Below, in pieces: positions 1 through 58,166 of a stretch of 58,166 nt of DNA. The translations under genes were made by a program, and so were the position numbers. Source of the DNA: Fibrobacter succinogenes (GTDB lineage: Bacteria > Fibrobacterota > Fibrobacteria > Fibrobacterales > Fibrobacteraceae); the NCBI GenBank assembly GCA_902762305.1, contig CACWNW010000024.1, positions 1 to 58,166 on the forward strand. The letters are read 5' to 3'. The notes below the pieces were generated by a model. The model saw nothing but the letters and a program-made list of their open reading frames with translations. It was not told the origin of the DNA and did not search any database. How positions within the stretch are numbered: position 1 is the stretch's first letter; the number at the start of each line of letters is the position of its first letter.

Positions 1-10
1 TGCGGCTCCA

Positions 11-56
11 CTCTCGCCGCCACGGCAAGTTGATACTTGCCGCTTGCGGCTCACAG
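11..56 (+). repeat. Two-stem hairpin motif, copy 1
   Basis: The outer stem pairs GCCGC (16-20) with GCGGC (46-50). After a CA on the 5' side and before a CTT on the 3' side lies an inner 8-bp stem, 23-30 with 35-42, closed by a TGAT loop. CTCTC precedes it and TCACAG follows. Copy 2 (139-184) and an inverted copy (32588-32633) keep the joints and loop but carry different stem bases that still pair. This is what a selected RNA structure or a folded mobile repeat would look like. Confidence 0.7.
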
Positions 57-92
57 CCCCTTGAGCTAGCGCTCGAGGGGCCCTTCTTTTTT
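57..92 (+). terminator. Intrinsic terminator behind hairpin copy 1
   Basis: A 10-bp stem (57-66 with 71-80, one G-T wobble) is followed by a T-rich tail ending near 92. It starts directly after the TCACAG of the hairpin motif. Confidence 0.7.
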
Positions 93-138
93 ATGCCGCT
101 CGGCCCCGATGCTGGAAATGCGCTATGGCGCGGCCTCG

Positions 139-184
139 CTCTCGCCATCACGACCGGTTAATACCGGTCGCTTATGGCTCACAG
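139..184 (+). repeat. Two-stem hairpin motif, copy 2
   Basis: It has the same architecture as copy 1: outer stem GCCAT (144-148) with ATGGC (174-178), CA and CTT joints, inner stem 151-158 with 163-170 and a TAAT loop. The last two base pairs of the outer stem and several inner-stem pairs differ from copy 1 on both sides, so pairing is kept. TCACAG and a terminator follow. Confidence 0.7.
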
Positions 185-221
185 CCCCTTGATGGTAAAC
201 CATCGAGGGGGCTTTTTTTTT
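185..221 (+). terminator. Intrinsic terminator behind hairpin copy 2
   Basis: Stem 185-194 pairs with 201-210 and is followed by nine T residues (213-221). It matches the terminator after copy 1 in position and in its CCCC/GGGG base, but its upper stem differs with compensating changes. Confidence 0.75.
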
Positions 222-315
222 ACCCGAATTCCCCTCGCTTGCGTCTTGCTGACGAAGGTCAGCTTCAGTTTCTTGTGCCCGCACAGGAGATGTTATTGAT
301 TATATTTCCTCCTAT

Positions 316-1158
316 ATGCGTCTGATTAATTTATTTGCGCTCCTATTTCTTCTTGTTGCTTGCAACGAGGAAAAGGAATTTATGACTCCAAAACAGGGTG
401 AAGTTGTTTTGGATGTGACGACTGATATATATTCGTTGAATGGTAAGGTTCTCGGAAAGACTGCTACCGATTTCTCTGATGACGATGTGTTGGTAGATTC
501 CTTTGATATTGAATTGAAAAAAATGCGGGAAAACTTGGGGATTGAAGTCCTGCAGATGCTCACGGCTGAGAATGATCCTGTAAAACGAACGCAAATCCTT
601 AATGATTATCCTGTAGCCAAAATTCATTATGACAGCAATGTTCCCTATGATGTCTTCTATAAATCCTATATGACGGTTTTATTCAATTTTGATTCATATC
701 AATTAGCTTTTGGATCCGATTATAAAGAAATTTGCAGGTTGCATGAACCCCATGAGCGTACTTGGCTGCTTTATTCTTTTTGGTGCGAGCAACTGAATAA
801 TGCAAAATTTTCGGATGTTCTTTTTGGGACAAATCGTTTTCCTGAGATGCTAGCAAATCTGGATATCGGCGGTGATGATTCTCAATGGTGCGCAGCTCTG
901 CTATCATTGGCTTTGGGCAAAAAAGATGGGAACCTGGTTTACGTGGTTAGTTCGAATGAAACAGGACGTCCCGATGGATTTAGAATAGATGTCTTTAAGA
1001 AAGAGGAGTGCTTGTGGGAGTTTATAGAAAAGAAGACGGGTTATTCTCATTTGACGTTACGAGTTCAAAATGATATTTTGGTGAAGGATTTTGCCCCGAT
1101 CATCCAAAAGATAAATAGCTACGGATATCAAATAAAATTTGCCGCTTTAGGTAAATAG
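316..1158 (+). CDS. Lipoprotein, tandem paralog 1 (ExbD/TolR-like pattern suspected)
   Basis: A 280-residue protein with a lipoprotein signal (LLVAC, Cys16) and therefore probably membrane-anchored in the envelope. It is a paralog of the next gene, which starts 3 bp after this stop. The mature part begins with a strand like the ExbD/TolR periplasmic domain (GEVVLDV...YSLNGKVLG). A later segment near residue 107 (HYDSNVPYDVFYK) and the C-terminal segment (NDILVKDFAPIIQKINSYGY) also resemble the ExbD strand-helix pattern, so two degenerate repeats are possible. That assignment is inference. The ribosome binding site is poor: AGGAG lies at 285-289, about 26 nt before the ATG. Function unknown. 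Confidence 0.75.
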   Translation: MRLINLFALLFLLVACNEEKEFMTPKQGEVVLDVTTDIYSLNGKVLGKTATDFSDDDVLVDSFDIELKKMRENLGIEVLQMLTAENDPVKRTQILNDYPVAKIHYDSNVPYDVFYKSYMTVLFNFDSYQLAFGSDYKEICRLHEPHERTWLLYSFWCEQLNNAKFSDVLFGTNRFPEMLANLDIGGDDSQWCAALLSLALGKKDGNLVYVVSSNETGRPDGFRIDVFKKEECLWEFIEKKTGYSHLTLRVQNDILVKDFAPIIQKINSYGYQIKFAALGK

Positions 1159-1161
1159 TAT

Positions 1162-1965
1162 ATGCGTTTGATTAAATTATTTGCGCTTCTATTTCTCCTT
1201 CCTGCTTGTGGCAATGCAGAAAAGGATTTCATGACCCCGAAACAGGGCGAAATTGTCATCGATGTAAATAACGATGAGTATTCACTGAACGGAAATGTTA
1301 TCGGTAAGACTATCACCGATATTTCGAATAGTGATGATTTGCTAATTCTGCCTCTTGATAATCAGTTGAAAGCGATGCGAAGGGCTTATCAGAAGGAGGC
1401 TTTAAGGAAGGGAATTTCTGCCGATGAATCAAACGCGAGGCTTCATGTCGATGAAAATCTTTCGTATGACGTTTTTTATAAAGTTATGACTTCGATGGGG
1501 ATCAGTGGATATTTAACATTTCAATATGTAATCGGCTCAAATTTTAGGGAGCCGCTTGATATGAAATTGCCGGAAAGATGTTCGCCTCTTTCTTCAGGTA
1601 TAAATAGTTGTACATGCCAACGAGCGAAACTTCGGAAGCAAAATACAGAATTGCTTAAAGAATGTGCTAGAAAATTTATCGAATTATTCTTAGCTATAAA
1701 ACCCAATGGAAATGGTGTTTCATATTTAGTAGGCTTGAATGAATCTGGCTTGATCGATGGGAAAAAAATTTATACCTATGAAAATATAGATGATGTATGG
1801 AAACTTATAGAAGATATTCGTCTTAGACGGGACTTGCAAGATAAAGAAGATCGTAATCAGATAATTGTAGTTCTTGGGAAAGACGTGTTGGTCAAAAATC
1901 TTGCCCCTGTAGTAAAAAAATTAAAAACCTATGGTTATAAGATTCAATTTTCAACATTGGAATAG
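1162..1965 (+). CDS. Lipoprotein, tandem paralog 2 (ExbD/TolR-like pattern suspected)
   Basis: A 267-residue lipoprotein (lipobox LLPAC, Cys16) whose first 50 residues closely match the preceding gene, which points to a tandem duplication. The middle differs and has a CxC motif (NSCTCQR) near residue 150. As in paralog 1 there is an N-terminal strand (GEIVIDV...YSLNGNVIG), a segment ARLHVDENLSYDVFYKVM, and a C-terminal segment (KDVLVKNLAPVVKKLKTYGY) reminiscent of ExbD/TolR periplasmic domains. The gene starts 3 bp after the previous stop, so the two are almost certainly co-transcribed. No function can be assigned. Confidence 0.75.
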   Translation: MRLIKLFALLFLLPACGNAEKDFMTPKQGEIVIDVNNDEYSLNGNVIGKTITDISNSDDLLILPLDNQLKAMRRAYQKEALRKGISADESNARLHVDENLSYDVFYKVMTSMGISGYLTFQYVIGSNFREPLDMKLPERCSPLSSGINSCTCQRAKLRKQNTELLKECARKFIELFLAIKPNGNGVSYLVGLNESGLIDGKKIYTYENIDDVWKLIEDIRLRRDLQDKEDRNQIIVVLGKDVLVKNLAPVVKKLKTYGYKIQFSTLE

Positions 1966-2070
1966 AATGAGGTACGGGTTCTAGGTGATTGACGTAGATT
2001 GCTTTACTCCCTTTTTTCATGGATTTGCCAAAAATTTCTATCCTTTACCATATGAAACCGACGATTTCCT

Positions 2071-3843
2071 TTGTCTTGCAACTTTCGCCTTCGACTGCGT
2101 ATAAGAATCTCGAGGCGGTTGCCCGCAACTTGCTCGACGGCCTTGATGCTGCGCAAGGTCGCGAAGCCGCTTGCGTTCGGCAAGATCAGGAACGGTATAA
2201 GCGAGGGCATCCTGGAATTTCTTGGCGGGGGGTACTACGACCCGATGCTCCCGTTATTCCCCGAAGAGGCGCAATCCCTGCAGCTGGATTCCCACCGCGA
2301 AATCTTGAAGAAATATTTCGGCATCGAGCCGCAGGGCTATTTCAATTCCTCGTTCGTGTGGGAAATGGGCATGACTGCCGTGCTTGAGAAGTCGGGATTC
2401 GACTACGCGCTCGTGAGCGAGGCTGCGGTTCAGGCGACCGTCGGGCGTTCGACTCCGGTGTCCGGCTGGTTTACCGTAGAAGACAAGGGTTCGCTCATGC
2501 GTATCGTGCCGGTTGCCGACACGCTTACTCATGCCATCGAGAGAGACGATTTGCGCTGGCGGGTGATTGCGGAATCTTACTGCCATGGCGGAAAGTCCGC
2601 GGTGGTGGTTCTGGACCTGCCTCCAAACCCCGAAGAGATTGTCGCTTTCTTCGAGCGTCTTGTCGACTTTGTAGAGACGAACGACTTGCAGACTTGGCCC
2701 GTGGGTTATTTGATTAACCAGTTGCCGCCGGAAGGTTCGCTGAGCTACCTGATGTCTTCGGGCAAAAAGCTCGGGCTCCCGGCTTCGGCAGTGACTTGCC
2801 GCGAGACGCTCGTGCGCAGGCCCGAAATCAACCTGTTCCAGAAATCGTTCCTGAACTTGTACCGTCGCGGCCGAGCAACTCTTGAAGGCAAGGACTTCGA
2901 CGAATTTTGCGAGGCGCTGATGCCCGCGATGTCCCCGATATTCTTCCGCGACCTGGGAAATGCGGAGGGCATGCGCTGCATGAATGTGCGCGACTGGGGG
3001 TTCCGTTATCTGGCTGCCGCATCGCACCTGCTTGATTCTAAGCTTTCGTTCGACGGGCTCCGCATGGAAGTCTGTGACTACCTGCTGCAGGGCCGCAAGC
3101 AGATTTGGGCCGGCAACAGCGATATCATGTTCCTGCTCGATTACCAGGCGGGCGGTGCGCTGCGCTCCTTCTGCCATAAGGATTCCGAGGTCAACCTGCT
3201 TAACGCCTGGCGCGACGATGCCGAACCCTCGTTCGGATTCCTCGACTGCCTGTTGCCGAATGCCGACCTGACTGCATCGCAGATCGACCAGGCGCTCTCG
3301 ATGCGCGAGTACCTGCTGAAGGATCCGTACGAATACCGCATCAAGCGCAACGACTCCGGCGCGGAGATTGAACTCCTGGAAGAACAGGGCTTTGCCGTCG
3401 GCTCCAAGCGCGGAGTGTTCCATGTCGCGAAGACATTCGGCCTGAAGGCTTCGTCGGCGGAACTCGCCGTCGACTACCGGATTGAGAATTCCACCTACAT
3501 GGATTCGAGATGCTTCTTCGGGACGATATTCGAGTTCGGCCTGCTTGGCGAGGATTCGGGCCGGATTACCGTGGACGGATTCGACCTGAAATGGGACGGG
3601 AAGAGCCCGGTGGTGTACCCAGAGGCGAGCAAGATTGCGATACACGATTATGGCCGGAGGTGCATTGTCACGATGAAGTTCAGCGCGCCTGCCGCCGTAT
3701 TTGTGGGGGCGATTTTCGGAGCATCGTCTTCTGCCGCACCCGAAATGTACCAGGGCGTACGTGTATATCCCTTCTGGCGAACGGCGCTTACCGTCGCCGA
3801 CGAAAAGAATTTTAAGGTGACCATATCGGTTTCGAAGGGGTGA
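2071..3843 (+). CDS. GH57-like protein, N-terminally degraded and lacking catalytic residues
   Basis: From about residue 45 the protein resembles GH57 alpha-amylase/4-alpha-glucanotransferases (LEFLGGGYYDPMLP matches the GFYEP region), with a beta-rich C-terminal part such as follows the barrel in that family. Three things are wrong. The N-terminal strand with the usual HxHQP motif is absent. A plausible start (ATG 2052, MKPTISFVLQLSPSTAYKNL) lies in another frame that would have to shift near 2145. Where the family has the nucleophile (TER) this protein has GYFNSSFVWE, and where it has HDD this one has VVLDLPP. It is either a decayed gene or a non-catalytic GH57 homolog. In-frame starts at 2071 or 2146 are both weak. 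Confidence 0.6.
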   Translation: MSCNFRLRLRIRISRRLPATCSTALMLRKVAKPLAFGKIRNGISEGILEFLGGGYYDPMLPLFPEEAQSLQLDSHREILKKYFGIEPQGYFNSSFVWEMGMTAVLEKSGFDYALVSEAAVQATVGRSTPVSGWFTVEDKGSLMRIVPVADTLTHAIERDDLRWRVIAESYCHGGKSAVVVLDLPPNPEEIVAFFERLVDFVETNDLQTWPVGYLINQLPPEGSLSYLMSSGKKLGLPASAVTCRETLVRRPEINLFQKSFLNLYRRGRATLEGKDFDEFCEALMPAMSPIFFRDLGNAEGMRCMNVRDWGFRYLAAASHLLDSKLSFDGLRMEVCDYLLQGRKQIWAGNSDIMFLLDYQAGGALRSFCHKDSEVNLLNAWRDDAEPSFGFLDCLLPNADLTASQIDQALSMREYLLKDPYEYRIKRNDSGAEIELLEEQGFAVGSKRGVFHVAKTFGLKASSAELAVDYRIENSTYMDSRCFFGTIFEFGLLGEDSGRITVDGFDLKWDGKSPVVYPEASKIAIHDYGRRCIVTMKFSAPAAVFVGAIFGASSSAAPEMYQGVRVYPFWRTALTVADEKNFKVTISVSKG

Positions 3844-3846
3844 TGT

Positions 3847-4536
3847 GTGAGAGCCGACCTTATTGACATCCAGGTGGAAGACCGCGGCGACGACGTGGAG
3901 ATAACGCTCTCCGGTTCGCTCGGGTCGTACCAGCTTGCCGCCGTCCGTGAAAAAATCGAGATGCTTACCGAAGGCCCGGGGTGCTTTGTGTACCTGAACC
4001 TGCAGCGTGCGCATTTCAAGGTGGGCGATTACCTGGACCTCTTCCTTGAACTTCTCAACAAGATGCATGCGCGGAAATCGAAGCTCGTGCTCATATTCGA
4101 CAGCGATGAGCAGGATGAATATTTCGCGAGGTACAGGAATATTTTCGAGATATACCCGAGCCGCGAGGCGTACAAGGATTCGGGCGTCTCGAAGCAGCTC
4201 CAGCAGATAGGCGTGTACTACACGTCGAAAACGGGCGTGCGCCTGAGCCCTACCGTGGCGATTACCCTTGCCTTGTTGATTCTCGGATGGGCGATTACTT
4301 TGTTCTTTATCATCGCGGCGCAGGGGCGCGACATTGCCGATAAGCAGGCCCAGATAATTGCGCTCCAGGCCCAGAAGGACAGGTATGTGCACGAAATTGA
4401 CCGTCTGGAATCGTCCATCGGTCCGCTCCGCAAACTGGGCGTTGTACAAGACACGACAATGCTCAGCTCCTTCGGTGTAATCCAGGACTGGGTCTCGTAT
4501 CTCGAATACCTGGAGAACGACCGCCGTGAAAAGTAG
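3847..4536 (+). CDS. STAS-like domain membrane protein with coiled coil
   Basis: A 229-residue protein starting at GTG, 3 bp after the previous stop. Residues 1 to about 105 look like a STAS domain (anti-sigma-antagonist type): alternating strands and helices, 'VEITLSGSLGSYQ', then 'CFVYLNLQRAHFKVGDYL'. One transmembrane helix follows (about 137-158), then a coiled-coil segment rich in Q, K and E (about 160-190). It ends 11 bp inside the next gene, a membrane-anchored lytic transglycosylase, so the two are translationally coupled and may act together at the cell wall. The STAS call rests on pattern only; no conserved phosphorylatable Ser motif was identified. Confidence 0.65.
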   Translation: MRADLIDIQVEDRGDDVEITLSGSLGSYQLAAVREKIEMLTEGPGCFVYLNLQRAHFKVGDYLDLFLELLNKMHARKSKLVLIFDSDEQDEYFARYRNIFEIYPSREAYKDSGVSKQLQQIGVYYTSKTGVRLSPTVAITLALLILGWAITLFFIIAAQGRDIADKQAQIIALQAQKDRYVHEIDRLESSIGPLRKLGVVQDTTMLSSFGVIQDWVSYLEYLENDRREK

Positions 4537-5218
4537 CGTGCGGATTTCCGGCCCGGTTATCGCCGTTGTCTTTATCGTATCGTTCATCGCGATACTCGTG
4601 TTCGCGAACTTGTGGCTTGTGCGGAAGAACGAGCTTTCGTCGCTTGCGGAAAAGGAACTCGCATTGCGCAGTGACCTGCAGCGCCTGGACACGTGGGGGC
4701 GCTGGACTATAGAATACGTGAAGATAGACAAGGCGCTCGCATACCTTTCGAAGGGACGCATCCCCCCGGAAACCCGCGCGGAACTTACGGAACTCATCTG
4801 GAAAAATGCGCATTCGTATTCGACGGACCCGCTTTTGATTCTCGCTGTGGTGGCGCAGGAGAGCCGCGGCAACCCCAATGCCCGCGGGCGCAAGCAGTCC
4901 GGCGCGTTTTCGGGCGCTCTCGGGTTGATGCAGATAAAGCTCGAGACGGCGCAGAAGATGGGCCGCCGGTTTGGACTCAATATCCAGACGACGGAAGACC
5001 TGATGAAGCCCGAAGTGAACGTGATTGTCGGGACGGCCTACCTTATCCGCCTCATCGCGAAGTACGGAAACTGGAAGGATGCGCTTATCGCCTACAATAT
5101 CGGGCATTCGGCGGTGGACCGGATGCACGAACTGAACCGTCCGCTCCCTACGGCGTATTATGAGAACGTAATGGAGAAGTACAGGAACCTGTCGCGGATA
5201 GATTTCTTCGCCGACTAG
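4526..5218 (+). CDS. Membrane-anchored lytic transglycosylase (SLT domain)
   Basis: A 230-residue protein that should cleave peptidoglycan glycan strands. An N-terminal transmembrane helix (about 9-31) is followed by a short coiled segment and a Slt-type domain from about residue 98. The catalytic Glu is E112 in AVVAQESRGNP; family motifs GLMQI and AYNIG follow in the expected order. The GTG start overlaps the preceding gene by 11 bp, consistent with coupled translation. The N-terminal anchor places the domain in the periplasm at the inner membrane. Confidence 0.85.
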   Translation: MKSSVRISGPVIAVVFIVSFIAILVFANLWLVRKNELSSLAEKELALRSDLQRLDTWGRWTIEYVKIDKALAYLSKGRIPPETRAELTELIWKNAHSYSTDPLLILAVVAQESRGNPNARGRKQSGAFSGALGLMQIKLETAQKMGRRFGLNIQTTEDLMKPEVNVIVGTAYLIRLIAKYGNWKDALIAYNIGHSAVDRMHELNRPLPTAYYENVMEKYRNLSRIDFFAD

Positions 5219-5298
5219 TTCAAGTTCTTCCGACCAACCGTCAATATTTGGTGATTGCTGGCAGACGGATTGTAACTTTTTTTTGCTAGATTTAGGGT

Positions 5299-6663
5299 AT
5301 GGTGCGCTTTGTAGCAGTCCTCGTTGTGGCGACTTTGGCCTTTGCCGGCGAAGTCCGTTACGACTGTATGCATTTTGTGGAAGAGGGCCTCTCGAAAGAC
5401 CCTCTGCTTGCCGAAGTGCGTTTTGGCGCTCGTGAAAAGAAGGAAAAGCTCGATGCGCTCACGTCGGAGGTTATTCTCCCGACTTTCTACATTTCGACGA
5501 TGGTCGGCCCCGCTCCCGGTTTGAAGGAATCCGTGGACAACTGGGGCGATTCCGTGGATGTGTACGACTTTACCAAGATGGGCCCGTTCTGGGGCGTCGA
5601 GGGAAAGTTCATCCAGCCGCTTAATTTCGGGCAGTATCGTTCCGGCAAGATGGCCCTGGAAGCGGACCTGAAGCAGAAATCGCTCGGTATCGAGCAGGAA
5701 ATCCACAAGAAGGACGTGGAACTGCAGACTTACTACTATAATTACCTGCTTGCGAAGGAAATGCGGCGGCTTGCCGGCGATGCGCAGAAGCAGGTGGACC
5801 GCGCCTACGAGCAGCTCGAGGAGGCTCTCGATGACGACGACCCGAACGTTTCGCAGATGGACCTCTTGAACCTGAAGGCGAAAATGTATTCGGTGAAGGA
5901 AGGCGTGACCGAGGCGGAACTGGGCATGAAGCGTGTACAGCTTGCGATTCGCTTTTCGCTCGGCCTTCCCGAAGAAGATGTTTTTGTCGCGGAGGATTCC
6001 AGCCTCACGGCCAGGCCCGAACCGCTCCTGACGCTCGAAGAGGTGCGCAACAATACGGTGAAGTTCCACCCCGAACTCAAGCAACTTGCCGCCGGGCTTA
6101 CCGCCCGCAAGCTCCAGATGGATCTGGCCGAGGCGAAACTTGCTCCCGAGTTCTTTATCATGGGCAAGTTCGAATACGTGAAGAGCTGGGCGGGCAACCG
6201 CAAGGTGATGCTGAAGAATGCCTTCGCCGAAGACGCGGTGAACAAGCTTTCGGGATATCTCGGTATCGGTCTGCGCTACCGCCTGAACTTCTGGAAGGAC
6301 TGGTCCGCATTCCGCCTTGCGCGCACGGAATACCATGGCCTGCAGATGAAGGAAGATTACGCCGCCGTTGGCCTCATGGCCAAGGCTGAGGAACAGTATT
6401 ACCAGGTTGTCGCCGCGAAAGAGAAGATGGATGCCCTCAAGGAAAGCCTGCGTGCATCCGAGGCTATATTGAAAGGTGCCGCGATGCAGTACGATTTGGA
6501 CAAATCCAAGACGGGCGACCTGGTCTCGGCGTATACGCAGAATGTATCTTTACAGAAGGACTACTATTTCGCGGTCTGCAAGTACAACGTAGAATTTGCC
6601 CAGCTTGTGTCTAAGATGGGCATGTCGCTCAAGGAATTCCACCAGGAATACATGGGTAAATAA
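5299..6663 (+). CDS. TolC-family outer membrane protein
   Basis: A 454-residue protein with a signal peptide (MVRFVAVLVVATLAFAG) and long amphipathic coiled-coil helices typical of TolC/OEP proteins. Two similar halves are visible, each with a helical hairpin. The HPELKQLAAGLTARKLQMDL segment near residue 260 is the usual TolC pattern. It would form a trimeric outer-membrane export duct. It is followed 12 bp later by an MlaC-like gene. No pump or fusion-protein gene is adjacent, so the partner is unknown. Confidence 0.8.
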   Translation: MVRFVAVLVVATLAFAGEVRYDCMHFVEEGLSKDPLLAEVRFGAREKKEKLDALTSEVILPTFYISTMVGPAPGLKESVDNWGDSVDVYDFTKMGPFWGVEGKFIQPLNFGQYRSGKMALEADLKQKSLGIEQEIHKKDVELQTYYYNYLLAKEMRRLAGDAQKQVDRAYEQLEEALDDDDPNVSQMDLLNLKAKMYSVKEGVTEAELGMKRVQLAIRFSLGLPEEDVFVAEDSSLTARPEPLLTLEEVRNNTVKFHPELKQLAAGLTARKLQMDLAEAKLAPEFFIMGKFEYVKSWAGNRKVMLKNAFAEDAVNKLSGYLGIGLRYRLNFWKDWSAFRLARTEYHGLQMKEDYAAVGLMAKAEEQYYQVVAAKEKMDALKESLRASEAILKGAAMQYDLDKSKTGDLVSAYTQNVSLQKDYYFAVCKYNVEFAQLVSKMGMSLKEFHQEYMGK

Positions 6664-6675
6664 AAGGAGATGTGT

Positions 6676-7254
6676 ATGATTAGGAAGATGTTTGTTCTGC
6701 TTTCGCTCGCCTCCGTGCTGGCCTTTGCCGCCGAAGACCCCGTAAATGCAGTGAAGAAGAAGGATGCGGAACTCCAGACGCTCCTCAAGAAGTCTAGCCG
6801 CAATGCGAAGGAGACGGAACGCGTCAAGTCGCTCCTGAACGATTCCTTCGATTTCGCGCTCTTGGCGAAGAAGTCGCTTTCGAAGGGCGACTGGGAGAAG
6901 CAGGATGCCGCTTCGCAGGAAAAGTTCGTCGCTGAATTCCAGCGCATGGTCCGCAATTCGAGCGCGAAGAGGCTCGAACTCTACCGCGCGGATTCTACGG
7001 TGTATGAACCCGCGAAGATGAAGGGCACGGACGAAGCCCGCGTGGTGGCGCACCTCTGGAACAAGGGCAAGGAATCTGTGCTCGAGTACAAGATGAGCCT
7101 CGTGAACGGCAACTGGAAGGCGTGGGACCTAGTAATCGACGACCTTTCGACCGCTCGTAACTACAAGGAACAGTTCGGCCAGATACTCAAGACCAAGAGT
7201 TTCGCCGAACTCATCGATATCATCAGCAAGAAGGCCGACGAAGCCGAGAAGTGA
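6676..7254 (+). CDS. MlaC/Ttg2D-like periplasmic protein
   Basis: A 192-residue secreted protein resembling the MlaC (Ttg2D, 'toluene tolerance') family of periplasmic phospholipid carriers. Family-like features are 'LLNDSFDFALLAKKSL', 'EFVAEFQRMVRNSSAKRL' and 'WKAWDLVIDDLSTARNYKEQF'. A signal peptide lies at about 1-18. The start at 6676 is chosen because AAGGAG (6663-6668) sits 7 nt upstream; the in-frame ATG at 6670 would touch the ribosome binding site. The stop overlaps the next start by one base. The other Mla components are not in the window. Confidence 0.8.
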   Translation: MIRKMFVLLSLASVLAFAAEDPVNAVKKKDAELQTLLKKSSRNAKETERVKSLLNDSFDFALLAKKSLSKGDWEKQDAASQEKFVAEFQRMVRNSSAKRLELYRADSTVYEPAKMKGTDEARVVAHLWNKGKESVLEYKMSLVNGNWKAWDLVIDDLSTARNYKEQFGQILKTKSFAELIDIISKKADEAEK

Positions 7255-8258
7255 TGGGCGGATTCCTGTTCTGGCTTGCTGTCGTCTTTTGCGTAATAGC
7301 GCTGGTTCTGCTGTTTTTCCCGATCCGGTTCAAGATTGAATTCGAGGCGGGAGAAAGCGGAGGCCGGGCGCTTTTTTTCTTTTGGGGCAAGAGACTCTGG
7401 ACAGGCGAGAAGAAGTGGGGAAAAAAGGATAGTGAAGATGTCGCGAAGGATGAAGGTGCCGAGCCCGAATTCGTGGCGACGGCTCCTGTAAGGCCTGCAG
7501 AGAAAATGTCCGCTCCGGCCGAAAAGTTCGCTGCAGAAGAACATTCGCACGCAGAAGAAAATGTTGCCCCGAAAGAAGGGAATGTCGCGGAAGAAAAGAA
7601 ACTCGCGGAAGAAAAGCCCGCGGCTGTAGCCGCGGTACCTGTGGCGGAAACGCCGGAACAAAAATCTGTAGCAGAAGAAAAGCCTGCGGATGCGGTTGCG
7701 AAGCCTTTGCCTGTACCGGCTGCACCTGTGGAGCAGAATAGCGCTCAGCCTAAAGAAAAGACTGATGATGCAAGCGAGGATTCCGAGGAACCGGAAAAAA
7801 AGAAAAAGCGCAAGCTTACGGACGAGGAATTCTGGACGATTATCCTGACGCCCGAACTGGACGGCCGCGCCCTCCGCTATTTGAAAAGCTTTCTCGGTAT
7901 GTCGATTAGGTTGTTCAAAATAAAGTTCGTGAACTGTTTTGTCGAGGGAATCCGTAGCGATTACGAGTCGATGGGCTACGGTGCCGCACTGAACGGCATA
8001 CTCAAGGGGTTCCCGTACTTGCGGGCCTGGGACTTCAGGATGGACTGGTGTCATAATCGCGAGCTGCATGCGCAGGGCGAGATCCATGCCCGCACGAATC
8101 TGTGCCGCGTGTTCTCCTTGGCACTCGCGATGTTTGTGTATGCGGGAATACTGTTCCTGCTGTTCTGGCGCAGGCGTTCCCATGTTCTCAAGACAGGCGA
8201 ACTGCCGGAGCTCGGTTTTATCCGCAAGAAGATTGTCGGCTGGATGGTGGAGGAATAA
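7254..8258 (+). CDS. Membrane protein with long charged low-complexity segment
   Basis: About 334 residues. An N-terminal transmembrane helix (about 4-24) is followed by a short domain starting PIRFKIEFEAGE, an Ala/Glu/Lys/Pro-rich disordered stretch (about 55-185), a second folded segment (LTDEEFWTIILTP...) and a C-terminal transmembrane helix (about 283-303). The opening resembles DUF2953-type membrane proteins, but this is uncertain. It overlaps the MlaC-like stop (TGATG) and the following pseudouridine synthase start (TAATG), so all three are probably co-translated. Function unknown. Confidence 0.7.
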   Translation: MGGFLFWLAVVFCVIALVLLFFPIRFKIEFEAGESGGRALFFFWGKRLWTGEKKWGKKDSEDVAKDEGAEPEFVATAPVRPAEKMSAPAEKFAAEEHSHAEENVAPKEGNVAEEKKLAEEKPAAVAAVPVAETPEQKSVAEEKPADAVAKPLPVPAAPVEQNSAQPKEKTDDASEDSEEPEKKKKRKLTDEEFWTIILTPELDGRALRYLKSFLGMSIRLFKIKFVNCFVEGIRSDYESMGYGAALNGILKGFPYLRAWDFRMDWCHNRELHAQGEIHARTNLCRVFSLALAMFVYAGILFLLFWRRRSHVLKTGELPELGFIRKKIVGWMVEE

Positions 8259-8962
8259 TGCCCGCTTTGACTTTGGACCGCCTGTTGGCGAGTATTGGTT
8301 TCGGGAGCCGCAAGGAAGCGCGCGCCCTGGTACGCATGGGTTTTGTGGAACTGGACGGGAAGGTCCTGGAGGACCCGTTCATGGAGTTCAAGGAACGGCC
8401 CGAGTGCATTACCGTGAACGGCGAGGAAGTCACCACGCAGGAGAAACTCTACGTGATGCTCCATAAGCCTGTTGACGTCGAGTGCAGCCATAACCCGCGT
8501 GACCACGAATCGGTGTATTCGCTCTTGCCCGACCGCTTTACCGCGATGGGAATCCAGAGCGTGGGCCGCCTGGATGCGGATTCCGAGGGCCTTTTGCTCC
8601 TGAGCAACCAGGGGGACTTTATCCACAGGGTCGAGAGCCCCAAGAAGGGCTTGTTCAAGTATTACCGCGTGGGCCTTGCGCGCCCGTATACTGCCGAGCA
8701 GGAGGCCGAACTCCTGAAGGGCGTCATGCTCAAGGACGAACGCCGTCCGGTGCTTGCACGCGAAATCCGGGTCGAAGGCGATACCGTGGTGATTGCGATC
8801 GGCGAGGGACTCTACCACCAGGTCCGGCGCATGTTTGCCGCCGTAGGGAACCACGTGGTGACGCTCAAGCGGGAAGCAATCGGTCCTGTGGCGCTGGATG
8901 AGACTCTTGGGAAGGGCGGATGGCGCTTCTTGACCGACTCTGAAGTAGCTTCGCTGATGTAG
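8258..8962 (+). CDS. RsuA/RluB-type rRNA pseudouridine synthase
   Basis: A 234-residue protein of the RsuA/RluB/E/F family, which isomerises a uridine in ribosomal RNA. An N-terminal S4 RNA-binding domain (LDRLLASIGFGSRKEARALV) precedes the catalytic domain. The catalytic Asp is in GRLDADSEGLLLLSNQGDF, and the family motif GLYHQVRRMFAAVG follows. The start is the ATG at 8258, overlapping the previous TAA. The rRNA target cannot be read from sequence alone. It closes the same-strand run that starts at 5299. Confidence 0.88.
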   Translation: MPALTLDRLLASIGFGSRKEARALVRMGFVELDGKVLEDPFMEFKERPECITVNGEEVTTQEKLYVMLHKPVDVECSHNPRDHESVYSLLPDRFTAMGIQSVGRLDADSEGLLLLSNQGDFIHRVESPKKGLFKYYRVGLARPYTAEQEAELLKGVMLKDERRPVLAREIRVEGDTVVIAIGEGLYHQVRRMFAAVGNHVVTLKREAIGPVALDETLGKGGWRFLTDSEVASLM

Positions 8963-9012
8963 CCTCGCTATAAGCGTCGCATAGCTTCGGCTTGCAAAAC
9001 ACGGGAAAAATG

Positions 9013-9036
9013 AAAGCCGGCGCAAGTGCGTCGGCG
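9013..9036. terminator. Weak hairpin between rsuA-like gene and HU gene
   Basis: A GCCGGCGCA/TGCGTCGGC-type imperfect hairpin lies between the convergent genes. There is no good T-run on either strand, so termination is uncertain. Confidence 0.3.
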
Positions 9037-9073
9037 TTTGTGTGTCCGGGTGGCTCTGCGGAACCTTGCCGGA

Positions 9074-9421
9074 CTAAATTTCGGACTGGACGGTCTCTTC
9101 TTCGGGTTCTTCGACGGCTTCGCCGATGACACCTTCGAGGGCGTTGATCTTGTCCTTGATGTCGTTACTGAACTTGAAGGTGGGCACCATGCGTTCTTCG
9201 ATCTGCACCGTCTCTCCGGTACGCGGGTTGCGTGCGGGGCGCGCCTTGCGCGGCTTGCAGGCGAAAGTGCCGAAACCGCGGATCTCGATGGTGTTTCCTT
9301 CGATGAGTTTCTCGCCGACCAGGTCGAGGAACTGCTCGACAACGGTCTTGATATCGTTCCGCACAAATCCAGTGGACTTGGCGATCTCTTGAATAAGGGC
9401 TTGTTTTGTTATATTGGGCAC
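9074..9421 (-). CDS. HU/IHF-family DNA-binding protein
   Basis: A 115-residue nucleoid protein of the HU/IHF family. It has the full fold: N-terminal helices (ITKQALIQEIAKSTGF), the GFGTF strand turn, and the DNA-binding arm (ARPARNPRTGETVQI) followed by FKFSNDIKDKIN. It is about 20 residues longer than usual because of an acidic tail (EEPEEETVQSE). The start is GTG. It probably acts as a dimer that bends DNA. It is monocistronic, divergent from the dus gene across a 136-bp AT-rich gap. Confidence 0.92.
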   Translation of the reverse strand: MPNITKQALIQEIAKSTGFVRNDIKTVVEQFLDLVGEKLIEGNTIEIRGFGTFACKPRKARPARNPRTGETVQIEERMVPTFKFSNDIKDKINALEGVIGEAVEEPEEETVQSEI

Positions 9422-9557
9422 GACTTCAATCTTGGTTGATAGTATTGTTGACGACTTAAATATAAGTTTAACAAAGAGTTAGCGGGTAACCTAGATGAAA
9501 ATTAAATATTTTTTTCGGGCTCTCGTTGCGGACAATGTGTGAATAATTGTGGTTTAA

Positions 9558-10781
9558 ATGTTGAAAACTGTTGAAAGTTCAAAAAACGCAAAAAAGCCCG
9601 CCCGGACATCGTTCCGGCTGCGCAGTTTGGATGTATTCCCGAATACCATCCTCAGCCCGATGGACGGGGTGACGGATGCGCCCTTCCGCAGGCTCTGCCG
9701 CGTGCTTTCGGGCAACCGCATGGGGCTCTTGGTGTCGGAGTTCGTGCCGACGGATGGCGATGCTGTTTTTAATTTGGACGGACACAGGCAGCTCCGGTTC
9801 TTCCCGGAGGAGAGGCCCTTCGGGGTGCAGATATTCGGGCGGTTCCCCGACAAGATGGCTGATGCCGCCCGGAAGATTGCCGTAGCGCTCAGGCCCGACT
9901 ACATTGAGGTGAACGCGGGTTGCCCGGCGCCGAAGGTGGCGGGCAAGGGCAGCGGCTCCGGCCTGTTGCGCGACCTGCCACGCCTGCAGGAGATATTGCA
10001 CGACGTGCGTGCCGCGCTGGACGGCTGTGGGGTGGAGATGCCCCTCACGCTCAAGTGCCGCATCGGCTGGGATAGCGAGAGCATCAACGTGCTGGAAACG
10101 CTGGCGATTGCCGAGGGCGAGGGCGTTGAAATGCTTACGGTGCATGGACGCACCCGCCTGCAGGGCTATAACGGCCTCGCCGACTGGGACTGGATAGGGA
10201 AGGTCGCCGCTGCCGCGAAGATTCCTGTAATCGGGAACGGCGACGTGAACAGCGTGGAGGTCGCCTGCGAGCGTATTCAGAATTACGGCGTGTCCGGTGT
10301 GGCCATCGGGCGCGGCGCCATGCACAACCCGTGGATCTTCGGGCAGATTGCGGACGCCTGGGAAGGCAAGCCGAAGCGCGTGATTACCGCGGGCGAGGCG
10401 CTCGATGTGTTCAAGCTTTATTACGGTTTCAAGATCGAAGACGGCAGCACCGACAAGGGCGCCGAAGGCAGGCTCAAACAGCTCGCTGCAAGGCTTTGCA
10501 AAGGGTTCTGCTTAAATGAAGATGGGGCTGCCTCGTCGGAATGTCATCCTGGAGCCGAAGGCGATAGGATCCATGTACAGAACGATGCTGGCAATGATGT
10601 CGCGATGCAGGTGCGCCAGGCGCTCCTTTCGAGCAGCTGTGCCGCCGAACTCCTGGACCGTGCGCAGTCCCTCAAGGAAGGCTTGGCGAAGGACCTCGTG
10701 TTCGACCCCGGTCGCCTCGTGAACTTGAATGGCGCGAAAGAAACTGAGCTGAAGTTTGGTGACCAGTTCAAGGGCCGTTAG
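9558..10781 (+). CDS. tRNA-dihydrouridine synthase (Dus) with in-frame repeat insert
   Basis: A 407-residue FMN enzyme that reduces uridine in tRNA. Motifs: LSPMDGVTDAPFRRL, VNAGCPAPKVAGKGSGSGLL with catalytic Cys122, VHGRTRLQGYNGLADW, VIGNGDV and IGRGAMHNPWIF. It is longer than typical Dus proteins (about 320-350). Residues about 320-350 are encoded by DNA that includes a dispersed GTCATCC...GGATCC repeat (10543-10573). The frame stays open through it and the C-terminal helix continues afterwards. A basic N-terminal extension of about 20 residues precedes the barrel. Confidence 0.88.
   Translation: MLKTVESSKNAKKPARTSFRLRSLDVFPNTILSPMDGVTDAPFRRLCRVLSGNRMGLLVSEFVPTDGDAVFNLDGHRQLRFFPEERPFGVQIFGRFPDKMADAARKIAVALRPDYIEVNAGCPAPKVAGKGSGSGLLRDLPRLQEILHDVRAALDGCGVEMPLTLKCRIGWDSESINVLETLAIAEGEGVEMLTVHGRTRLQGYNGLADWDWIGKVAAAAKIPVIGNGDVNSVEVACERIQNYGVSGVAIGRGAMHNPWIFGQIADAWEGKPKRVITAGEALDVFKLYYGFKIEDGSTDKGAEGRLKQLAARLCKGFCLNEDGAASSECHPGAEGDRIHVQNDAGNDVAMQVRQALLSSSCAAELLDRAQSLKEGLAKDLVFDPGRLVNLNGAKETELKFGDQFKGR
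10543..10573 (+). repeat. Dispersed GTCATCC...GGATCC repeat inside dus
   Basis: An imperfect palindrome starting GTCATCCTGGAG and ending GGATCCA. Related elements are at 27578-27610 and, as a double inverted copy, at 40497-40578. Here it is translated as part of the Dus protein. Confidence 0.7.
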
Positions 10782-10793
10782 CCCATAATCATA

Positions 10794-10864
10794 AAATGTA
10801 CTCAAAAAAAATCTCAAATTTTTACAAAAACATCTTGACTTTGAGTCAAAATTTGAGTACATTT
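10794..10864 (+). promoter_or_regulatory. Promoter and inverted-repeat operator of the TIGR02147 gene
   Basis: TTGACT (10835-10840) and TACATT (10858-10863) are separated by 17 bp. A perfect 13-bp inverted repeat, AAATGTACTCAAA (10794-10806) and its complement (10852-10864), brackets the promoter, and the right arm covers the -10 box. TTTGAGT also occurs as a 12-bp-spaced direct repeat. The geometry suggests repression by a dimer, perhaps autoregulation. Transcription would start near the ATG at 10870, so the message may be leaderless. Confidence 0.65.
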
Positions 10865-10869
10865 AGAAC

Positions 10870-11697
10870 ATGGATAAAATCATTGACATATTTCAGTTTA
10901 CGAATTTTCGCAAGTATTTGGACGAGTACCAGGCAGCCCGCGTGCTGACAGACCCTGATTTTACAAGGGCTGGAGCGTGTGTGTTGCTGGGGCTCCCCAA
11001 GACACGTAGCTACTATAACGACATCGTAAAGGGAAAAAAACTTTCCAGTCGTATGATTCCCAAGTTTGTGGAAGTGCTGGGCCTGAACAAAAAGGAGGCC
11101 AAGTATTTTGAGACTCTGGTGAATCTGGACCAGGCGAAGACCGCGACGGAACGGAACGCTTTTTTCGAGGAACTGCTGAAACAGCATCCGGATTCCCACC
11201 GCATCCTGAACGAAGACGCCTATGAATATTACAACCACTGGTACAACAGCGTGCTGTTTACGGCGTTGGAGGTCGTGGATGTCTCGGACGACCTTGAACC
11301 CGTCCAGAAACTGATTTTCCCGAAGGTTTCCGTGGGTACCCTGAAACGTTCCCTGGAATTGCTGGAACGCCTTGGTTTTGTTCGGAAGAACGAAGACGGC
11401 TTCTGGAAAAGTTGCCGTGAGTCGGTAAGCAGCGGTGCCTATAACAACAGCGATCTGGTTCGCCAGTATCAGTTGCAGTGCTTCGAACTTTCCAAGCAGG
11501 CGTTACTTGCGAATAATGAGAATCCGTCGGATATGGGAACGTTTACATTCAGCGTTTCCGATGACGCTTTCAAGGCGATAGCCAAGGAAATCCAGGGCCT
11601 GAAGGCCAGGGTGCGCAAGATTATTGCGCAGGACAGAAAAAAGGCGACTGGGGTCCACCAGTTGAATATTCATTTATTCACAAATTTGAAAAAGTAA
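10870..11697 (+). CDS. TIGR02147-family protein (Fibrobacter paralogous regulator-like family)
   Basis: A 275-residue protein of the TIGR02147 family, known mainly as a large paralogous family in Fibrobacter, with a DUF4423-like C-terminal part. The N-terminal region (IFQFTNFRKYLDEY...TRSYYNDIVKGKKLSS...FVEVLGL) looks like a helix-turn-helix unit. The middle (EYYNHWYNSVLFTALEV) and the winged-helix-like stretch SVGTLKRSLELLERLGFVRK are typical. It is soluble, with no signal peptide. The lipoprotein gene 17 bp downstream probably belongs to the same operon. A DNA-binding role is inferred from these segments and the operator-like promoter. Confidence 0.85.
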   Translation: MDKIIDIFQFTNFRKYLDEYQAARVLTDPDFTRAGACVLLGLPKTRSYYNDIVKGKKLSSRMIPKFVEVLGLNKKEAKYFETLVNLDQAKTATERNAFFEELLKQHPDSHRILNEDAYEYYNHWYNSVLFTALEVVDVSDDLEPVQKLIFPKVSVGTLKRSLELLERLGFVRKNEDGFWKSCRESVSSGAYNNSDLVRQYQLQCFELSKQALLANNENPSDMGTFTFSVSDDAFKAIAKEIQGLKARVRKIIAQDRKKATGVHQLNIHLFTNLKK

Positions 11698-11714
11698 GTT
11701 AAGGAGAAATCGGT

Positions 11715-12674
11715 ATGTTTATTAAGAAGTTGACAAAGACGGGCCTCGCGTTTGCGGTCCTTGGCATCGGAATGTTCGTCGGCTGTGGTGGCGACAATGG
11801 CAGTACTGCTTCGACATCTAGCGAAACGAATTCGGGAATTCCCATTGCGGATTTGGATACGTCGCTTGTTCGATGGAATGTTGTCGACGGCAACCCCTGC
11901 AGTGATCTCTTGGATGAAGCTCATGTATTGGCCAAGAAGACATATGCATTCGGTAGGAGTATGTGCGGAGCGTATGCGGATATCTATATGTACATGAACG
12001 CGAGAGTCCGGGTGGTGGATGCAGCGGGTAATCCTGTGGTGGGTGCAGATGTCTATGAAGGCCGGTGTGCCTATGGTGATGAAGGTTGCCATTATACTAC
12101 GGACAAGGAGGGCTATGCTTATTTGGATAGCGTAAATTTCCTTATATATATGGAAAAGGACGAAGGAGCCTTGGAAAAATTGGGACCGGACAAAGCCTAT
12201 GAACCTGTCTATCAGGAATTGCAGCTGCGTGCAATTTCTGCGGATTCCAGCCTGGGTGCCAATGTGTTTTCCTATTTTGCCCGCGCCCACGTCGTGATGA
12301 TAGATGGGGAACCCGTAGCCGAATTGAAGAAGATTATTGTGGAGCCGGTGTATTCGGCAAAACTGTACCTGGATTCTATCTATTTGCGTGAAGAAGAGGA
12401 ATGGTGCCACGATAGGCCGGATGAATCCATCGCGGAAGCTGGTTTTGGTATTTGCGTACAAGTGGAGCATGGTATCTTGTCGCTGCACTATGAAAGGGAT
12501 AATCTCCCTTATGATTTCTATCCTTGCCAGGTGGTGACTGAAGAGGATAAGAAGAACGGGTATGTCAATATTTATGGATTGCCCGAGGGAAATTATGAAT
12601 ATGCGATAGGAACGCCGAATTCGCAATTTGGTATGGGGAGTTTTTCCTTTGAGGTTTCTCGCCCGGCAGAATAA
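11715..12674 (+). CDS. Lipoprotein with carboxypeptidase-regulatory-like domain
   Basis: A 319-residue lipoprotein (signal MFIKKLTKTGLAFAVLG, lipobox near FVGC). Residues about 95-140 resemble a carboxypeptidase-regulatory/Ig-like domain (ARVRVVDAAGNPVVGADV...TTDKEGYAYLDS). Several Cys pairs may form disulfides. A second strand-rich segment (GYVNIYGLPEGNYEYAIG) ends the protein. AAGGAG precedes the ATG. It follows the TIGR02147 gene by 17 bp, so it is its probable operon partner. Role unknown; surface binding or sensing is only a guess. Confidence 0.75.
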   Translation: MFIKKLTKTGLAFAVLGIGMFVGCGGDNGSTASTSSETNSGIPIADLDTSLVRWNVVDGNPCSDLLDEAHVLAKKTYAFGRSMCGAYADIYMYMNARVRVVDAAGNPVVGADVYEGRCAYGDEGCHYTTDKEGYAYLDSVNFLIYMEKDEGALEKLGPDKAYEPVYQELQLRAISADSSLGANVFSYFARAHVVMIDGEPVAELKKIIVEPVYSAKLYLDSIYLREEEEWCHDRPDESIAEAGFGICVQVEHGILSLHYERDNLPYDFYPCQVVTEEDKKNGYVNIYGLPEGNYEYAIGTPNSQFGMGSFSFEVSRPAE

Positions 12675-12716
12675 CGGGACGGAATACATTTGATACACTA
12701 ATTCGTTTTCGATTAT

Positions 12717-12746
12717 AAGGACTGCGGTGCATAGCTGCGGTCTTTA
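12717..12746 (+). terminator. Weak hairpin after the lipoprotein gene
   Basis: A 9-bp stem AAGGACTGC with GCGGTCTTT (two G-T pairs) and an 11-nt loop, followed by an AT-rich stretch rather than a clean T-run. Confidence 0.35.
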
Positions 12747-12787
12747 TTTATATATTCAAGGAGAATTGTTTTACCTCGTAGGTAGTT

Positions 12788-15787
12788 ATGAATAAGAAAA
12801 TCCGTCGCGTTTCAAAAACGGCTGTTGCCATCCTTGGCATTTGTGCGGGCGCCTCCTCTGCCGCACAGAACGTCATCGAGGTTGACGACACTCGCCCGGG
12901 CATTAAAATCAACACAGATAATATGCTGGGAGCCGATCTCGCCATCTGGAATCCGCCCTCTCGTTATTACGACATGACACCCGCCCTCGCCAAAGGCGGT
13001 TACTGGATTTTCCGTTTCCCGAACGGGAGCTTGAGCAATGACTACCACTGGAATGGAGCCGGCAAATACGATAGCACCGGGCTTTGGATTCCAAGCGACA
13101 CAAGCTGGGCTCCGGGATTCCTCGGCGAAACGATTTACCGCGGCACCACAAAAGACAACTATGGTTTCATCCGTCGCAGCCACCTTGCCGATGGTGACAT
13201 GAACACGATGTGGTGGGGCGAAATACTCGACCCGAAAGACCCTCCTTGGGTTGTCATTGAGTTCCCCGAAAAGAAAGACCTCGACTCCATTATCATAGAC
13301 TGGGGCAATCTCCGCCCGAAGTCTTTTGAACTTTCATACTGGACCGAAGACTACGCCGAATACCCGGGCGTCCACCAGAATCTTGAAAACAAGTTAAAAA
13401 GGTGGGGAACAATCAAAGTAACAGGTAGCCAGACCAAGTACAAGTTCGCAACGACTCGCGCCCGCTATGTGGCCGTCCGCTTCAAAACGACCGACTTGCC
13501 ATCTAAGGGCGTACAAATCCGAGAAATGAAACTCTATAGCGGTTCAGACGATTTACTTGCCGGGAACGATTACAAGTTCTTCGCCATGTCAACCCGCAAC
13601 GGCGATAAGCCGCGCACCGACTGGACTGGCATCAAGTGGCATTTCGAAGAGTTCATGACTTATATCAATAAGTTTGTAGAAATCAATAATTTTGCATGGA
13701 GGCCGAACGCCGTTATCTGCGTCAACGCAGGCACAGGCACAGCCAAGGAAGCCGCCGCTTGGGTCCACTACGCCAATAAGGTCAAAAAATACAACATCAA
13801 GCAATGGCAAATCGGCAACGAACTTGACGGCGAATGGGAAGAATCCGGTCCGCTTTCGGCAAGGCAATATGCCGCACGCTTTATCGAATACGCCCGCGCA
13901 ATGAAGGCGGTTGACCCGAGCATCATTTTGCACGGTCCGCTCTTCAGCACGCACAAAATGCAACAGAAGGGTGCTGGCCTCAACGATGGGAAATACTGGA
14001 TGGCCGAATTTTTGCGCATCGTCGGTGAAGCTGAAAAGGCTGACGGCAAGCGCTATCTCGACGTTGTTGACTTGCACACTTATCCGTACTGGGCACCGAA
14101 CAACCTGAACGCCAAAGACATGCTCAAGGCGACGATGGATGTCGGCCACAATGCCGATACGCTGAACGCCTGGATGAACAAGTATCTCGAAGGCAAGCGC
14201 CGCGTGTTTCTCTCGGAATTCAGCACGTCTGTACAAGGGAGCCAAATCTGGATGGACTACCCGCAAGCCGCCGGCATGGCAAACATTTTCGCACAATACC
14301 TCGTCCGCTTTGGCGACCGATTCCAGGCGCTCCCGTGGGATGCCTTCGGCAACGTTTTTGAAGGTCCGGACCACACGTGGGGAACTATCAGCATGACCGC
14401 TCTCGTCAAGGAAGGTTCCTGGAACCTCTGGGGAAGCCTTGAACCCACCGCCGAATATTACGGAGTCTATATGGCATTCAGGCGTTTTCTCGATGACCAT
14501 TTGCCCTTTGCAGTCGTTCCCGTCAAAAGCACAACCGAATCCGTCGTACCATACGCCGTTTGCAGTAGCGACAGATGGGAGGAAGATATCAATCCCCGCG
14601 ATTATCGAGACGATTTAAACCGCTGTCACGTTTTGCTTGTGAACCTCACAGACACCAAGCAAATTGTGCAGGTTGACCGCAAGAGCGAAAAAAAGAAGCC
14701 GGGCAACTACCGCACCGAAGTTGACGTATTCGGAGCAGAACAGTTCAAGTGGATTGGCGATCAAAAAGACGCTTACCCGTACCCGAAAATGGGACCAAGC
14801 GGTCGTTTGCTCGAAGGCAAGAACCGCGATATCGAAATTCCGCCATTCGGAACAGTCGTTGTCCGCATGAACGCATACAACCAAGCAAAGCCCCTCCCTC
14901 CACAGATTCTCGCCGCAGCACTCGAAAAGAAAGTCATGACCGTCGGCGACACGCTCGACCTCTTCGTGACTGCCTCGTCTCATTTTTCAAAACCGCTCGC
15001 TGGAGCCAACATCCAAATCAAGAAGTGGGACAATAAAGGGACGCTTACCGTCCGCGCTACACCTGATGACGGCAAATGGAATTCTTCCATCGAAAGTTTC
15101 CACATTCAAGTTCCTGTCACAAACAAAGTGTCTATCGGCAAGAAGGAAATCAAACTCACCGTCTCGAATGGACATTATCCTCCAGACACGCTCAACATTC
15201 CATTCCGCGTCCGTGGCGCTTACCGCACCACAAGTGTCATGCAGAACTTCGACAATGGTTTAGACAACGTATCGTGGTTCCCGGTCGTGAATGGCGACAA
15301 CGCCACCTCCATGGATGCCAAGGTGTATAACGGGAATCCTCCGCTCGGAGGCTACATCCGCCACGACTTCATCGTCGAACAACCGCCTAATCTCGGCTGG
15401 CCGAACTACTCCGGAGCTTACTACAACGTTCCCGAAGAAGTCAAGAAATCCGTCGGCATCGTTTTCGATTACGCCACAACGCACAACAATCCGCAAGGCT
15501 ACATCGAACTGCAAATCATGTCGAGCCAGGTCGAAGACTACGACGAATTCATGGTCCGCCTCAAGAACACGCGCGGCAACTGGGTTCGCGACACGCTCAT
15601 CTGGGAGAACATGAAGCAAGAAGGCTGGGGCAAGACGATTCCGCAGCTTGACCCGACAAAAATCAAGAATTTCGCGTTCCGCGCACGCCACAGCGGTAAA
15701 GGCTATATCAGCCTCGACAATATCTACCTGCTCGGCGAAGACGGCAAGGAAGTCCCGATGCCGAAGGGTCTGAGAAGATTGCGCTAA
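12788..15787 (+). CDS. Secreted clan GH-A glycoside hydrolase with discoidin-like insert and C-terminal CBM-like domain
   Basis: A 999-residue secreted enzyme (signal peptide about 1-26) with the two catalytic carboxylates of clan GH-A: acid/base E345 in QWQIGNELDG and nucleophile E477 in VFLSEFST. The pattern is nearest to GH44/GH51/GH39-type enzymes; the exact family is not certain. Residues about 120-255 form an F5/8-type (discoidin-like) domain inserted in the N-terminal part of the catalytic region (DGDMNTMWWGE...YVAVRFKTTDLPSKGVQIREMKLYS). A beta-sandwich follows the barrel. The last 190 residues (QNFDNGLDNVSWF...ISLDNIYLLGE) resemble CBM11/CBM30-like jelly rolls. Plant polysaccharide is the likely substrate. 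AAGGAG at 12759-12764 is rather far (24 nt) from the ATG. Confidence 0.8.
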   Translation: MNKKIRRVSKTAVAILGICAGASSAAQNVIEVDDTRPGIKINTDNMLGADLAIWNPPSRYYDMTPALAKGGYWIFRFPNGSLSNDYHWNGAGKYDSTGLWIPSDTSWAPGFLGETIYRGTTKDNYGFIRRSHLADGDMNTMWWGEILDPKDPPWVVIEFPEKKDLDSIIIDWGNLRPKSFELSYWTEDYAEYPGVHQNLENKLKRWGTIKVTGSQTKYKFATTRARYVAVRFKTTDLPSKGVQIREMKLYSGSDDLLAGNDYKFFAMSTRNGDKPRTDWTGIKWHFEEFMTYINKFVEINNFAWRPNAVICVNAGTGTAKEAAAWVHYANKVKKYNIKQWQIGNELDGEWEESGPLSARQYAARFIEYARAMKAVDPSIILHGPLFSTHKMQQKGAGLNDGKYWMAEFLRIVGEAEKADGKRYLDVVDLHTYPYWAPNNLNAKDMLKATMDVGHNADTLNAWMNKYLEGKRRVFLSEFSTSVQGSQIWMDYPQAAGMANIFAQYLVRFGDRFQALPWDAFGNVFEGPDHTWGTISMTALVKEGSWNLWGSLEPTAEYYGVYMAFRRFLDDHLPFAVVPVKSTTESVVPYAVCSSDRWEEDINPRDYRDDLNRCHVLLVNLTDTKQIVQVDRKSEKKKPGNYRTEVDVFGAEQFKWIGDQKDAYPYPKMGPSGRLLEGKNRDIEIPPFGTVVVRMNAYNQAKPLPPQILAAALEKKVMTVGDTLDLFVTASSHFSKPLAGANIQIKKWDNKGTLTVRATPDDGKWNSSIESFHIQVPVTNKVSIGKKEIKLTVSNGHYPPDTLNIPFRVRGAYRTTSVMQNFDNGLDNVSWFPVVNGDNATSMDAKVYNGNPPLGGYIRHDFIVEQPPNLGWPNYSGAYYNVPEEVKKSVGIVFDYATTHNNPQGYIELQIMSSQVEDYDEFMVRLKNTRGNWVRDTLIWENMKQEGWGKTIPQLDPTKIKNFAFRARHSGKGYISLDNIYLLGEDGKEVPMPKGLRRLR

Positions 15788-15814
15788 ACGTTGAAAATAA
15801 ATGGATTGCAAGGA

Positions 15815-15841
15815 AGTCCGGACTTTAGGTCCGGATTTTTT
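15815..15841 (+). terminator. Terminator of the GH-A hydrolase gene
   Basis: TCCGGAC (15817-15823) pairs with GTCCGGA (15829-15835), followed by six T residues. Confidence 0.85.
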
Positions 15842-15950
15842 GATGATTTTATGCGAGCTTGCTTAAACAAAGTTTATTTGTAAGATTATTTTGCATTGAT
15901 TTTTTAGTAAAAAAGGTTTATTTTCAATTTGGTGTAAAAGGACAGGCTGA

Positions 15951-16781
15951 ATGAAAAAATTAGCTATAGCACTTTTTGTGTACTTTTGCATGATAGTTCA
16001 ATTGCATGCAGAAGAATGCGAAGTTCACCATCACAAAGAACTTGGGATTGAATATCCTGCAACGGAATTCAATCTTTTTGACGAATTTCTTTTGGATTTG
16101 TCAAAGTTGCCACAACTTGACCCACCGGTAAAAAATCTCAGTTCAAATCCCGTTTATAGAGCCTATATAGCGCCTTCGGATTCGACGATTATGATTGTTC
16201 TTACAGAAGATCGGGTAACCTTCTTTAAATTATGTTCATCGAGAGAAGAGTGTAATGGTTTCGCTCGTGTATATTATATAGATAGCCTGATTGTTGAGGA
16301 ATTCCGCAGGTTGCAGTCGGCAGGTGTTCTTCCAGGAACCGCAACAGAAGCAGATTCGATGATTCGCCATGCCATACAGATGATAAAAAGCGACATGCCT
16401 TCTGTAGATAATATTTCGCTTTCCGGTTGTGTTTATAACCTTTACAAGCCTACTGGAGATTCGGATAAGGGAGGACGTGTAATGTCGACTGCTGGACTTT
16501 GCGTTTATGAAGACAAAGATGGTTCCATTAGTTTCTGCGGTCTTGTTGATTCGGTCAGTCAGTGTCCGCAATTGTTTCAACAAGAAGAACCGCCTCCTCT
16601 GAAATTGCCTGTGCTGCGAGCGGCCTTGCCGGGGATGTATTTCCGTGCGTACGACATGAACGGCAACTTTATTCGTAGCGGTACATGGCGTGAGGGCTCT
16701 GCCGATGAATTCCGCGCCCCGACAATCATTCGCTTTGAAGACGGTTACACTTTCCCGTTGTATAGCCCAAAGAATCGTTAG
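15951..16781 (+). CDS. Secreted protein of unknown function
   Basis: A 276-residue protein with a clear signal peptide (MKKLAIALFVYFCMIVQLHA) and several Cys pairs (CSSREEC, SGCVYN, GLCVYED), which suggests a disulfide-bonded secreted fold. The C-terminal part (PGMYFRAYDMNGNFIRSGTW) resembles the terminal beta-domain of other Fibrobacter secreted proteins, including the GH5 enzyme at 27672-29264 (FDMNGNLVRT). That part may be a sorting or attachment module; this is inference. The gene is AT-rich and flanked by similar TCCGGA terminators on both sides. Confidence 0.65.
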   Translation: MKKLAIALFVYFCMIVQLHAEECEVHHHKELGIEYPATEFNLFDEFLLDLSKLPQLDPPVKNLSSNPVYRAYIAPSDSTIMIVLTEDRVTFFKLCSSREECNGFARVYYIDSLIVEEFRRLQSAGVLPGTATEADSMIRHAIQMIKSDMPSVDNISLSGCVYNLYKPTGDSDKGGRVMSTAGLCVYEDKDGSISFCGLVDSVSQCPQLFQQEEPPPLKLPVLRAALPGMYFRAYDMNGNFIRSGTWREGSADEFRAPTIIRFEDGYTFPLYSPKNR

Positions 16782-16789
16782 ACAAAAAG

Positions 16790-16814
16790 AAGTCCGGACT
16801 TAAATCCGGACTTT
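16790..16814 (+). terminator. Terminator after the 15951-16781 gene
   Basis: AAGTCCGGA (16790-16798) pairs with TCCGGACTT (16805-16813). The stem closely resembles the terminator at 15815-15841, so the gene between them is bracketed by related hairpins. Confidence 0.7.
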
Positions 16815-16822
16815 CCTCGACA

Positions 16823-16856
16823 TAAAAAAAGGAAACCCCGGCGCAGAGGCCGGGGT
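16823..16856 (-). terminator. Terminator of gltA
   Basis: On the minus strand CCCCGGC and GCCGGGG (16836-16855) form a stem followed by a T-rich tail read from 16835 down to 16824. Confidence 0.85.
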
Positions 16857-16866
16857 GACATTTCGT

Positions 16867-18156
16867 TTATCGCTTGTCCCTGTCAATCCAGGGCCTTGCC
16901 GTCTGGCCTACGTAAATCTGGCGCGGACGGTTGATCTTGGAATTCGGGTCGTCGTGCATTTCCTTCCAGTGGGCAATCCAGCCGGGGAGGCGCCCGATGG
17001 CGAACATCACGGTAAGCATGTTCGTCGGGATGCCCATGGCGCGGTAGAGGATGCCCGAGTAGAAGTCTACGTTCGGGTAGAGCTTGCGCGCGATGAAGTA
17101 GTCGTCCTTGAGGGCGGCTTCTTCGAGCTGGATGGCGATATCCAGGAGCGGGTCGTGCACGTGTTCGCGCTCGAACACCTGGTACATAAGCTTCTTGAGC
17201 ACCTTGGCGCGCGGGTCATAGCTCTTGTACACGCGGTGGCCAAAGCCCGAAAGGCGGAACGGGTCGTTCTTGTCTTTAGCCTTGTCCATCACCTGCTCGA
17301 TGGTCATGCCGCTCTGCTGGATGCGCAGCAGCGTTTCAAGCACGGCCTGGTTTGCACCGCCGTGGAGCGGGCCCCAGAGGGCGCAGATGCCGGCACAGAT
17401 ACTTGCGTAAAGGTTCGCCTGCGAACTGCCCACCATACGCACCGTCGACGTGGAGCAGTTCTGCTCGTGGTCGGCATGCACAATCAGGAGCGTGTTGAGC
17501 GCCTTTTCCATAATCGGATCCGGGTGGTACGGGCGCGCCTTACTGCTGAACATCATGTTCAAGAAGTTGCTGCAGTAGCTGCGTTCGGCTTCCGGGTAAA
17601 CGAACGGTTCGCCGATGCTTGCCTTGTAGGCAAACGCTGCGATGGTGCGGATCTTGGAAATAAGGCCTGCGGTCGTGAGCTCGAAGGCGCTCGCGATGTT
17701 TTCGTCGTCGTAGAAGCGCGGGGTAAACAGGCCCACGGCGTTCACGATGGAACTGAGGATGCCCATCGGGTGCGCGCTCGGCGGCATTTCGCGGAAGAAG
17801 TGCAGCAGGTTCTCGTGCAAGAGCGCATTCTCGGTGAGGAGCGTGCGGAAATGCCCGAGCTGTTCCGGAGTCGGGAGTTCACCGTAAATCAGGAGCCACG
17901 CCGTCTCGGGGAAGGTCGCCTTTTCGGCGAGGTCTTCGATGGAGTAGCCTCGGTAACGGAGAATGCCTTTTTCGCCATTCACGTAGGTGATGGCGCTCTT
18001 GGTGCTGCCTGTGTTCAGGTAGCCGTAATCAAGCGTGACAAGTCCCGTTTCCTTGCGGAGGGAACTGATGTCGAGACCGTGTTCGTTCTCGGTGCCTTCA
18101 ACCACGGGGAGCTCGAAGCTCTTTCCGTTGTAATTCAAGGTCGCTTTGTCGGACAT
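16867..18156 (-). CDS. gltA: Citrate synthase (type II)
   Basis: A 429-residue enzyme that condenses acetyl-CoA and oxaloacetate to citrate. Length and N-terminal beta domain (LNYNGKSFELPVVEGTEN) match hexameric type II enzymes. Catalytic His residues are seen in LWGPLHGGANQAV and LSGFGHRVYKSYDPRAK, and the NCSTSTVRMVGSS segment is conserved. CGGAGG precedes the ATG. The aminotransferase gene lies 40 bp upstream on the same strand, so the two probably form an operon linking oxaloacetate/aspartate exchange with citrate entry. Confidence 0.95.
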   Translation of the reverse strand: MSDKATLNYNGKSFELPVVEGTENEHGLDISSLRKETGLVTLDYGYLNTGSTKSAITYVNGEKGILRYRGYSIEDLAEKATFPETAWLLIYGELPTPEQLGHFRTLLTENALLHENLLHFFREMPPSAHPMGILSSIVNAVGLFTPRFYDDENIASAFELTTAGLISKIRTIAAFAYKASIGEPFVYPEAERSYCSNFLNMMFSSKARPYHPDPIMEKALNTLLIVHADHEQNCSTSTVRMVGSSQANLYASICAGICALWGPLHGGANQAVLETLLRIQQSGMTIEQVMDKAKDKNDPFRLSGFGHRVYKSYDPRAKVLKKLMYQVFEREHVHDPLLDIAIQLEEAALKDDYFIARKLYPNVDFYSGILYRAMGIPTNMLTVMFAIGRLPGWIAHWKEMHDDPNSKINRPRQIYVGQTARPWIDRDKR

Positions 18157-18196
18157 TTATCCTCCGGATTGGCAGTTGGTTGCCCAACCGCCGGTT

Positions 18197-19489
18197 TTAC
18201 TTCATTTCCTTAATGCAATTATAAATATTTTCGAACAGCTTGCCGAGTTTTTCGGTCGGAACGGCGCTGAACGCCACGCGAATAAGGCCCGAAAGCATGA
18301 TTGTGCCGGTGCTGTAGTCCTTGATGAGCTTCTGGCGCAGTGCTTCGGCATCGACGCCCTTCGGCTTGATGCACATAAAGTAACCGCTGTTGCAGGGCAT
18401 GGCCTCGAAGGCTTCCTTGTATTCCGGGTGCGCGGCGAGTTCGTTCTTGATGATGTCGAAGCGCTTCTTGAGCGTGTTGTACTTTTCCTGTTTCTGCTGC
18501 AGGTATTCCGGGCTCTGGAAGGCGGCGAGCAGGATCTTCTGGCTGATGCTCGGGGCGTTAGAGATGTTGCCGCGGACCGTACCGGCAGCCTTGTCTTCGA
18601 GGGCCTTGAGCTGGGCTTCGCTGGCGCCCTTGAAACCGAAGGTCATGAACCCGACGCGGAAGCCCCACACGTAGTCTTCCTTGGTGGGGCCGTCGAGCTT
18701 GACGGCGAGCAGGTTCTCGTTGGCTTCGAGCAGCTTCACGAACAGGGATTCCTTGGTCACGCCTTCCTCGTACACGAGTCCGAAGTAGGCGTCGTCGAGC
18801 AGGGCCACGACCTTGTTGCCCGCGGCGGCGCAGTCGGTGAGGATCTTCGCGATTTCGACTGCTTCCTTCTCTGTTGCGGTGTAGCCGGTCGGGTTGTTCG
18901 GGAAGTTCAGGAGCACGACTTTCTTCTGGCTCTTGCTTTCGGCGAGGGCGGCCTTGAGGGCTTCGGTATCGAACCCGCCGTCCTTGAAGGTGTTGAACGT
19001 CTTGATCTTCGCGCCGCAGCTGTTCACGAACACGAGCTCGTAGTTGTCCCAGTAGAGGTCAGGGATGATGACTTCGTCACCGGCGTCCAGGAACATGTAG
19101 CCCGCGCAGCTGATGGCGTGGGTGAGGGCGCAGGTCACGACCGGGTTGCTGAACTGCTTGCCGGCGAGACTCGGGTTCTTGCGGACAATCTGTTCCTTCC
19201 AGGCCTTGCGGAGGTCGGGGTTGCCAAAACTCGGGGCGTACAGGAACGATTGCTTGGGGAGGTTCAGGCTCTTGAGCACGCAGTCGAGCACGAGCGGGCT
19301 CCCGTCGTCTTCGAGGGCGGTGCCGATGGTCGCGTTGATTTCGGAGCCCTTGGCTTCGGCGCCCTGGCCCAGAATGCCCTTGCGCGGGAAGAAGATTGCC
19401 TTGCCCCTTTCGGAGAGCATGGAGAGAACGTTGCAGCCGTTTGCGGAGAGTTCCGCGTTTGCCTGTTCGGCGAGAGGATTGTAGCTCAT
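18197..19489 (-). CDS. Class I aminotransferase, aspartate-type
   Basis: A 430-residue PLP-dependent transaminase. Fold-type I markers: NPTGYTATEKEAVEIA, the Tyr/Asp segment ALLDDAYFGLVYEEG, the Schiff-base Lys in LDGPTKEDYVWGFRVGF, and RVAFSAVPTEKL near the C-terminus. Aspartate or a related amino acid is the likely substrate. The start MSYNPLAEQ (19489) is preferred over an upstream in-frame ATG at 19606, whose extra 39 residues are low-complexity and cross a GC-rich hairpin. It is followed by gltA. Confidence 0.85.
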   Translation of the reverse strand: MSYNPLAEQANAELSANGCNVLSMLSERGKAIFFPRKGILGQGAEAKGSEINATIGTALEDDGSPLVLDCVLKSLNLPKQSFLYAPSFGNPDLRKAWKEQIVRKNPSLAGKQFSNPVVTCALTHAISCAGYMFLDAGDEVIIPDLYWDNYELVFVNSCGAKIKTFNTFKDGGFDTEALKAALAESKSQKKVVLLNFPNNPTGYTATEKEAVEIAKILTDCAAAGNKVVALLDDAYFGLVYEEGVTKESLFVKLLEANENLLAVKLDGPTKEDYVWGFRVGFMTFGFKGASEAQLKALEDKAAGTVRGNISNAPSISQKILLAAFQSPEYLQQKQEKYNTLKKRFDIIKNELAAHPEYKEAFEAMPCNSGYFMCIKPKGVDAEALRQKLIKDYSTGTIMLSGLIRVAFSAVPTEKLGKLFENIYNCIKEMK

Positions 19490-19559
19490 GACCTTGGTCC
19501 TGTTAAAAATTCCGCGCGCAAAGATAGTTTTTTTAGGGGGAGTTTTCAAGTTTTCTGTA

Positions 19560-19640
19560 GGCAAAAGGGGGAAGCCTCCCCCTCGCAAAAGCCTTGTCTT
19601 TTGCAACCCTCTCTCCTAGGGTCCCCCCCCTAAGACCCCG
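19560..19640. other. GC-rich hairpin and C8 tract upstream of the aminotransferase
   Basis: GGGGGAAGCCTCCCCC (near 19568-19585) is a tight hairpin; read on the minus strand it is followed by TTTT. Next to it are CCTAGGG and a run of eight C (about 19622-19629). On the minus strand this lies in the leader of the aminotransferase-gltA operon, so attenuation is possible. The homopolymer could vary in length. Confidence 0.4.
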
Positions 19641-19718
19641 TTGTACATTTTTTGTAATAAAAATGCAGAAATCATGGTTTTGAATGTATATTTCATATGC
19701 TTATTTGGAGGATCGTTT

Positions 19719-21317
19719 ATGGCTTTGAAGCGTTTATTGATTGCCGTAGCATTTTTGTCCATGGTAAACGGTTCGCTTGCCGGGGAAGTACCTAATGTCA
19801 CGAAGTCGGTGTTGCTAAGGTCTAAAGAGAAGAAACCTTACACTACAGAGGTGAAAGTTTATAAAAACGGCATGGATGAAGCCAAGTTTGATCGATTGAT
19901 TGATAGTTTATTTATGGCCGATGATCATTTAGACTTAGACTCCCTCTATGAAAAGTATGTTGACCGTAAAACAGTCGAGAAACAGAGGTATGAAGAATAT
20001 CTTTTAAAAATTGAACTGTATTACAACGAGGAGGCTGTGGCTTTCCTCAGTAACCAATATTTGCAGGAGGATGTGGCGAATTTCGTAGCTGGCGCTAGTA
20101 AATATGATGACTCTCTTCAAACTTTAATGTTTGGCGAAACAAAGGGTGCGAAAAACCTTGATGAAGTAGTGGCCAAATTGAGTCAAATGAAAGTCTACGA
20201 TGTTTTTGTTCAAGGCTCGGACACAGCCGCGTTTAATGCTGAAATCAATCGCTATTCTGATAGTAAAAGAAAGACTTTTACTAGAGGCGTGAAAATTTCA
20301 GCAGCTCATGGAATTGTAAAAGCAAAAGTGCTCCGGGACTGGGGCGATGATAATCAAATGTGTGAACTATACGACGTTGAAACCGGAAAACGAATACAAG
20401 TTTCGGACTTGTTGCCGAGCAATAGGGTGAAGTTTGAATATGGTAGAGACTCTGTAACTTTAGTAAAAGTCGACAAAATTGACAAAGACGGTATAGAATT
20501 TTATGATGACTCGACTGATTCGCATATTGTCGATAAGAACGATAGTGTATACTTTGTACTGACGGATTACGCAAAATCCTTGATGGCTAGAGATAAGGGC
20601 TATACCATATCGATGGCGACAAACGCATATGGCGACAAGATAAAGAAATATCATTTTAGGAGAGTTAACGGTTCTCCTCATAATAGGGATGTTTTCATTC
20701 CCATGGAACTGAAGGGCTGCTCCAATACCAAGAAAATTCGAAATCGTATGCTTGATATTATGTTCGGCCATAATAAAGGAGACTTGGACACTTTGGTTAT
20801 CGAAGGTGTCAAAAAATGGATTCCGGAACACAGAGATGGAAAAAGTATGTTGTTGCAACTGGGTGATGGCTTGATTTCCTTTGGTTTCGAGGATCAATCA
20901 ACGCGGGGTAACTCAAATAACATTTTTGCTGTTTTTGATAGGAAAACAGGAACGGAAATCTCTGCAAAAGATCTCATAAAGGACAAGGCTGGATTTATGA
21001 AGTTCGTCAACTCCCACAACCTTTATTTGGCAGGATTTCTTGTTGACACAACAAAAATAAAAGAGCAGCCAAAAAAATTTGGCGAGCAATTCCGTAACTA
21101 TTTGCGTCATTCTGTTGCAATGGGCCCTTTCTCGGGGATAAAGGAATTTCCGACTTCTTGGTGGTTCTCTTTCAATAAAATGGATGAAATTGTCCCTGTC
21201 GAGTTCAATACGCCAACAGCCAGAATATTCCTGGATTATGCAGACATCAAAAAATATATAAATCCTAAATATCTCAAGGCCATGGATCGTGCCGTGAAAT
21301 CGGCAGGGAAGTTATGA
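19719..21317 (+). CDS. Secreted protein with DUF3298-like C-terminus
   Basis: A 532-residue protein with a signal peptide (MALKRLLIAVAFLSMVNGSLA). The start at 19719 is chosen because GGAGG lies 8 nt upstream; the longer reading from 19641 lacks a ribosome binding site. The last 130 residues (KDLIKDKAGFMKFV...PTSWWFSFNKMDEIVPVEF...IFLDYADIKKYI) resemble the DUF3298/RsiV-type domain. The rest is not recognised. The stop overlaps the next gene's start (ATGA), so the pair is co-translated. Confidence 0.7.
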   Translation: MALKRLLIAVAFLSMVNGSLAGEVPNVTKSVLLRSKEKKPYTTEVKVYKNGMDEAKFDRLIDSLFMADDHLDLDSLYEKYVDRKTVEKQRYEEYLLKIELYYNEEAVAFLSNQYLQEDVANFVAGASKYDDSLQTLMFGETKGAKNLDEVVAKLSQMKVYDVFVQGSDTAAFNAEINRYSDSKRKTFTRGVKISAAHGIVKAKVLRDWGDDNQMCELYDVETGKRIQVSDLLPSNRVKFEYGRDSVTLVKVDKIDKDGIEFYDDSTDSHIVDKNDSVYFVLTDYAKSLMARDKGYTISMATNAYGDKIKKYHFRRVNGSPHNRDVFIPMELKGCSNTKKIRNRMLDIMFGHNKGDLDTLVIEGVKKWIPEHRDGKSMLLQLGDGLISFGFEDQSTRGNSNNIFAVFDRKTGTEISAKDLIKDKAGFMKFVNSHNLYLAGFLVDTTKIKEQPKKFGEQFRNYLRHSVAMGPFSGIKEFPTSWWFSFNKMDEIVPVEFNTPTARIFLDYADIKKYINPKYLKAMDRAVKSAGKL

Positions 21318-22141
21318 ATATGTTTGCAAAAATATTGATTAGTGTTTTTAGTGCTTTCTCGCTTTCGGCTGCGTGTGATGCCGGGCTTTGGTTAAATGCT
21401 GTTGATTTGAGGAGAGACTCGACGATTGCCTCTCTTTTTAATGCGGTTGATGATTCTTTATACGAAATAAACAAAACGACAGAATGGAGTGTAATTGCCA
21501 ATGCGTGCAATTGCATCGGTGGTGCTGGCGGTATTTTCCTGCAATCTAGGCATGTTGATTTGATGGGAACTGGTTGGCATTTGAATTGGTGTGGCTATCC
21601 TGATTCCGTTGTTTTTTATAGGGAAGAAGTACAATACCGTACGAAGGATCTGATTTTAAAAACAAGTTCTGTTTTGTTTGGCCAGGTTCAAACATTGAAA
21701 AAGCTCATTATGGAGAAGGGATGTGAAACTGATTCGGTCTATGAGTTTTCAGATAAAGAGTTGATTCCCGAAAATGCTAAAAAAGGAATTTATGTTGTAG
21801 ATATTCCTGTTCCGAGCGAAAATGTCCTTGTGCCGCAGTCTGTCCGCCTTTTGAAAATTTATTATCCCAATGGAACGCTTGCTCGCGAAATTCAGTTTTT
21901 GCAAGGGCTTAGGAATGGATATGACAAACGCTATTTCCCTTCGGGAAAAAAGTACATTGTTAATCATTACAAAAATGGTTTGATGGAAGGAATGCAAATG
22001 AAATATTTCCGTTCTGGGAAGAAGTCTCTTGAAGTGAAATACAAAAATGGAAAACATGTAGGAATTGTAAAATACTATTCAGAAGAAGATGGCTCGGTGA
22101 CTATAGAAGAAATTGGCGAATTTGCATGGTTCGGGTGGTAA
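21314..22141 (+). CDS. Secreted MORN-variant repeat protein
   Basis: A 275-residue exported protein (signal MNMFAKILISVFSAFSLSA). Residues about 175-265 contain three MORN_2-type repeats of about 22 residues: IYYPNGTLAREIQFLQGLRN, RYFPSGKKYIVNHYKNGLME, KYFRSGKKSLEVKYKNGKH. This pattern occurs in many proteins of unclear role, including YwqK-type proteins labelled antitoxins. An N-terminal region with Cys residues (ANACNCIGG) is not recognised. The ATG overlaps the preceding TGA. Confidence 0.72.
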   Translation: MNMFAKILISVFSAFSLSAACDAGLWLNAVDLRRDSTIASLFNAVDDSLYEINKTTEWSVIANACNCIGGAGGIFLQSRHVDLMGTGWHLNWCGYPDSVVFYREEVQYRTKDLILKTSSVLFGQVQTLKKLIMEKGCETDSVYEFSDKELIPENAKKGIYVVDIPVPSENVLVPQSVRLLKIYYPNGTLAREIQFLQGLRNGYDKRYFPSGKKYIVNHYKNGLMEGMQMKYFRSGKKSLEVKYKNGKHVGIVKYYSEEDGSVTIEEIGEFAWFGW

Positions 22142-22190
22142 TACCCAATTTTTCTTTATTTTTTCACGATAAATCAAGCCAAAAACGCGT

Positions 22191-22342
22191 TTATAATTGT
22201 ATTTTTTGCGGTACCGAATGATACCTTTAAAAATGCACAAATCTTTAAAAATGCACAAATTGCACAAAAAGGTGAATATATGCTTGATTTGAACACTGTC
22301 GATTGGAAGACGCTCCCCTTCGGTTATTACGATACCGATTAA
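22191..22342 (+). pseudogene. Duplicated 5' end of ilvE (leader plus 20 codons)
   Basis: 22191-22341 matches 26528-26662, the leader and first codons of ilvE, almost base for base. It has a small deletion in the leader and an extra direct repeat of CTTTAAAAATGCACAAAT. The copied reading frame (22280-22342) keeps the ribosome binding site and gives MLDLNTVDWKTLPFGYYDTD, then hits TAA exactly at the breakpoint. It is followed without a gap by a FISUMP fragment. It is a segmental duplication scar. Confidence 0.85.
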
Positions 22343-22737
22343 GGTTGCGGCTGGGAAGCGGAGTGCTCGTCGACTTATCCGGTGCGTGGTATTTGTCCTG
22401 AGGGCTGGCACCTGCCTGCGAATTCAGAATGGAATGCTCTTTTCACGGCAGTCGGTGGTCGATCAGCTGCGGATATGATGCTAAAATCGACAAGTGGCTG
22501 GTTCGATAGCGGCAATGGCACTGATGCTTATTCCTTTGCTGCGTTGCCTGCTGGCTACAGGTACGTGGATGGGAGTTTTACCGATGAAGGCGAATATGTG
22601 GCTTCTGGTGTTCTACGGAGGAGGGGGAGGCAGGCGACTTCGCGTACACCATGGGTTTGGGCTTCGTCCTTGGTATTGCGAAGCTGGCCGACTACAGCAA
22701 GCTGAAAGGATTCTCTGTCCGTTGCGTAAAGGACTAG
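22343..22737 (+). pseudogene. FISUMP-domain gene remnant (5' truncated, frameshifted)
   Basis: It starts in the middle of a FISUMP domain (GCGWEAECSSTYPVRGICPE) and runs through GWHLPANSEWNALFTAVGG and YSFAALPAGYRY. Near 22605 one base is missing (GTGGCTTCTGG instead of a codon for Phe). After the shift the frame continues as WCSTEEGEAGDFAYTMGLGF to GFSVRCVKD and TAG at 22735. No signal peptide or start remains. The intact source is not among the other FISUMP genes in the window. Confidence 0.85.
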
Positions 22738-23112
22738 CAGTGAGGTGAGTGCAGCGCGAAAATACTTGCATTTCTGCATTGCCGTGCCGTTTTAGCGATA
22801 GCTGGTAGTTGTAGTGCTGGGTCACGTCTGTAGCTCATTTCTGGTTTGGCGCTGTTGTCGTAAAGTTGCGGTTCACTAAAATATATTGCCGATGCATTTT
22901 TATGAAATGCATGTGCAAGGAGTATATGATTTTGAAGCGCTATGGCGTGCTGGGGAAACTTGGTTCCTGAGTGAAAATGCTGTATAATGTGGTTGATTTG
23001 TATTACAAAGTAGAAACAAGTGCGCTACCGCGAAAATTTTACAAATAAATTTGCAATGTTCCTTACAAATTTGTTGTATTTTACTGACAAATCACAAACA
23101 AAGGAGCATAAA
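22738..23112. other. Gene-free stretch before the caspase-like gene
   Basis: No real gene is seen. It holds a small palindrome GCATTT...AAATGC (about 22894-22911), an AAGGAG followed by a 14-codon frame (ATG 22926 to TGA 22968, MILKRYGVLGKLGS) that may be the remains of a gene start, and the AT-rich promoter region of the next gene. Confidence 0.5.
23051..23080 (+). promoter_or_regulatory. Probable promoter of the caspase-like gene
   Basis: TTGCAA (23051-23056) and TGTATT (23075-23080) are 18 bp apart, about 33 bp before the start codon. TTTACAAAT-like words are repeated around it. The -35 word is the same as in the DUF2589 operon promoter at 50023-50051. Confidence 0.45.
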
Positions 23113-25614
23113 TTGGCTAACGAAAAAACAATCCCCATGATTTCTATTGACCCGACAACGGTGACGAATCCTGCAGGAAAAATCACCTTGGAAGAATTTA
23201 AGGAAAAGTATGGTCGAGAAATTAAAACACTAGAGAAGCAGGTTCCTGAACTTACGTTGGTTCATGAACTAGATTTGACTGCGCGAGCATTGCTGGTTTG
23301 TTCATGGGGCCTGAGCGCCAAGAGTTGTGGAACAAGATCCGTAATTGTATCTGTACAAACACCGGTTGTCGCTGCCAGAAGGGCTGGCTCGTCGAATTCT
23401 ACAAGGAAGTATTCTTATAAGATTTATAGAAAGGATATTGATTGGCAAAGCCTTTCTGCTATGCAAAAAATTCAGCTCTATGCAGAAAAGGCTGCACAGG
23501 ATCAGTCGATAAAGACCGGAGAAGTTCCGTCTGATTTTTCTCTGTTCCGCACTGTGACGAATTCCTCTGCTGGAATGGATGTTTTTGTCGATTCTAATGT
23601 CATTCATGAACATGTTTATATCTACCGACTGTACACCAGCAGCAACAGGTATATCGAACAGATTGTCCATTACCTTACGGTTCGTCCGTCTATTACGAGT
23701 TTTACGGGTGTTCCAGATCCGCTTGTGCGCCGGGTAAAATTCGATTATGAAGTCGAGAATACGACGCAGATTGCTGTTTATAAGGGCTCGTCCCAAACGC
23801 CGTTGGCAAATCCGTCTGTAGATACGGCTGTCCAGAACGGAAATACATACTCCTATAGACTGGTTGCGAAGAATGAATGGGATCGCACGATGGAAAAGAC
23901 GATTTCTGTTCGATGCACCGGTATGAAACCGGCCAAGCCTGTGCTTTCTGTTGTAAAGGATGCTGCTTATGTTAGGAACAGGCTGTCTTGGTCGGTGTTG
24001 CCGAATGTGTCCAGTTGCTCGATTGTGCGTACTAGAGTTGTAAATGGCAATCGAACGACAAGGACGATTACGCCGACATACGCCAATGGCTATTACATTG
24101 ATTCCGATGTCGTAAAAGGTGCAACGTATTCTTATACAATGACGGTGACGAATGGCTGGGGGTCGACGGCGGGAAGGGCTGTTTCGATCACTATGACTGG
24201 AAATGCTCCGGCTGTTCCTGCCATTTCGAGCCTTACGACAGAGAGAAATGGCTCTGTTAACGTAAATATCGCACAAGTGGTTAATGCTACTGGCTACAAA
24301 ATTTATCGTTCTGTCAACGGACAAGAACGTTATGCCGGTGGAACGTCGACGATTTCGTACAACGATTTTGCCTGCCCGGTAAACGAAGAAATTACTTACA
24401 GGGTTACTGCCGTCAATGGATGGGGCGAATCTGCAAAATCTGCTTCTAAGACGATTTTCTCGTATCCGTGTGCGGACAACCAGATTAAACGCAAGGCGCT
24501 CTGCATTGCAACAAAGTTTAATGAACGTTCTCTAAAGAGCTGCAGTGAAATGGCGAAGGCGTTCCAGTATAATGGAATTCCTGCAGAATATGTCCAGAAC
24601 CTTTCTGAAGCAGACCTTAAAAATAAATTAAAAACGTTCTTTGATGGATTTGATGCGGATGATTATCCTATCATCATGTGCAATGCGCATGGCAGTGTGG
24701 ATTACATTTCACTTTTGGTAGAAAATGGTTCCCAAAAGTCGATTTCGTTTGCGAATCTGAAAAAGATTCTAGACAAAGTCCCTGGTCACAAGATTCTTAT
24801 GATAGATTCTTGTTATAGTGGAAGTGCCGTTACAGATAATTCTACTGTTAGTAAAAAAACGGTAAAGAGTCTGGCGCTTTCGAAGGAACCTGAATTTTCG
24901 GCCCTGGATTTTGCAGCGACGATTAGAGGCGTGTTCTCGATAAAGACTGCAGTTGCGAAAACTGCGGCTAAGACTAAGGCTAGGACGCTCTCTACGGGGT
25001 CTGGGGAATTGGCAACTCCTGATTATTCCGTCATTTGTAGTGCCTCTCCAAATCAAAGTTCTTGGGGATATAGGCAGGAGTACAACTATATTCCTTACTG
25101 GTGGAGCATTGGTCTTGGGTGGGATTTCTTGCAAACTCCAGAAGTCTTTAAGCCTTGCGGTCATCATTCCGATACAAACGGTAACAGGTCTATTACCGTG
25201 GCTGAATTGGCTGAATATTCTAGAATGCGGGAGGCAACCTCTGATCGCGTTATAAGCCGCCAGTCTCAACCATTCTGCTGGCCGGAAAATGATGGTACGG
25301 TTGTTGCAGTATTCCCCTCTAGTATTCGGTATTTTACATTGAAGAATAGCGCAGGGGCTGCGGCGAGCATGAGTGTGTCTATTACGAACCCGGATACTGG
25401 GCGTACATCTACTTGGAATGTTTCAGGATCCTGTGCTGTTAATGGATGCAAGCAAATTGATCTTTCTTCAAAGATAACCAAGAATGGGACAAAGGTAAAG
25501 TTTGTCACTGTTGTGTCGGGAACTCGCAGGGTGTCTAATGAGTTTATCTTTAGCGCCTTGTCGAATCAGTCGGTTAGCTTTGAAGTGACAAGTTCGTCTT
25601 TGACGGAAAAATAA
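23113..25614 (+). CDS. Caspase-like (clan CD) protease with FN3-like repeats and an EF-hand loop
   Basis: About 833 residues from a TTG start at 23113, chosen because AAGGAG (23101-23106) lies 6 nt upstream; no upstream ATG has a ribosome binding site. There is no signal peptide or transmembrane helix. Residues about 185-475 hold three FN3-like domains with repeated GxTYSYxxxxxNxWG signatures. From about 476 a caspase/metacaspase-type domain follows: His526 in MCNAHGS and Cys567 in MIDSCYSGS form the expected dyad. A basic Lys/Ala/Thr-rich insert follows (near 600-640), a likely processing loop. Residues 687-698 (DTNGNRSITVAE) fit a Ca2+-binding EF-hand loop. A beta-rich tail ends the protein. 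Substrate unknown; the FN3 repeats suggest target binding. Confidence 0.75.
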   Translation: MANEKTIPMISIDPTTVTNPAGKITLEEFKEKYGREIKTLEKQVPELTLVHELDLTARALLVCSWGLSAKSCGTRSVIVSVQTPVVAARRAGSSNSTRKYSYKIYRKDIDWQSLSAMQKIQLYAEKAAQDQSIKTGEVPSDFSLFRTVTNSSAGMDVFVDSNVIHEHVYIYRLYTSSNRYIEQIVHYLTVRPSITSFTGVPDPLVRRVKFDYEVENTTQIAVYKGSSQTPLANPSVDTAVQNGNTYSYRLVAKNEWDRTMEKTISVRCTGMKPAKPVLSVVKDAAYVRNRLSWSVLPNVSSCSIVRTRVVNGNRTTRTITPTYANGYYIDSDVVKGATYSYTMTVTNGWGSTAGRAVSITMTGNAPAVPAISSLTTERNGSVNVNIAQVVNATGYKIYRSVNGQERYAGGTSTISYNDFACPVNEEITYRVTAVNGWGESAKSASKTIFSYPCADNQIKRKALCIATKFNERSLKSCSEMAKAFQYNGIPAEYVQNLSEADLKNKLKTFFDGFDADDYPIIMCNAHGSVDYISLLVENGSQKSISFANLKKILDKVPGHKILMIDSCYSGSAVTDNSTVSKKTVKSLALSKEPEFSALDFAATIRGVFSIKTAVAKTAAKTKARTLSTGSGELATPDYSVICSASPNQSSWGYRQEYNYIPYWWSIGLGWDFLQTPEVFKPCGHHSDTNGNRSITVAELAEYSRMREATSDRVISRQSQPFCWPENDGTVVAVFPSSIRYFTLKNSAGAAASMSVSITNPDTGRTSTWNVSGSCAVNGCKQIDLSSKITKNGTKVKFVTVVSGTRRVSNEFIFSALSNQSVSFEVTSSSLTEK

Positions 25615-25638
25615 CCGAAAGTAACAGAATGTTCTCCA

Positions 25639-25687
25639 TGTAGCCAAGGGCGGGCTCCGGGTTTCCGGGGCCCGTCGTTTTTTTTTG
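25639..25687 (+). terminator. Terminator, copy 1 of a duplicated element
   Basis: Stem 25651-25660 with 25665-25674 (10 bp, GTTT loop) is followed by ten T residues. The 48-bp block from TGTAGCC to the T-run recurs with one mismatch at 26419-26466. Confidence 0.9.
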
Positions 25688-25797
25688 TACAACGTTGTAA
25701 AAGTTTTACATACTGTAATTAACTTTTTAGATTATTTTATTTTAAAACGGGATGAGGAGACCGTTCGCTTTCTCCTTGGGAACAAAAGGATTGATAA

Positions 25798-26394
25798 ATG
25801 AAAAAAAAGGTAACGAAAACCAAAAAAACAAAAAAGTCAACAAAAAAGGGTCTTCAAGTCAAGGGATATAAGATAAGTGAAAAGACTTTGAAAAGCGTGG
25901 ATGAGTTTGTGGAGAGTGTGAATTCTCCCGAAAAAATGGCGAATTTCTTTAATAGTTTTAGTGCGTCGAAAAAGAAAGGTAAAGCTAGACGGGATGATTT
26001 GTGTTTGTTGACAAAGGAAGGGGCTATTTTTGCGCATCAAAAGTGGTATTGGGAATGGAAATATCCACACGTTCCCGCTTCTTCACGTGAATGGCTTGTT
26101 TCCGATTCTTTCCGTGCTCATATTGATTTCGCAGTTGGATTAGAAACCGTTCGAGAAAAGCTCCCTGATTCAATGGGAATATTCTTGCTCAAGAAAGATG
26201 GCTCGAATTTTAAAGCGGACGATTTTAGGGAGTTATTGGCAGTCGAGACGCTAGCTAATCAGGCAGCTCTAGCCAAGGATGCCGCTAAAGCAGCGGTCAA
26301 AAAAACCGAGACAAAGACTGTGGCAAAGAAGACAACTGCTAAGAAGTCTACCAAGGCAACAGCCAAGAAGGTTGCAAATAAGGCTGCCAAGTAG
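25798..26394 (+). CDS. Lys/Ala-rich basic protein with a folded core (histone-H1-like tails)
   Basis: A 198-residue protein. Residues 1-20 are almost all Lys and Thr (MKKKVTKTKKTKKSTKKG), and residues about 155-198 are an AAK/KK-rich tail like bacterial histone-H1-like proteins. Between them is a core of about 125 residues (ISEKTLKSVDEFVESV, FFNSFSASKKKGKARRDDL, WYWEWKYPHVPASSREWLVS) that is not recognised. The tails suggest nucleic-acid binding; this is inference. AAAGGATTG precedes the ATG. It lies between two near-identical terminators and downstream of the caspase-like gene. Confidence 0.7.
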   Translation: MKKKVTKTKKTKKSTKKGLQVKGYKISEKTLKSVDEFVESVNSPEKMANFFNSFSASKKKGKARRDDLCLLTKEGAIFAHQKWYWEWKYPHVPASSREWLVSDSFRAHIDFAVGLETVREKLPDSMGIFLLKKDGSNFKADDFRELLAVETLANQAALAKDAAKAAVKKTETKTVAKKTTAKKSTKATAKKVANKAAK

Positions 26395-26418
26395 TCTTTT
26401 ATCGGTTCTTGAATAGAT

Positions 26419-26466
26419 TGTAGCCAAGGGCGGGCTTCGGGTTTCCGGGGCCCGTCGTTTTTTTTG
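26419..26466 (+). terminator. Terminator, copy 2 of a duplicated element
   Basis: Near-identical to 25639-25687, with one C/T difference that keeps the stem through a G-C or G-T pair. It ends the Lys-rich protein gene. Confidence 0.9.
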
Positions 26467-26600
26467 AGCTTTTGTATTATGCTTTTTTTACTCTTTTTTT
26501 CGAAATAAGGGATGCCAAGATGCCTGCCATAATTGTATTTTTCTGTGCGGTACCGAATGATACCTTTAAAAATGCACAAATTGCACAAAAAGGTGAATAT

Positions 26601-27575
26601 ATGCTTGATTTGAACACTGTCGATTGGAAGACGCTCCCCTTCGGTTATTACGATACCGATTACAAGGACATCAGCATCCACATGGCCGCCACCTGCTTGC
26701 ACTACGGCCAGGAAGGTTTCGAAGGCCTCAAGGCTTACACGGGCAAGGACGGCAAGGTCCGTATCTTCCGCGTCGACGAGAATGCGAAGCGCATGCAGAA
26801 CACTGCGAACCGCGTGCTCATGGCAGTGCCGCCGGTCGAACTGTTCCGCGAGATGGTCCACACAGTGGTGAAGGCTAACGCCCGCTTTATTCCGCCGTAT
26901 GGTCATGGTGCAACGCTCTACATCCGCCCGCTTCTCATCGGTACGAGCCCGGAAGTCGGCGTGAAGCCCTCCGACGAATACCTGCTGTTGATGTTCGTGA
27001 CTCCGGTTGGCCCGTACTTCAAGGACGGTTTCAAGCCTGTGGATATGATGATCAGCCGCAACTTCGACCGCGCCGCTCCGCAGGGTACGGGTACGGTGAA
27101 GGTCGGCGGTAACTACGCTGCCAGCTTGCTTTCCCTCGCCGAAGCCAAGAAGCTCGGCTACTCCAGCACGATTTATCTGGACGCGAAGGAAAAGAAGTAC
27201 ATCGACGAATGCGGTCCGGCAAACTTCTTCGGCATCAAGGGCAAGACCTACGTGACCCCGAAGTCCGAATCCATTCTGCCGTCGATTACGAACAAGAGTC
27301 TGCAGCAGCTTGCTGAATACCTCGGCTACACCGTGGAACGCCGCCAGGTCCCGTTCGAAGAACTCGCTGAATTCAGCGAAACTGCCGAATGCGGTACCGC
27401 CGCCGTGATTACCCCGATCAAGAAAATCGTGGATCCGGTCGCCGGCAAGGAATTCACCTACGGTGACGGCAAGAATCCGGGCCCGGTTTGCACGGAACTC
27501 TTCACGAAGTACACTGCTATCCAGTTCGGCGAAGCCGAAGATCCGTTCGGCTGGACTGAAGTGGTTGATGTGTAA
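26601..27575 (+). CDS. ilvE: Branched-chain amino acid aminotransferase
   Basis: A 324-residue fold-type IV PLP enzyme that makes or breaks down Leu, Ile and Val. Markers: CLHYGQEGFEGLKAY, the Arg of LYIRPLLIG, the PLP Lys in GTVKVGGNYAAS, DECGPANFFGIKG, and ECGTAAVITPI near the C-terminus. The start at 26601 has AAAAAGGTG upstream; longer in-frame readings are not supported. Its leader and first 20 codons are duplicated at 22191-22342. Codon use is strongly biased, as expected for a well-expressed gene. Confidence 0.95.
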   Translation: MLDLNTVDWKTLPFGYYDTDYKDISIHMAATCLHYGQEGFEGLKAYTGKDGKVRIFRVDENAKRMQNTANRVLMAVPPVELFREMVHTVVKANARFIPPYGHGATLYIRPLLIGTSPEVGVKPSDEYLLLMFVTPVGPYFKDGFKPVDMMISRNFDRAAPQGTGTVKVGGNYAASLLSLAEAKKLGYSSTIYLDAKEKKYIDECGPANFFGIKGKTYVTPKSESILPSITNKSLQQLAEYLGYTVERRQVPFEELAEFSETAECGTAAVITPIKKIVDPVAGKEFTYGDGKNPGPVCTELFTKYTAIQFGEAEDPFGWTEVVDV

Positions 27576-27577
27576 TC

Positions 27578-27610
27578 GTCATCCTGAGCCCTGAATGGGC
27601 GAAGGATCCA
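27578..27610 (+). repeat. Dispersed GTCATCC...GGATCC repeat
   Basis: It starts GTCATCCTGAGCCC and ends GAAGGATCCA, just after the ilvE stop. It is related to the copies at 10543-10573 and 40497-40578. Confidence 0.75.
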
Positions 27611-27622
27611 GACCTGATATTA

Positions 27623-27656
27623 AAAAAATCCCCCGGCAATGCCGAGGGATTTTTTG
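27623..27656. terminator. Bidirectional terminator between ilvE and the GH5 gene
   Basis: An AATCCC..GGC / GCC..GGGATT stem with one mismatch and an AAT loop has A-run on one side and T-run on the other. It can serve both convergent genes. Confidence 0.85.
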
Positions 27657-27671
27657 ATTGGGTTTATATGG

Positions 27672-29264
27672 TTATCTTGCTACGACTTTCAGCGACCTGT
27701 TTCCGCACTTTGCGATGTAGAGCCCCTGCTTGATTCCTTGCAACTGCAAGGTAGACTTGTCGGCGGTGTTGCCTGAGGTGCGCACCAGATTGCCGTTCAT
27801 GTCGAAGAGCATAATCTTGCCGGTACCGTAGAGCGTGTTGCCTTCGCGGTAGAGTTGGACCCCCGTGGCGCTGACGACCGGGTGGAGGGCTTCCGGCCAG
27901 CCGCATTCGGGAATCATGGCGTCGCATACGGGTACCGACGAGCTGGAAGATCCCGGCTGTACGGAGGAACTGGATGTGGGTTCGCTGCCGCCCGTGATGA
28001 AATTTTCTACATGGGTGACGCCCGTGTTCACATAGTTGCCGAGGTTATACACGCTGCGCATCGCGTTGATGACGTCGGTTTCGAGCACCTTGCCCACAGG
28101 GCTGCTCTGGCGACGGATGTAGGCCATGTTGTCGTAGTTGGTGTTGCTCTCGTTGCCCATGTCCCAGAGGATAGGCGTGAGCCCGTACTGCTTAGCTGCG
28201 GAAACCACATCCTTGTGCCACTGCACGCGGCCCTGCTTATGGAGGTTCAGGTCAGATCCGCTCAGTTCCGGGGAGCGTACGTTCGCACCGAACTCGCCGA
28301 CGATGACCGGGTAGCCCTTGTCCACGTAGTTCGTCTTCATTTTGGCGAACTGTTCCTTGGGGTGTTCGATGCCTGCAAGCTTGGAATCGATGGAACCTGC
28401 CCAGGCGTTGTAGCCCGCATTGCGCTTGGGTTCGCTGGTTTTCTGGTAGTCGCCGTAGTAGTACTGCGGCAGAATCGGCTCGCTTGCGCCCCAGTCATCT
28501 TGCTTGGTCATGAGCGTGTACTGATACGGGTCGTAGTAGTGCACTTCGAACATCAGGCGGCCTTCGACTTTGTCTTTCGGGAAGGTGCTCACCGGGGCGC
28601 TCTTGACGGACTTGTCGATGTCGGTGTTGAGACCCTGAATAATCAGTGTGCGGGTGGCGTTATTGCCACCGGTGGCGCGCACCGCGTCGATGAAGGTCTG
28701 GTAGTAGTGCATCAGCGTGCTTACGTGCTGGGCAGTCCAGTTGTTCACGTTCGGGCCGGGCTCGTTTGCGCCTGCGAAAATCAGGCGTTCGTTGTAGTCC
28801 TTGAACTGGGTCGCAATCTGAGTCCAGTAGGTCTTCATCTTGGTGTCGATGGTGGAGTTCACGCTAGTGCCGATGTTGCTCTGGAACCAGCCGCCTTCAC
28901 CTTCGTGGTGGATGTTCAGAATCGTGTAGAGGCCCGCGCGCATCGCATAATCAACGACCGTCTTTACGGAATCAAGCCAGGTTTGGGTAATCTTGCCGTC
29001 GCTTGTGTGGCTGTCCCAGGCGCAGGGAATGCGGACCGTGCTGAAACCGGCCGCCTTGACGGAATCGAGCAGCGCCTGCGTGGGGAAGGGGTTGCCCCAG
29101 GCGGTGGGGTTGTTCGGCACTTCCATGGAGTTTCCGATGTTGAAGCCCATGCCCATCTTGGACTGGATTTCTGATGCCTTCGGGAGCGTGGCCGCTGTTG
29201 CCGTGGTCACTGTGAGGACGCCTGCGATGGCGAAATAAGCGGCTTTTGTAAGAAAATACTTCAT
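27672..29264 (-). CDS. Secreted GH5 endoglucanase with C-terminal sorting-like domain
   Basis: A 530-residue cellulase-type enzyme with a signal peptide (about 1-25). GH5 motifs: GFNIGNSME, VRIPCAW, NIHHEGEGGWF, acid/base E168 in FAGANEPGPN, VHYYDPYQYT and nucleophile E324 in VIVGEFGANV. A Ser-rich linker (about 435-450) joins a C-terminal beta-domain (GTGKIMLFDMNGNLVRT...GLYIAKCGNRSLKVV) of the type seen at the end of type-IX-secreted proteins. The protein probably hydrolyses beta-1,4-glucan outside the cell. It is monocistronic, divergent from the 29461 gene. Confidence 0.92.
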   Translation of the reverse strand: MKYFLTKAAYFAIAGVLTVTTATAATLPKASEIQSKMGMGFNIGNSMEVPNNPTAWGNPFPTQALLDSVKAAGFSTVRIPCAWDSHTSDGKITQTWLDSVKTVVDYAMRAGLYTILNIHHEGEGGWFQSNIGTSVNSTIDTKMKTYWTQIATQFKDYNERLIFAGANEPGPNVNNWTAQHVSTLMHYYQTFIDAVRATGGNNATRTLIIQGLNTDIDKSVKSAPVSTFPKDKVEGRLMFEVHYYDPYQYTLMTKQDDWGASEPILPQYYYGDYQKTSEPKRNAGYNAWAGSIDSKLAGIEHPKEQFAKMKTNYVDKGYPVIVGEFGANVRSPELSGSDLNLHKQGRVQWHKDVVSAAKQYGLTPILWDMGNESNTNYDNMAYIRRQSSPVGKVLETDVINAMRSVYNLGNYVNTGVTHVENFITGGSEPTSSSSVQPGSSSSSVPVCDAMIPECGWPEALHPVVSATGVQLYREGNTLYGTGKIMLFDMNGNLVRTSGNTADKSTLQLQGIKQGLYIAKCGNRSLKVVAR

Positions 29265-29460
29265 TTTAAATCCTCTTAAATTATCCCTAAATCAGAACAC
29301 ATAATAAATTTATATCGAAAAAAAGGGAAATGGGTACAAAATCGATTGGGGACTCGAAAAACCATTGAACGGATTACAACGGGAAAGAGGGTGAAATTGA
29401 ACGTTTTTCCAGGCTACAAAGTTATATTTATAAATGAAGATGTTGAATAGGCGGGCTTGA

Positions 29461-32400
29461 ATGCGTTCTTGGGGAAATGTTCTTTTTATTTTGTTTTTAT
29501 TAGTGTTTTTGTCGGTGTTGATTGTTGCGTGTAGCGATGATTCAAGCTTTGCAGGCGAAGTTCGCCCGTCGATAGAAAAACGGACTATTTCGGGCTTTGT
29601 GCAGAAGGGGGCTTTCTCGAAGGGTTCTGTTGTTTCTGTGCAGGAACTAGATTCGGTCACTTTTTTACCGACGGGAAATATAGTCGAAGTAAAAATAGAT
29701 GACGATGATGGCGCATTCTCGGTTGAACTTGAGGGCTTTAATTCCCCATATGCGCTGTTTGAGGCCAAAGGTACGTTCAAGAACGAGTTGACGGGTAAAA
29801 AAACGGTGACGCCGGTGACCCTGTATGCGTTTTCCGATATCTCGGTGCGGAATACGGTGAATGTGAACTTGCTGACGTATTTGGAACACCGTCGCGTACT
29901 TCATCTTGTTGCAAATTATGGAATGAGGCTTGAAGAGGCTAAAATTTGGGCGGAACTTGAGGTTTTTGCCGCCTTCGGCATATCCGGTGATTTTGCGCTG
30001 GCAGAAGATTTGAATATCTATGGCGAGAGCGATGGGGATGTTTCGTTGCTTGCGGTAAGTATCTTGATGTTGAGTGGACTGGATAGGAGTTTTTCTTTGG
30101 GGCTGCCCTTTGGTGTCAAGGCGAAATACAATAATGATGAAACCGAAAATCTTGTCAGACGGATTTCGGATTTCGCTGAAGATCTCGAAAAGGATGGATC
30201 CTGGAATAGCAAATCGGTTATTGCGAATATAGCTGATTTTGTGGTCGATCGGAGTCTTGCGGGATTATTCGATTCTTTTTCCGATGCAGTGGTTGACATC
30301 ATTAACCATTTCTGGTGGAATGCGTATGGTCTGTCACCATGCAATGAAAATCTCGATGGAAACATTGAATCGAATAGTAACATGCGGAGCAGGTTGCTGG
30401 GGATGAAATTCCTGTGCAAGGATGGCTCATGGCAAGTCTATGACGCGCTAGGTTTGGCAGGTAAAGATACGACGGGGAATCCAGATGACAAGGATGTTCG
30501 CGATACAACATGGAACGGGGAATGGAGTCATCTTAAGCGGGATACGCAGGGATTGGAATGTACGACGTTCGGCCAGATTGCAAATGGTGTGTATGACCCG
30601 GACAATGTGTATTTTTGCTATGGAAAAGAATGGAAACGATTCTATGGGAATAAGGATATAAAGTACATCGAACTTGATGATGACCGCGATGGGCAAGTGT
30701 ATCGCGCTGTGCGCATAGGGAAGGATATATGGATGGCCGAGAACTTGAATTATGATGTCGGCGACGGTTTTGTTCCGGGAAATCCGTACGATTCATATGG
30801 CGGCTACTATAAATGGGACGTTATCGAAAATGCCTGCCCGGAACATTGGCATGTCCCAAGTAAGGAAGAGTGGGAATATCTGTACGCATATATGGACAGT
30901 TCGTATAGGGATTTTTTGTCGCGTAGCTATGGTTTGTGGCCCGATGGAAATGACAAATATGGTTTTTCGGTTGTGCCGGCCAGAATGTATAACTTCGGAG
31001 AACTTGTTCAGGGAGATATTTTTGCCGAGTTCTGGACAAGTTCCTTCAGGGAAGCCGGTGCGAGAAAGCTTGCTTATTCGTTCGTGGTGGATAAAAATGC
31101 TGCGGAGTTTGAATCTGGATATAATGAAATGGCGCAGATGTCGATTCGTTGTATTCATGATTTTGATTGGCGGCGAAAATGCAACGAATCGAACTTGAAT
31201 GATGTTGTGCAGTTGGACCGCTTGACGTATTATGTCTGTCGCGAGGATGGATGGGTTTCCATGACTGCTGAAGAATATGGTGCCTATTCTGGGACCATTG
31301 AACACGAGGGTGATGCCAAAGAAGAAAATGGTTCTTGTTTTGTGTACGAAGATAGCAGTTGGCGAGAACGCGATGATACCAACTGCCTGTATGCACTAGG
31401 AGGCTGTACGGCTGCTCGACAGGGCGAAGTAGCCCAATCGCCTAAAAATGAACAGTGGTTTACTTGCCGTGATAGTTCCTGGAAATTTTCGGAACCTATT
31501 GAAGTCGATACGCGATTGTGGGAAAATGATTGCATATATGGCAATGTCAATGTTGGCCCAATTTATCATTACTATTATGTGTGTCAGAATGGCTGGCGCT
31601 ATGGTACGTACCTCGATAGCGTCTTGGTCTCGCTAGGCGGAACGGCATGCTTGGTGGAGGGCGATACATCCAGGGTGAAATATGCGGACATGTATTTCGT
31701 TTGCGAAAAATCCTCTGAGCGTGCGCCACGCGAGTGGAAAAGAGCTCCGATGATTTATAATGATACTTACAAAGATAGAGATGAGTGTAGGGCGGCTGGG
31801 CGATATGGCGATGGCACGATTCACGACAGGTATTCCAATATAGAACGGATGTATGTTTGCGATAATGGCAGTTTCAGGAATGCGACAGAAAGGGAACGGC
31901 AGCTGGGACGTGGATGCGTTAGCTATATCTACGGGAAGACGGTCAAACTAGGTCAATCGAATTACACGTGCGATGAATCGGGCTGGTCGGTTGCTGCGGG
32001 GCAACTGGAAACGGGTTCTTTCGTCGATTCCCGCGATGGCAGGGAGTACAAGACTATAGGGATTTGGAACTATGTATGGATGGCGGAGAACCTGGACTAT
32101 GCGGATTCTGTCGTGATGCCCGAACTGGAAGGCAATCGCTGGTGCTATGACGACAAGCCTGCAAAATGTGCCCAGTATGGTTCCCTGTATTCTTCGACTG
32201 TGGCGAAAGATGTTTGCCCTGCAGGGTGGCATTTGCCGACAACGAATGAATGGTACATGCTGCTCTATTTTACTCGTTTTATGGGCGAGAATGAAATTGC
32301 CGTCTTGAGGTCGACTTCGGGCTGGATAGATTACAAGGGCCTGGCTGCGAATGGAAATGACAGGCTTGGATTTACGGCACTGCCAGGCGGCTTGCGGTAT

Positions 32401-32574
32401 GACGAAGGCCCGTATGACTACGAAGGCCACAAGATTGTGTTTTGGGTTGATCGCGAAGATATGGTGACGCAGAATTATGGGCTGGCCATCGACTATAAGG
32501 AACTGCCTGACTTTATTTCCTTCGACAACGAGGATTTGGGCTTCTATGTTCGCTGCATAAAGGATCCCACCTGA
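29461..32574 (+). CDS. Large lipoprotein with two FISUMP domains
   Basis: A 1037-residue lipoprotein (lipobox LIVAC, Cys24). Residues about 45-330 form an N-terminal region (TISGFVQKGAFSKGSVVSVQ...) with an Ig-like start. A FISUMP domain lies at about 400-565 (DDDRDGQVYRAVRIGKDIWM, then CPEHWHVPSKEEWEYLY) and a second at about 853-1035 (DSRDGREYKTIGIWNYVWMA, then CPAGWHLPTTNEW). Between them are short repeated Cys-containing modules such as YYVCREDGW, FTCRDSSW and YYVCQNGW, five or more copies. Probably surface-exposed. Possible promoter TTGAAC (29397) and TTATAT (29422), spaced 19 bp. Function unknown. Confidence 0.85.
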   Translation: MRSWGNVLFILFLLVFLSVLIVACSDDSSFAGEVRPSIEKRTISGFVQKGAFSKGSVVSVQELDSVTFLPTGNIVEVKIDDDDGAFSVELEGFNSPYALFEAKGTFKNELTGKKTVTPVTLYAFSDISVRNTVNVNLLTYLEHRRVLHLVANYGMRLEEAKIWAELEVFAAFGISGDFALAEDLNIYGESDGDVSLLAVSILMLSGLDRSFSLGLPFGVKAKYNNDETENLVRRISDFAEDLEKDGSWNSKSVIANIADFVVDRSLAGLFDSFSDAVVDIINHFWWNAYGLSPCNENLDGNIESNSNMRSRLLGMKFLCKDGSWQVYDALGLAGKDTTGNPDDKDVRDTTWNGEWSHLKRDTQGLECTTFGQIANGVYDPDNVYFCYGKEWKRFYGNKDIKYIELDDDRDGQVYRAVRIGKDIWMAENLNYDVGDGFVPGNPYDSYGGYYKWDVIENACPEHWHVPSKEEWEYLYAYMDSSYRDFLSRSYGLWPDGNDKYGFSVVPARMYNFGELVQGDIFAEFWTSSFREAGARKLAYSFVVDKNAAEFESGYNEMAQMSIRCIHDFDWRRKCNESNLNDVVQLDRLTYYVCREDGWVSMTAEEYGAYSGTIEHEGDAKEENGSCFVYEDSSWRERDDTNCLYALGGCTAARQGEVAQSPKNEQWFTCRDSSWKFSEPIEVDTRLWENDCIYGNVNVGPIYHYYYVCQNGWRYGTYLDSVLVSLGGTACLVEGDTSRVKYADMYFVCEKSSERAPREWKRAPMIYNDTYKDRDECRAAGRYGDGTIHDRYSNIERMYVCDNGSFRNATERERQLGRGCVSYIYGKTVKLGQSNYTCDESGWSVAAGQLETGSFVDSRDGREYKTIGIWNYVWMAENLDYADSVVMPELEGNRWCYDDKPAKCAQYGSLYSSTVAKDVCPAGWHLPTTNEWYMLLYFTRFMGENEIAVLRSTSGWIDYKGLAANGNDRLGFTALPGGLRYDEGPYDYEGHKIVFWVDREDMVTQNYGLAIDYKELPDFISFDNEDLGFYVRCIKDPT

Positions 32575-32587
32575 GTCGAACGGTCGC

Positions 32588-32633
32588 CTGTGAGCCGAAA
32601 GCGACTCGTATTAACGAGTCGTGTCGGCGAGAG
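32588..32633 (-). repeat. Two-stem hairpin motif, copy 3
   Basis: Read on the minus strand: outer stem GCCGA (32628-32624) with TCGGC (32598-32594), CA and CTT joints, inner stem CGACTCGT with ACGAGTCG and loop TAAT, then TCACAG. The last two outer-stem pairs and several inner pairs differ from copies 1 and 2 but still pair. CGAACGGTCGC occurs on both sides (32578 and 32671) as a direct repeat, and a partial motif (TGTGAGCCG) lies at 32664-32672. Unlike copies 1 and 2 it is not followed by a terminator. It sits between convergent genes, just after polA. Confidence 0.7.
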
Positions 32634-32681
32634 TGAGGCGATGCCGGAGTAGCCTTACGGGATTGTGAGCCGAACGGTCGC

Positions 32682-35519
32682 TTAATGCGCTTCTAGCCAG
32701 TTCTCGCCGAAGCCGACGCTTGCGACGAGAGGCACCTTCAATTCCATGGCGCCTTCCATCTCGGATTTTACCATCTGGGCCATCGCTTCCACCTGGTCGC
32801 GGGGGCATTCGAACACGAGTTCGTCGTGCACCTGCAGCATCATCTTGAGCGGGAGCTTTTCTTCGTTGATGCGCTTCTGGATGCGTATCATCGCAATCTT
32901 GATGAGGTCGGCGGCGGAGCCCTGGACGGGAGTGTTCACGGCCATGCGCTCGGCCATTTGCGATTCCATGCGGTCACTGCTATCGATGCCTGCGATGTAG
33001 CGGCGGCGGCCCGACAGGGTTTCCACGTAGCCGTCGCGGTGGGCGGCCGCCTTGGTATCTTCGATAAACTGCTGTACGCCCTGATACATCCCGAAGTAAC
33101 CGTCGATGAAGTCCCTTGCCTGCGACATCGGGATTTTCAGGTCACGGGCGAGGCGGAAGGCCGTCATTCCGTAAAGCACACCGAAATTCACCACCTTCGC
33201 GTCGCGCCTCATGTCGCTCGTGACATCGACGAGATCCACCCCGTAAATCGCGGCAGCGGTGCGGGCGTGGATGTCGATTCCTTCCTTGTAACTTTCGATG
33301 AGCGCGGCATCGCCACTCAGGTGCGCAAGCATTCTGAGTTCAATCTGCGAGTAGTCTACCGCGAGAATCACGTTGTCCTTGCTCTGCGGCACGAACGAGG
33401 CGCGAATCTTCTTGCCTAAGTCGCTACGCACGGGGATGTTCTGCAGGTTCGGATCGCGGCTCGAAAGGCGCCCTGTCGCGGTTCCCCACTGGATAAAGCT
33501 TGTGTGGATGCGGCGCGTGTCTGGGTTCACCAGCGTGGGGAGCACCGTGATGTAGGTGCTCTGCATCTTCTTGAGTTCGCGGTACTCGATGACGGAGAAT
33601 ACGATCGGGTGCGGCGCACGGAACGAGAGCTCCTCGAGAACGACCGCGTCGGTGCTGCGCTTCTTGATTTCGGGCAGTCCGAGCGTATCGAAAAGTACGT
33701 CGCCTAACTGCTTGGGGGAACCGATATTGAATTCGACTCCCGCCATGTCGCATATTTCTTTCTCGAGATTCTCGATGCGGCGCTGCAACTCCTGTTCCAG
33801 CGTCTTGAGGGCGGGAACGTCAATCGCGACGCCGACCGTTTCCATCTGGTAGAGAACCTTCAGGAGCGGCATCTCCTGCGCGAAGAAGTACTTCACGTAG
33901 TCGAGCTTTTCGAGTTCCTTCTTGAGCGGCTCCCACAGGCGCAGCGTATAGACTGCATCTTCGGCGCCGTATTCCGTCGCGTCCTTGATGGGCGCGCGGT
34001 TGAACGTAATCTGATTCTTGCCGCGCCCGATGAGGTTCTCTATCGGAATCATCTCGTGCTGAAGGCGCTGCATCACCTGGTTGTCGAGGCCGAGGCCCGA
34101 TTGTCCCGGCGAAAGCATCCAGGCGGCAATGAGCGTGTCGATGATATTTGCACTGTCGATATCGGCCTGCGGAATCTTGAACGCGCGTGCGAGAACGTGC
34201 AAATCGAATTTCGCGTTGTGGAATACGAGCTCGCGCGGCTTCCCGGTGTTTTCCACCGGGGTAGCATCTGCGATGAATTCCTTGAACCAGTTCGCGACCT
34301 TGTTGAAGTCGAAGTTGCCGCCCTTGCTAGCGGGAAGTGGAAACCCGATTTCGTCGGTGTGCGCGAGCGGAATGTAGTAGCCCTTCGCTGGATCTGCCGA
34401 AAGGCAAAGCCCCACGATGTTGCATTGCATCGGGTCGAGCCCATCCGTTTCGGTATCGATACCTACGGTATTTGCAGCCGCGAATTCGGCCTTCATCTGT
34501 TCGAAAATTTCTTCGGTATCGACGCAGACGTACGTGGGCAAGTCTTCTACGGGGAAGCTTGCGGCAACGGGTTCGCCGTCCGTGCCATTTTCGCCAACGC
34601 CTTCTGCGCCTTCGCCGTCACGCACGAATCCCGCCTTGCTCGGGACTTTTTCCAGCAGGCGCAACAGGCTGTTGATTTCGTGGTCCTTGAACATCTGCGC
34701 GAGCGTATCTACGTGCAGGCCGTTGTATTCGAGTGCGTCCAGGTTCCCGCTGAATGCACGCTTGGTCTGGAGCGTCACGAGTTCGCGGCTCAGGAAAGCT
34801 TTCTCGCGGTTGTTTGCGAGGTTGTCGTGTAATCCCTTCTTGGTAATCTTGTCGAGGTTTGCGTACAGGTTGTCCATGTCGCCGTAGTCGTTCAGCAACT
34901 GGATGGCCGTCTTGGGGCCCACCTTCGGTACGCCGGGAACGTTGTCGCTCGCATCTCCCATGAGCGCGAGGTAGTCGCGAATCTTTTCCGGCGGGAGCCC
35001 ATACTTTTCCATCACCTGCTCGGGGCCGAAATCAATGCCGTCGGCACCCTTTGTCAAATGGAAAAGGTGAATCTTGTCCGTCACGATTTGCGACATGTCC
35101 TTGTCTTTACTGAGAATCACCACGTGGTCGAATCCCGCTTCGATGGCTGCCGTTGCGGTAGATGCCATCACGTCGTCGGCCTCGTAGCCCGGTTCCGAAA
35201 GCAGCGGGATTCCGCTGGCCTCGAGACTTTCTCCCAGGAGCGGCATCTGCGCCGCCATCTCTTCGGGCATTGGCCCGCGATTCGCCTTATAGTCGGGGTA
35301 AAGTTCGTGTCTGAAAGTCTTCGTGTGCGCCACGTCGCGTGCGATTGCGAAATGCGTGGGCTTGTGCTTAGCCAAGATGCGGAGCACAGCACCCCAGTAG
35401 CCGTGCATCATCGACACGTCTTCGCCCTGGCTGTTCTTGAGCGGGTTCTGCGAATACGCGTAGAACATGCGGAACGCGAGCGCGTAGGAATCGAGCAGTA
35501 ATAAAGTCTTTTCAGGCAT
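32682..35519 (-). CDS. polA: DNA polymerase I
   Basis: A 945-residue enzyme with all three domains. 5'-3' exonuclease (1 to about 290): LLLLDSYALAFRMFYAY, GYEADDVMAS, LMGDASDNVPGVPKVGPKTA. 3'-5' exonuclease with intact proofreading carboxylates (TVGIDTETDGLD). Polymerase A domain: LSSRDPNLQNIPVR, AVDYSQIELRMLAHLSGD, RRDAKVVNFGVLYGM and MLQVHDELVFE. The start MPEKTLLLLDS (35519) is preferred to an ATG 14 codons upstream because it fits the family. It is used in repair and Okazaki-fragment processing. The stop lies inside the partial hairpin repeat at 32664-32682. Confidence 0.96.
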   Translation of the reverse strand: MPEKTLLLLDSYALAFRMFYAYSQNPLKNSQGEDVSMMHGYWGAVLRILAKHKPTHFAIARDVAHTKTFRHELYPDYKANRGPMPEEMAAQMPLLGESLEASGIPLLSEPGYEADDVMASTATAAIEAGFDHVVILSKDKDMSQIVTDKIHLFHLTKGADGIDFGPEQVMEKYGLPPEKIRDYLALMGDASDNVPGVPKVGPKTAIQLLNDYGDMDNLYANLDKITKKGLHDNLANNREKAFLSRELVTLQTKRAFSGNLDALEYNGLHVDTLAQMFKDHEINSLLRLLEKVPSKAGFVRDGEGAEGVGENGTDGEPVAASFPVEDLPTYVCVDTEEIFEQMKAEFAAANTVGIDTETDGLDPMQCNIVGLCLSADPAKGYYIPLAHTDEIGFPLPASKGGNFDFNKVANWFKEFIADATPVENTGKPRELVFHNAKFDLHVLARAFKIPQADIDSANIIDTLIAAWMLSPGQSGLGLDNQVMQRLQHEMIPIENLIGRGKNQITFNRAPIKDATEYGAEDAVYTLRLWEPLKKELEKLDYVKYFFAQEMPLLKVLYQMETVGVAIDVPALKTLEQELQRRIENLEKEICDMAGVEFNIGSPKQLGDVLFDTLGLPEIKKRSTDAVVLEELSFRAPHPIVFSVIEYRELKKMQSTYITVLPTLVNPDTRRIHTSFIQWGTATGRLSSRDPNLQNIPVRSDLGKKIRASFVPQSKDNVILAVDYSQIELRMLAHLSGDAALIESYKEGIDIHARTAAAIYGVDLVDVTSDMRRDAKVVNFGVLYGMTAFRLARDLKIPMSQARDFIDGYFGMYQGVQQFIEDTKAAAHRDGYVETLSGRRRYIAGIDSSDRMESQMAERMAVNTPVQGSAADLIKIAMIRIQKRINEEKLPLKMMLQVHDELVFECPRDQVEAMAQMVKSEMEGAMELKVPLVASVGFGENWLEAH

Positions 35520-35567
35520 ATTTCGAATGTAGAAAAAATGTCTGTCTGGGTCGATGCGCAAGCGCCC

Positions 35568-36230
35568 TTAAATGAAGAATTTCTGGTTTATCTCGATTTC
35601 AATCCCCACGTAATGCGGGCCGAATTTCTTACGCAATGATGTGGTGAGCCCGTCGGAGGTTCCCTTGTACGGGTAGTTGAAACGGACCTTCATGTGCGGG
35701 TGAAGTCGCTTGATTTCGTCCTTGATGACTTGTGCGTATTTTCGTTCCAGCGGACGCGCTGGGTCGTACAGGATTCCGATGTCGGTATTGCGGGGCTTGC
35801 CGTTCAGTACGGGTGTGAAGCTGTGTATGCCGAGGTGGACAATCGCGGCGCCTTTATTGCCCGAGGCCTTGGTGCCTTTGTCGATATTGCTCATCACGAA
35901 CTTTTCTATGTTCTCGCGGTATTCCATCCAGTATTTTATCGCTGCGGCTTTCGCCTTTTCGGCGGCTGCTTTGTTGCGGGTCTCGAGTTCCCCATAATAT
36001 TCGCTGAAGGCACTTTTGTTTGTGATGGTGCGGTTCAGGTCCACGAACAGGCGCGAGAACTTTCCTTCGCAGCTAAATTCGGGCTTGGCGAAATTTACCA
36101 ACTTGCGGAATACGGCAAGTGCCCCGATGTCGTAGGCTCGGTGGGTTTCTTGTATATCTGTCGGTACAAACTTCTTGAATGATGCGGGTAGGCGATTGCT
36201 CGCGTGCTCGCATGTAAGAATCAGTTTCAT
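35568..36230 (-). CDS. N-formylglutamate amidohydrolase-like protein
   Basis: A 220-residue protein of the FGase family, zinc-dependent amidohydrolases related to peptidoglycan amidases. Markers: LILTCEHASNRLP at the start, THRAYDIGALAVF, SRLFVDLNRT and VHLGIHSFTPVLNG. The substrate is probably not N-formylglutamate, since no histidine degradation genes are near. Instead it belongs to a cluster with an ATP-grasp ligase, a GCS2 ligase and a C39-like peptidase, so it may hydrolyse an amide product of that system. Its start shares a base with the stop of the preceding phosphatase gene, so translation is coupled. Confidence 0.85.
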   Translation of the reverse strand: MKLILTCEHASNRLPASFKKFVPTDIQETHRAYDIGALAVFRKLVNFAKPEFSCEGKFSRLFVDLNRTITNKSAFSEYYGELETRNKAAAEKAKAAAIKYWMEYRENIEKFVMSNIDKGTKASGNKGAAIVHLGIHSFTPVLNGKPRNTDIGILYDPARPLERKYAQVIKDEIKRLHPHMKVRFNYPYKGTSDGLTTSLRKKFGPHYVGIEIEINQKFFI

Positions 36231-37579
36231 TATTTCAACCTGTCCTTCAAATCGGAAATCTCTTGTGAAGTCAATCCGATTTTTTTCAGGTATTTTTCCG
36301 TCGCCGGAGCCCAGTCTGCATTCTGGATATCGGGAACTTCGATTCCCTCCGCATGGTAGACTGCTTGCAGGTTTCTTGTGACGACGGCCTTGAAGAAATC
36401 GACTTGCTTTTCGTTCAGGTGTACCTGACGGCCGTCGATGACATTGTAGTAGTTGCTAAAAGTCTTCGCGTAGTCTGCCTGGAGATCTTCGGAGGTGGCT
36501 CCCATGAGCGCTTCCAGAATGGCGATTGTAAAACCGGTGCGGTCCATGCCGTAAGTGCAGTGTGCCAGGTAGGGGCCTTCGTGTTCGATCATGAAGCGGA
36601 ACCCTCTTGCAAGCCCTTCCTTGAAAGGCGTGGAGAAAAATTCTACGGGCAAGGCCAAGAAGATGACGTTTTGTGTCGCATAATAAGAATTGTCGAAGTT
36701 CCGGAAGGATCTGGCGGAATTTTCCGAATCGGCCAGGTTGATAAATGTGGCGACACCAGCATTTTTCGCGAGGGAGTCTACATAGGAATTGCGACCGAGG
36801 CCTGGGTCTATGGGGCTGGATGAACGGTAGAGTCTCTTCTCGCCCATGCCAGTGGTGCGGACTTCCCTGAAATTGGCGAATTCTTCAATAGAAAGGTCTG
36901 GGTAGTTTTCTGTATAGTAATACATGTTCTGGAAATTGCTCATTTCGAGGCCGAACAGAAAACCGCCCTTTTCTTTCATGGATATAGTGACGTTGATGGG
37001 AGCTTTATCGGGGGTGATTCCAAATATTTCCGCAAGGTACCCGTTATGGATAGACAAAGTCAGGTAATCGTTACCTCTTATTGCCGAAATAAAGAACCAT
37101 GCGATAGGTACATTGCTGGAGTGTTCGGCAATAGGTATGTCGACCGTGTCGTAGCCGTCTATCGCCAAGGTTACGATGTCGCCGTGTTCGAATTTTGTCA
37201 AGAAGGAATCTGCCGAATAGAATAGGTACAGGTTGCCGGAAGATATTCCGTTTTCAAAAAGGGTGAGGTGAAGGTCGGAACTTGCAGTATCTGCTTCTGC
37301 GGAATCAACCTCTGTCGTATCTTCTGGTGCAATCGTACCGGTTTTTACAGAGTCTCCAATTGCAGCGGTATCTGCTTGTGTTGTGTCTTGAACTGCGGTA
37401 GAGTCGGTTCCGTCTGTTTGCGAAACCGTGGCGATTTTATCGGCATCTTCCTGTGAGGCTTGAGGCTCCGCAATATCTTGAAGGTCTGTGAACGATACGG
37501 AATTGCTGCAGGCAACAAAAACCATTGTGCAGAAAAGGAATGCTGCAAGAATCGAGCACTTCTTTGTCATCTGGAACAT
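36230..37579 (-). CDS. Lipoprotein tyrosine phosphatase (Y_phosphatase3 type)
   Basis: A 449-residue lipoprotein (lipobox VFVAC, Cys24 counted from 37579; a start at Met4 is also possible). An acidic Thr/Asp/Gln-rich linker (about 30-110) leads to a beta-rich region, then a phosphatase domain. The P-loop AHCTYGMDRTG has catalytic Cys341 and the CX5R pattern, as in bacterial Y_phosphatase3/PTP enzymes that act on phosphotyrosine or phosphoinositides. The signature GLGRNSYVDSLAKNAGVATFINLADSE precedes it. The outer location suggests an extracytoplasmic substrate. It sits oddly between the GCS2 gene and the amidohydrolase gene, and overlaps the latter by one base. Confidence 0.82.
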   Translation of the reverse strand: MFQMTKKCSILAAFLFCTMVFVACSNSVSFTDLQDIAEPQASQEDADKIATVSQTDGTDSTAVQDTTQADTAAIGDSVKTGTIAPEDTTEVDSAEADTASSDLHLTLFENGISSGNLYLFYSADSFLTKFEHGDIVTLAIDGYDTVDIPIAEHSSNVPIAWFFISAIRGNDYLTLSIHNGYLAEIFGITPDKAPINVTISMKEKGGFLFGLEMSNFQNMYYYTENYPDLSIEEFANFREVRTTGMGEKRLYRSSSPIDPGLGRNSYVDSLAKNAGVATFINLADSENSARSFRNFDNSYYATQNVIFLALPVEFFSTPFKEGLARGFRFMIEHEGPYLAHCTYGMDRTGFTIAILEALMGATSEDLQADYAKTFSNYYNVIDGRQVHLNEKQVDFFKAVVTRNLQAVYHAEGIEVPDIQNADWAPATEKYLKKIGLTSQEISDLKDRLK

Positions 37580-37641
37580 ACGACCCCTCGTTGACAGTTT
37601 ATGATGGTGATTTTGGGTGGGACTCCTTGAAATATATTCTT

Positions 37642-38868
37642 TTATAATCCGTATAGTCTATTTTCTGCCAAACATTTTGCCAATTTTCCGTATTCATACA
37701 CGAAATCGTCCCGGTCGGGGTCGGCGCCGACAGCCTTGACGAGGGCGCTGGCGAGGGTTCCGCGCTTGAACATGCTGGCGAGCAGTTCCTGAGAGTGCGA
37801 TGAAATTTTGTTTTTTACCCTGTCGGTGATTTTTTGGATAAGCTCTCCGGCGGTGATTTCGCTGGCGTCTACACCCCAAATTTTCAGGTAGCCGCGGTCG
37901 CTGATTACCGTCTTTTCGGCGGAATGCGTCGTGCTGAGCAGAATTTTTGCCAGGGAATCCGTATCAAGCGCTCGAATTTGCGAATCATTTGCAAATTCTC
38001 CTTCCGCAAGGCCTTTCAAGACGGCGACTTCCCATTCGGCAATCGCGATGTCTGCATCGGGGCATTCCTGGATGTCGACCAGGCGGATTTCCACGGCTCC
38101 TCGGTCGAAGCGGGCGATTGCTCCGCGGCTGTTCAAGAAGAAGTGGTTCAGCAGGTGCTCGGGGTCGTACGGCGCGATGTCCGCCTTCACGCGGTTGAAA
38201 ATCTGCTCCTCGTAATCCTTGTAGGTAAACACCGCTTCGGGGATGACCTTCCCGGTGATGCTCGGAATCTTCTCCTGGTTGTGGCGGTAGGTTTCGATGC
38301 GTCCGTCCAGGTAACCGCAGTATTTGCCGTCCAGGAACGGGCTCGATGCCGCAACGGCGGGAATCAATGGCAACAGCGCGCGTATCGCCCCGTGCAGTTT
38401 TCCGAATTCCTCGTCGCCGTGGAACGAAAGGTTGATGTGGGTGGATTGCAGGTTCGCCCAGCCGTGACCCTTGCAGTTGAAAATGCGGTCGTATGTCTCG
38501 TAGATGTCGAGGCAATCGTAGGGCCAGAGCTTCATTTCGGCGGGGTCCATGAAGGGGTGCGCTGCCGTGGGCAAGAGCATCGCGTTGATGCTCTTGAGCG
38601 ATTCGTTCGCTTTCAGGATTTCCTTGTGGAAAGTTTTTCCCAGATGGTGGAGGCTTTCGACGGGTTCGGCGCACTTGAATTCCAGCACATGGCTCACGAG
38701 TTCATTCGAAAGCCCGATGGGGCCGTGTTCCACGTCCGAGAGCTGCTCGCCCTTTTCATTTTTTCCAAGAGGTACATCGGCGCGGGGGAGCACATTCAGG
38801 GAGTTGCGATCCACGATCATGTACTCCATCTCGATGCCGTAACGTTGCCAAAGTTTGTAATTAGTCAT
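37642..38868 (-). CDS. GCS2-family carboxylate-amine ligase
   Basis: A 408-residue ligase of the glutamate-cysteine ligase type 2 superfamily, which uses ATP to join a carboxylate to an amine. Markers: YGIEMEYMIVD at the start (the metal-binding ExE), STHINLSFHG, YRHNQEKIPSITGKVIPE and ARFDRGAVEIRLVDIQECPDAD. Real gamma-glutamylcysteine synthesis is possible, but the neighbours (ATP-grasp ligase, peptidase, amidohydrolase) point to a specialised peptide or amide. The 5' end carries an ATGACTAAT repeat shared with the palindromic intergenic element upstream. Confidence 0.82.
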   Translation of the reverse strand: MTNYKLWQRYGIEMEYMIVDRNSLNVLPRADVPLGKNEKGEQLSDVEHGPIGLSNELVSHVLEFKCAEPVESLHHLGKTFHKEILKANESLKSINAMLLPTAAHPFMDPAEMKLWPYDCLDIYETYDRIFNCKGHGWANLQSTHINLSFHGDEEFGKLHGAIRALLPLIPAVAASSPFLDGKYCGYLDGRIETYRHNQEKIPSITGKVIPEAVFTYKDYEEQIFNRVKADIAPYDPEHLLNHFFLNSRGAIARFDRGAVEIRLVDIQECPDADIAIAEWEVAVLKGLAEGEFANDSQIRALDTDSLAKILLSTTHSAEKTVISDRGYLKIWGVDASEITAGELIQKITDRVKNKISSHSQELLASMFKRGTLASALVKAVGADPDRDDFVYEYGKLAKCLAENRLYGL

Positions 38869-38950
38869 TAGTCATTAGTTGTTAGTTAAAGTTAGGCGGC
38901 GAAGCCGCGATTATAAAAAGCCAATGACCATTGACTAATGACTATTGACC
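38861..38950. repeat. AT-rich palindromic repeat around the GCS2 start
   Basis: TTAGTCATTAGTCATTAGTT (38861-38880) is complementary in part to ACTAATGACTATTGACC (38934-38950), with GGCGGC-GAA-GCCGCG in the loop region. The left arm runs into the first codons of the GCS2 gene. Confidence 0.65.
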
Positions 38951-38977
38951 TTTTATATGATTTTTTTATCCGGAATC

Positions 38978-40483
38978 TTAGAACCATTCCCTCTCGTGTT
39001 GCTGCAGTTTATGCTGGGCAGCGTTCATGCGTTCCTCGATGCGGTGGCGCAGCGACCTCATGACGGCGAGATACACCTTGCTTTTTCCCACGCCGTCTTC
39101 GATGCCCGCGTCAATACTCGGGTTGTCGTTCACCTCGATTACAATCGGGTGCCCGTGCCATTCCTTCAAGTCGACACCATAGAGCCCGTTGCCGATGAGA
39201 CTGCAGATGCGCAGTGCCGTCTTCACGATTCCGTGCGGCACCATCTCGATAGGTATGCTCTCGCACTTGCCCGAGAACGATTCACTCTGCTTGTCGTCGC
39301 TTTCCCAGTTGTAGATTTGCCAGTGACCTTTCGCCATATGGTACTTGCAGGCGTATAGCGGTTTGCCGTCGAGCACGCCCACGCGCCAGTCGAATTCCGT
39401 CGGCGTAAATTCCTGTGCAATCAGCAGGTCGCTGTGCTCGAACATTTCGTCGAGAATTTGCTCGAGTTCTTCCTTGTTGGTCGCCTTCTTCACGCCCATC
39501 GAAAAGCTCGAATCGGGCGACTTGATGACCATCGGGAACCCGATTTCTTTGGCGAGCGTGTGGCGGTTTTCGGCATGCGCGATAATCGTCTTCGGCGAAT
39601 GGATTTTTGCCGCCTGCATGAGTTCCTGCAGGTACACCTTGTTTGAACAGCGCAGAATGCTGTCTGGGTCGTCGATGACGGCGATTCCCAGCGACTGCGC
39701 GCGACGTGCGAAACTGTAGGTGTAGTGGTTTACGTTCGTCGTCTCGCGGATAAACAGCGCGTCAAATTCGCCCACGCGCGGGTAGTCCTTGCGGGTAATC
39801 ATCTCCACGCGGAATCCCGTGTCTTCCGCCGCCTTCACAAAATGCTGTATGGCTTCCGCGTTGCTCGGCGGCTCCACTTCGTCCGGGTTCGTGAGGATGG
39901 CGAGGTCGTACAGGTAATCTTCTTCCCTGCTCGATGCATAGCGGGTCTTTTCGAAGTATTCCTGCGCGAACTTGTCGACGAATTCCATGTGCGATTCGGG
40001 AATTTCGTCCACGCAAATCGGGCGGATGCTCTGGATGAACCATTTCTGCTTGAAAACGAATTTCGCGCGCAGGAGCGGCGCCTGGAACAGGCGGTAAAGT
40101 TCCTGCGAAAGTTCCAGGTATTGCGGGCTCACGTTCTGCCCAAAATAAATCGAGAGTACGAATTCCGTGCCGGTGAGTTTGTGGAAACTTTTCTGAATCA
40201 GGTTGTCGATTTCGTCGGAGATATGCTTGATTACCGCCGGGGCCTTGAAATCGCGCATATTCTTGACGCCCGGGATAACCTTGTGCCCGCGGGCTTCGGC
40301 CAGGAGCGACACGTAGTAGCCCTTGCTCTGGTAACTGTAATCGCGGCAGAGGTTGAATACGCGCAGGTTGCGTTCGTTCGTGTACTTGCTCGAAATCAGG
40401 TAGTCCTGTGCCGAAATGATGTCGATGCCTGGAACGTGCAATTTCCAGTTTTTGGGGTTGTTTACTACGATAAGTTTCTTCAT
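38978..40483 (-). CDS. RimK-like ATP-grasp ligase with RLAN-type N-terminal domain
   Basis: A 501-residue protein. The first 200 residues (IVVNNPKNWKLHVPGIDIIS...FNLCRDYSYQSKGYYVSLLA) match the RimK-like ATP-grasp N-terminal (RLAN) domain. The ATP-grasp domain follows: FPMVIKSPDSSFSMGVKKA, LIAQEFTPTEFDWRVGVLDG and the Mg-binding VIEVNDNPSIDAGIE. Enzymes of this type form amide bonds between amino acids or onto protein ends. Iyer, Aravind and co-workers (2009) predicted that RLAN ligases work with GCS2 ligases, peptidases and amidohydrolases, the set seen here. Product unknown. Confidence 0.85.
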   Translation of the reverse strand: MKKLIVVNNPKNWKLHVPGIDIISAQDYLISSKYTNERNLRVFNLCRDYSYQSKGYYVSLLAEARGHKVIPGVKNMRDFKAPAVIKHISDEIDNLIQKSFHKLTGTEFVLSIYFGQNVSPQYLELSQELYRLFQAPLLRAKFVFKQKWFIQSIRPICVDEIPESHMEFVDKFAQEYFEKTRYASSREEDYLYDLAILTNPDEVEPPSNAEAIQHFVKAAEDTGFRVEMITRKDYPRVGEFDALFIRETTNVNHYTYSFARRAQSLGIAVIDDPDSILRCSNKVYLQELMQAAKIHSPKTIIAHAENRHTLAKEIGFPMVIKSPDSSFSMGVKKATNKEELEQILDEMFEHSDLLIAQEFTPTEFDWRVGVLDGKPLYACKYHMAKGHWQIYNWESDDKQSESFSGKCESIPIEMVPHGIVKTALRICSLIGNGLYGVDLKEWHGHPIVIEVNDNPSIDAGIEDGVGKSKVYLAVMRSLRHRIEERMNAAQHKLQQHEREWF

Positions 40484-40496
40484 GATTTTTTGCTCT

Positions 40497-40578
40497 CGTC
40501 ATCCTGACCTCGTAGGGGGAAGCATCCAGGTCGGACTATTCTTGTCTGGATCCTTCGGCTGCGCCTCTCAGGATGACG
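40497..40578. repeat. Double inverted GTCATCC repeat (82 bp palindrome)
   Basis: CGTCATCCTGA at the left end and TCAGGATGACG at the right are complementary, and an inner CATCCAG/CTGGATC pair lies between. It is two dispersed repeats head to head. It separates the C39-like gene from the ATP-grasp gene, so it may weaken read-through or act as an mRNA hairpin. Confidence 0.8.
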
Positions 40579-40586
40579 TTTTTTGT

Positions 40587-41282
40587 TTATTTCTTTTCTA
40601 TCACCAGTACATTCCCATCATATGTCATGACGCCAAGCAAAATGCTGTGAATGAGTCTAAACTTGTCGACCTTGTAGTAGGGCTTCTTGTGGAGCGGGTT
40701 GGTGCCGTCGGGGTCGGCGACCAGGAACTGCTTCTTGTCGTCGATGCCGTAAACCACCACGAAGTGCCCCATGGGCTCGCCGTGAATGTCGTCGAATACG
40801 GAGCGGTCGTCCTTGCCGGTAAACTCGCGCATGCTGCGGTACAGGTAGGTGGCCGAAAGCCCGCAAAGAACAGGGACGCCCTTCTTGAAGTACTTCTCGA
40901 ACATGGCGGCGCGCAGATCCTCGAACGCGACCTTTCCGCCCAGGTCAATGAAGCGGATGTATGCCTCGATGGCCTTGCGGAGCTTGGGCGCGTGCTTTGC
41001 CTTGTGCAGGAGTTCCAGTTTCGCCTTCAGTTCCGGCATGCTGAGCTCGCTCCACGTGGGGTCCAAGAGCGTCAGGTTGTAGGAGTGTAGCGTGACCTTG
41101 AACCCGCGCTTGAGAGCATCAATGCCGAGGAATACGCCGAGCGTCCCGCCGTCTTCCAGAAACTCAATTTCAGAAATAAGCTGCTTTAGAGAAATCTTGT
41201 AGCCGAGGTGGCTGTACACCGCCTGAAGGCTGGTCGGCCCGCATGTCACGTCGTCGGGCTGCTGTAGAATCTTGATGTCCAT
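40587..41282 (-). CDS. C39-like cysteine peptidase
   Basis: A 231-residue papain-fold peptidase of the C39-like type. The catalytic Cys14 is in QQPDDVTCGPTSLQAVYSHL, His is in GEPMGHFVVVYGID, and Asp is in FLVADPDG. It is a stand-alone domain: no ABC transporter part, no transmembrane segment and no signal peptide, so it acts in the cytoplasm. It is the first gene of the minus-strand cluster with the ATP-grasp ligase and the GCS2 ligase, and may trim or transfer a peptide made by them. It is separated from the ligase by the palindrome at 40497-40578. Confidence 0.82.
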   Translation of the reverse strand: MDIKILQQPDDVTCGPTSLQAVYSHLGYKISLKQLISEIEFLEDGGTLGVFLGIDALKRGFKVTLHSYNLTLLDPTWSELSMPELKAKLELLHKAKHAPKLRKAIEAYIRFIDLGGKVAFEDLRAAMFEKYFKKGVPVLCGLSATYLYRSMREFTGKDDRSVFDDIHGEPMGHFVVVYGIDDKKQFLVADPDGTNPLHKKPYYKVDKFRLIHSILLGVMTYDGNVLVIEKK

Positions 41283-41472
41283 CGTATTGCCTTTAATTGC
41301 CTTTTAAGCCGGAGGTATATCCGTTCTCGTCTGGCGGCTGTCGGGATGTTTTCCCGGGTCGTCGATGGGGTGGCTAAATAATACCAATTTTTGCGGCTTT
41401 TGGCTTGCTATTGCCTGGAACGGGTATGTGGGAATCTATATTTGCAAAGGAACGTATGGGTAGGAGATGTTT

Positions 41473-43233
41473 ATGAAAAAGATTGCAAGTTTCGTGCCGT
41501 TCGTATTCGCTGTGGTGTTCCTCGTCGCCTGCGGCGATGACGGTAACGATTTTGTGTCACGTCCTTCGGACGATTCGTTCTCCAGCGAGTGCGAAGACTG
41601 CGACGATGCATCTTCGTCTAGCGGGAAAGAGACTGTCGCAAATTCTTCGAGTTCTCGTAAAGACAAATCTAGTAGCAGTGCTAAATCTAGCAGCAGTTCG
41701 GCAAAATCGGGCAGTTCTATAATCGGCGCGACTCCGTGCAAGACCGATAGTACGGATACTTGCGAATATGGCGAGTTGTTGGATGACCGCGATGGCAAAA
41801 CCTACAGGACCGTGAAAATAGGTAGCCAGATCTGGATGGCTGAAAACCTGAACTATGAGACTGCCGACAGCTATTGTGATAAGGATTCTGCGATATATTG
41901 CTCCAAGTTCGGTCGCTTATACACATGGGCTGCGGCTATGGACAGCGTGGGCGCGTGGAGCGAGAGTGGCAAGGATTGCGGTTATGGTACGACCTGTTCG
42001 GCGACCGGTACCATACGTGGAGTCTGCCCCAGCGGCTGGCACTTACCGAGTAATGATGAGTGGGAAGCCTTGATTGTTGCCGTAGATCCTTCTATTATGA
42101 GATACACAACCCAAAATAATGCAGGACCCATGCTCAGGTCTTCTAGCGGTTGGGGAATGAATATCTATACTGGAGTAGTTGGTGCAGGAACTGACGACTA
42201 TTCCTTTTCGGCGCTTCCTGCCGATTACAAGTCTAGAGGCGGGTGTTATGGCGGCGATGGTTGTAGCGCGCGTTTTCTTAGTTCAACAGAGTATAGTGAC
42301 ATAGGGGCATACAATATGGGCTTGGACTACGATCACGTCTACGCGCACATGGTAGCCTTGGATAAGAGCGGCTTGCACTCTGTTCGCTGCCTTAAGGACG
42401 AAAACGCAGCGACCCGTTCATCTTCGTCTTCGATCAAACAGTCTTCTTCGTCGTCAATCAAATCAAGTAGCAGCGAATCCGTTTCTAGCCCAGAAGTAAT
42501 CGTGCCTCCTTGTAAAACAGAGACGGAAGATAATTGTGAATATGGTGAGTTGACTGATGCCCGCGATGGTCAGACTTACAGAACCGTGAAAATTGGTACC
42601 CAGACTTGGATGGCTGAGAACCTGAACTTCGAAAGTTACAAGAGTTTCTGCTATGAGAATTCTGCAAAATACTGTTCCAAGTATGGTCGCCTATACACAT
42701 GGGCTGCGGCTATGGACAGCGCCGGTACGTGGAGTTCGAGTGGCAAGGGTTGTGGTTTTACTGTGAGATGCACCCCAACCGGTATCATACGTGGGGTTTG
42801 CCCCGAAGGTTGGCACTTGCCTGATTCAAAGGAGTGGGGTGCGTTGATGGTTGCAGTTGGTGGAAAATCTATTGCGGGCACGATGCTCAAGTCTACCAGC
42901 GATTGGATTTATACCGGTGATAATGGCATCGACGCCTATTCTTTTTCGGCGCTTCCTGCAGGCAGCATGGTTGAAGCTTCGTCTTTTTACGAGGAGGGCA
43001 AAAACGTATATTACTGGAGTTCTACGGAACTCAATGCTGGCTTTGCAGACAATGTATCCTTAGATGGAGAAAACGGAGCCTATGGACCTTCCGATTCCAG
43101 CGTAATCGTTGAATTTCAGAACGATTCATTATACTACGATGAAGTCTACAAATTATATAAAGAAACTGGCATAAACGTTTTCAACAAGAACATGCAAGGC
43201 TACTCTGTCCGTTGCCTCAAGGACTCCGAATAA
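41473..43233 (+). CDS. Lipoprotein with two FISUMP domains
   Basis: A 586-residue lipoprotein (MKKIASFVPFVFAVVFLVAC). The start at 41473 is chosen because GGAG at 41463-41466 needs spacing; the ATG at 41467 touches it. A Ser-rich linker precedes FISUMP 1 (about 98-308: DDRDGKTYRTVKIGSQIWMA, YGRLYTWAAAMDS, CPSGWHLPSNDEW). A second Ser-rich linker leads to FISUMP 2 (about 355-586: DARDGQTYRTVKIGTQTWMA, CPEGWHLPDSKEW, SVRCLKD). The two domains are near copies of each other. The signal sequence is nearly the same as in the next gene. Function of FISUMP is unknown; surface exposure is likely. Confidence 0.88.
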   Translation: MKKIASFVPFVFAVVFLVACGDDGNDFVSRPSDDSFSSECEDCDDASSSSGKETVANSSSSRKDKSSSSAKSSSSSAKSGSSIIGATPCKTDSTDTCEYGELLDDRDGKTYRTVKIGSQIWMAENLNYETADSYCDKDSAIYCSKFGRLYTWAAAMDSVGAWSESGKDCGYGTTCSATGTIRGVCPSGWHLPSNDEWEALIVAVDPSIMRYTTQNNAGPMLRSSSGWGMNIYTGVVGAGTDDYSFSALPADYKSRGGCYGGDGCSARFLSSTEYSDIGAYNMGLDYDHVYAHMVALDKSGLHSVRCLKDENAATRSSSSSIKQSSSSSIKSSSSESVSSPEVIVPPCKTETEDNCEYGELTDARDGQTYRTVKIGTQTWMAENLNFESYKSFCYENSAKYCSKYGRLYTWAAAMDSAGTWSSSGKGCGFTVRCTPTGIIRGVCPEGWHLPDSKEWGALMVAVGGKSIAGTMLKSTSDWIYTGDNGIDAYSFSALPAGSMVEASSFYEEGKNVYYWSSTELNAGFADNVSLDGENGAYGPSDSSVIVEFQNDSLYYDEVYKLYKETGINVFNKNMQGYSVRCLKDSE

Positions 43234-43297
43234 TTTTTCAGAATAAGTTGCATTGAAGAATTGCCGTGGTTTACAGTAATGTAGGGAGGAATCCTCT

Positions 43298-44053
43298 ATG
43301 AAAAAATTTGCAAGTTTCGTGCCGTTCGTGTTCGCCGTGGCGTTCCTTGTCGCCTGTGGCGATGACGACAGCTTTACCCCGGCCCCGCATGAGGACGATT
43401 TATCGCATGAGGACGATACGCCGGAATATTCATCCGATAGTGATGACGGAAAGTTCACCGATTCCCGCGACGGCCAGGTTTACAAGACTGTGAAAATCGG
43501 CGACCAGATCTGGATGGCGGAAAATCTCAACTACGCCTATTTGCAGCCAACAACAAGGATGGACTCTTCCAGTTTCTGCTACGAAAATAGCGCCGATTCC
43601 TGTGCTAAGTACGGTCGTTTGTATTTGTGGAGTGCCGCCATAGATAGTGCCGCCGTGTTAAGTACGGATAATATTGTGTGTGGCTACGGCTGGTCCTGCA
43701 CGTTTCCTGAGAAAGTGCGCGGCGTGTGTCCCGAAGGTTGGCATTTGCCCTCGAAGGATGAGTGGGAGACCCTGATCACGACAGTGGGCGGTTCCGGTAC
43801 GGCGGGCGAAAGGCTCAAGTCGCGGAGCGGCTGGAACGACCGTGGTGGCAAGGATGATTACGGCTTTGCCGCGTTGCCGGCTGGCTACTATGGCAGTGCT
43901 TTCGGCTTTGCGGGCGACTACGCTTTCTTTTGGAGTTCTACGGAGTTCGGTGGCTCCGACGCGTACGACATGAAGCTGTATTACTCCGATTCTGCGGTCT
44001 TGGACAAATACGATAAGTTCATGGCTTTGTCGGTTCGTTGCGTCAAGGACTAA
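43298..44053 (+). CDS. Lipoprotein with one FISUMP domain
   Basis: A 251-residue lipoprotein (MKKFASFVPFVFAVAFLVAC). Its signal peptide differs from that of the preceding gene at only a few positions, so the pair arose by duplication. A short acidic linker (EDDLSHEDDTPEYSSDSDD) is followed by one FISUMP domain (DSRDGQVYKTVKIGDQIWMA, YGRLYLWSAAIDS, CPEGWHLPSKDEWETLI, YGFAALPAGYY, SVRCVKD). GGAGG lies upstream of the ATG. It is 64 bp from the previous stop, and a terminator follows. Confidence 0.88.
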   Translation: MKKFASFVPFVFAVAFLVACGDDDSFTPAPHEDDLSHEDDTPEYSSDSDDGKFTDSRDGQVYKTVKIGDQIWMAENLNYAYLQPTTRMDSSSFCYENSADSCAKYGRLYLWSAAIDSAAVLSTDNIVCGYGWSCTFPEKVRGVCPEGWHLPSKDEWETLITTVGGSGTAGERLKSRSGWNDRGGKDDYGFAALPAGYYGSAFGFAGDYAFFWSSTEFGGSDAYDMKLYYSDSAVLDKYDKFMALSVRCVKD

Positions 44054-44076
44054 AGCTCAATAGCTGGCCCTCAGTC

Positions 44077-44105
44077 GCCGAGCCCGCAACACCTCGGCTT
44101 TTTTT
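44077..44105 (+). terminator. Terminator of the FISUMP pair
   Basis: GCCGAG (44077-44082) pairs with CTCGGC (44093-44098), followed by seven T residues. Confidence 0.8.
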
Positions 44106-44385
44106 CTCAGTCATTCCCGCGAAGGCGCTTGCAAAGTACGCCGAATAACGCGCTTTATAAACCGAGTCTTCAGCGATTGCGCCGTGGAAGAGTGAGTCTG
44201 AAGAAGCTGTTCGCCGATTTCCAGAAGACGTTGTATGTGGCGTAGTTGCTGGCCTATGTAAAATTTTCTTCCCCCTCTGGCGCAAGCGCCAAATGCTAGG
44301 CTCGGTCATATCCATGCAAGCATGGCTGCGACACTCGCCTTACGCATTGGTGCCACATTTGGCGATATTAGGTACATTAATGCCT

Positions 44386-44428
44386 GACGCGTTTTTCTGT
44401 TTTTAATGGAAAAATGCGTCTTTTTTTT
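44386..44428 (+). terminator. Terminator-like hairpin upstream of dinJ
   Basis: Stem 44386-44397 with 44408-44420 (GACGC..TTTTTC with GGAAAAA..GCGTC) is followed by eight T residues. No gene ends directly before it, so it may belong to a lost gene. Confidence 0.7.
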
Positions 44429-44631
44429 ATTTCGGATTTTCGGAATAAAGGGGACGCCTCTAACATCAACTGGCTGCAAATTGCGACTAAATGGAGGCTT
44501 GTAAGCGGATGGAGAGAAGGATGAGTGAAAAAGAATGGCCGAATTCGGCCTCAAATTCGCCGATTAGTGGTCAAATGTATTGCATTTGCATTGAAAATGA
44601 ATTAGATTTGTATAAAAATGAGGTGATTCAT

Positions 44632-44907
44632 ATGGCAAATGCAGTTTTACAGACAAGGATCGACAAGGCCACCAAGGACCAGGCTGAAGATTTGTTTGAA
44701 TCGCTCGGTCTGGATATTACCACGGCTATTAGACTGTTCTTGAAGCAGGCGATTAACCAGCGCTGCATCCCTTTCGATATTGTTCCTCCTCAACGCGAGT
44801 TCTCCGATTCTACGTTAGCCGCTATTGAAGAAGCGAAAAACCTTGCTAGGAATCCCAGAGCGAAAAGGTATTCTTCTGCTAAGGAACTCCTAGAGGATTG
44901 CAAGTAA
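44632..44907 (+). CDS. RelB/DinJ-family antitoxin
   Basis: A 91-residue antitoxin that should neutralise the YafQ-like toxin encoded next. The N-terminal ribbon-helix-helix (LQTRIDKATKDQAEDLFESL, then ITTAIRLFLKQAINQ) binds DNA and represses the operon in this family. The C-terminal part (NLARNPRAKRYSSAKELLED) would wrap the toxin. The start at 44632 follows GAGGTG. A longer in-frame reading from 44491 has no ribosome binding site. Stop and toxin start overlap (TAATG). Confidence 0.9.
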   Translation: MANAVLQTRIDKATKDQAEDLFESLGLDITTAIRLFLKQAINQRCIPFDIVPPQREFSDSTLAAIEEAKNLARNPRAKRYSSAKELLEDCK

Positions 44908-45188
44908 TGGTCTATGAGCTTATTAAGACTTCTCGCTTTAAGGCTGGCGTTAAGCTTGCGCGAAAGCGGGGGCTGGACATTTCACTCCTGGAAGATGTCA
45001 TTGAAAAGTTGCGGCTAGATCAACCTCTTGAAGCAAAGCATCATAACCATGAATTGTCTGGGAATTTCAAGGGCGTATGGGAATGCCATATTCAACCAGA
45101 TTGGCTGTTGCTTTACTTGAAGGAAAATGGTGTGCTTGTGCTGACCTTGGTCGACACAGGAACGCATAGCGATATTTTCAAGAAGTGA
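44907..45188 (+). CDS. YafQ-family mRNA interferase toxin
   Basis: A 93-residue toxin of the RelE/YafQ superfamily, which cleaves mRNA on the ribosome. Markers: FKAGVKLARKRGLDISLLEDVI, HNHELSGNFKGVWECHIQPD, WLLLYLKENGVLVLTLVDTG and the C-terminal TGTHSDIF with the catalytic His. All the family features appear intact. The ATG overlaps the antitoxin stop, as is normal for such pairs. Confidence 0.9.
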   Translation: MVYELIKTSRFKAGVKLARKRGLDISLLEDVIEKLRLDQPLEAKHHNHELSGNFKGVWECHIQPDWLLLYLKENGVLVLTLVDTGTHSDIFKK

Positions 45189-45235
45189 TAGCCGAAGTGA
45201 TAAATATTGTATATTTCCATAAAAAAGGAATTACC

Positions 45236-46393
45236 ATGAAGAACTTTAGCGAAAATATCAAGTACATCGGTGTGGATGACCGCGACTTGGATTTGTTCGA
45301 AGGCCAGTACATGGTGCCCGAGGGCATGGCCTACAATTCGTATGTGATTATTGACGAAAAGATTGCCGTGACGGACACGGTCGATGCGCACAAGGTGGGC
45401 GAGTGGCTCGCTAACTTGGAGACTGCTCTCGCTGGCCGCAAGCCGGATTACTTGGTGATTCACCACCTGGAACCGGACCATGCCGGTGGCATTGCTGATT
45501 TCGTGGCGAAGTACCCGGAGGTAACTCTCGTGGCATCTGCGAAGGCGTTTACGCTGCTGCCGCAGTTCATGACGCTCCCTGAAGCGGTCAAGAAGCAGAC
45601 TGTGAAGGAGGGCGATACGCTTGCGCTCGGCAAGCATACGCTGCAGTTTATCGGTGCCCCGATGGTGCACTGGCCCGAAGTGCTGTTCAGTTACGAACAG
45701 AGTGAAAAGGTCTTGTTTGCGGCCGATGCGTTTGGCAAGTTTGGCGTGTACGATGCCGACCCGGATGACTGGGCGTGCGAAGCTCGTCGCTACTACTTCA
45801 ATATCGTGGGCAAGTACGGCAACCAGGTGCAGGCGGTGCTCAAGAAGGCTGCTGCGCTTGACATCAAGACGATTTGCCCGCTGCATGGCCCGGTGCTCAC
45901 CGAAAATCTCGGCTACTACATCGACAAGTACAACACCTGGAGCAGCTACGCTCCCGAAGATAAGGGCGTGCTCGTGGCATTCGCCTCGATTTATGGCGGA
46001 ACCAAGAAGGCTGCCGAAAAACTTGCCGAAAAGTTGACCGCCGCCGGTGTCGAGAAGGTCGTGGTTTCTGATCTTGCCCGCAGCGATATGGCCGAAGTCA
46101 TCGAAGACGCTTTCCGTTATGACCGCATGGTGGTTGCTGCCCCTACATATGATGCGGGCCTCTTCCCGGTCATGGAAGACTTCTTGAACCACCTGAAGGC
46201 AAAGAACTATTCCAACCGCAAGGTGGGTGTCATGGAAAACGGTACCTGGGCTCCGATGGCCGCCAAGAAGATGACCGAAATCCTCGCCACGCTCAAGAAC
46301 GTGACGCTTGCCGAAACTGTGGTGACGGTGAAGTCTACGCTCAGCGCCGAATCCGAAGCCGCGATGGACAAGCTTGTGGCTGAGATGGTGTAG
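45236..46393 (+). CDS. Flavodiiron protein (FprA family)
   Basis: A 385-residue A-type flavoprotein that reduces O2 or NO to protect an anaerobe. The N-terminal metallo-beta-lactamase-like domain has the di-iron motif HHLEPDHAGG, then MVHWPEVLFSY, AADAFGKFG and CPLHGPVL. The C-terminal flavodoxin domain begins at about residue 245 (VAFASIYGGTKKAAEKLA) and includes APTYDAGLFPVMEDFL. The start at 45236 has AAAAAGGA upstream. No rubredoxin is fused or adjacent, so the electron donor is encoded elsewhere. Confidence 0.93.
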   Translation: MKNFSENIKYIGVDDRDLDLFEGQYMVPEGMAYNSYVIIDEKIAVTDTVDAHKVGEWLANLETALAGRKPDYLVIHHLEPDHAGGIADFVAKYPEVTLVASAKAFTLLPQFMTLPEAVKKQTVKEGDTLALGKHTLQFIGAPMVHWPEVLFSYEQSEKVLFAADAFGKFGVYDADPDDWACEARRYYFNIVGKYGNQVQAVLKKAAALDIKTICPLHGPVLTENLGYYIDKYNTWSSYAPEDKGVLVAFASIYGGTKKAAEKLAEKLTAAGVEKVVVSDLARSDMAEVIEDAFRYDRMVVAAPTYDAGLFPVMEDFLNHLKAKNYSNRKVGVMENGTWAPMAAKKMTEILATLKNVTLAETVVTVKSTLSAESEAAMDKLVAEMV

Positions 46394-46405
46394 AATTTTT
46401 CACTA

Positions 46406-46441
46406 TAAAAAAACAAGAATCGCCCGTAAGGGTGGTTCTTG
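46406..46441 (-). terminator. Terminator of the DUF2589 operon
   Basis: A 12-bp stem (46414-46425 with 46430-46441, loop GTAA, two G-T pairs). On the minus strand it is followed by seven T residues (46413-46407). It lies after the last gene of the operon and also after the convergent flavodiiron gene. Confidence 0.85.
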
Positions 46442-46467
46442 GAATGTAAGGATATTGGCTGAAAAAA

Positions 46468-47058
46468 TTATAGTTTTTGAATCCATTCTTTAGGAATGTT
46501 TGAAAAGAAATCTACTTCGCAAGATTGAGGGGTTGTGATGACTGTGAAACAGATTTCTTTATCTTCACTGATTTTCCCAGAGAAAAGAGCATATCGGAAG
46601 GGGCTGCCGCCACATTCGATGCATTTAAATCCTTCGATAGGGTCCGGAATTTCGATGACGTAAAAATAATCACCATAGTTGGGCTCTGCGAGGTCTGTAG
46701 ATGTTCCCTGCATGAAGCCCTTATATTGGATTAATTCTCGGTTTTTCTCTTTTTCCTCAAAGACGGTTCCGTCTTTGAAAAAGTTTTTTTCTATTGCTTC
46801 CGCAATTGTAAGGCTACCTTTGTTTTTCCATCTCCAACAAAAGCTTTCTAAACCTAGTTGATTGAATGCGTTTAAAGCTTTGCAGGCAATGCGGGAATTC
46901 TCTTCCCGGTGTTCTTTGTTTCCGACAAAGAAACCATATTCTAAGGGGCCTTGAAAAGGATCGCGAGAGTCGCCTCTGTATGTTTTAAAACCTGTTTTTA
47001 TCGTATCTCCTTTTTGTGGATTGATAAAAATTTCCTTGGTTGTTTTTTCTGTATTCAT
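46468..47058 (-). CDS. Unknown protein, fifth gene of the DUF2589 operon
   Basis: A 196-residue soluble protein without signal peptide or membrane segment. It has an aromatic-rich N-terminal half (KTYRGDSRDPFQGPLEYGFF, LGLESFCWRWKNKGSLTIAE) and a CxxC pair (FKCIECGGSPFRY) near residue 150. It is not recognised. AAAAAAGGAG precedes the ATG, and it starts 17 bp after the zinc-ribbon gene. It is followed by the operon terminator. Its base composition is AT-rich, like the rest of the operon. Confidence 0.7.
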   Translation of the reverse strand: MNTEKTTKEIFINPQKGDTIKTGFKTYRGDSRDPFQGPLEYGFFVGNKEHREENSRIACKALNAFNQLGLESFCWRWKNKGSLTIAEAIEKNFFKDGTVFEEKEKNRELIQYKGFMQGTSTDLAEPNYGDYFYVIEIPDPIEGFKCIECGGSPFRYALFSGKISEDKEICFTVITTPQSCEVDFFSNIPKEWIQKL

Positions 47059-47075
47059 GGTTAACTCCTTTTTTG

Positions 47076-47306
47076 TTAAAGAGATTGTTTTGTTAAACGT
47101 TCCATTTCTTTATTGGCGTTGTAAAGATCCTGTAACTTCTCTAGAATTGCTCCGCAATGACTTTTATTTATATCAAATTTCGTATTGCAATAGGGGCAAA
47201 TAAATTTGTTGTCAAACAAAAAATTTCCTAAAGACAACTTGATGATGCCTTTTTTACAGACAGGACAGGGAATTCCCGCTGCATTGTTATAGGTCTTCTC
47301 TTCCAT
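47076..47306 (-). CDS. Small zinc-ribbon protein
   Basis: A 76-residue protein with two CxxC knuckles (IPCPVCKKG and FICPYCNTKFD), a classic zinc ribbon, followed by a C-terminal helix (GAILEKLQDLYNANKEMERL) that could mediate dimerisation. Its start overlaps the end of the preceding DUF2589-like gene by 20 bp, so the two are co-translated. It may be an adaptor or nucleic-acid-binding subunit; the role is not known. Confidence 0.75.
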   Translation of the reverse strand: MEEKTYNNAAGIPCPVCKKGIIKLSLGNFLFDNKFICPYCNTKFDINKSHCGAILEKLQDLYNANKEMERLTKQSL

Positions 47307-48141
47307 AGTTTACTCCACGGGCGATTTGTTGTGTGATGGTTGTATCGTTTTGGTAAATGAATGTGATATTACTGAGGGATTTGGGATATTCGTCTTCGAT
47401 ATCATGGTTGCATTTAATTAGATAAGGAATTTTTCCGTTTTCATCGGTGCGCACGGAATGACCGTTTTTCCAATGATGATGATTGTGGAATAATGATATT
47501 CCTGTTCTTTCTTCGTACCATGCTGATACTAGGGCATTCTTTATTGGCTTTTTGTTAGGATCTGTTAATCGCAAGTAAGTATTCAGCTCGTCTTGACTGG
47601 AAAAAAATACCTGAGAATGCTGGAGTGTGATTATGTCTATGGCCTTATTTAGCGTGTTGGTACCCATTAGAGCAAGTAAGTTGCTGATTCCTGCAGGAAT
47701 GTCCGATTGTACGACCTTCATTTTGACATTGATATTTGCGTCAAGATTAGGCGCATTAGGATTTGTTGGTTTGTTATTTTGTTGGGACGTTAAAATCGCA
47801 TTTACCGAATCATCTTCGATTATTTCGTCTGAATCGACGATGCGAACGGAAAAATCAAAATCTGCATGGTCTACATGTAATAATGGCAAAGGAATTAGGG
47901 AAAGCGATGGAATTTTAATTAGGCGCCTTTCTGTTTTTCCATCGTTTCCGATGGCGTCGTAGATAAAGGATGTTTCCTTTAGTGTTCCGAGATTGGAACC
48001 ATCGATATCATTGTTGTCATGTGATGTGAATCCGAATTTCTTTATGTATTTTGAAGCCGTCTCAGCTGCGTTGAAATCGGCGTTAATGACCGCTTTGATG
48101 GGTATCGCAAAGATGCTTTCTAATTTTTTTATTTGAGACAT
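47287..48141 (-). CDS. DUF2589-like protein 2
   Basis: A 284-residue protein resembling DUF2589 (PF11655). The N-terminal amphipathic helix region (FAIPIKAVINADFNAAETAS) leads to the conserved proline/strand motif SLSLIPLPLLHVDHADFDFS. A C-terminal domain (about 190-280) has a carboxypeptidase-regulatory-like pattern (DPNKKPIKNALVSAW, VRTDENGKIPYLIK). It has no signal peptide. The start MSQIKKLES (48141) with AAGGG upstream is preferred. It begins 4 bp after the preceding stop. Paralog of the 48996-49967 gene. Confidence 0.72.
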   Translation of the reverse strand: MSQIKKLESIFAIPIKAVINADFNAAETASKYIKKFGFTSHDNNDIDGSNLGTLKETSFIYDAIGNDGKTERRLIKIPSLSLIPLPLLHVDHADFDFSVRIVDSDEIIEDDSVNAILTSQQNNKPTNPNAPNLDANINVKMKVVQSDIPAGISNLLALMGTNTLNKAIDIITLQHSQVFFSSQDELNTYLRLTDPNKKPIKNALVSAWYEERTGISLFHNHHHWKNGHSVRTDENGKIPYLIKCNHDIEDEYPKSLSNITFIYQNDTTITQQIARGVNYGREDL

Positions 48142-48145
48142 TCTT

Positions 48146-48937
48146 TTACCCTTGGTTAGTTGATATGAATTCACCGGAACTAAAATTTTCGGATTCTAGC
48201 CAGTGATAGTTTTTGTTACATGCTTTGAAATGCATTGTTTGTATGATGTTTTCGGGCAACTTTTGTAGAATATCGTTGTCGATGATGATTTCGATATCTT
48301 CTTGAGCGTAGGGAACGTCCTTTGGCTTGGGGGACGTTTCTTGTGCTTTTTCGGTTGAATTGTTAATGTTGTTAAAGTTGCCTTTTATATAGGTGTGGAT
48401 TTTCTTGATTATTTCATTGGAAAAGGGTGGTTTCTGGAAAAGACTTTGGTCTCGTTCGATATCGTCAGTTTTTTTTGCAAAGCTTTTCTGAAAAATTTTA
48501 ACAATTTCTTTGGTGATTTCGGATTCGTTGCGACTATTTTTGTTGCCATAATATATCGCTTGGGTGATGGGCATTTGACAGAACGTTGTAATATCAGAAG
48601 CTTTGATGTCGTTACTTTTGAATAATGCCTGGAATATTTCGTTATGAGTCAAAAAATCGATAATTTTGGATGCTCTTTGATATGCCGCAAATCGACTTTC
48701 GGAGGAAACGTCTCTAGTACTAAAAAGATTGGGCATGGCTGTGGTGGCAACATCTTTGATGGCGTATCGTAACGTGATTTCCGCCTCTGATACGGTTGCG
48801 TTGGGCAGTGCGAAATACTTCAGAATTTCGTCTTTCTGATAGTCTTTTGATAGTTCTGCAGAAACCAAGTTGCTTTGGTGCTGAGCGGAACTTAGAGAAG
48901 AGAGAATTGCTGTGATGACTTCTTTTAGTTTAGGCAT
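48146..48937 (-). CDS. DUF2589-operon protein with related N-terminal module
   Basis: A 263-residue protein. The first 65 residues (PKLKEVITAILSSLSSAQHQ, then YFALPNATVSEAEITLRYAI) repeat the helix-Pro-strand pattern of the two DUF2589 proteins, so it is probably a distant relative. The middle is helical and Lys/Asn-rich; the end is beta-rich (EDIEIIIDNDILQKL). No signal peptide. The start MPKLKEV (48937) is preferred to an ATG nine codons earlier. It sits between two DUF2589-like genes, 58 bp after the first and 4 bp before the second. Confidence 0.68.
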   Translation of the reverse strand: MPKLKEVITAILSSLSSAQHQSNLVSAELSKDYQKDEILKYFALPNATVSEAEITLRYAIKDVATTAMPNLFSTRDVSSESRFAAYQRASKIIDFLTHNEIFQALFKSNDIKASDITTFCQMPITQAIYYGNKNSRNESEITKEIVKIFQKSFAKKTDDIERDQSLFQKPPFSNEIIKKIHTYIKGNFNNINNSTEKAQETSPKPKDVPYAQEDIEIIIDNDILQKLPENIIQTMHFKACNKNYHWLESENFSSGEFISTNQG

Positions 48938-48949
48938 AATTTTTTTATG

Positions 48950-48983
48950 AATCCTGAATCGCATAAAAATACGGTTCAGGATT
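48950..48983 (-). other. Intercistronic hairpin in the DUF2589 operon
   Basis: AATCCTGAA (48950-48958) and TTCAGGATT (48975-48983) form a stem between the first and second genes. No T-run follows on the minus strand, so it may set mRNA stability rather than end transcription. Confidence 0.55.
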
Positions 48984-48995
48984 GTTTATTTGATG

Positions 48996-49967
48996 TTATG
49001 GATTGGGTTTGGGAGGTTGCTTGGAATTGGGCTTTGTGAACTTGGCTACCTTAATCTTCGTGCTGATTGGTTTGCTGCCGGGGGTGCTCGGATTATAAGT
49101 AAGAGTAATGATTGCGGGATCGACAGAATCATTCGCCTTGAAGGTGAGCGTGTCAATGCCGTCTTCCAAGTCGAGAGTGGCGTTATCGTCCATTGGAACC
49201 TGAAGGTGCCCGAAGTAAGCTTTGAGATTCTTATTGGTTCCTGAACCATAATTGATGGCCATAGTGACCTTCGCGCCTGGGACGATAAGCCCTTCATTGT
49301 TCTTGACGTCGATGGAAACGACTTCGGCGGCCTCTAGGGTCGGGACAATAATGGTCTTGTCGACTTCAATCATACCGTATGCGCCTCCATTTGGGGTGAC
49401 GGAACTTGACAAGATGTTCAGCACCGTAGCAAGACCTGCGGGCATGTCGGCTTGCTTTGCGTGAACCTCGACATCTTGGGTGTATTCTACAGAATATTTG
49501 GATTCCTGGGTTGCTTTCGAATCCTTCTTGGTAGAGTAATTTGCTTTTATTTTGAGGTCTACGCTGACGGGCCCCTTGCCAAACGTAAGGGATCCCTCTC
49601 CGCCAATATCAAGAGCCTGAGAACTTGAATTTTCTGAATATTCAGATGCTGATGCGTTGAGGGATGCCTTGAACTTGATGCTGACATCATCGACTACAAT
49701 CATTGGAATGGGAACGATTGTTAGGATGGGAACAATCAACTTTGCAAGGGTGCCGTCTTTTTGGTACATGAATTCTACGTTGACAGCACGCTTAACGTCG
49801 TCTTTGTCCTTGTACAGACCGACCTCTTGGATGAATTCCCACGAAGACTTCGCTGCCATAGCTTGAGCTTCAATTGCTGCCTTGAGGGGGCCGCCAATGA
49901 GGGCGCTGTAGTCAATGCCGTTAAGCATGTTCTTTACGGTTGTAGCTGGTGTAGAATCTACTGCCAT
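48996..49967 (-). CDS. DUF2589-like protein 1, first gene of the operon
   Basis: A 323-residue protein of the DUF2589 family. The N-terminal helices (YSALIGGPLKAAIEAQAMAA, KSSWEFIQEVGLYKD) are followed by the family strand motif LIVPILTIVPIPMIVVDDVS and a Ser/Lys-rich strand region. Residues about 205-310 form an Ig-like domain (AAEVVSIDVKNNEGLIVPGA, LEDGIDTLTFKANDS). The tail is Lys/Pro-rich. No signal peptide or transmembrane helix, though the N-terminal helices could lie on a membrane. AAGGAG precedes the ATG and a good promoter lies 55 bp upstream. It should be the most strongly expressed gene of the operon. Confidence 0.78.
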   Translation of the reverse strand: MAVDSTPATTVKNMLNGIDYSALIGGPLKAAIEAQAMAAKSSWEFIQEVGLYKDKDDVKRAVNVEFMYQKDGTLAKLIVPILTIVPIPMIVVDDVSIKFKASLNASASEYSENSSSQALDIGGEGSLTFGKGPVSVDLKIKANYSTKKDSKATQESKYSVEYTQDVEVHAKQADMPAGLATVLNILSSSVTPNGGAYGMIEVDKTIIVPTLEAAEVVSIDVKNNEGLIVPGAKVTMAINYGSGTNKNLKAYFGHLQVPMDDNATLDLEDGIDTLTFKANDSVDPAIITLTYNPSTPGSKPISTKIKVAKFTKPNSKQPPKPNP

Positions 49968-50022
49968 GATGTTATCTCCTTAGTTTTACTGAGCCTTTCC
50001 AGAATTGGTCGGGCTTGATTCA

Positions 50023-50051
50023 TATATAATTTCTGTTTTTGAAAATTGCAA
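50023..50051 (-). promoter_or_regulatory. Promoter of the DUF2589 operon
   Basis: On the minus strand TTGCAA (50051-50046) and TATATA (50028-50023) are exactly 17 bp apart. The leader would be about 50 nt, ending with AAGGAG before the ATG at 49967. Confidence 0.7.
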
Positions 50052-50185
50052 ACTCATACAAATTAATTAAGTACAAGCTAATTTTTATTTAATGGGTAGA
50101 GAGCTTTTAAAGAAACGTGCATGAAAAAAGCATGCAAATGTTGTACGAAAATTTTTTTGAAAAAAAATATTTATGAAAATTTTAT

Positions 50186-50214
50186 TTGGATAAAGTAATA
50201 TTTTGGCTTATTTT
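50186..50214 (+). promoter_or_regulatory. Possible promoter of the 50242 gene
   Basis: TTGGAT (50186-50191) and TATTTT (50209-50214) are 17 bp apart, 27 bp before the ATG. The region is very AT-rich, so chance matches are possible. Confidence 0.4.
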
Positions 50215-50241
50215 TTGGACACCCATAACAAAGAGGTAAAA

Positions 50242-50679
50242 ATGAATCCCAAAAAAATAAACGAAAAAGAAAACGCTTTTCTTGATTCGCTTTGTAAGCG
50301 AACCAATGGCTTCTTCTGGAATTATTGTGTGAGGTCGAATGATGCAGGTGATGTTCTGCTGACTTCGTATAATACGAATGAACCTTATTGCAGGTTAGAT
50401 GAGGTGGAATATTTCGACCAAAGGAGTTTTCGAGGGAAGGAATTCTTTGCCTCGATGCCGCCAGAGCAAATAAGCGCAACGGCTGCTCTAGTAAAGCATC
50501 TTTGCCGAAAGTACTCTATTCCTCTGAAATTTAAAAACGACGAAACGTTGTTCGAGTCGGATGCTGCTGCAAGAGAATTTGCGGGGATCTTTACTCATGC
50601 GAATGTTCGTAAAGACAAATTTGACTGGCCTATGACCAAGTCTATGAAATCTGTAGTGGAGGCTTGTATGTCTGATTAA
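50242..50679 (+). CDS. Unknown small protein, divergent to the DUF2589 operon
   Basis: A 145-residue soluble protein, not recognised. Visible features are NAFLDSLCKRTNGFFWNYCV near the start, LDEVEYFDQRSFRGKEFFAS and KHLCRKYSIPLKF in the middle, and a basic C-terminal part. The start at 50242 follows AAGAGGT; the in-frame ATG at 50203 has no ribosome binding site. It shares a 274-bp AT-rich intergenic region with the DUF2589 operon on the other strand and may be co-regulated with it. Confidence 0.65.
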   Translation: MNPKKINEKENAFLDSLCKRTNGFFWNYCVRSNDAGDVLLTSYNTNEPYCRLDEVEYFDQRSFRGKEFFASMPPEQISATAALVKHLCRKYSIPLKFKNDETLFESDAAAREFAGIFTHANVRKDKFDWPMTKSMKSVVEACMSD

Positions 50680-50682
50680 GAT

Positions 50683-50865
50683 TTATCGGGGACGAGTTTG
50701 CGAAATCGAACGAGTCCCTTTTATTTCAAAAGGCAGCTTGTTTTCCCGAATGACGGACTTTAGAAAAATTGTGATTGCTGCGGAAAGTGAAATTCCTGCG
50801 GAGTCGCAGAATTCCTGGAATTGTTCTTTGGTTTCGTCATCAACTCTGATGCAGATTGTGCGCAT
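50683..50865 (-). CDS. Orphan RelB/DinJ-like antitoxin
   Basis: A 60-residue protein with the RelB/DinJ N-terminal ribbon-helix-helix (TICIRVDDETKEQFQEFCDS, then ISLSAAITIFLKSVIRENKL). The toxin-wrapping C-terminal region is almost absent and there is no toxin gene next to it, so it is a remnant or a free repressor. The start MRTICIRV (50865) has AAAAAGGAC upstream. Its stop lies 4 bp from the stop of the convergent 50242 gene. Confidence 0.75.
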   Translation of the reverse strand: MRTICIRVDDETKEQFQEFCDSAGISLSAAITIFLKSVIRENKLPFEIKGTRSISQTRPR

Positions 50866-51005
50866 GAAAATGTCCTTTTTTGCTGGGAGTGGAAAGCATA
50901 TTGAATGCTTTTGATGAGAATAAATGTAATAAAACAAAACAAAAAAAGGAACAATTTTTATTCGGAAATAATCTATTTGTAACAAATTAATCTGTCAAAA
51001 AATGA

Positions 51006-52811
51006 CTATCTCGCAATTGCTTGTGATAGTGTTTTTATGACATCACTTGGGAGCATGCTGAATGCTCCCATTTTTGTGCGGGCTATGCGGCCCGCTTTTT
51101 GGTGCAGTAATGCTCCGAGAACGGCAGCTTCGCAAGTGGACAAGCCTTGCGCGAGCAGAGCCGTGATGATGCCGGTAAGAACGTCGCCCGAACCGCCCTT
51201 GGCGAGGCCCGAGTTGTGTGCGGGTACAATGAAAACGCGTCCGTCGGGGCTCGCGACGAAGGTGGGAGCGCCCTTCAGGAGGATGACTTTTTTCGTGTGG
51301 CGGGCGATGTCGCGCAATAGATTTGGTATGTCGATTTCGTTTGTCGGGAGTGCGCCGAAAAGTCTTTCGAATTCGCGGCGGTGCGGGGTGAGTACGGCCG
51401 CGGTCGCGATTCCGTGAAGGAACGATGCCGCCCCTGAGGCGGGACTTGCCGAAGTCTTGTTGAACGTGGCGATGGCGTTCAGCGCGTCGGCGTCGATGAC
51501 CATCGGGCACTTGACTTGCGGGAGTATTTCGATGACGGCGTCGCGCGTGCATTCGGCGCTTCCGATTCCGGGCCCGATGGCAAGCGCCTGGTTGTGTGCC
51601 GTCTTCTCGAGAATCTGCGGGATATGTGCGGGGGAGAGGGCGGTGGCGCGGTCATCGACCGTGTCTCCGTCCTGGCCTGAGATATCTTGCAGGTTGCAGA
51701 ATACGGGTTCAGAGAGTTTCGCTTGTAGTACGGGCATGATGGCGTCCGGGCTCGCGAGCGTCACGAGGCCGGCTCCGCTCCGGAGGGCTGCTTGCGTGCA
51801 GAGCGCGGCGGCTCCCGGCATGTCACCGGATCCAGCGACAATCATCGCGCAGCCTTGTTTGCGTTTGTCGCCCCAGTCGTCGCGCTCGGGCAACATCTGC
51901 GGTATGAGCGATTCCTCTGCGAGGTAGACCTTCTCGTCGAATTGTCTGACGATCTCTTCAGGATAGCAAAGCGGCGCTACGGCCGCTTTGCCGAATGCTG
52001 GTCCGCCTTCGCGCGTATATGCATCCAGCCGCGGGAACCCAAACATCAGGGTTTCAAGTGCGTGAATGCAGGGTTCCCGACGCCCGTGCGCTTGGGAGTC
52101 GTATCCGGTAGGGGCGTCGGCCGCGACAACCGGGACGCCTGCGTCCCCGATGTCGCGCACCGCGGCTGCGTACAGTTCCCGCAATTCGCCGTGCGCTCCG
52201 TTCCCGAGCATGCAATCGACAATCAAGTCAAAATCTGCGAATCTCGGAGCCCGCGATAAACATCTTGAAATCGGCGCGGTTTCTGCCTGCGATAAACTTC
52301 TCGAAACCGGCGCAGTTCCAATCGACGATAAACTTTCCGCTGCAGGCGAATATATCATTAACCGTCCGCCTGCCTGCGTAAAATCTTCCAGAGCCATTTT
52401 GGCTTCGTTCTGGAATTTGTCCGCGGCGGCAAGCGAATACGTGGTGCAGGGAATCCCCGCTTCAATCAAGAGCTTCGCGAGCACGAGCCCGTCGCCGCCG
52501 TTATTGCCTCCGCCGACAAACACCGCGACAGATCGCGGCGCATCCCCGGCCCCGTTATAAGCGGGCTCGGAACTAGGCGCATCATCGGCTCCGCGATAAA
52601 CGTCCCAGCGACCAGCAACATTGCGATTCAAAATCTCGACCACTTTCTTGAACAACGTGGCTCCCGCCTGTTTCATCAGGCCGTACCCCGCCTCGATTGC
52701 AGATGCGTCTCCGGCGAGCGCTTCCTTGGCCGCCTTGTCAAGCGCCCTCATCCCCTCTGTCGAGAAGATGGGCTTGAGTTCCGTATAGCTGAACTGGTCG
52801 AGAAATTTCAT
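51006..52811 (-). CDS. nnr: Bifunctional NAD(P)HX epimerase/dehydratase
   Basis: A 601-residue repair enzyme for damaged NAD(P)H. The N-terminal YjeF_N epimerase domain has AVFVGGGNNGGDGLVLAKLL and DLIVDCMLGNGAHGEL. The C-terminal ribokinase-like ADP/ATP-dependent dehydratase has GAALCTQAALRSGAGLVTLA, LAIGPGIGS and AKGGSGDVLTGIITALLAQG. It is longer than usual (about 500). The excess includes two repetitive inserts in the epimerase half, encoded by 36-bp-period DNA at 52253-52340 and a related piece near 52550-52605. Function should be intact if these form loops. Confidence 0.9.
   Translation of the reverse strand: MKFLDQFSYTELKPIFSTEGMRALDKAAKEALAGDASAIEAGYGLMKQAGATLFKKVVEILNRNVAGRWDVYRGADDAPSSEPAYNGAGDAPRSVAVFVGGGNNGGDGLVLAKLLIEAGIPCTTYSLAAADKFQNEAKMALEDFTQAGGRLMIYSPAAESLSSIGTAPVSRSLSQAETAPISRCLSRAPRFADFDLIVDCMLGNGAHGELRELYAAAVRDIGDAGVPVVAADAPTGYDSQAHGRREPCIHALETLMFGFPRLDAYTREGGPAFGKAAVAPLCYPEEIVRQFDEKVYLAEESLIPQMLPERDDWGDKRKQGCAMIVAGSGDMPGAAALCTQAALRSGAGLVTLASPDAIMPVLQAKLSEPVFCNLQDISGQDGDTVDDRATALSPAHIPQILEKTAHNQALAIGPGIGSAECTRDAVIEILPQVKCPMVIDADALNAIATFNKTSASPASGAASFLHGIATAAVLTPHRREFERLFGALPTNEIDIPNLLRDIARHTKKVILLKGAPTFVASPDGRVFIVPAHNSGLAKGGSGDVLTGIITALLAQGLSTCEAAVLGALLHQKAGRIARTKMGAFSMLPSDVIKTLSQAIAR
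52253..52340 (-). repeat. 36-bp tandem repeat inside the nnr gene
   Basis: GCGATAAA recurs at 52253, 52289 and (as ACGATAAA) 52325, exactly 36 bp apart, with similar sequence between. It encodes 12-residue units (LSSIGTAPVSRS, LSQAETAPISRC). CCGCGATAAAC occurs again at 52591-52601 in the second insert of the same gene. Confidence 0.75.
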
Positions 52812-52828
52812 ACCTTGAAGTTAGTTTT

Positions 52829-54832
52829 TTATTCGGAATCCTTGATGCAACGAACAGGCATTCCGAACCCTTTTTCCTTGTCGGTCATGCTGAGGCCGCC
52901 TTCCGTATTCATGAATACGTATTCGTAGTATCCTGTGCCGTTATACGGGGCGCTGCTCCAGAATCGGGCGACGTTCCCGACGCCATCGTATTCTCCCGTG
53001 ACCCAGCCGTTTCCATTGGCATAACCGCGAATGCCTGCCGGTAGCAGCGTGAATCCGGTGGAATTGTTGCCTATGAACGTGTTGGAGGCTTTCTTCCAGC
53101 CTTCTACGGACATCAGGGAACTTGTTATGTAGAACCTGAGCTGGAGCGCCTCGCTTTCTTTCGGAATATGGAATCCTTCTGGGCAGATGCTTGGAGATTC
53201 CGAAACGGCGTAGCCACTGTAGTAGCGCCCGAATTCGTCGCATTCATTATCGGCTTCGTTGTAACACCAGCTGCTCTTTTGTGGCTTGTAGCGGAGATTT
53301 TCGGCCAGCCAGACGCGGTCGCCTATTACGACGGTTTTGTAGAATCTCCCGTCGCGGCTATCCTTGATGCATCCGTAGTCTATGGAGGGGTTCAGGTATT
53401 TCCAGTTGCTTCGCTCTGCAGTTTCGCATCCTGGGGCCTTTTCGAGGGTTATCGAATCCGAATTTTTTGGGGGCTGTGCCGCGGCTCCCTTGATGCAGCG
53501 GACATACGCTCCGGTAATCTTTTGGGGTTTGTCGCTCCCGATAGAGAGGTCCTTGCGGAATGCGTGCAGCCAGGCGAACATGAAGGTGTACCCTGTTCCT
53601 GTCGCATTGTACTCAGTGGAACTCCAGACGATGTTCTGTTCTTCGAGAGCGGTGAATTCTTTCTTGTAATTGAAAAATCCGCCTAGCTGGTTTGTAAAAT
53701 AGGCCATGTATTCGGGATATTTTTTCAGGTTTGCGGCCAGGGTTTGCAATTCACTGTTTGTGGGCAGGTGGGATCCTTCGGGGCAAATTCCCTGATAGGG
53801 AATGTAAAGGGGGCCGAGCCTTTCGTTGTCGAACATGGAATCCACTCCCATGGCCTGTGACCACGTATAGAGCCTTCCGTACTTTTCGCAATTTTCTTCG
53901 TTGTTGTCAAAGCAGAAACTTCCCTCTACGATGGTGTCCAGGTTCTTTGTCATCCAGACCTGGTCCCCGATTCGAATGCTGTCGGCATCGGGTTCGTACA
54001 CGAAACTGGAAGAGGATTCTATGCTGGAAGAGCTCAAAACTCCCTCGGAGCCGTCCTTGATGCAGCGGACGTGTGCTGCGCTTGTCTTACGTGCGTTGTC
54101 TTTTCCTACGGATAGGTCTTTGCGGTAAACCCAAAGCCATGCATAATTATATCCGATGGCGCTGCCTTTTAACCGGTCGTTGGACACGTCGTATTCCGTG
54201 GAACTCCAAAATACGGATTCTACGTCTTCGTTTTTATATCCCGAGAAATGGTCGTAAAAACCGCCAACTTGGTTGGTGAATACTTTTGCCGCTTCGGGAT
54301 TTGCGCGGACGTATTCGTATAGCCATGTCCATTCCTCATGACTCGGGAGGTGCGTCCCTTCGGGGCAAATTCCCTGGTAGGGCAAATCAATCTCGCCCAG
54401 TTGATTTGTATTGTAGGAAAGGTCGACATCCATGGCCATGGCCCATGTGTAGAGTCTTCCGTATTTTTCGCAGTTTTCGGGCTTGTCTTCGTAGCAGCGG
54501 CTTCCCTCGATTTCGATGTTGAGGTTCTTTTTTGTCCATAGCTGGCCGCTCACGTTGACGAAGTCGTCGTCGGTAAGCTTGATTACTGGCCTGCTACTGC
54601 TGGAGGGGGCGGTACTTGATGACGATGCTTCTTGAGAAGAGCTGACGGGCTCGCTAGAAGATTCCGGGCTGGATATTGTTTCGCTCGATTCCGCTTCGCT
54701 TGAGCTGGATGGTTCTGAACTGGAAACGGGATTCTCTATATCGTCGGCACCGCTGGTGGTGTCTCCGCAGTTCCAGATTCCTATGGATACGAGGCAAATT
54801 ACCAGTAAATATGGGATACGCGAATTATGCAC
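52829..54832 (-). CDS. Lipoprotein with three FISUMP domains
   Basis: A 667-residue lipoprotein starting at GTG, with AAAGGAG 8 nt upstream. Lipobox IWNC, then a long Ser/Glu/Pro linker (about 30-85). FISUMP 1 (about 88-265) and 2 (about 285-450) are close copies (ENCEKYGRLYTW in both; SVFWSSTEYD and NIVWSSTEYN). FISUMP 3 (about 490-665) is a different subtype (DSRDGRFYKTVVIGDRVWLA, CPEGFHIPKESEA, FWSSAPYNG). It ends GMPVRCIKDSE. Probably surface-exposed; role unknown. Confidence 0.87.
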   Translation of the reverse strand: MHNSRIPYLLVICLVSIGIWNCGDTTSGADDIENPVSSSEPSSSSEAESSETISSPESSSEPVSSSQEASSSSTAPSSSSRPVIKLTDDDFVNVSGQLWTKKNLNIEIEGSRCYEDKPENCEKYGRLYTWAMAMDVDLSYNTNQLGEIDLPYQGICPEGTHLPSHEEWTWLYEYVRANPEAAKVFTNQVGGFYDHFSGYKNEDVESVFWSSTEYDVSNDRLKGSAIGYNYAWLWVYRKDLSVGKDNARKTSAAHVRCIKDGSEGVLSSSSIESSSSFVYEPDADSIRIGDQVWMTKNLDTIVEGSFCFDNNEENCEKYGRLYTWSQAMGVDSMFDNERLGPLYIPYQGICPEGSHLPTNSELQTLAANLKKYPEYMAYFTNQLGGFFNYKKEFTALEEQNIVWSSTEYNATGTGYTFMFAWLHAFRKDLSIGSDKPQKITGAYVRCIKGAAAQPPKNSDSITLEKAPGCETAERSNWKYLNPSIDYGCIKDSRDGRFYKTVVIGDRVWLAENLRYKPQKSSWCYNEADNECDEFGRYYSGYAVSESPSICPEGFHIPKESEALQLRFYITSSLMSVEGWKKASNTFIGNNSTGFTLLPAGIRGYANGNGWVTGEYDGVGNVARFWSSAPYNGTGYYEYVFMNTEGGLSMTDKEKGFGMPVRCIKDSE

Positions 54833-55121
54833 AATATAGTCTCCTTTCTATGGTGGCTGGCCACATGTAATTAATATAAATAAAAAACAGGCGCCTTAAT
54901 TTATGGCGAGATTGTTATGGGAAATCTCCGCGGCCAAATTTTGGGAAAAATCTGTCGGCAAAAGCCTGCCGGTAGCTTTGATGTGGGGCTTGTAGCAGTT
55001 TTTTTTCTTAAAAAACGAAATATATGTGATTTCGAAGGCAAAAAATTGTTTTTTTGTTGGTTTTTGTTTCCAAAAAAATATATATATAGCGTAAATGGGT
55101 AAAAATCATCGAGGAGACATA

Positions 55122-56078
55122 ATGAAAAAAATACTCGCTCTTTTAGCAATCTGCTCCCTTGTTGCCTGTAACGAATCTGGTGAAAGCAACGTTTCCGGTC
55201 CGGTGGGTGGCGGTAATGGTGACCAGTCTGGCGTGAATGCCGATTCCATTCGCCAGCATGTGCTTGACTCTATCGCCATGGCCAATCAGTCCTCTGCAGT
55301 AGTTGGACCGGGCCTTAGCAGCGCTACCGTGCCGGTGTTCAGCTCTAGCACGGTTGCTCCGCTGGTCAGCAGTTCAAGTGTTGTGGCTCCGCCCCCCAGT
55401 TCTGCGGTCATTCCGAAATCCAGCGCTACGGTTCCGCCGAAGAGCTCCAGCTCGGTTGTCGTTGACGACGGCACCATCAGGCTTGAATTGTGGGATGGCT
55501 CGCTTGGCAAGCCGCATGTTCCGGTTGGAAACAATGACGGTGGCTGGTGGTACAAGTACGATGACAACGAAAACGGTGGTAGTTCATCGCTGACTTGGGA
55601 AGTTGAACCTGGCGACAAGGGTGACATGACTCCGGTGGTCGAAGCCTGTGGTGGCGTTTGTGGCGATTACTCCATTGATGGCTTTGATGCCCTCGGTTAC
55701 AACGGCTTTGTCGGATTCGCTTTCGGCTTTGGCAAGAACAACTCCTATAAGGGTGATGCTACGGGTTTGAATGGCGTCTGCATCGAATACAAGTCGGCCG
55801 ATCCGATTGTTGTTGAACTCGGCTTGACCGCTGCTGTAGAAAAGTCTATCGGCAATGCGAACCCGGCCTACGAACTGCCTGCCGCTGCTGCTTTGACCGT
55901 CAAGAACCTTACCTGGTCGAACTTCAAGCAGCCGACTTGGTATGATGGAACGAAGAAGATCTCTGGACCGGATGCTGCGGAACAGCTTTCCTCGCTCAAG
56001 TTCAAGATTACCGGTGACGATGGCCTTTCGGGTACCTTCACTGTCTCGAAGGTTGGCCCCTATGGTGGCTGCAAGTAA
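55122..56078 (+). CDS. Lipoprotein with Ser/Pro linker and a beta-rich binding-like domain
   Basis: A 318-residue lipoprotein (MKKILALLAICSLVAC; GAGGAG upstream). A long Ser/Val/Pro/Ala linker (about 50-115) leads to a C-terminal domain of about 200 residues (LELWDGSLGKPHVPVGNNDG, GWWYKYDDNENGGSSSLTWE, YNGFVGFAFGFGKNNSYKGD, CIEYKSADPIVVELGL). The pattern resembles carbohydrate-binding jelly rolls found in Fibrobacter proteins (GWWY, CxEY). Cys pairs (EACGGVCGDY) may be disulfide-bonded. Binding of plant polysaccharide is a guess. A terminator follows. Confidence 0.75.
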   Translation: MKKILALLAICSLVACNESGESNVSGPVGGGNGDQSGVNADSIRQHVLDSIAMANQSSAVVGPGLSSATVPVFSSSTVAPLVSSSSVVAPPPSSAVIPKSSATVPPKSSSSVVVDDGTIRLELWDGSLGKPHVPVGNNDGGWWYKYDDNENGGSSSLTWEVEPGDKGDMTPVVEACGGVCGDYSIDGFDALGYNGFVGFAFGFGKNNSYKGDATGLNGVCIEYKSADPIVVELGLTAAVEKSIGNANPAYELPAAAALTVKNLTWSNFKQPTWYDGTKKISGPDAAEQLSSLKFKITGDDGLSGTFTVSKVGPYGGCK

Positions 56079-56103
56079 TTGCTGAACCGATACATTTAGA
56101 AAG

Positions 56104-56128
56104 CGCTCCTTCGGGGGCGTTTTTTTTA
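56104..56128 (+). terminator. Terminator of the 55122 gene
   Basis: CGCTCC and GGGGCG (56104-56119) form a stem with a TTCG tetraloop, followed by nine T residues. Confidence 0.85.
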
Positions 56129-56143
56129 TCCTTATGTTAATGC

Positions 56144-56170
56144 AAAAAAGGAACCCTCGCGGGTTCCCTT
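56144..56170 (-). terminator. Terminator of the 56213 gene (copy 1)
   Basis: GGAACCC-TCGC-GGGTTCC (56150-56167) with A6 on one side, giving T6 on the minus strand. An almost identical copy is at 56904-56936. Confidence 0.85.
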
Positions 56171-56212
56171 TCTTTCGTCCTTTAGCAATCTCTGAGCCTA
56201 TGGTGCGGAAGC

Positions 56213-56869
56213 TTAGTTTTCTTTCTTCCATAGGTTACCTTTTTCATCTTTGAGCATGTCATCCCATTCATATATATTTCCATCGTCGCACTTGAAACAA
56301 CCCTCGGGTATAAGGTATTCGGATTGAACACCGATGAGAATGGGCTCAAGTTTTGAAAGTATGGGTTTGAAGGTTTGTTTGCAGTTAATTGTCGTGTCGC
56401 TTGCAAGTTTGTACGGTGTTTCCGGATTGGCTTCCGCCTCTTCGGCCTTTTTTGCGATGCATTCGTCGGCTCTCGTCCGTTCTTCAATCAATTCTTCACA
56501 GAAATCGGTGAATTGAACTATAGTGTCACCAACAAGGGAAAATGTATTATTATTAGGAAACATACTTCCATCTTCACATTTGAATATAGGAGTGTTTCTA
56601 TCTTCGGCTATGCATGGTACTCCGTAAAGGGGTGCCGCAAATTTTATATCAGAAGAATTTTTGGGGACTGCGGCATTTTTACAGGTTGCCTTTTGAAAGA
56701 TGGTGGAGTCTTTACAGTGTACAGTAGGGCGGATTGCGAGTATATAGGGATTTTCGGGACTGTTGCTGGATGTTTCGTCTGATCCTGTGCTAGAATCATT
56801 GCCGCAGGCGGTCCAAAATAAGGCCGCAATACATAAGGCTAGTTTGCGTTTACACTTTCGAATAGACAT
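56213..56869 (-). CDS. Lipoprotein of unknown function
   Basis: A 218-residue lipoprotein (MSIRKCKRKLALCIAALFWT, then Cys22), with AAAAAAGGAG upstream. Four similar short segments, each with a Cys near a Pro/Asp/Gly (HCKDSTIFQKATCKN, PIFKCEDGSMFPNN, INCKQTFKPILS, CFKCDDGNIYEWDD), may form small disulfide-bonded repeats. 'KCEDGSMF' and 'KCDDGNIY' are clearly related. The start at 56869 is preferred over a longer reading through repeat DNA. Function unknown. Confidence 0.72.
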   Translation of the reverse strand: MSIRKCKRKLALCIAALFWTACGNDSSTGSDETSSNSPENPYILAIRPTVHCKDSTIFQKATCKNAAVPKNSSDIKFAAPLYGVPCIAEDRNTPIFKCEDGSMFPNNNTFSLVGDTIVQFTDFCEELIEERTRADECIAKKAEEAEANPETPYKLASDTTINCKQTFKPILSKLEPILIGVQSEYLIPEGCFKCDDGNIYEWDDMLKDEKGNLWKKEN

Positions 56870-56903
56870 GGTTGTTCTCCTTTTTTGTTTACTATGAATA
56901 TAT

Positions 56904-56936
56904 AAAAAAGGAACCCTCGCGGGTTCCCTTTTTTCG
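56904..56936 (-). terminator. Terminator, copy 2 of a duplicated element
   Basis: The same GGAACCC-TCGC-GGGTTCC hairpin and A6/T6 flanks as at 56144-56170. It lies upstream of the 56213 gene, where no gene now ends except the gpmI fragment. Confidence 0.8.
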
Positions 56937-56975
56937 TCAAAAGGAGATCCCCGCCTTCGCGGGGATGACATCCTT

Positions 56976-57011
56976 GTTACTTGATGATGAGCATGCTGTC
57001 GTCCCAAGCCT
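56976..57011 (-). pseudogene. gpmI 3'-end fragment
   Basis: It encodes EAWDDSMLIIK and a stop, exactly the last 11 residues of gpmI (57198-57233). The DNA differs from the native end in several bases, all synonymous. No further similarity upstream is seen. It looks like the last trace of a second gpmI-like gene or a very old duplication. Confidence 0.75.
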
Positions 57012-57142
57012 CTCGTGAGACTCCGCACCTATGGTGCGGGAGGAGGGCTTTATGCCCTCCGTTCGTCGAACGAAATCGTTGTTTTTAGAGATGCGCCAGC
57101 CTATGGCTGCCGCAGCTCTTAACAAGGATTTGGAAGCGTGGC

Positions 57143-57172
57143 AAAAATGGACCCCTTACGGGGTCCATTTTT
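57143..57172 (-). terminator. Terminator of gpmI
   Basis: AATGGACCCC and GGGGTCCATT form a stem with a GTAA loop on the minus strand, followed by a T-run. Confidence 0.85.
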
Positions 57173-57197
57173 AATTTTGTCTTATGTTAATCATCAA

Positions 57198-58166
57198 TTA
57201 TTTGATGATCAACATGCTGTCATCCCAAGCTTCGTGCTTTTCGAGGCCGAGGAGGTTGGCCGTCGTAGCAGCGATGTTGGAAAGACCCCAGTCGCCTTCC
57301 TTGAGGCCGAGCTTGCCGCCCGTTACGTTATCGTAAAGGATGCAAGGAACCTTGTTCAAGGTGTGGCTGGTCTTTGCCTTGAAGGTACCGTCCTTGTTGA
57401 CCTTCGGCATGCCGGTCTTCTTGTCGATTTCGTACATTTCGTCGGCGTTACCGTGGTCAGCCGTGATGATGGCGACACCGCCGAGGGCGTCAATCACCGG
57501 AAGGAGTCGTGCGAGTCCGATGTCCACAGCTTCGATAGCCATCGTAGCAGCGCGGAAGGAACCGGTGTGGCCCACCATGTCGCCGTTCGGGAAGTTGCAG
57601 CGGAGAGTCTGGTACTTCCCGCTCTTCAAGGCTTCGATCATGGCGTCGGTGATTTCGGCAGCCTTCATCCACGGGCGCTGTTCGAACGGAACAACGTCAG
57701 ATTCGATTTCGAGGTAGGTTTCGCCGTCGAACTTGCTGGAACGGTTACCATTCCAGAAGTAGGTCACGTGGCCGTACTTCTGCGTTTCGGAGCAAGCGAA
57801 CTGCTTCACGCCCGTTTCAGCGAGCCATTCGCCGCTGGTTTCCTTGATGGCCGGAGGCGGCACCAAGAAGCGGTTCGGGAGCTTGAGGTCGCCATCGTAC
57901 TGGAGCATGCCGGCGTAGCACACATGCGGGAAGCGCTTGCGGTCAAATTCGTTGAAGGATTCTTCTTCGAAGGCTCGGGTGATTTCGATGGCGCGGTCGC
58001 CACGGAAGTTGAAGAACACCACGGAGTCGCCGTCGTTGATGGTGCCGACCGGCTGGCCATCCTTGGCAATCACGAACGGCGGGAGATCCTGGTCAATAGC
58101 CTTGGTTTCGCCACGGAGGGTTTCGATAGCCTGGGTGGCGTTGTCGAAGTAGCGGCCTTCGCCGAG
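57198..58166 (-). CDS. gpmI: 2,3-bisphosphoglycerate-independent phosphoglycerate mutase (partial)
   Basis: The last 322 codons are present; the 5' part lies beyond the window end. It interconverts 3- and 2-phosphoglycerate in glycolysis with Mn2+. Visible motifs: VVFFNFRGDRAIEITRAF, RCNFPNGDMVGHTGSF, AIITADHGNADEM and KTSHTLNKVPCILYD. It has a short Lys-rich insert after NADEM (IDKKTGMPKVNKDGTFKAKT), longer than in the E. coli enzyme. The C-terminal 11 residues are repeated at 56976-57011. Its own terminator follows. Confidence 0.95.
   Translation of the reverse strand, partial: LGEGRYFDNATQAIETLRGETKAIDQDLPPFVIAKDGQPVGTINDGDSVVFFNFRGDRAIEITRAFEEESFNEFDRKRFPHVCYAGMLQYDGDLKLPNRFLVPPPAIKETSGEWLAETGVKQFACSETQKYGHVTYFWNGNRSSKFDGETYLEIESDVVPFEQRPWMKAAEITDAMIEALKSGKYQTLRCNFPNGDMVGHTGSFRAATMAIEAVDIGLARLLPVIDALGGVAIITADHGNADEMYEIDKKTGMPKVNKDGTFKAKTSHTLNKVPCILYDNVTGGKLGLKEGDWGLSNIAATTANLLGLEKHEAWDDSMLIIK

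Follow-up and report, generated by a model that had tools for sequence, protein, structure and literature searches.

The hairpin motif that occurs three times in the window (the whole 58,166-nt stretch of Fibrobacter succinogenes DNA analyzed here) is part of a two-hairpin repeat family that is specific to Fibrobacter and spread through the whole genus. We consider this family best explained, with a probability of roughly 0.6, as REP/BIME-like interspersed DNA repeats without a RAYT partner, whose arms are kept complementary at the level of DNA. The units lie at the 3′ ends of genes in one orientation, form tandem arrays, are represented at some sites by a single boundary repeat, and are swapped for units of another type between unchanged flanks. 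The family is new: searches of open-licence papers yielded no description of it for Fibrobacter, and it is absent from Rfam. The comparison with Rfam 15, proposed in the earlier note on this DNA, gave no gathering-level match (best weak matches of 23.4 and 19.2 bits against cut-offs of 45 and 49.5) and none at copy 3, and a known RNA family was rejected. A rumen cellulose-degrading genus carries a large repeat family that fits neither described REP tag class and has no RAYT.

The three hairpins read as previously described, with outer stems (GCCGC/GCGGC, GCCAT/ATGGC and GCCGA/TCGGC in copies 1, 2 and 3, respectively), CA and CTT joints, inner stems (CGGCAAGT/ACTTGCCG, CGACCGGT/ACCGGTCG and CGACTCGT/ACGAGTCG), URAU loops (TGAT, TAAT and TAAT) and a TCACAG end. 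Alignment of the copies together with their upstream sequence revealed that this motif is the 3′ half (hairpin 2) of a unit of ~96 nt composed of two adjacent hairpins, each an inverted repeat. Another covarying hairpin (hairpin 1) makes up the 5′ half; it is seen in copies 2 and 3 and missing or shortened in copy 1, which is cut off at the contig end; the window holds these three copies only (Table 1). The unit as a whole has the consensus GACCG-Y-TCG-[stem]...[stem]-CTC-R-C, followed by TCTCGC-NN-hairpin-NN-GCTCACRG. Hairpin 1 (GACCGYTCG...CTCRC) comprises a 2-bp foot, a kept 2×2 TC/TC mismatch and a variable stem, while hairpin 2, ending in GCTCAC, comprises the outer and inner stems; the letters GCTCAC and CTCGC are fixed, and the feet of the unit are GACC, TCTC and GCTCACRG. 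Position Y of CCGYTCG covaries with position R of CTCRC (C-G in 11 sequences, T-A in 11), and the hairpin 1 stem inside the constant mismatch varies among CG, UA and GC pairs. Each hairpin (~40–50 nt) is a member of a dispersed family and not a single 20–40 bp unit. The unit boundaries are direct repeats, (A)GACCGYTCG, and units are joined in short head-to-tail arrays.

Table 1. Repeat units and adjoining hairpins identified in the window.
Feature	Positions	Strand	Remarks
Copy 1: hairpin 2 at 11–56, hairpin 1 shortened or cut off	1–56	+	Covariance model 48.2 bits; contig starts here
Terminator-like hairpin GCCCCTTGAGC-TAGC-GCTCGAGGGGC and T-run, between copies 1 and 2	56–92	+	Relatives' rrn 3′ end has interleaved terminators
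Copy 2, hairpin 1: CCGCTCGGCC...GGCCTCGC (GC-tc-GGCC/GGCC-tc-GC)	94–138	+	Unit 91–189, 85.5 bits
Copy 2, hairpin 2 (motif of the earlier note)	139–184	+	
Terminator-like hairpin CCCCTTGATGG-TAAA-CCATCGAGGGG and T-run	185–219	+	
Copy 3, hairpin 1: GACCGTTCGG...GCCTCAC	32634–32679	-	Unit 94.2 bits
Copy 3, hairpin 2 (motif of the earlier note)	32588–32633	-	
Partial next unit (GGCGACCGTTCGACTCAG): direct repeat at the flank, with which most copies end	32570–32587	-	

Copies 1 and 2 are followed, as had been noticed, by 11-bp terminator-like hairpins with T-runs (56–81 and 185–210); the hairpins are real, but the arrangement belongs to one site only, the 3′ end of an rRNA operon, which in relatives has the order 5S rRNA, terminator, unit, terminator, unit, terminator. 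In the draft genomes examined, contigs end at this rrn 3′-end site, which explains why the window (contig C24) opens inside copy 1 and why contig C8 opens with the same ~100 bases. Copy 3 begins 2 nt past the TAA stop codon (32682–32684) of a gene named polA from its domains, and the partial unit next to it overlaps the stop codon of a converging Fib_succ_major gene.

Within the genome to which the window belongs (G000, 3.6 Mb in 57 contigs; sites below are given as contig:position), the core pattern with ≤3 mismatches has 24 matches and the reversed pattern 0. A covariance model built from these genome copies detected 93 copies at E ≤ 0.001, many of them in arrays with a period of ~95–97 nt. 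The arrays are mosaics of exchanged modules and hold 2–5 units (five at C5:175626, four at C10:94036, and three each at C14:115361, C2:305805 and C30:11746). A covariance-model search over Fibrobacter genomes had been proposed earlier; across a sample of draft and metagenome-assembled genomes with relatives at species distance, matches were obtained in 37/37 Fibrobacter genomes (3 to 66 per genome, lower bounds for a model trained on G000) and none in 24 other Fibrobacterota genomes representing other families of the order, class and phylum. Among the matches listed in a pattern scan of all prokaryotes, all were Fibrobacter or Fibrobacteraceae/Fibrobacterales records except one in Kuenenia, which is probably due to chance. 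Spread by viruses or plasmids was rejected, as an exact-pattern search of 2.9 million viral contigs and a search of 72,556 plasmids both yielded 0 matches.

The position of the units relative to genes is strongly one-sided. When gene context was assigned with a simple ORF caller in the regions around copies, the 5′ end of the first unit was located -2 to +9 nt from a same-strand in-frame stop codon in 29/65 clusters of G000 and in 49/77 clusters of relatives, compared with 3.7% of random positions, and the distance was mostly 0–3 nt (up to 0–4). The mirrored arrangement, with the 3′ end of the unit at an opposing stop codon, was found in 5/65 and 4/77 clusters, respectively. Other units start directly behind the T-run of a terminator, and many copies follow one. 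The occurrence of units behind RNase P RNA (C20) and 5S rRNA indicates that the stop codon as such is not what matters. Still, the units abut stop codons more exactly than would be expected if insertions there were simply tolerated, which suggests that they have some use at the 3′ end of the mRNA. As the family is unlike the E. coli REPs, its placement also suggests that gene 3′ ends are convergently used, or tolerated, as sites for repeats. At one site (C25:41274), the gene before the unit lacks its last ~15 codons in G000, runs into the unit and stops at a TAG in hairpin 1, while its relatives (L323, L342, L363) end in VDVLGS(N/D)NKL*.

The first rival explanation to be weighed is a cis-acting 3′ UTR RNA element, in which the RNA fold is under selection because a double hairpin past the stop codon delays the release of ribosomes or keeps 3′ exonucleases out. 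The same-strand position just past stop codons fits this explanation, as do the frequent location of units between stop codon and terminator (e.g., C6:5615 and C4:22747) and the stability of the RNA fold of window positions 1–215 (z = -7.1, terminators included). A precedent exists in E. coli, where, as cited in PMC12306157, 260/496 REPs lie within 15 nt of a stop codon, with ribosomes stalled there and translation lowered. The two-sided changes that keep pairing, on which the earlier note had built its case for a selected fold, are also genuine: in 24 aligned copies 91.7% of stem cells pair, so that pairing is kept genome-wide, the point on which that note had made its RNA proposal depend, and two-sided changed cells number 69 vs. 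a mean of 21 in shuffled and 3–10 in slid controls. The step from covariation to a selected fold nevertheless fails. Template switching in replication produces compensatory changes within one mutation event (PMC8794818), and covariation alone is therefore indecisive. A more discriminating feature is the type of departure from pairing, since RNA tolerates G-U and not A-C. Among 147 distinct pair-strings, stem departures are split into 34 G-T and 35 A-C, whereas RNase P RNA of the same genus (counting pairs with a Watson-Crick majority) has 71 G-U and 8 A-C. The contrast (Fisher p = 6e-8 on cells, 0.02 on positions) is approximate in size, given that RNAalifold favours G-U columns, and it is drawn on non-independent cells and on unit alignments fitted to the model. 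This balance, as read from the aligned copies, speaks for pairing kept in double-stranded DNA or via arm-to-arm copying, and the RNA reading is weakened by it. It is further opposed by the turnover of site occupancy described below and by the copies that follow terminators or RNase P RNA or lie among the rrn terminators. Of the two options originally offered, a folded mobile repeat is therefore the better fit, and an RNA element we regard as unlikely. The family may serve as a warning case, as its covariation is of textbook quality and yet the G-T/A-C balance points to pairing at the DNA level.

Substantial turnover of units is observed between relatives. A unit is present at the sites of G000 in 9/20 cases in G029, 11/20 in G033 and 6/17 in G026, while the genes adjoining the compared sites are mostly ~80–99% identical. 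Orthologous sites without a unit are either clean or retain one boundary repeat as a scar, as in G029 at C6:5615 (GAGATCGTTCGCGG) and C8:13732; the polA site reads TAAGCGACCGCCCCAC in G029 and TAAGCGACCGCTCATGCTCACAAAG in G030 (one boundary repeat) vs. TTAAGTAACC in G003. Direct repeats flanking units sometimes take in local sequence (C16:74052; C4:22747 in G033), yet they belong to the motif of the element. Elsewhere the unit itself differs: at C1:40757 nearly identical flanks in G000 and G029 enclose units of different types in both hairpins, at C4:22747 a different unit stands between matching flanks in G033, and at C1:306123 G026 keeps hairpin 1 with another hairpin 2, while G036 differs in both. 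Judging from these alignments, units appear to be replaced as modules with their position kept, although at the species distance of these relatives horizontal transfer, conversion and independent insertion are inseparable as the cause of replacement. Tandem copies are up to 98% identical, and copies at unrelated sites are ≤93% identical (one segmental duplication excepted); no recent dispersed copies were seen among unrelated sites (best match ~93%), and active jumping is therefore not established.

A bolder explanation would invoke a dedicated system that inserts, deletes and exchanges two-hairpin DNA cassettes at set positions behind stop codons and terminators throughout the genus. It would read the folded strand via its kept TC/TC foot (GA/GA) and the boundary repeats GACCGYTCG, in the manner of integrons or RAYTs but without either enzyme. 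We consider such a system quite improbable. Integron attC sites are likewise folded sites (~60–140 nt) directly behind stop codons, a likeness shared by the Fibrobacter unit. In contrast to attC, however, the Fibrobacter units are not associated with gene cassettes, their adjoining genes include the housekeeping gene polA, and inspection of the units by eye recognised no attC-type core site or consensus.

Also improbable is the explanation of the units as neutral, decaying palindromes devoid of recognition or function, whose covariation arises only from quasipalindrome template switching and module shuffling. The single-event origin of compensatory changes mentioned above, the equality of G-T and A-C departures and the recurrence of different module types at the same site would all be expected, but one-sided placement and the fixed foot letters would not. 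Most importantly, the TC/TC mismatch of hairpin 1 is kept in 143/158 copies (most exceptions being fully paired) although template switching would erase it, and template switching alone is therefore insufficient. Flanked as it is by variable pairs, an imperfection kept in this way resembles a mark for recognition. On the opposite strand TC/TC becomes a tandem GA/AG (GA/GA), which is a stable motif in both DNA and RNA. In DNA-energy folds of both strands, the reverse strand is predicted to have an advantage of ~3 kcal/mol in stability, which is no more than a hint. A functional reverse-strand RNA, hinted at by GA/GA and T·G pairs, was rejected as unsupported, A-C departures not exceeding G-T. 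Finally, the possibility that the hairpins terminate transcription, weakly or as a back-up, where transcription units end is very improbable: they do occupy 3′ ends, the rrn terminator region included, and one hairpin 2 class (GGCTCG..CGAGCCTTTTCC) is terminator-like, but most classes have no T-run (TTTGTTGCTCAC), separate terminator-like hairpins stand before or after units, and several relatives have no unit at the same gene.

With the units viewed as REP/BIME-like DNA repeats, their spread and exchange would proceed as DNA, in the form of hairpins, cruciforms or single strands at the replication fork. Complementarity of the arms would be renewed by copying or template switching and not by selection on transcripts, the TC/TC foot that is retained (GA/GA on the opposite strand) may mark recognition by a putative DNA-acting protein, and gene 3′ ends and positions behind terminators would be the sites at which insertions survive. 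By analogy with REP/BIME elements, candidate effects on the host would be that the units bind gyrase where transcription units end, or that they hold back ribosomes or exonucleases at the 3′ end of the mRNA. A search for a mobilising enzyme found none, Y1_Tnp being missing from the complete copy-rich genomes G026, G029, G033 and G003 (59, 25, 64 and 32 copies, respectively). A RAYT/IS200 partner was rejected on this ground and on the finding that the one Y1_Tnp in G000 has no unit within its ~1.5-kb flanks.

A side-by-side comparison with known repeat systems revealed both likenesses and substantial differences. REP/REPIN elements, which are GTAG-tagged and RAYT-mobilised, resemble the Fibrobacter units as short imperfect palindromes with tens to ~100 intergenic copies, often close behind stop codons. 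The Fibrobacter unit differs in its length and in having two unlike hairpins joined head-to-tail, in the lack of a GTAG or CGTC foot, and in its abundance in many genomes without Y1_Tnp/RAYT. CGTC-tagged REPs (PMC3733652) are similarly a palindromic family without an identified dedicated transposase; they carry a foot that the Fibrobacter units lack and occur mainly as HH (inverted) dimers, HT dimers being negligible, and that study does not mention Fibrobacter. BIMEs share the mosaic of interchangeable hairpin modules, the arrays and the location at the 3′ ends of transcription units, but alternate in orientation according to PMC2817692, whereas the Fibrobacter arrays are head-to-tail. Given the absence of a GTAG/CGTC foot and of a RAYT and the head-to-tail arrays, we describe the units as REP-like repeats and not as a REP family.

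Several additional observations concern smaller repeats nested in the units. A second hairpin repeat of ~53 nt, CCACCTAAAGGTGG-CCATG-..CACNTAAGC..GCTAAGTG-NNCAAAG, is inserted at the junction of hairpins 1 and 2 in several units (C3:77163–77201, C25:52089–52127, C25:67854–67892 and C8 ~36950–37006 of G000; L310–L321) and also stands alone, G013 and G031 having as many as 15 copies; it looks like an IS200/IS605-type MITE. Its interpretation as an optional third module (CATG...CAAAG) was rejected, as it is also found in unrelated sites. An insert of ~85 nt (AAATAAACCTAAGCCGAGTACAGC...GAAATCGCAAT) lies in the hairpin 2 loop of three separate units (the C2:240768 region and C9:69834 of G000, and L359), and at sites orthologous between G033 and G029 (L342, L351, L324) another insert (AAAAGCGTGCAAAACGAG...GCGTC) interrupts the 5′ arm of hairpin 2 (GCAA^CC), which marks the units as hot spots for nested small repeats.

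Other observations concern the genes and repeats of the window. The polA genes of G004, G006, G019 and G061 match in at least two pieces within a single open frame, additional residues lying around query positions 435–442. The Fib_succ_major domain (PF09603) is found in paralogous proteins at 29461–32574 and 41467–43233, with which positions 43298–44053 share a repeated WMAENLN stretch at the DNA level. A 99-nt direct repeat (22243–22341 and 26564–26662, 4.3 kb apart) is 100% identical, and neighbouring genes are followed by two terminator-like hairpins, at 25639–25685 and 26419–26465, that are almost the same (98% over 47 nt).
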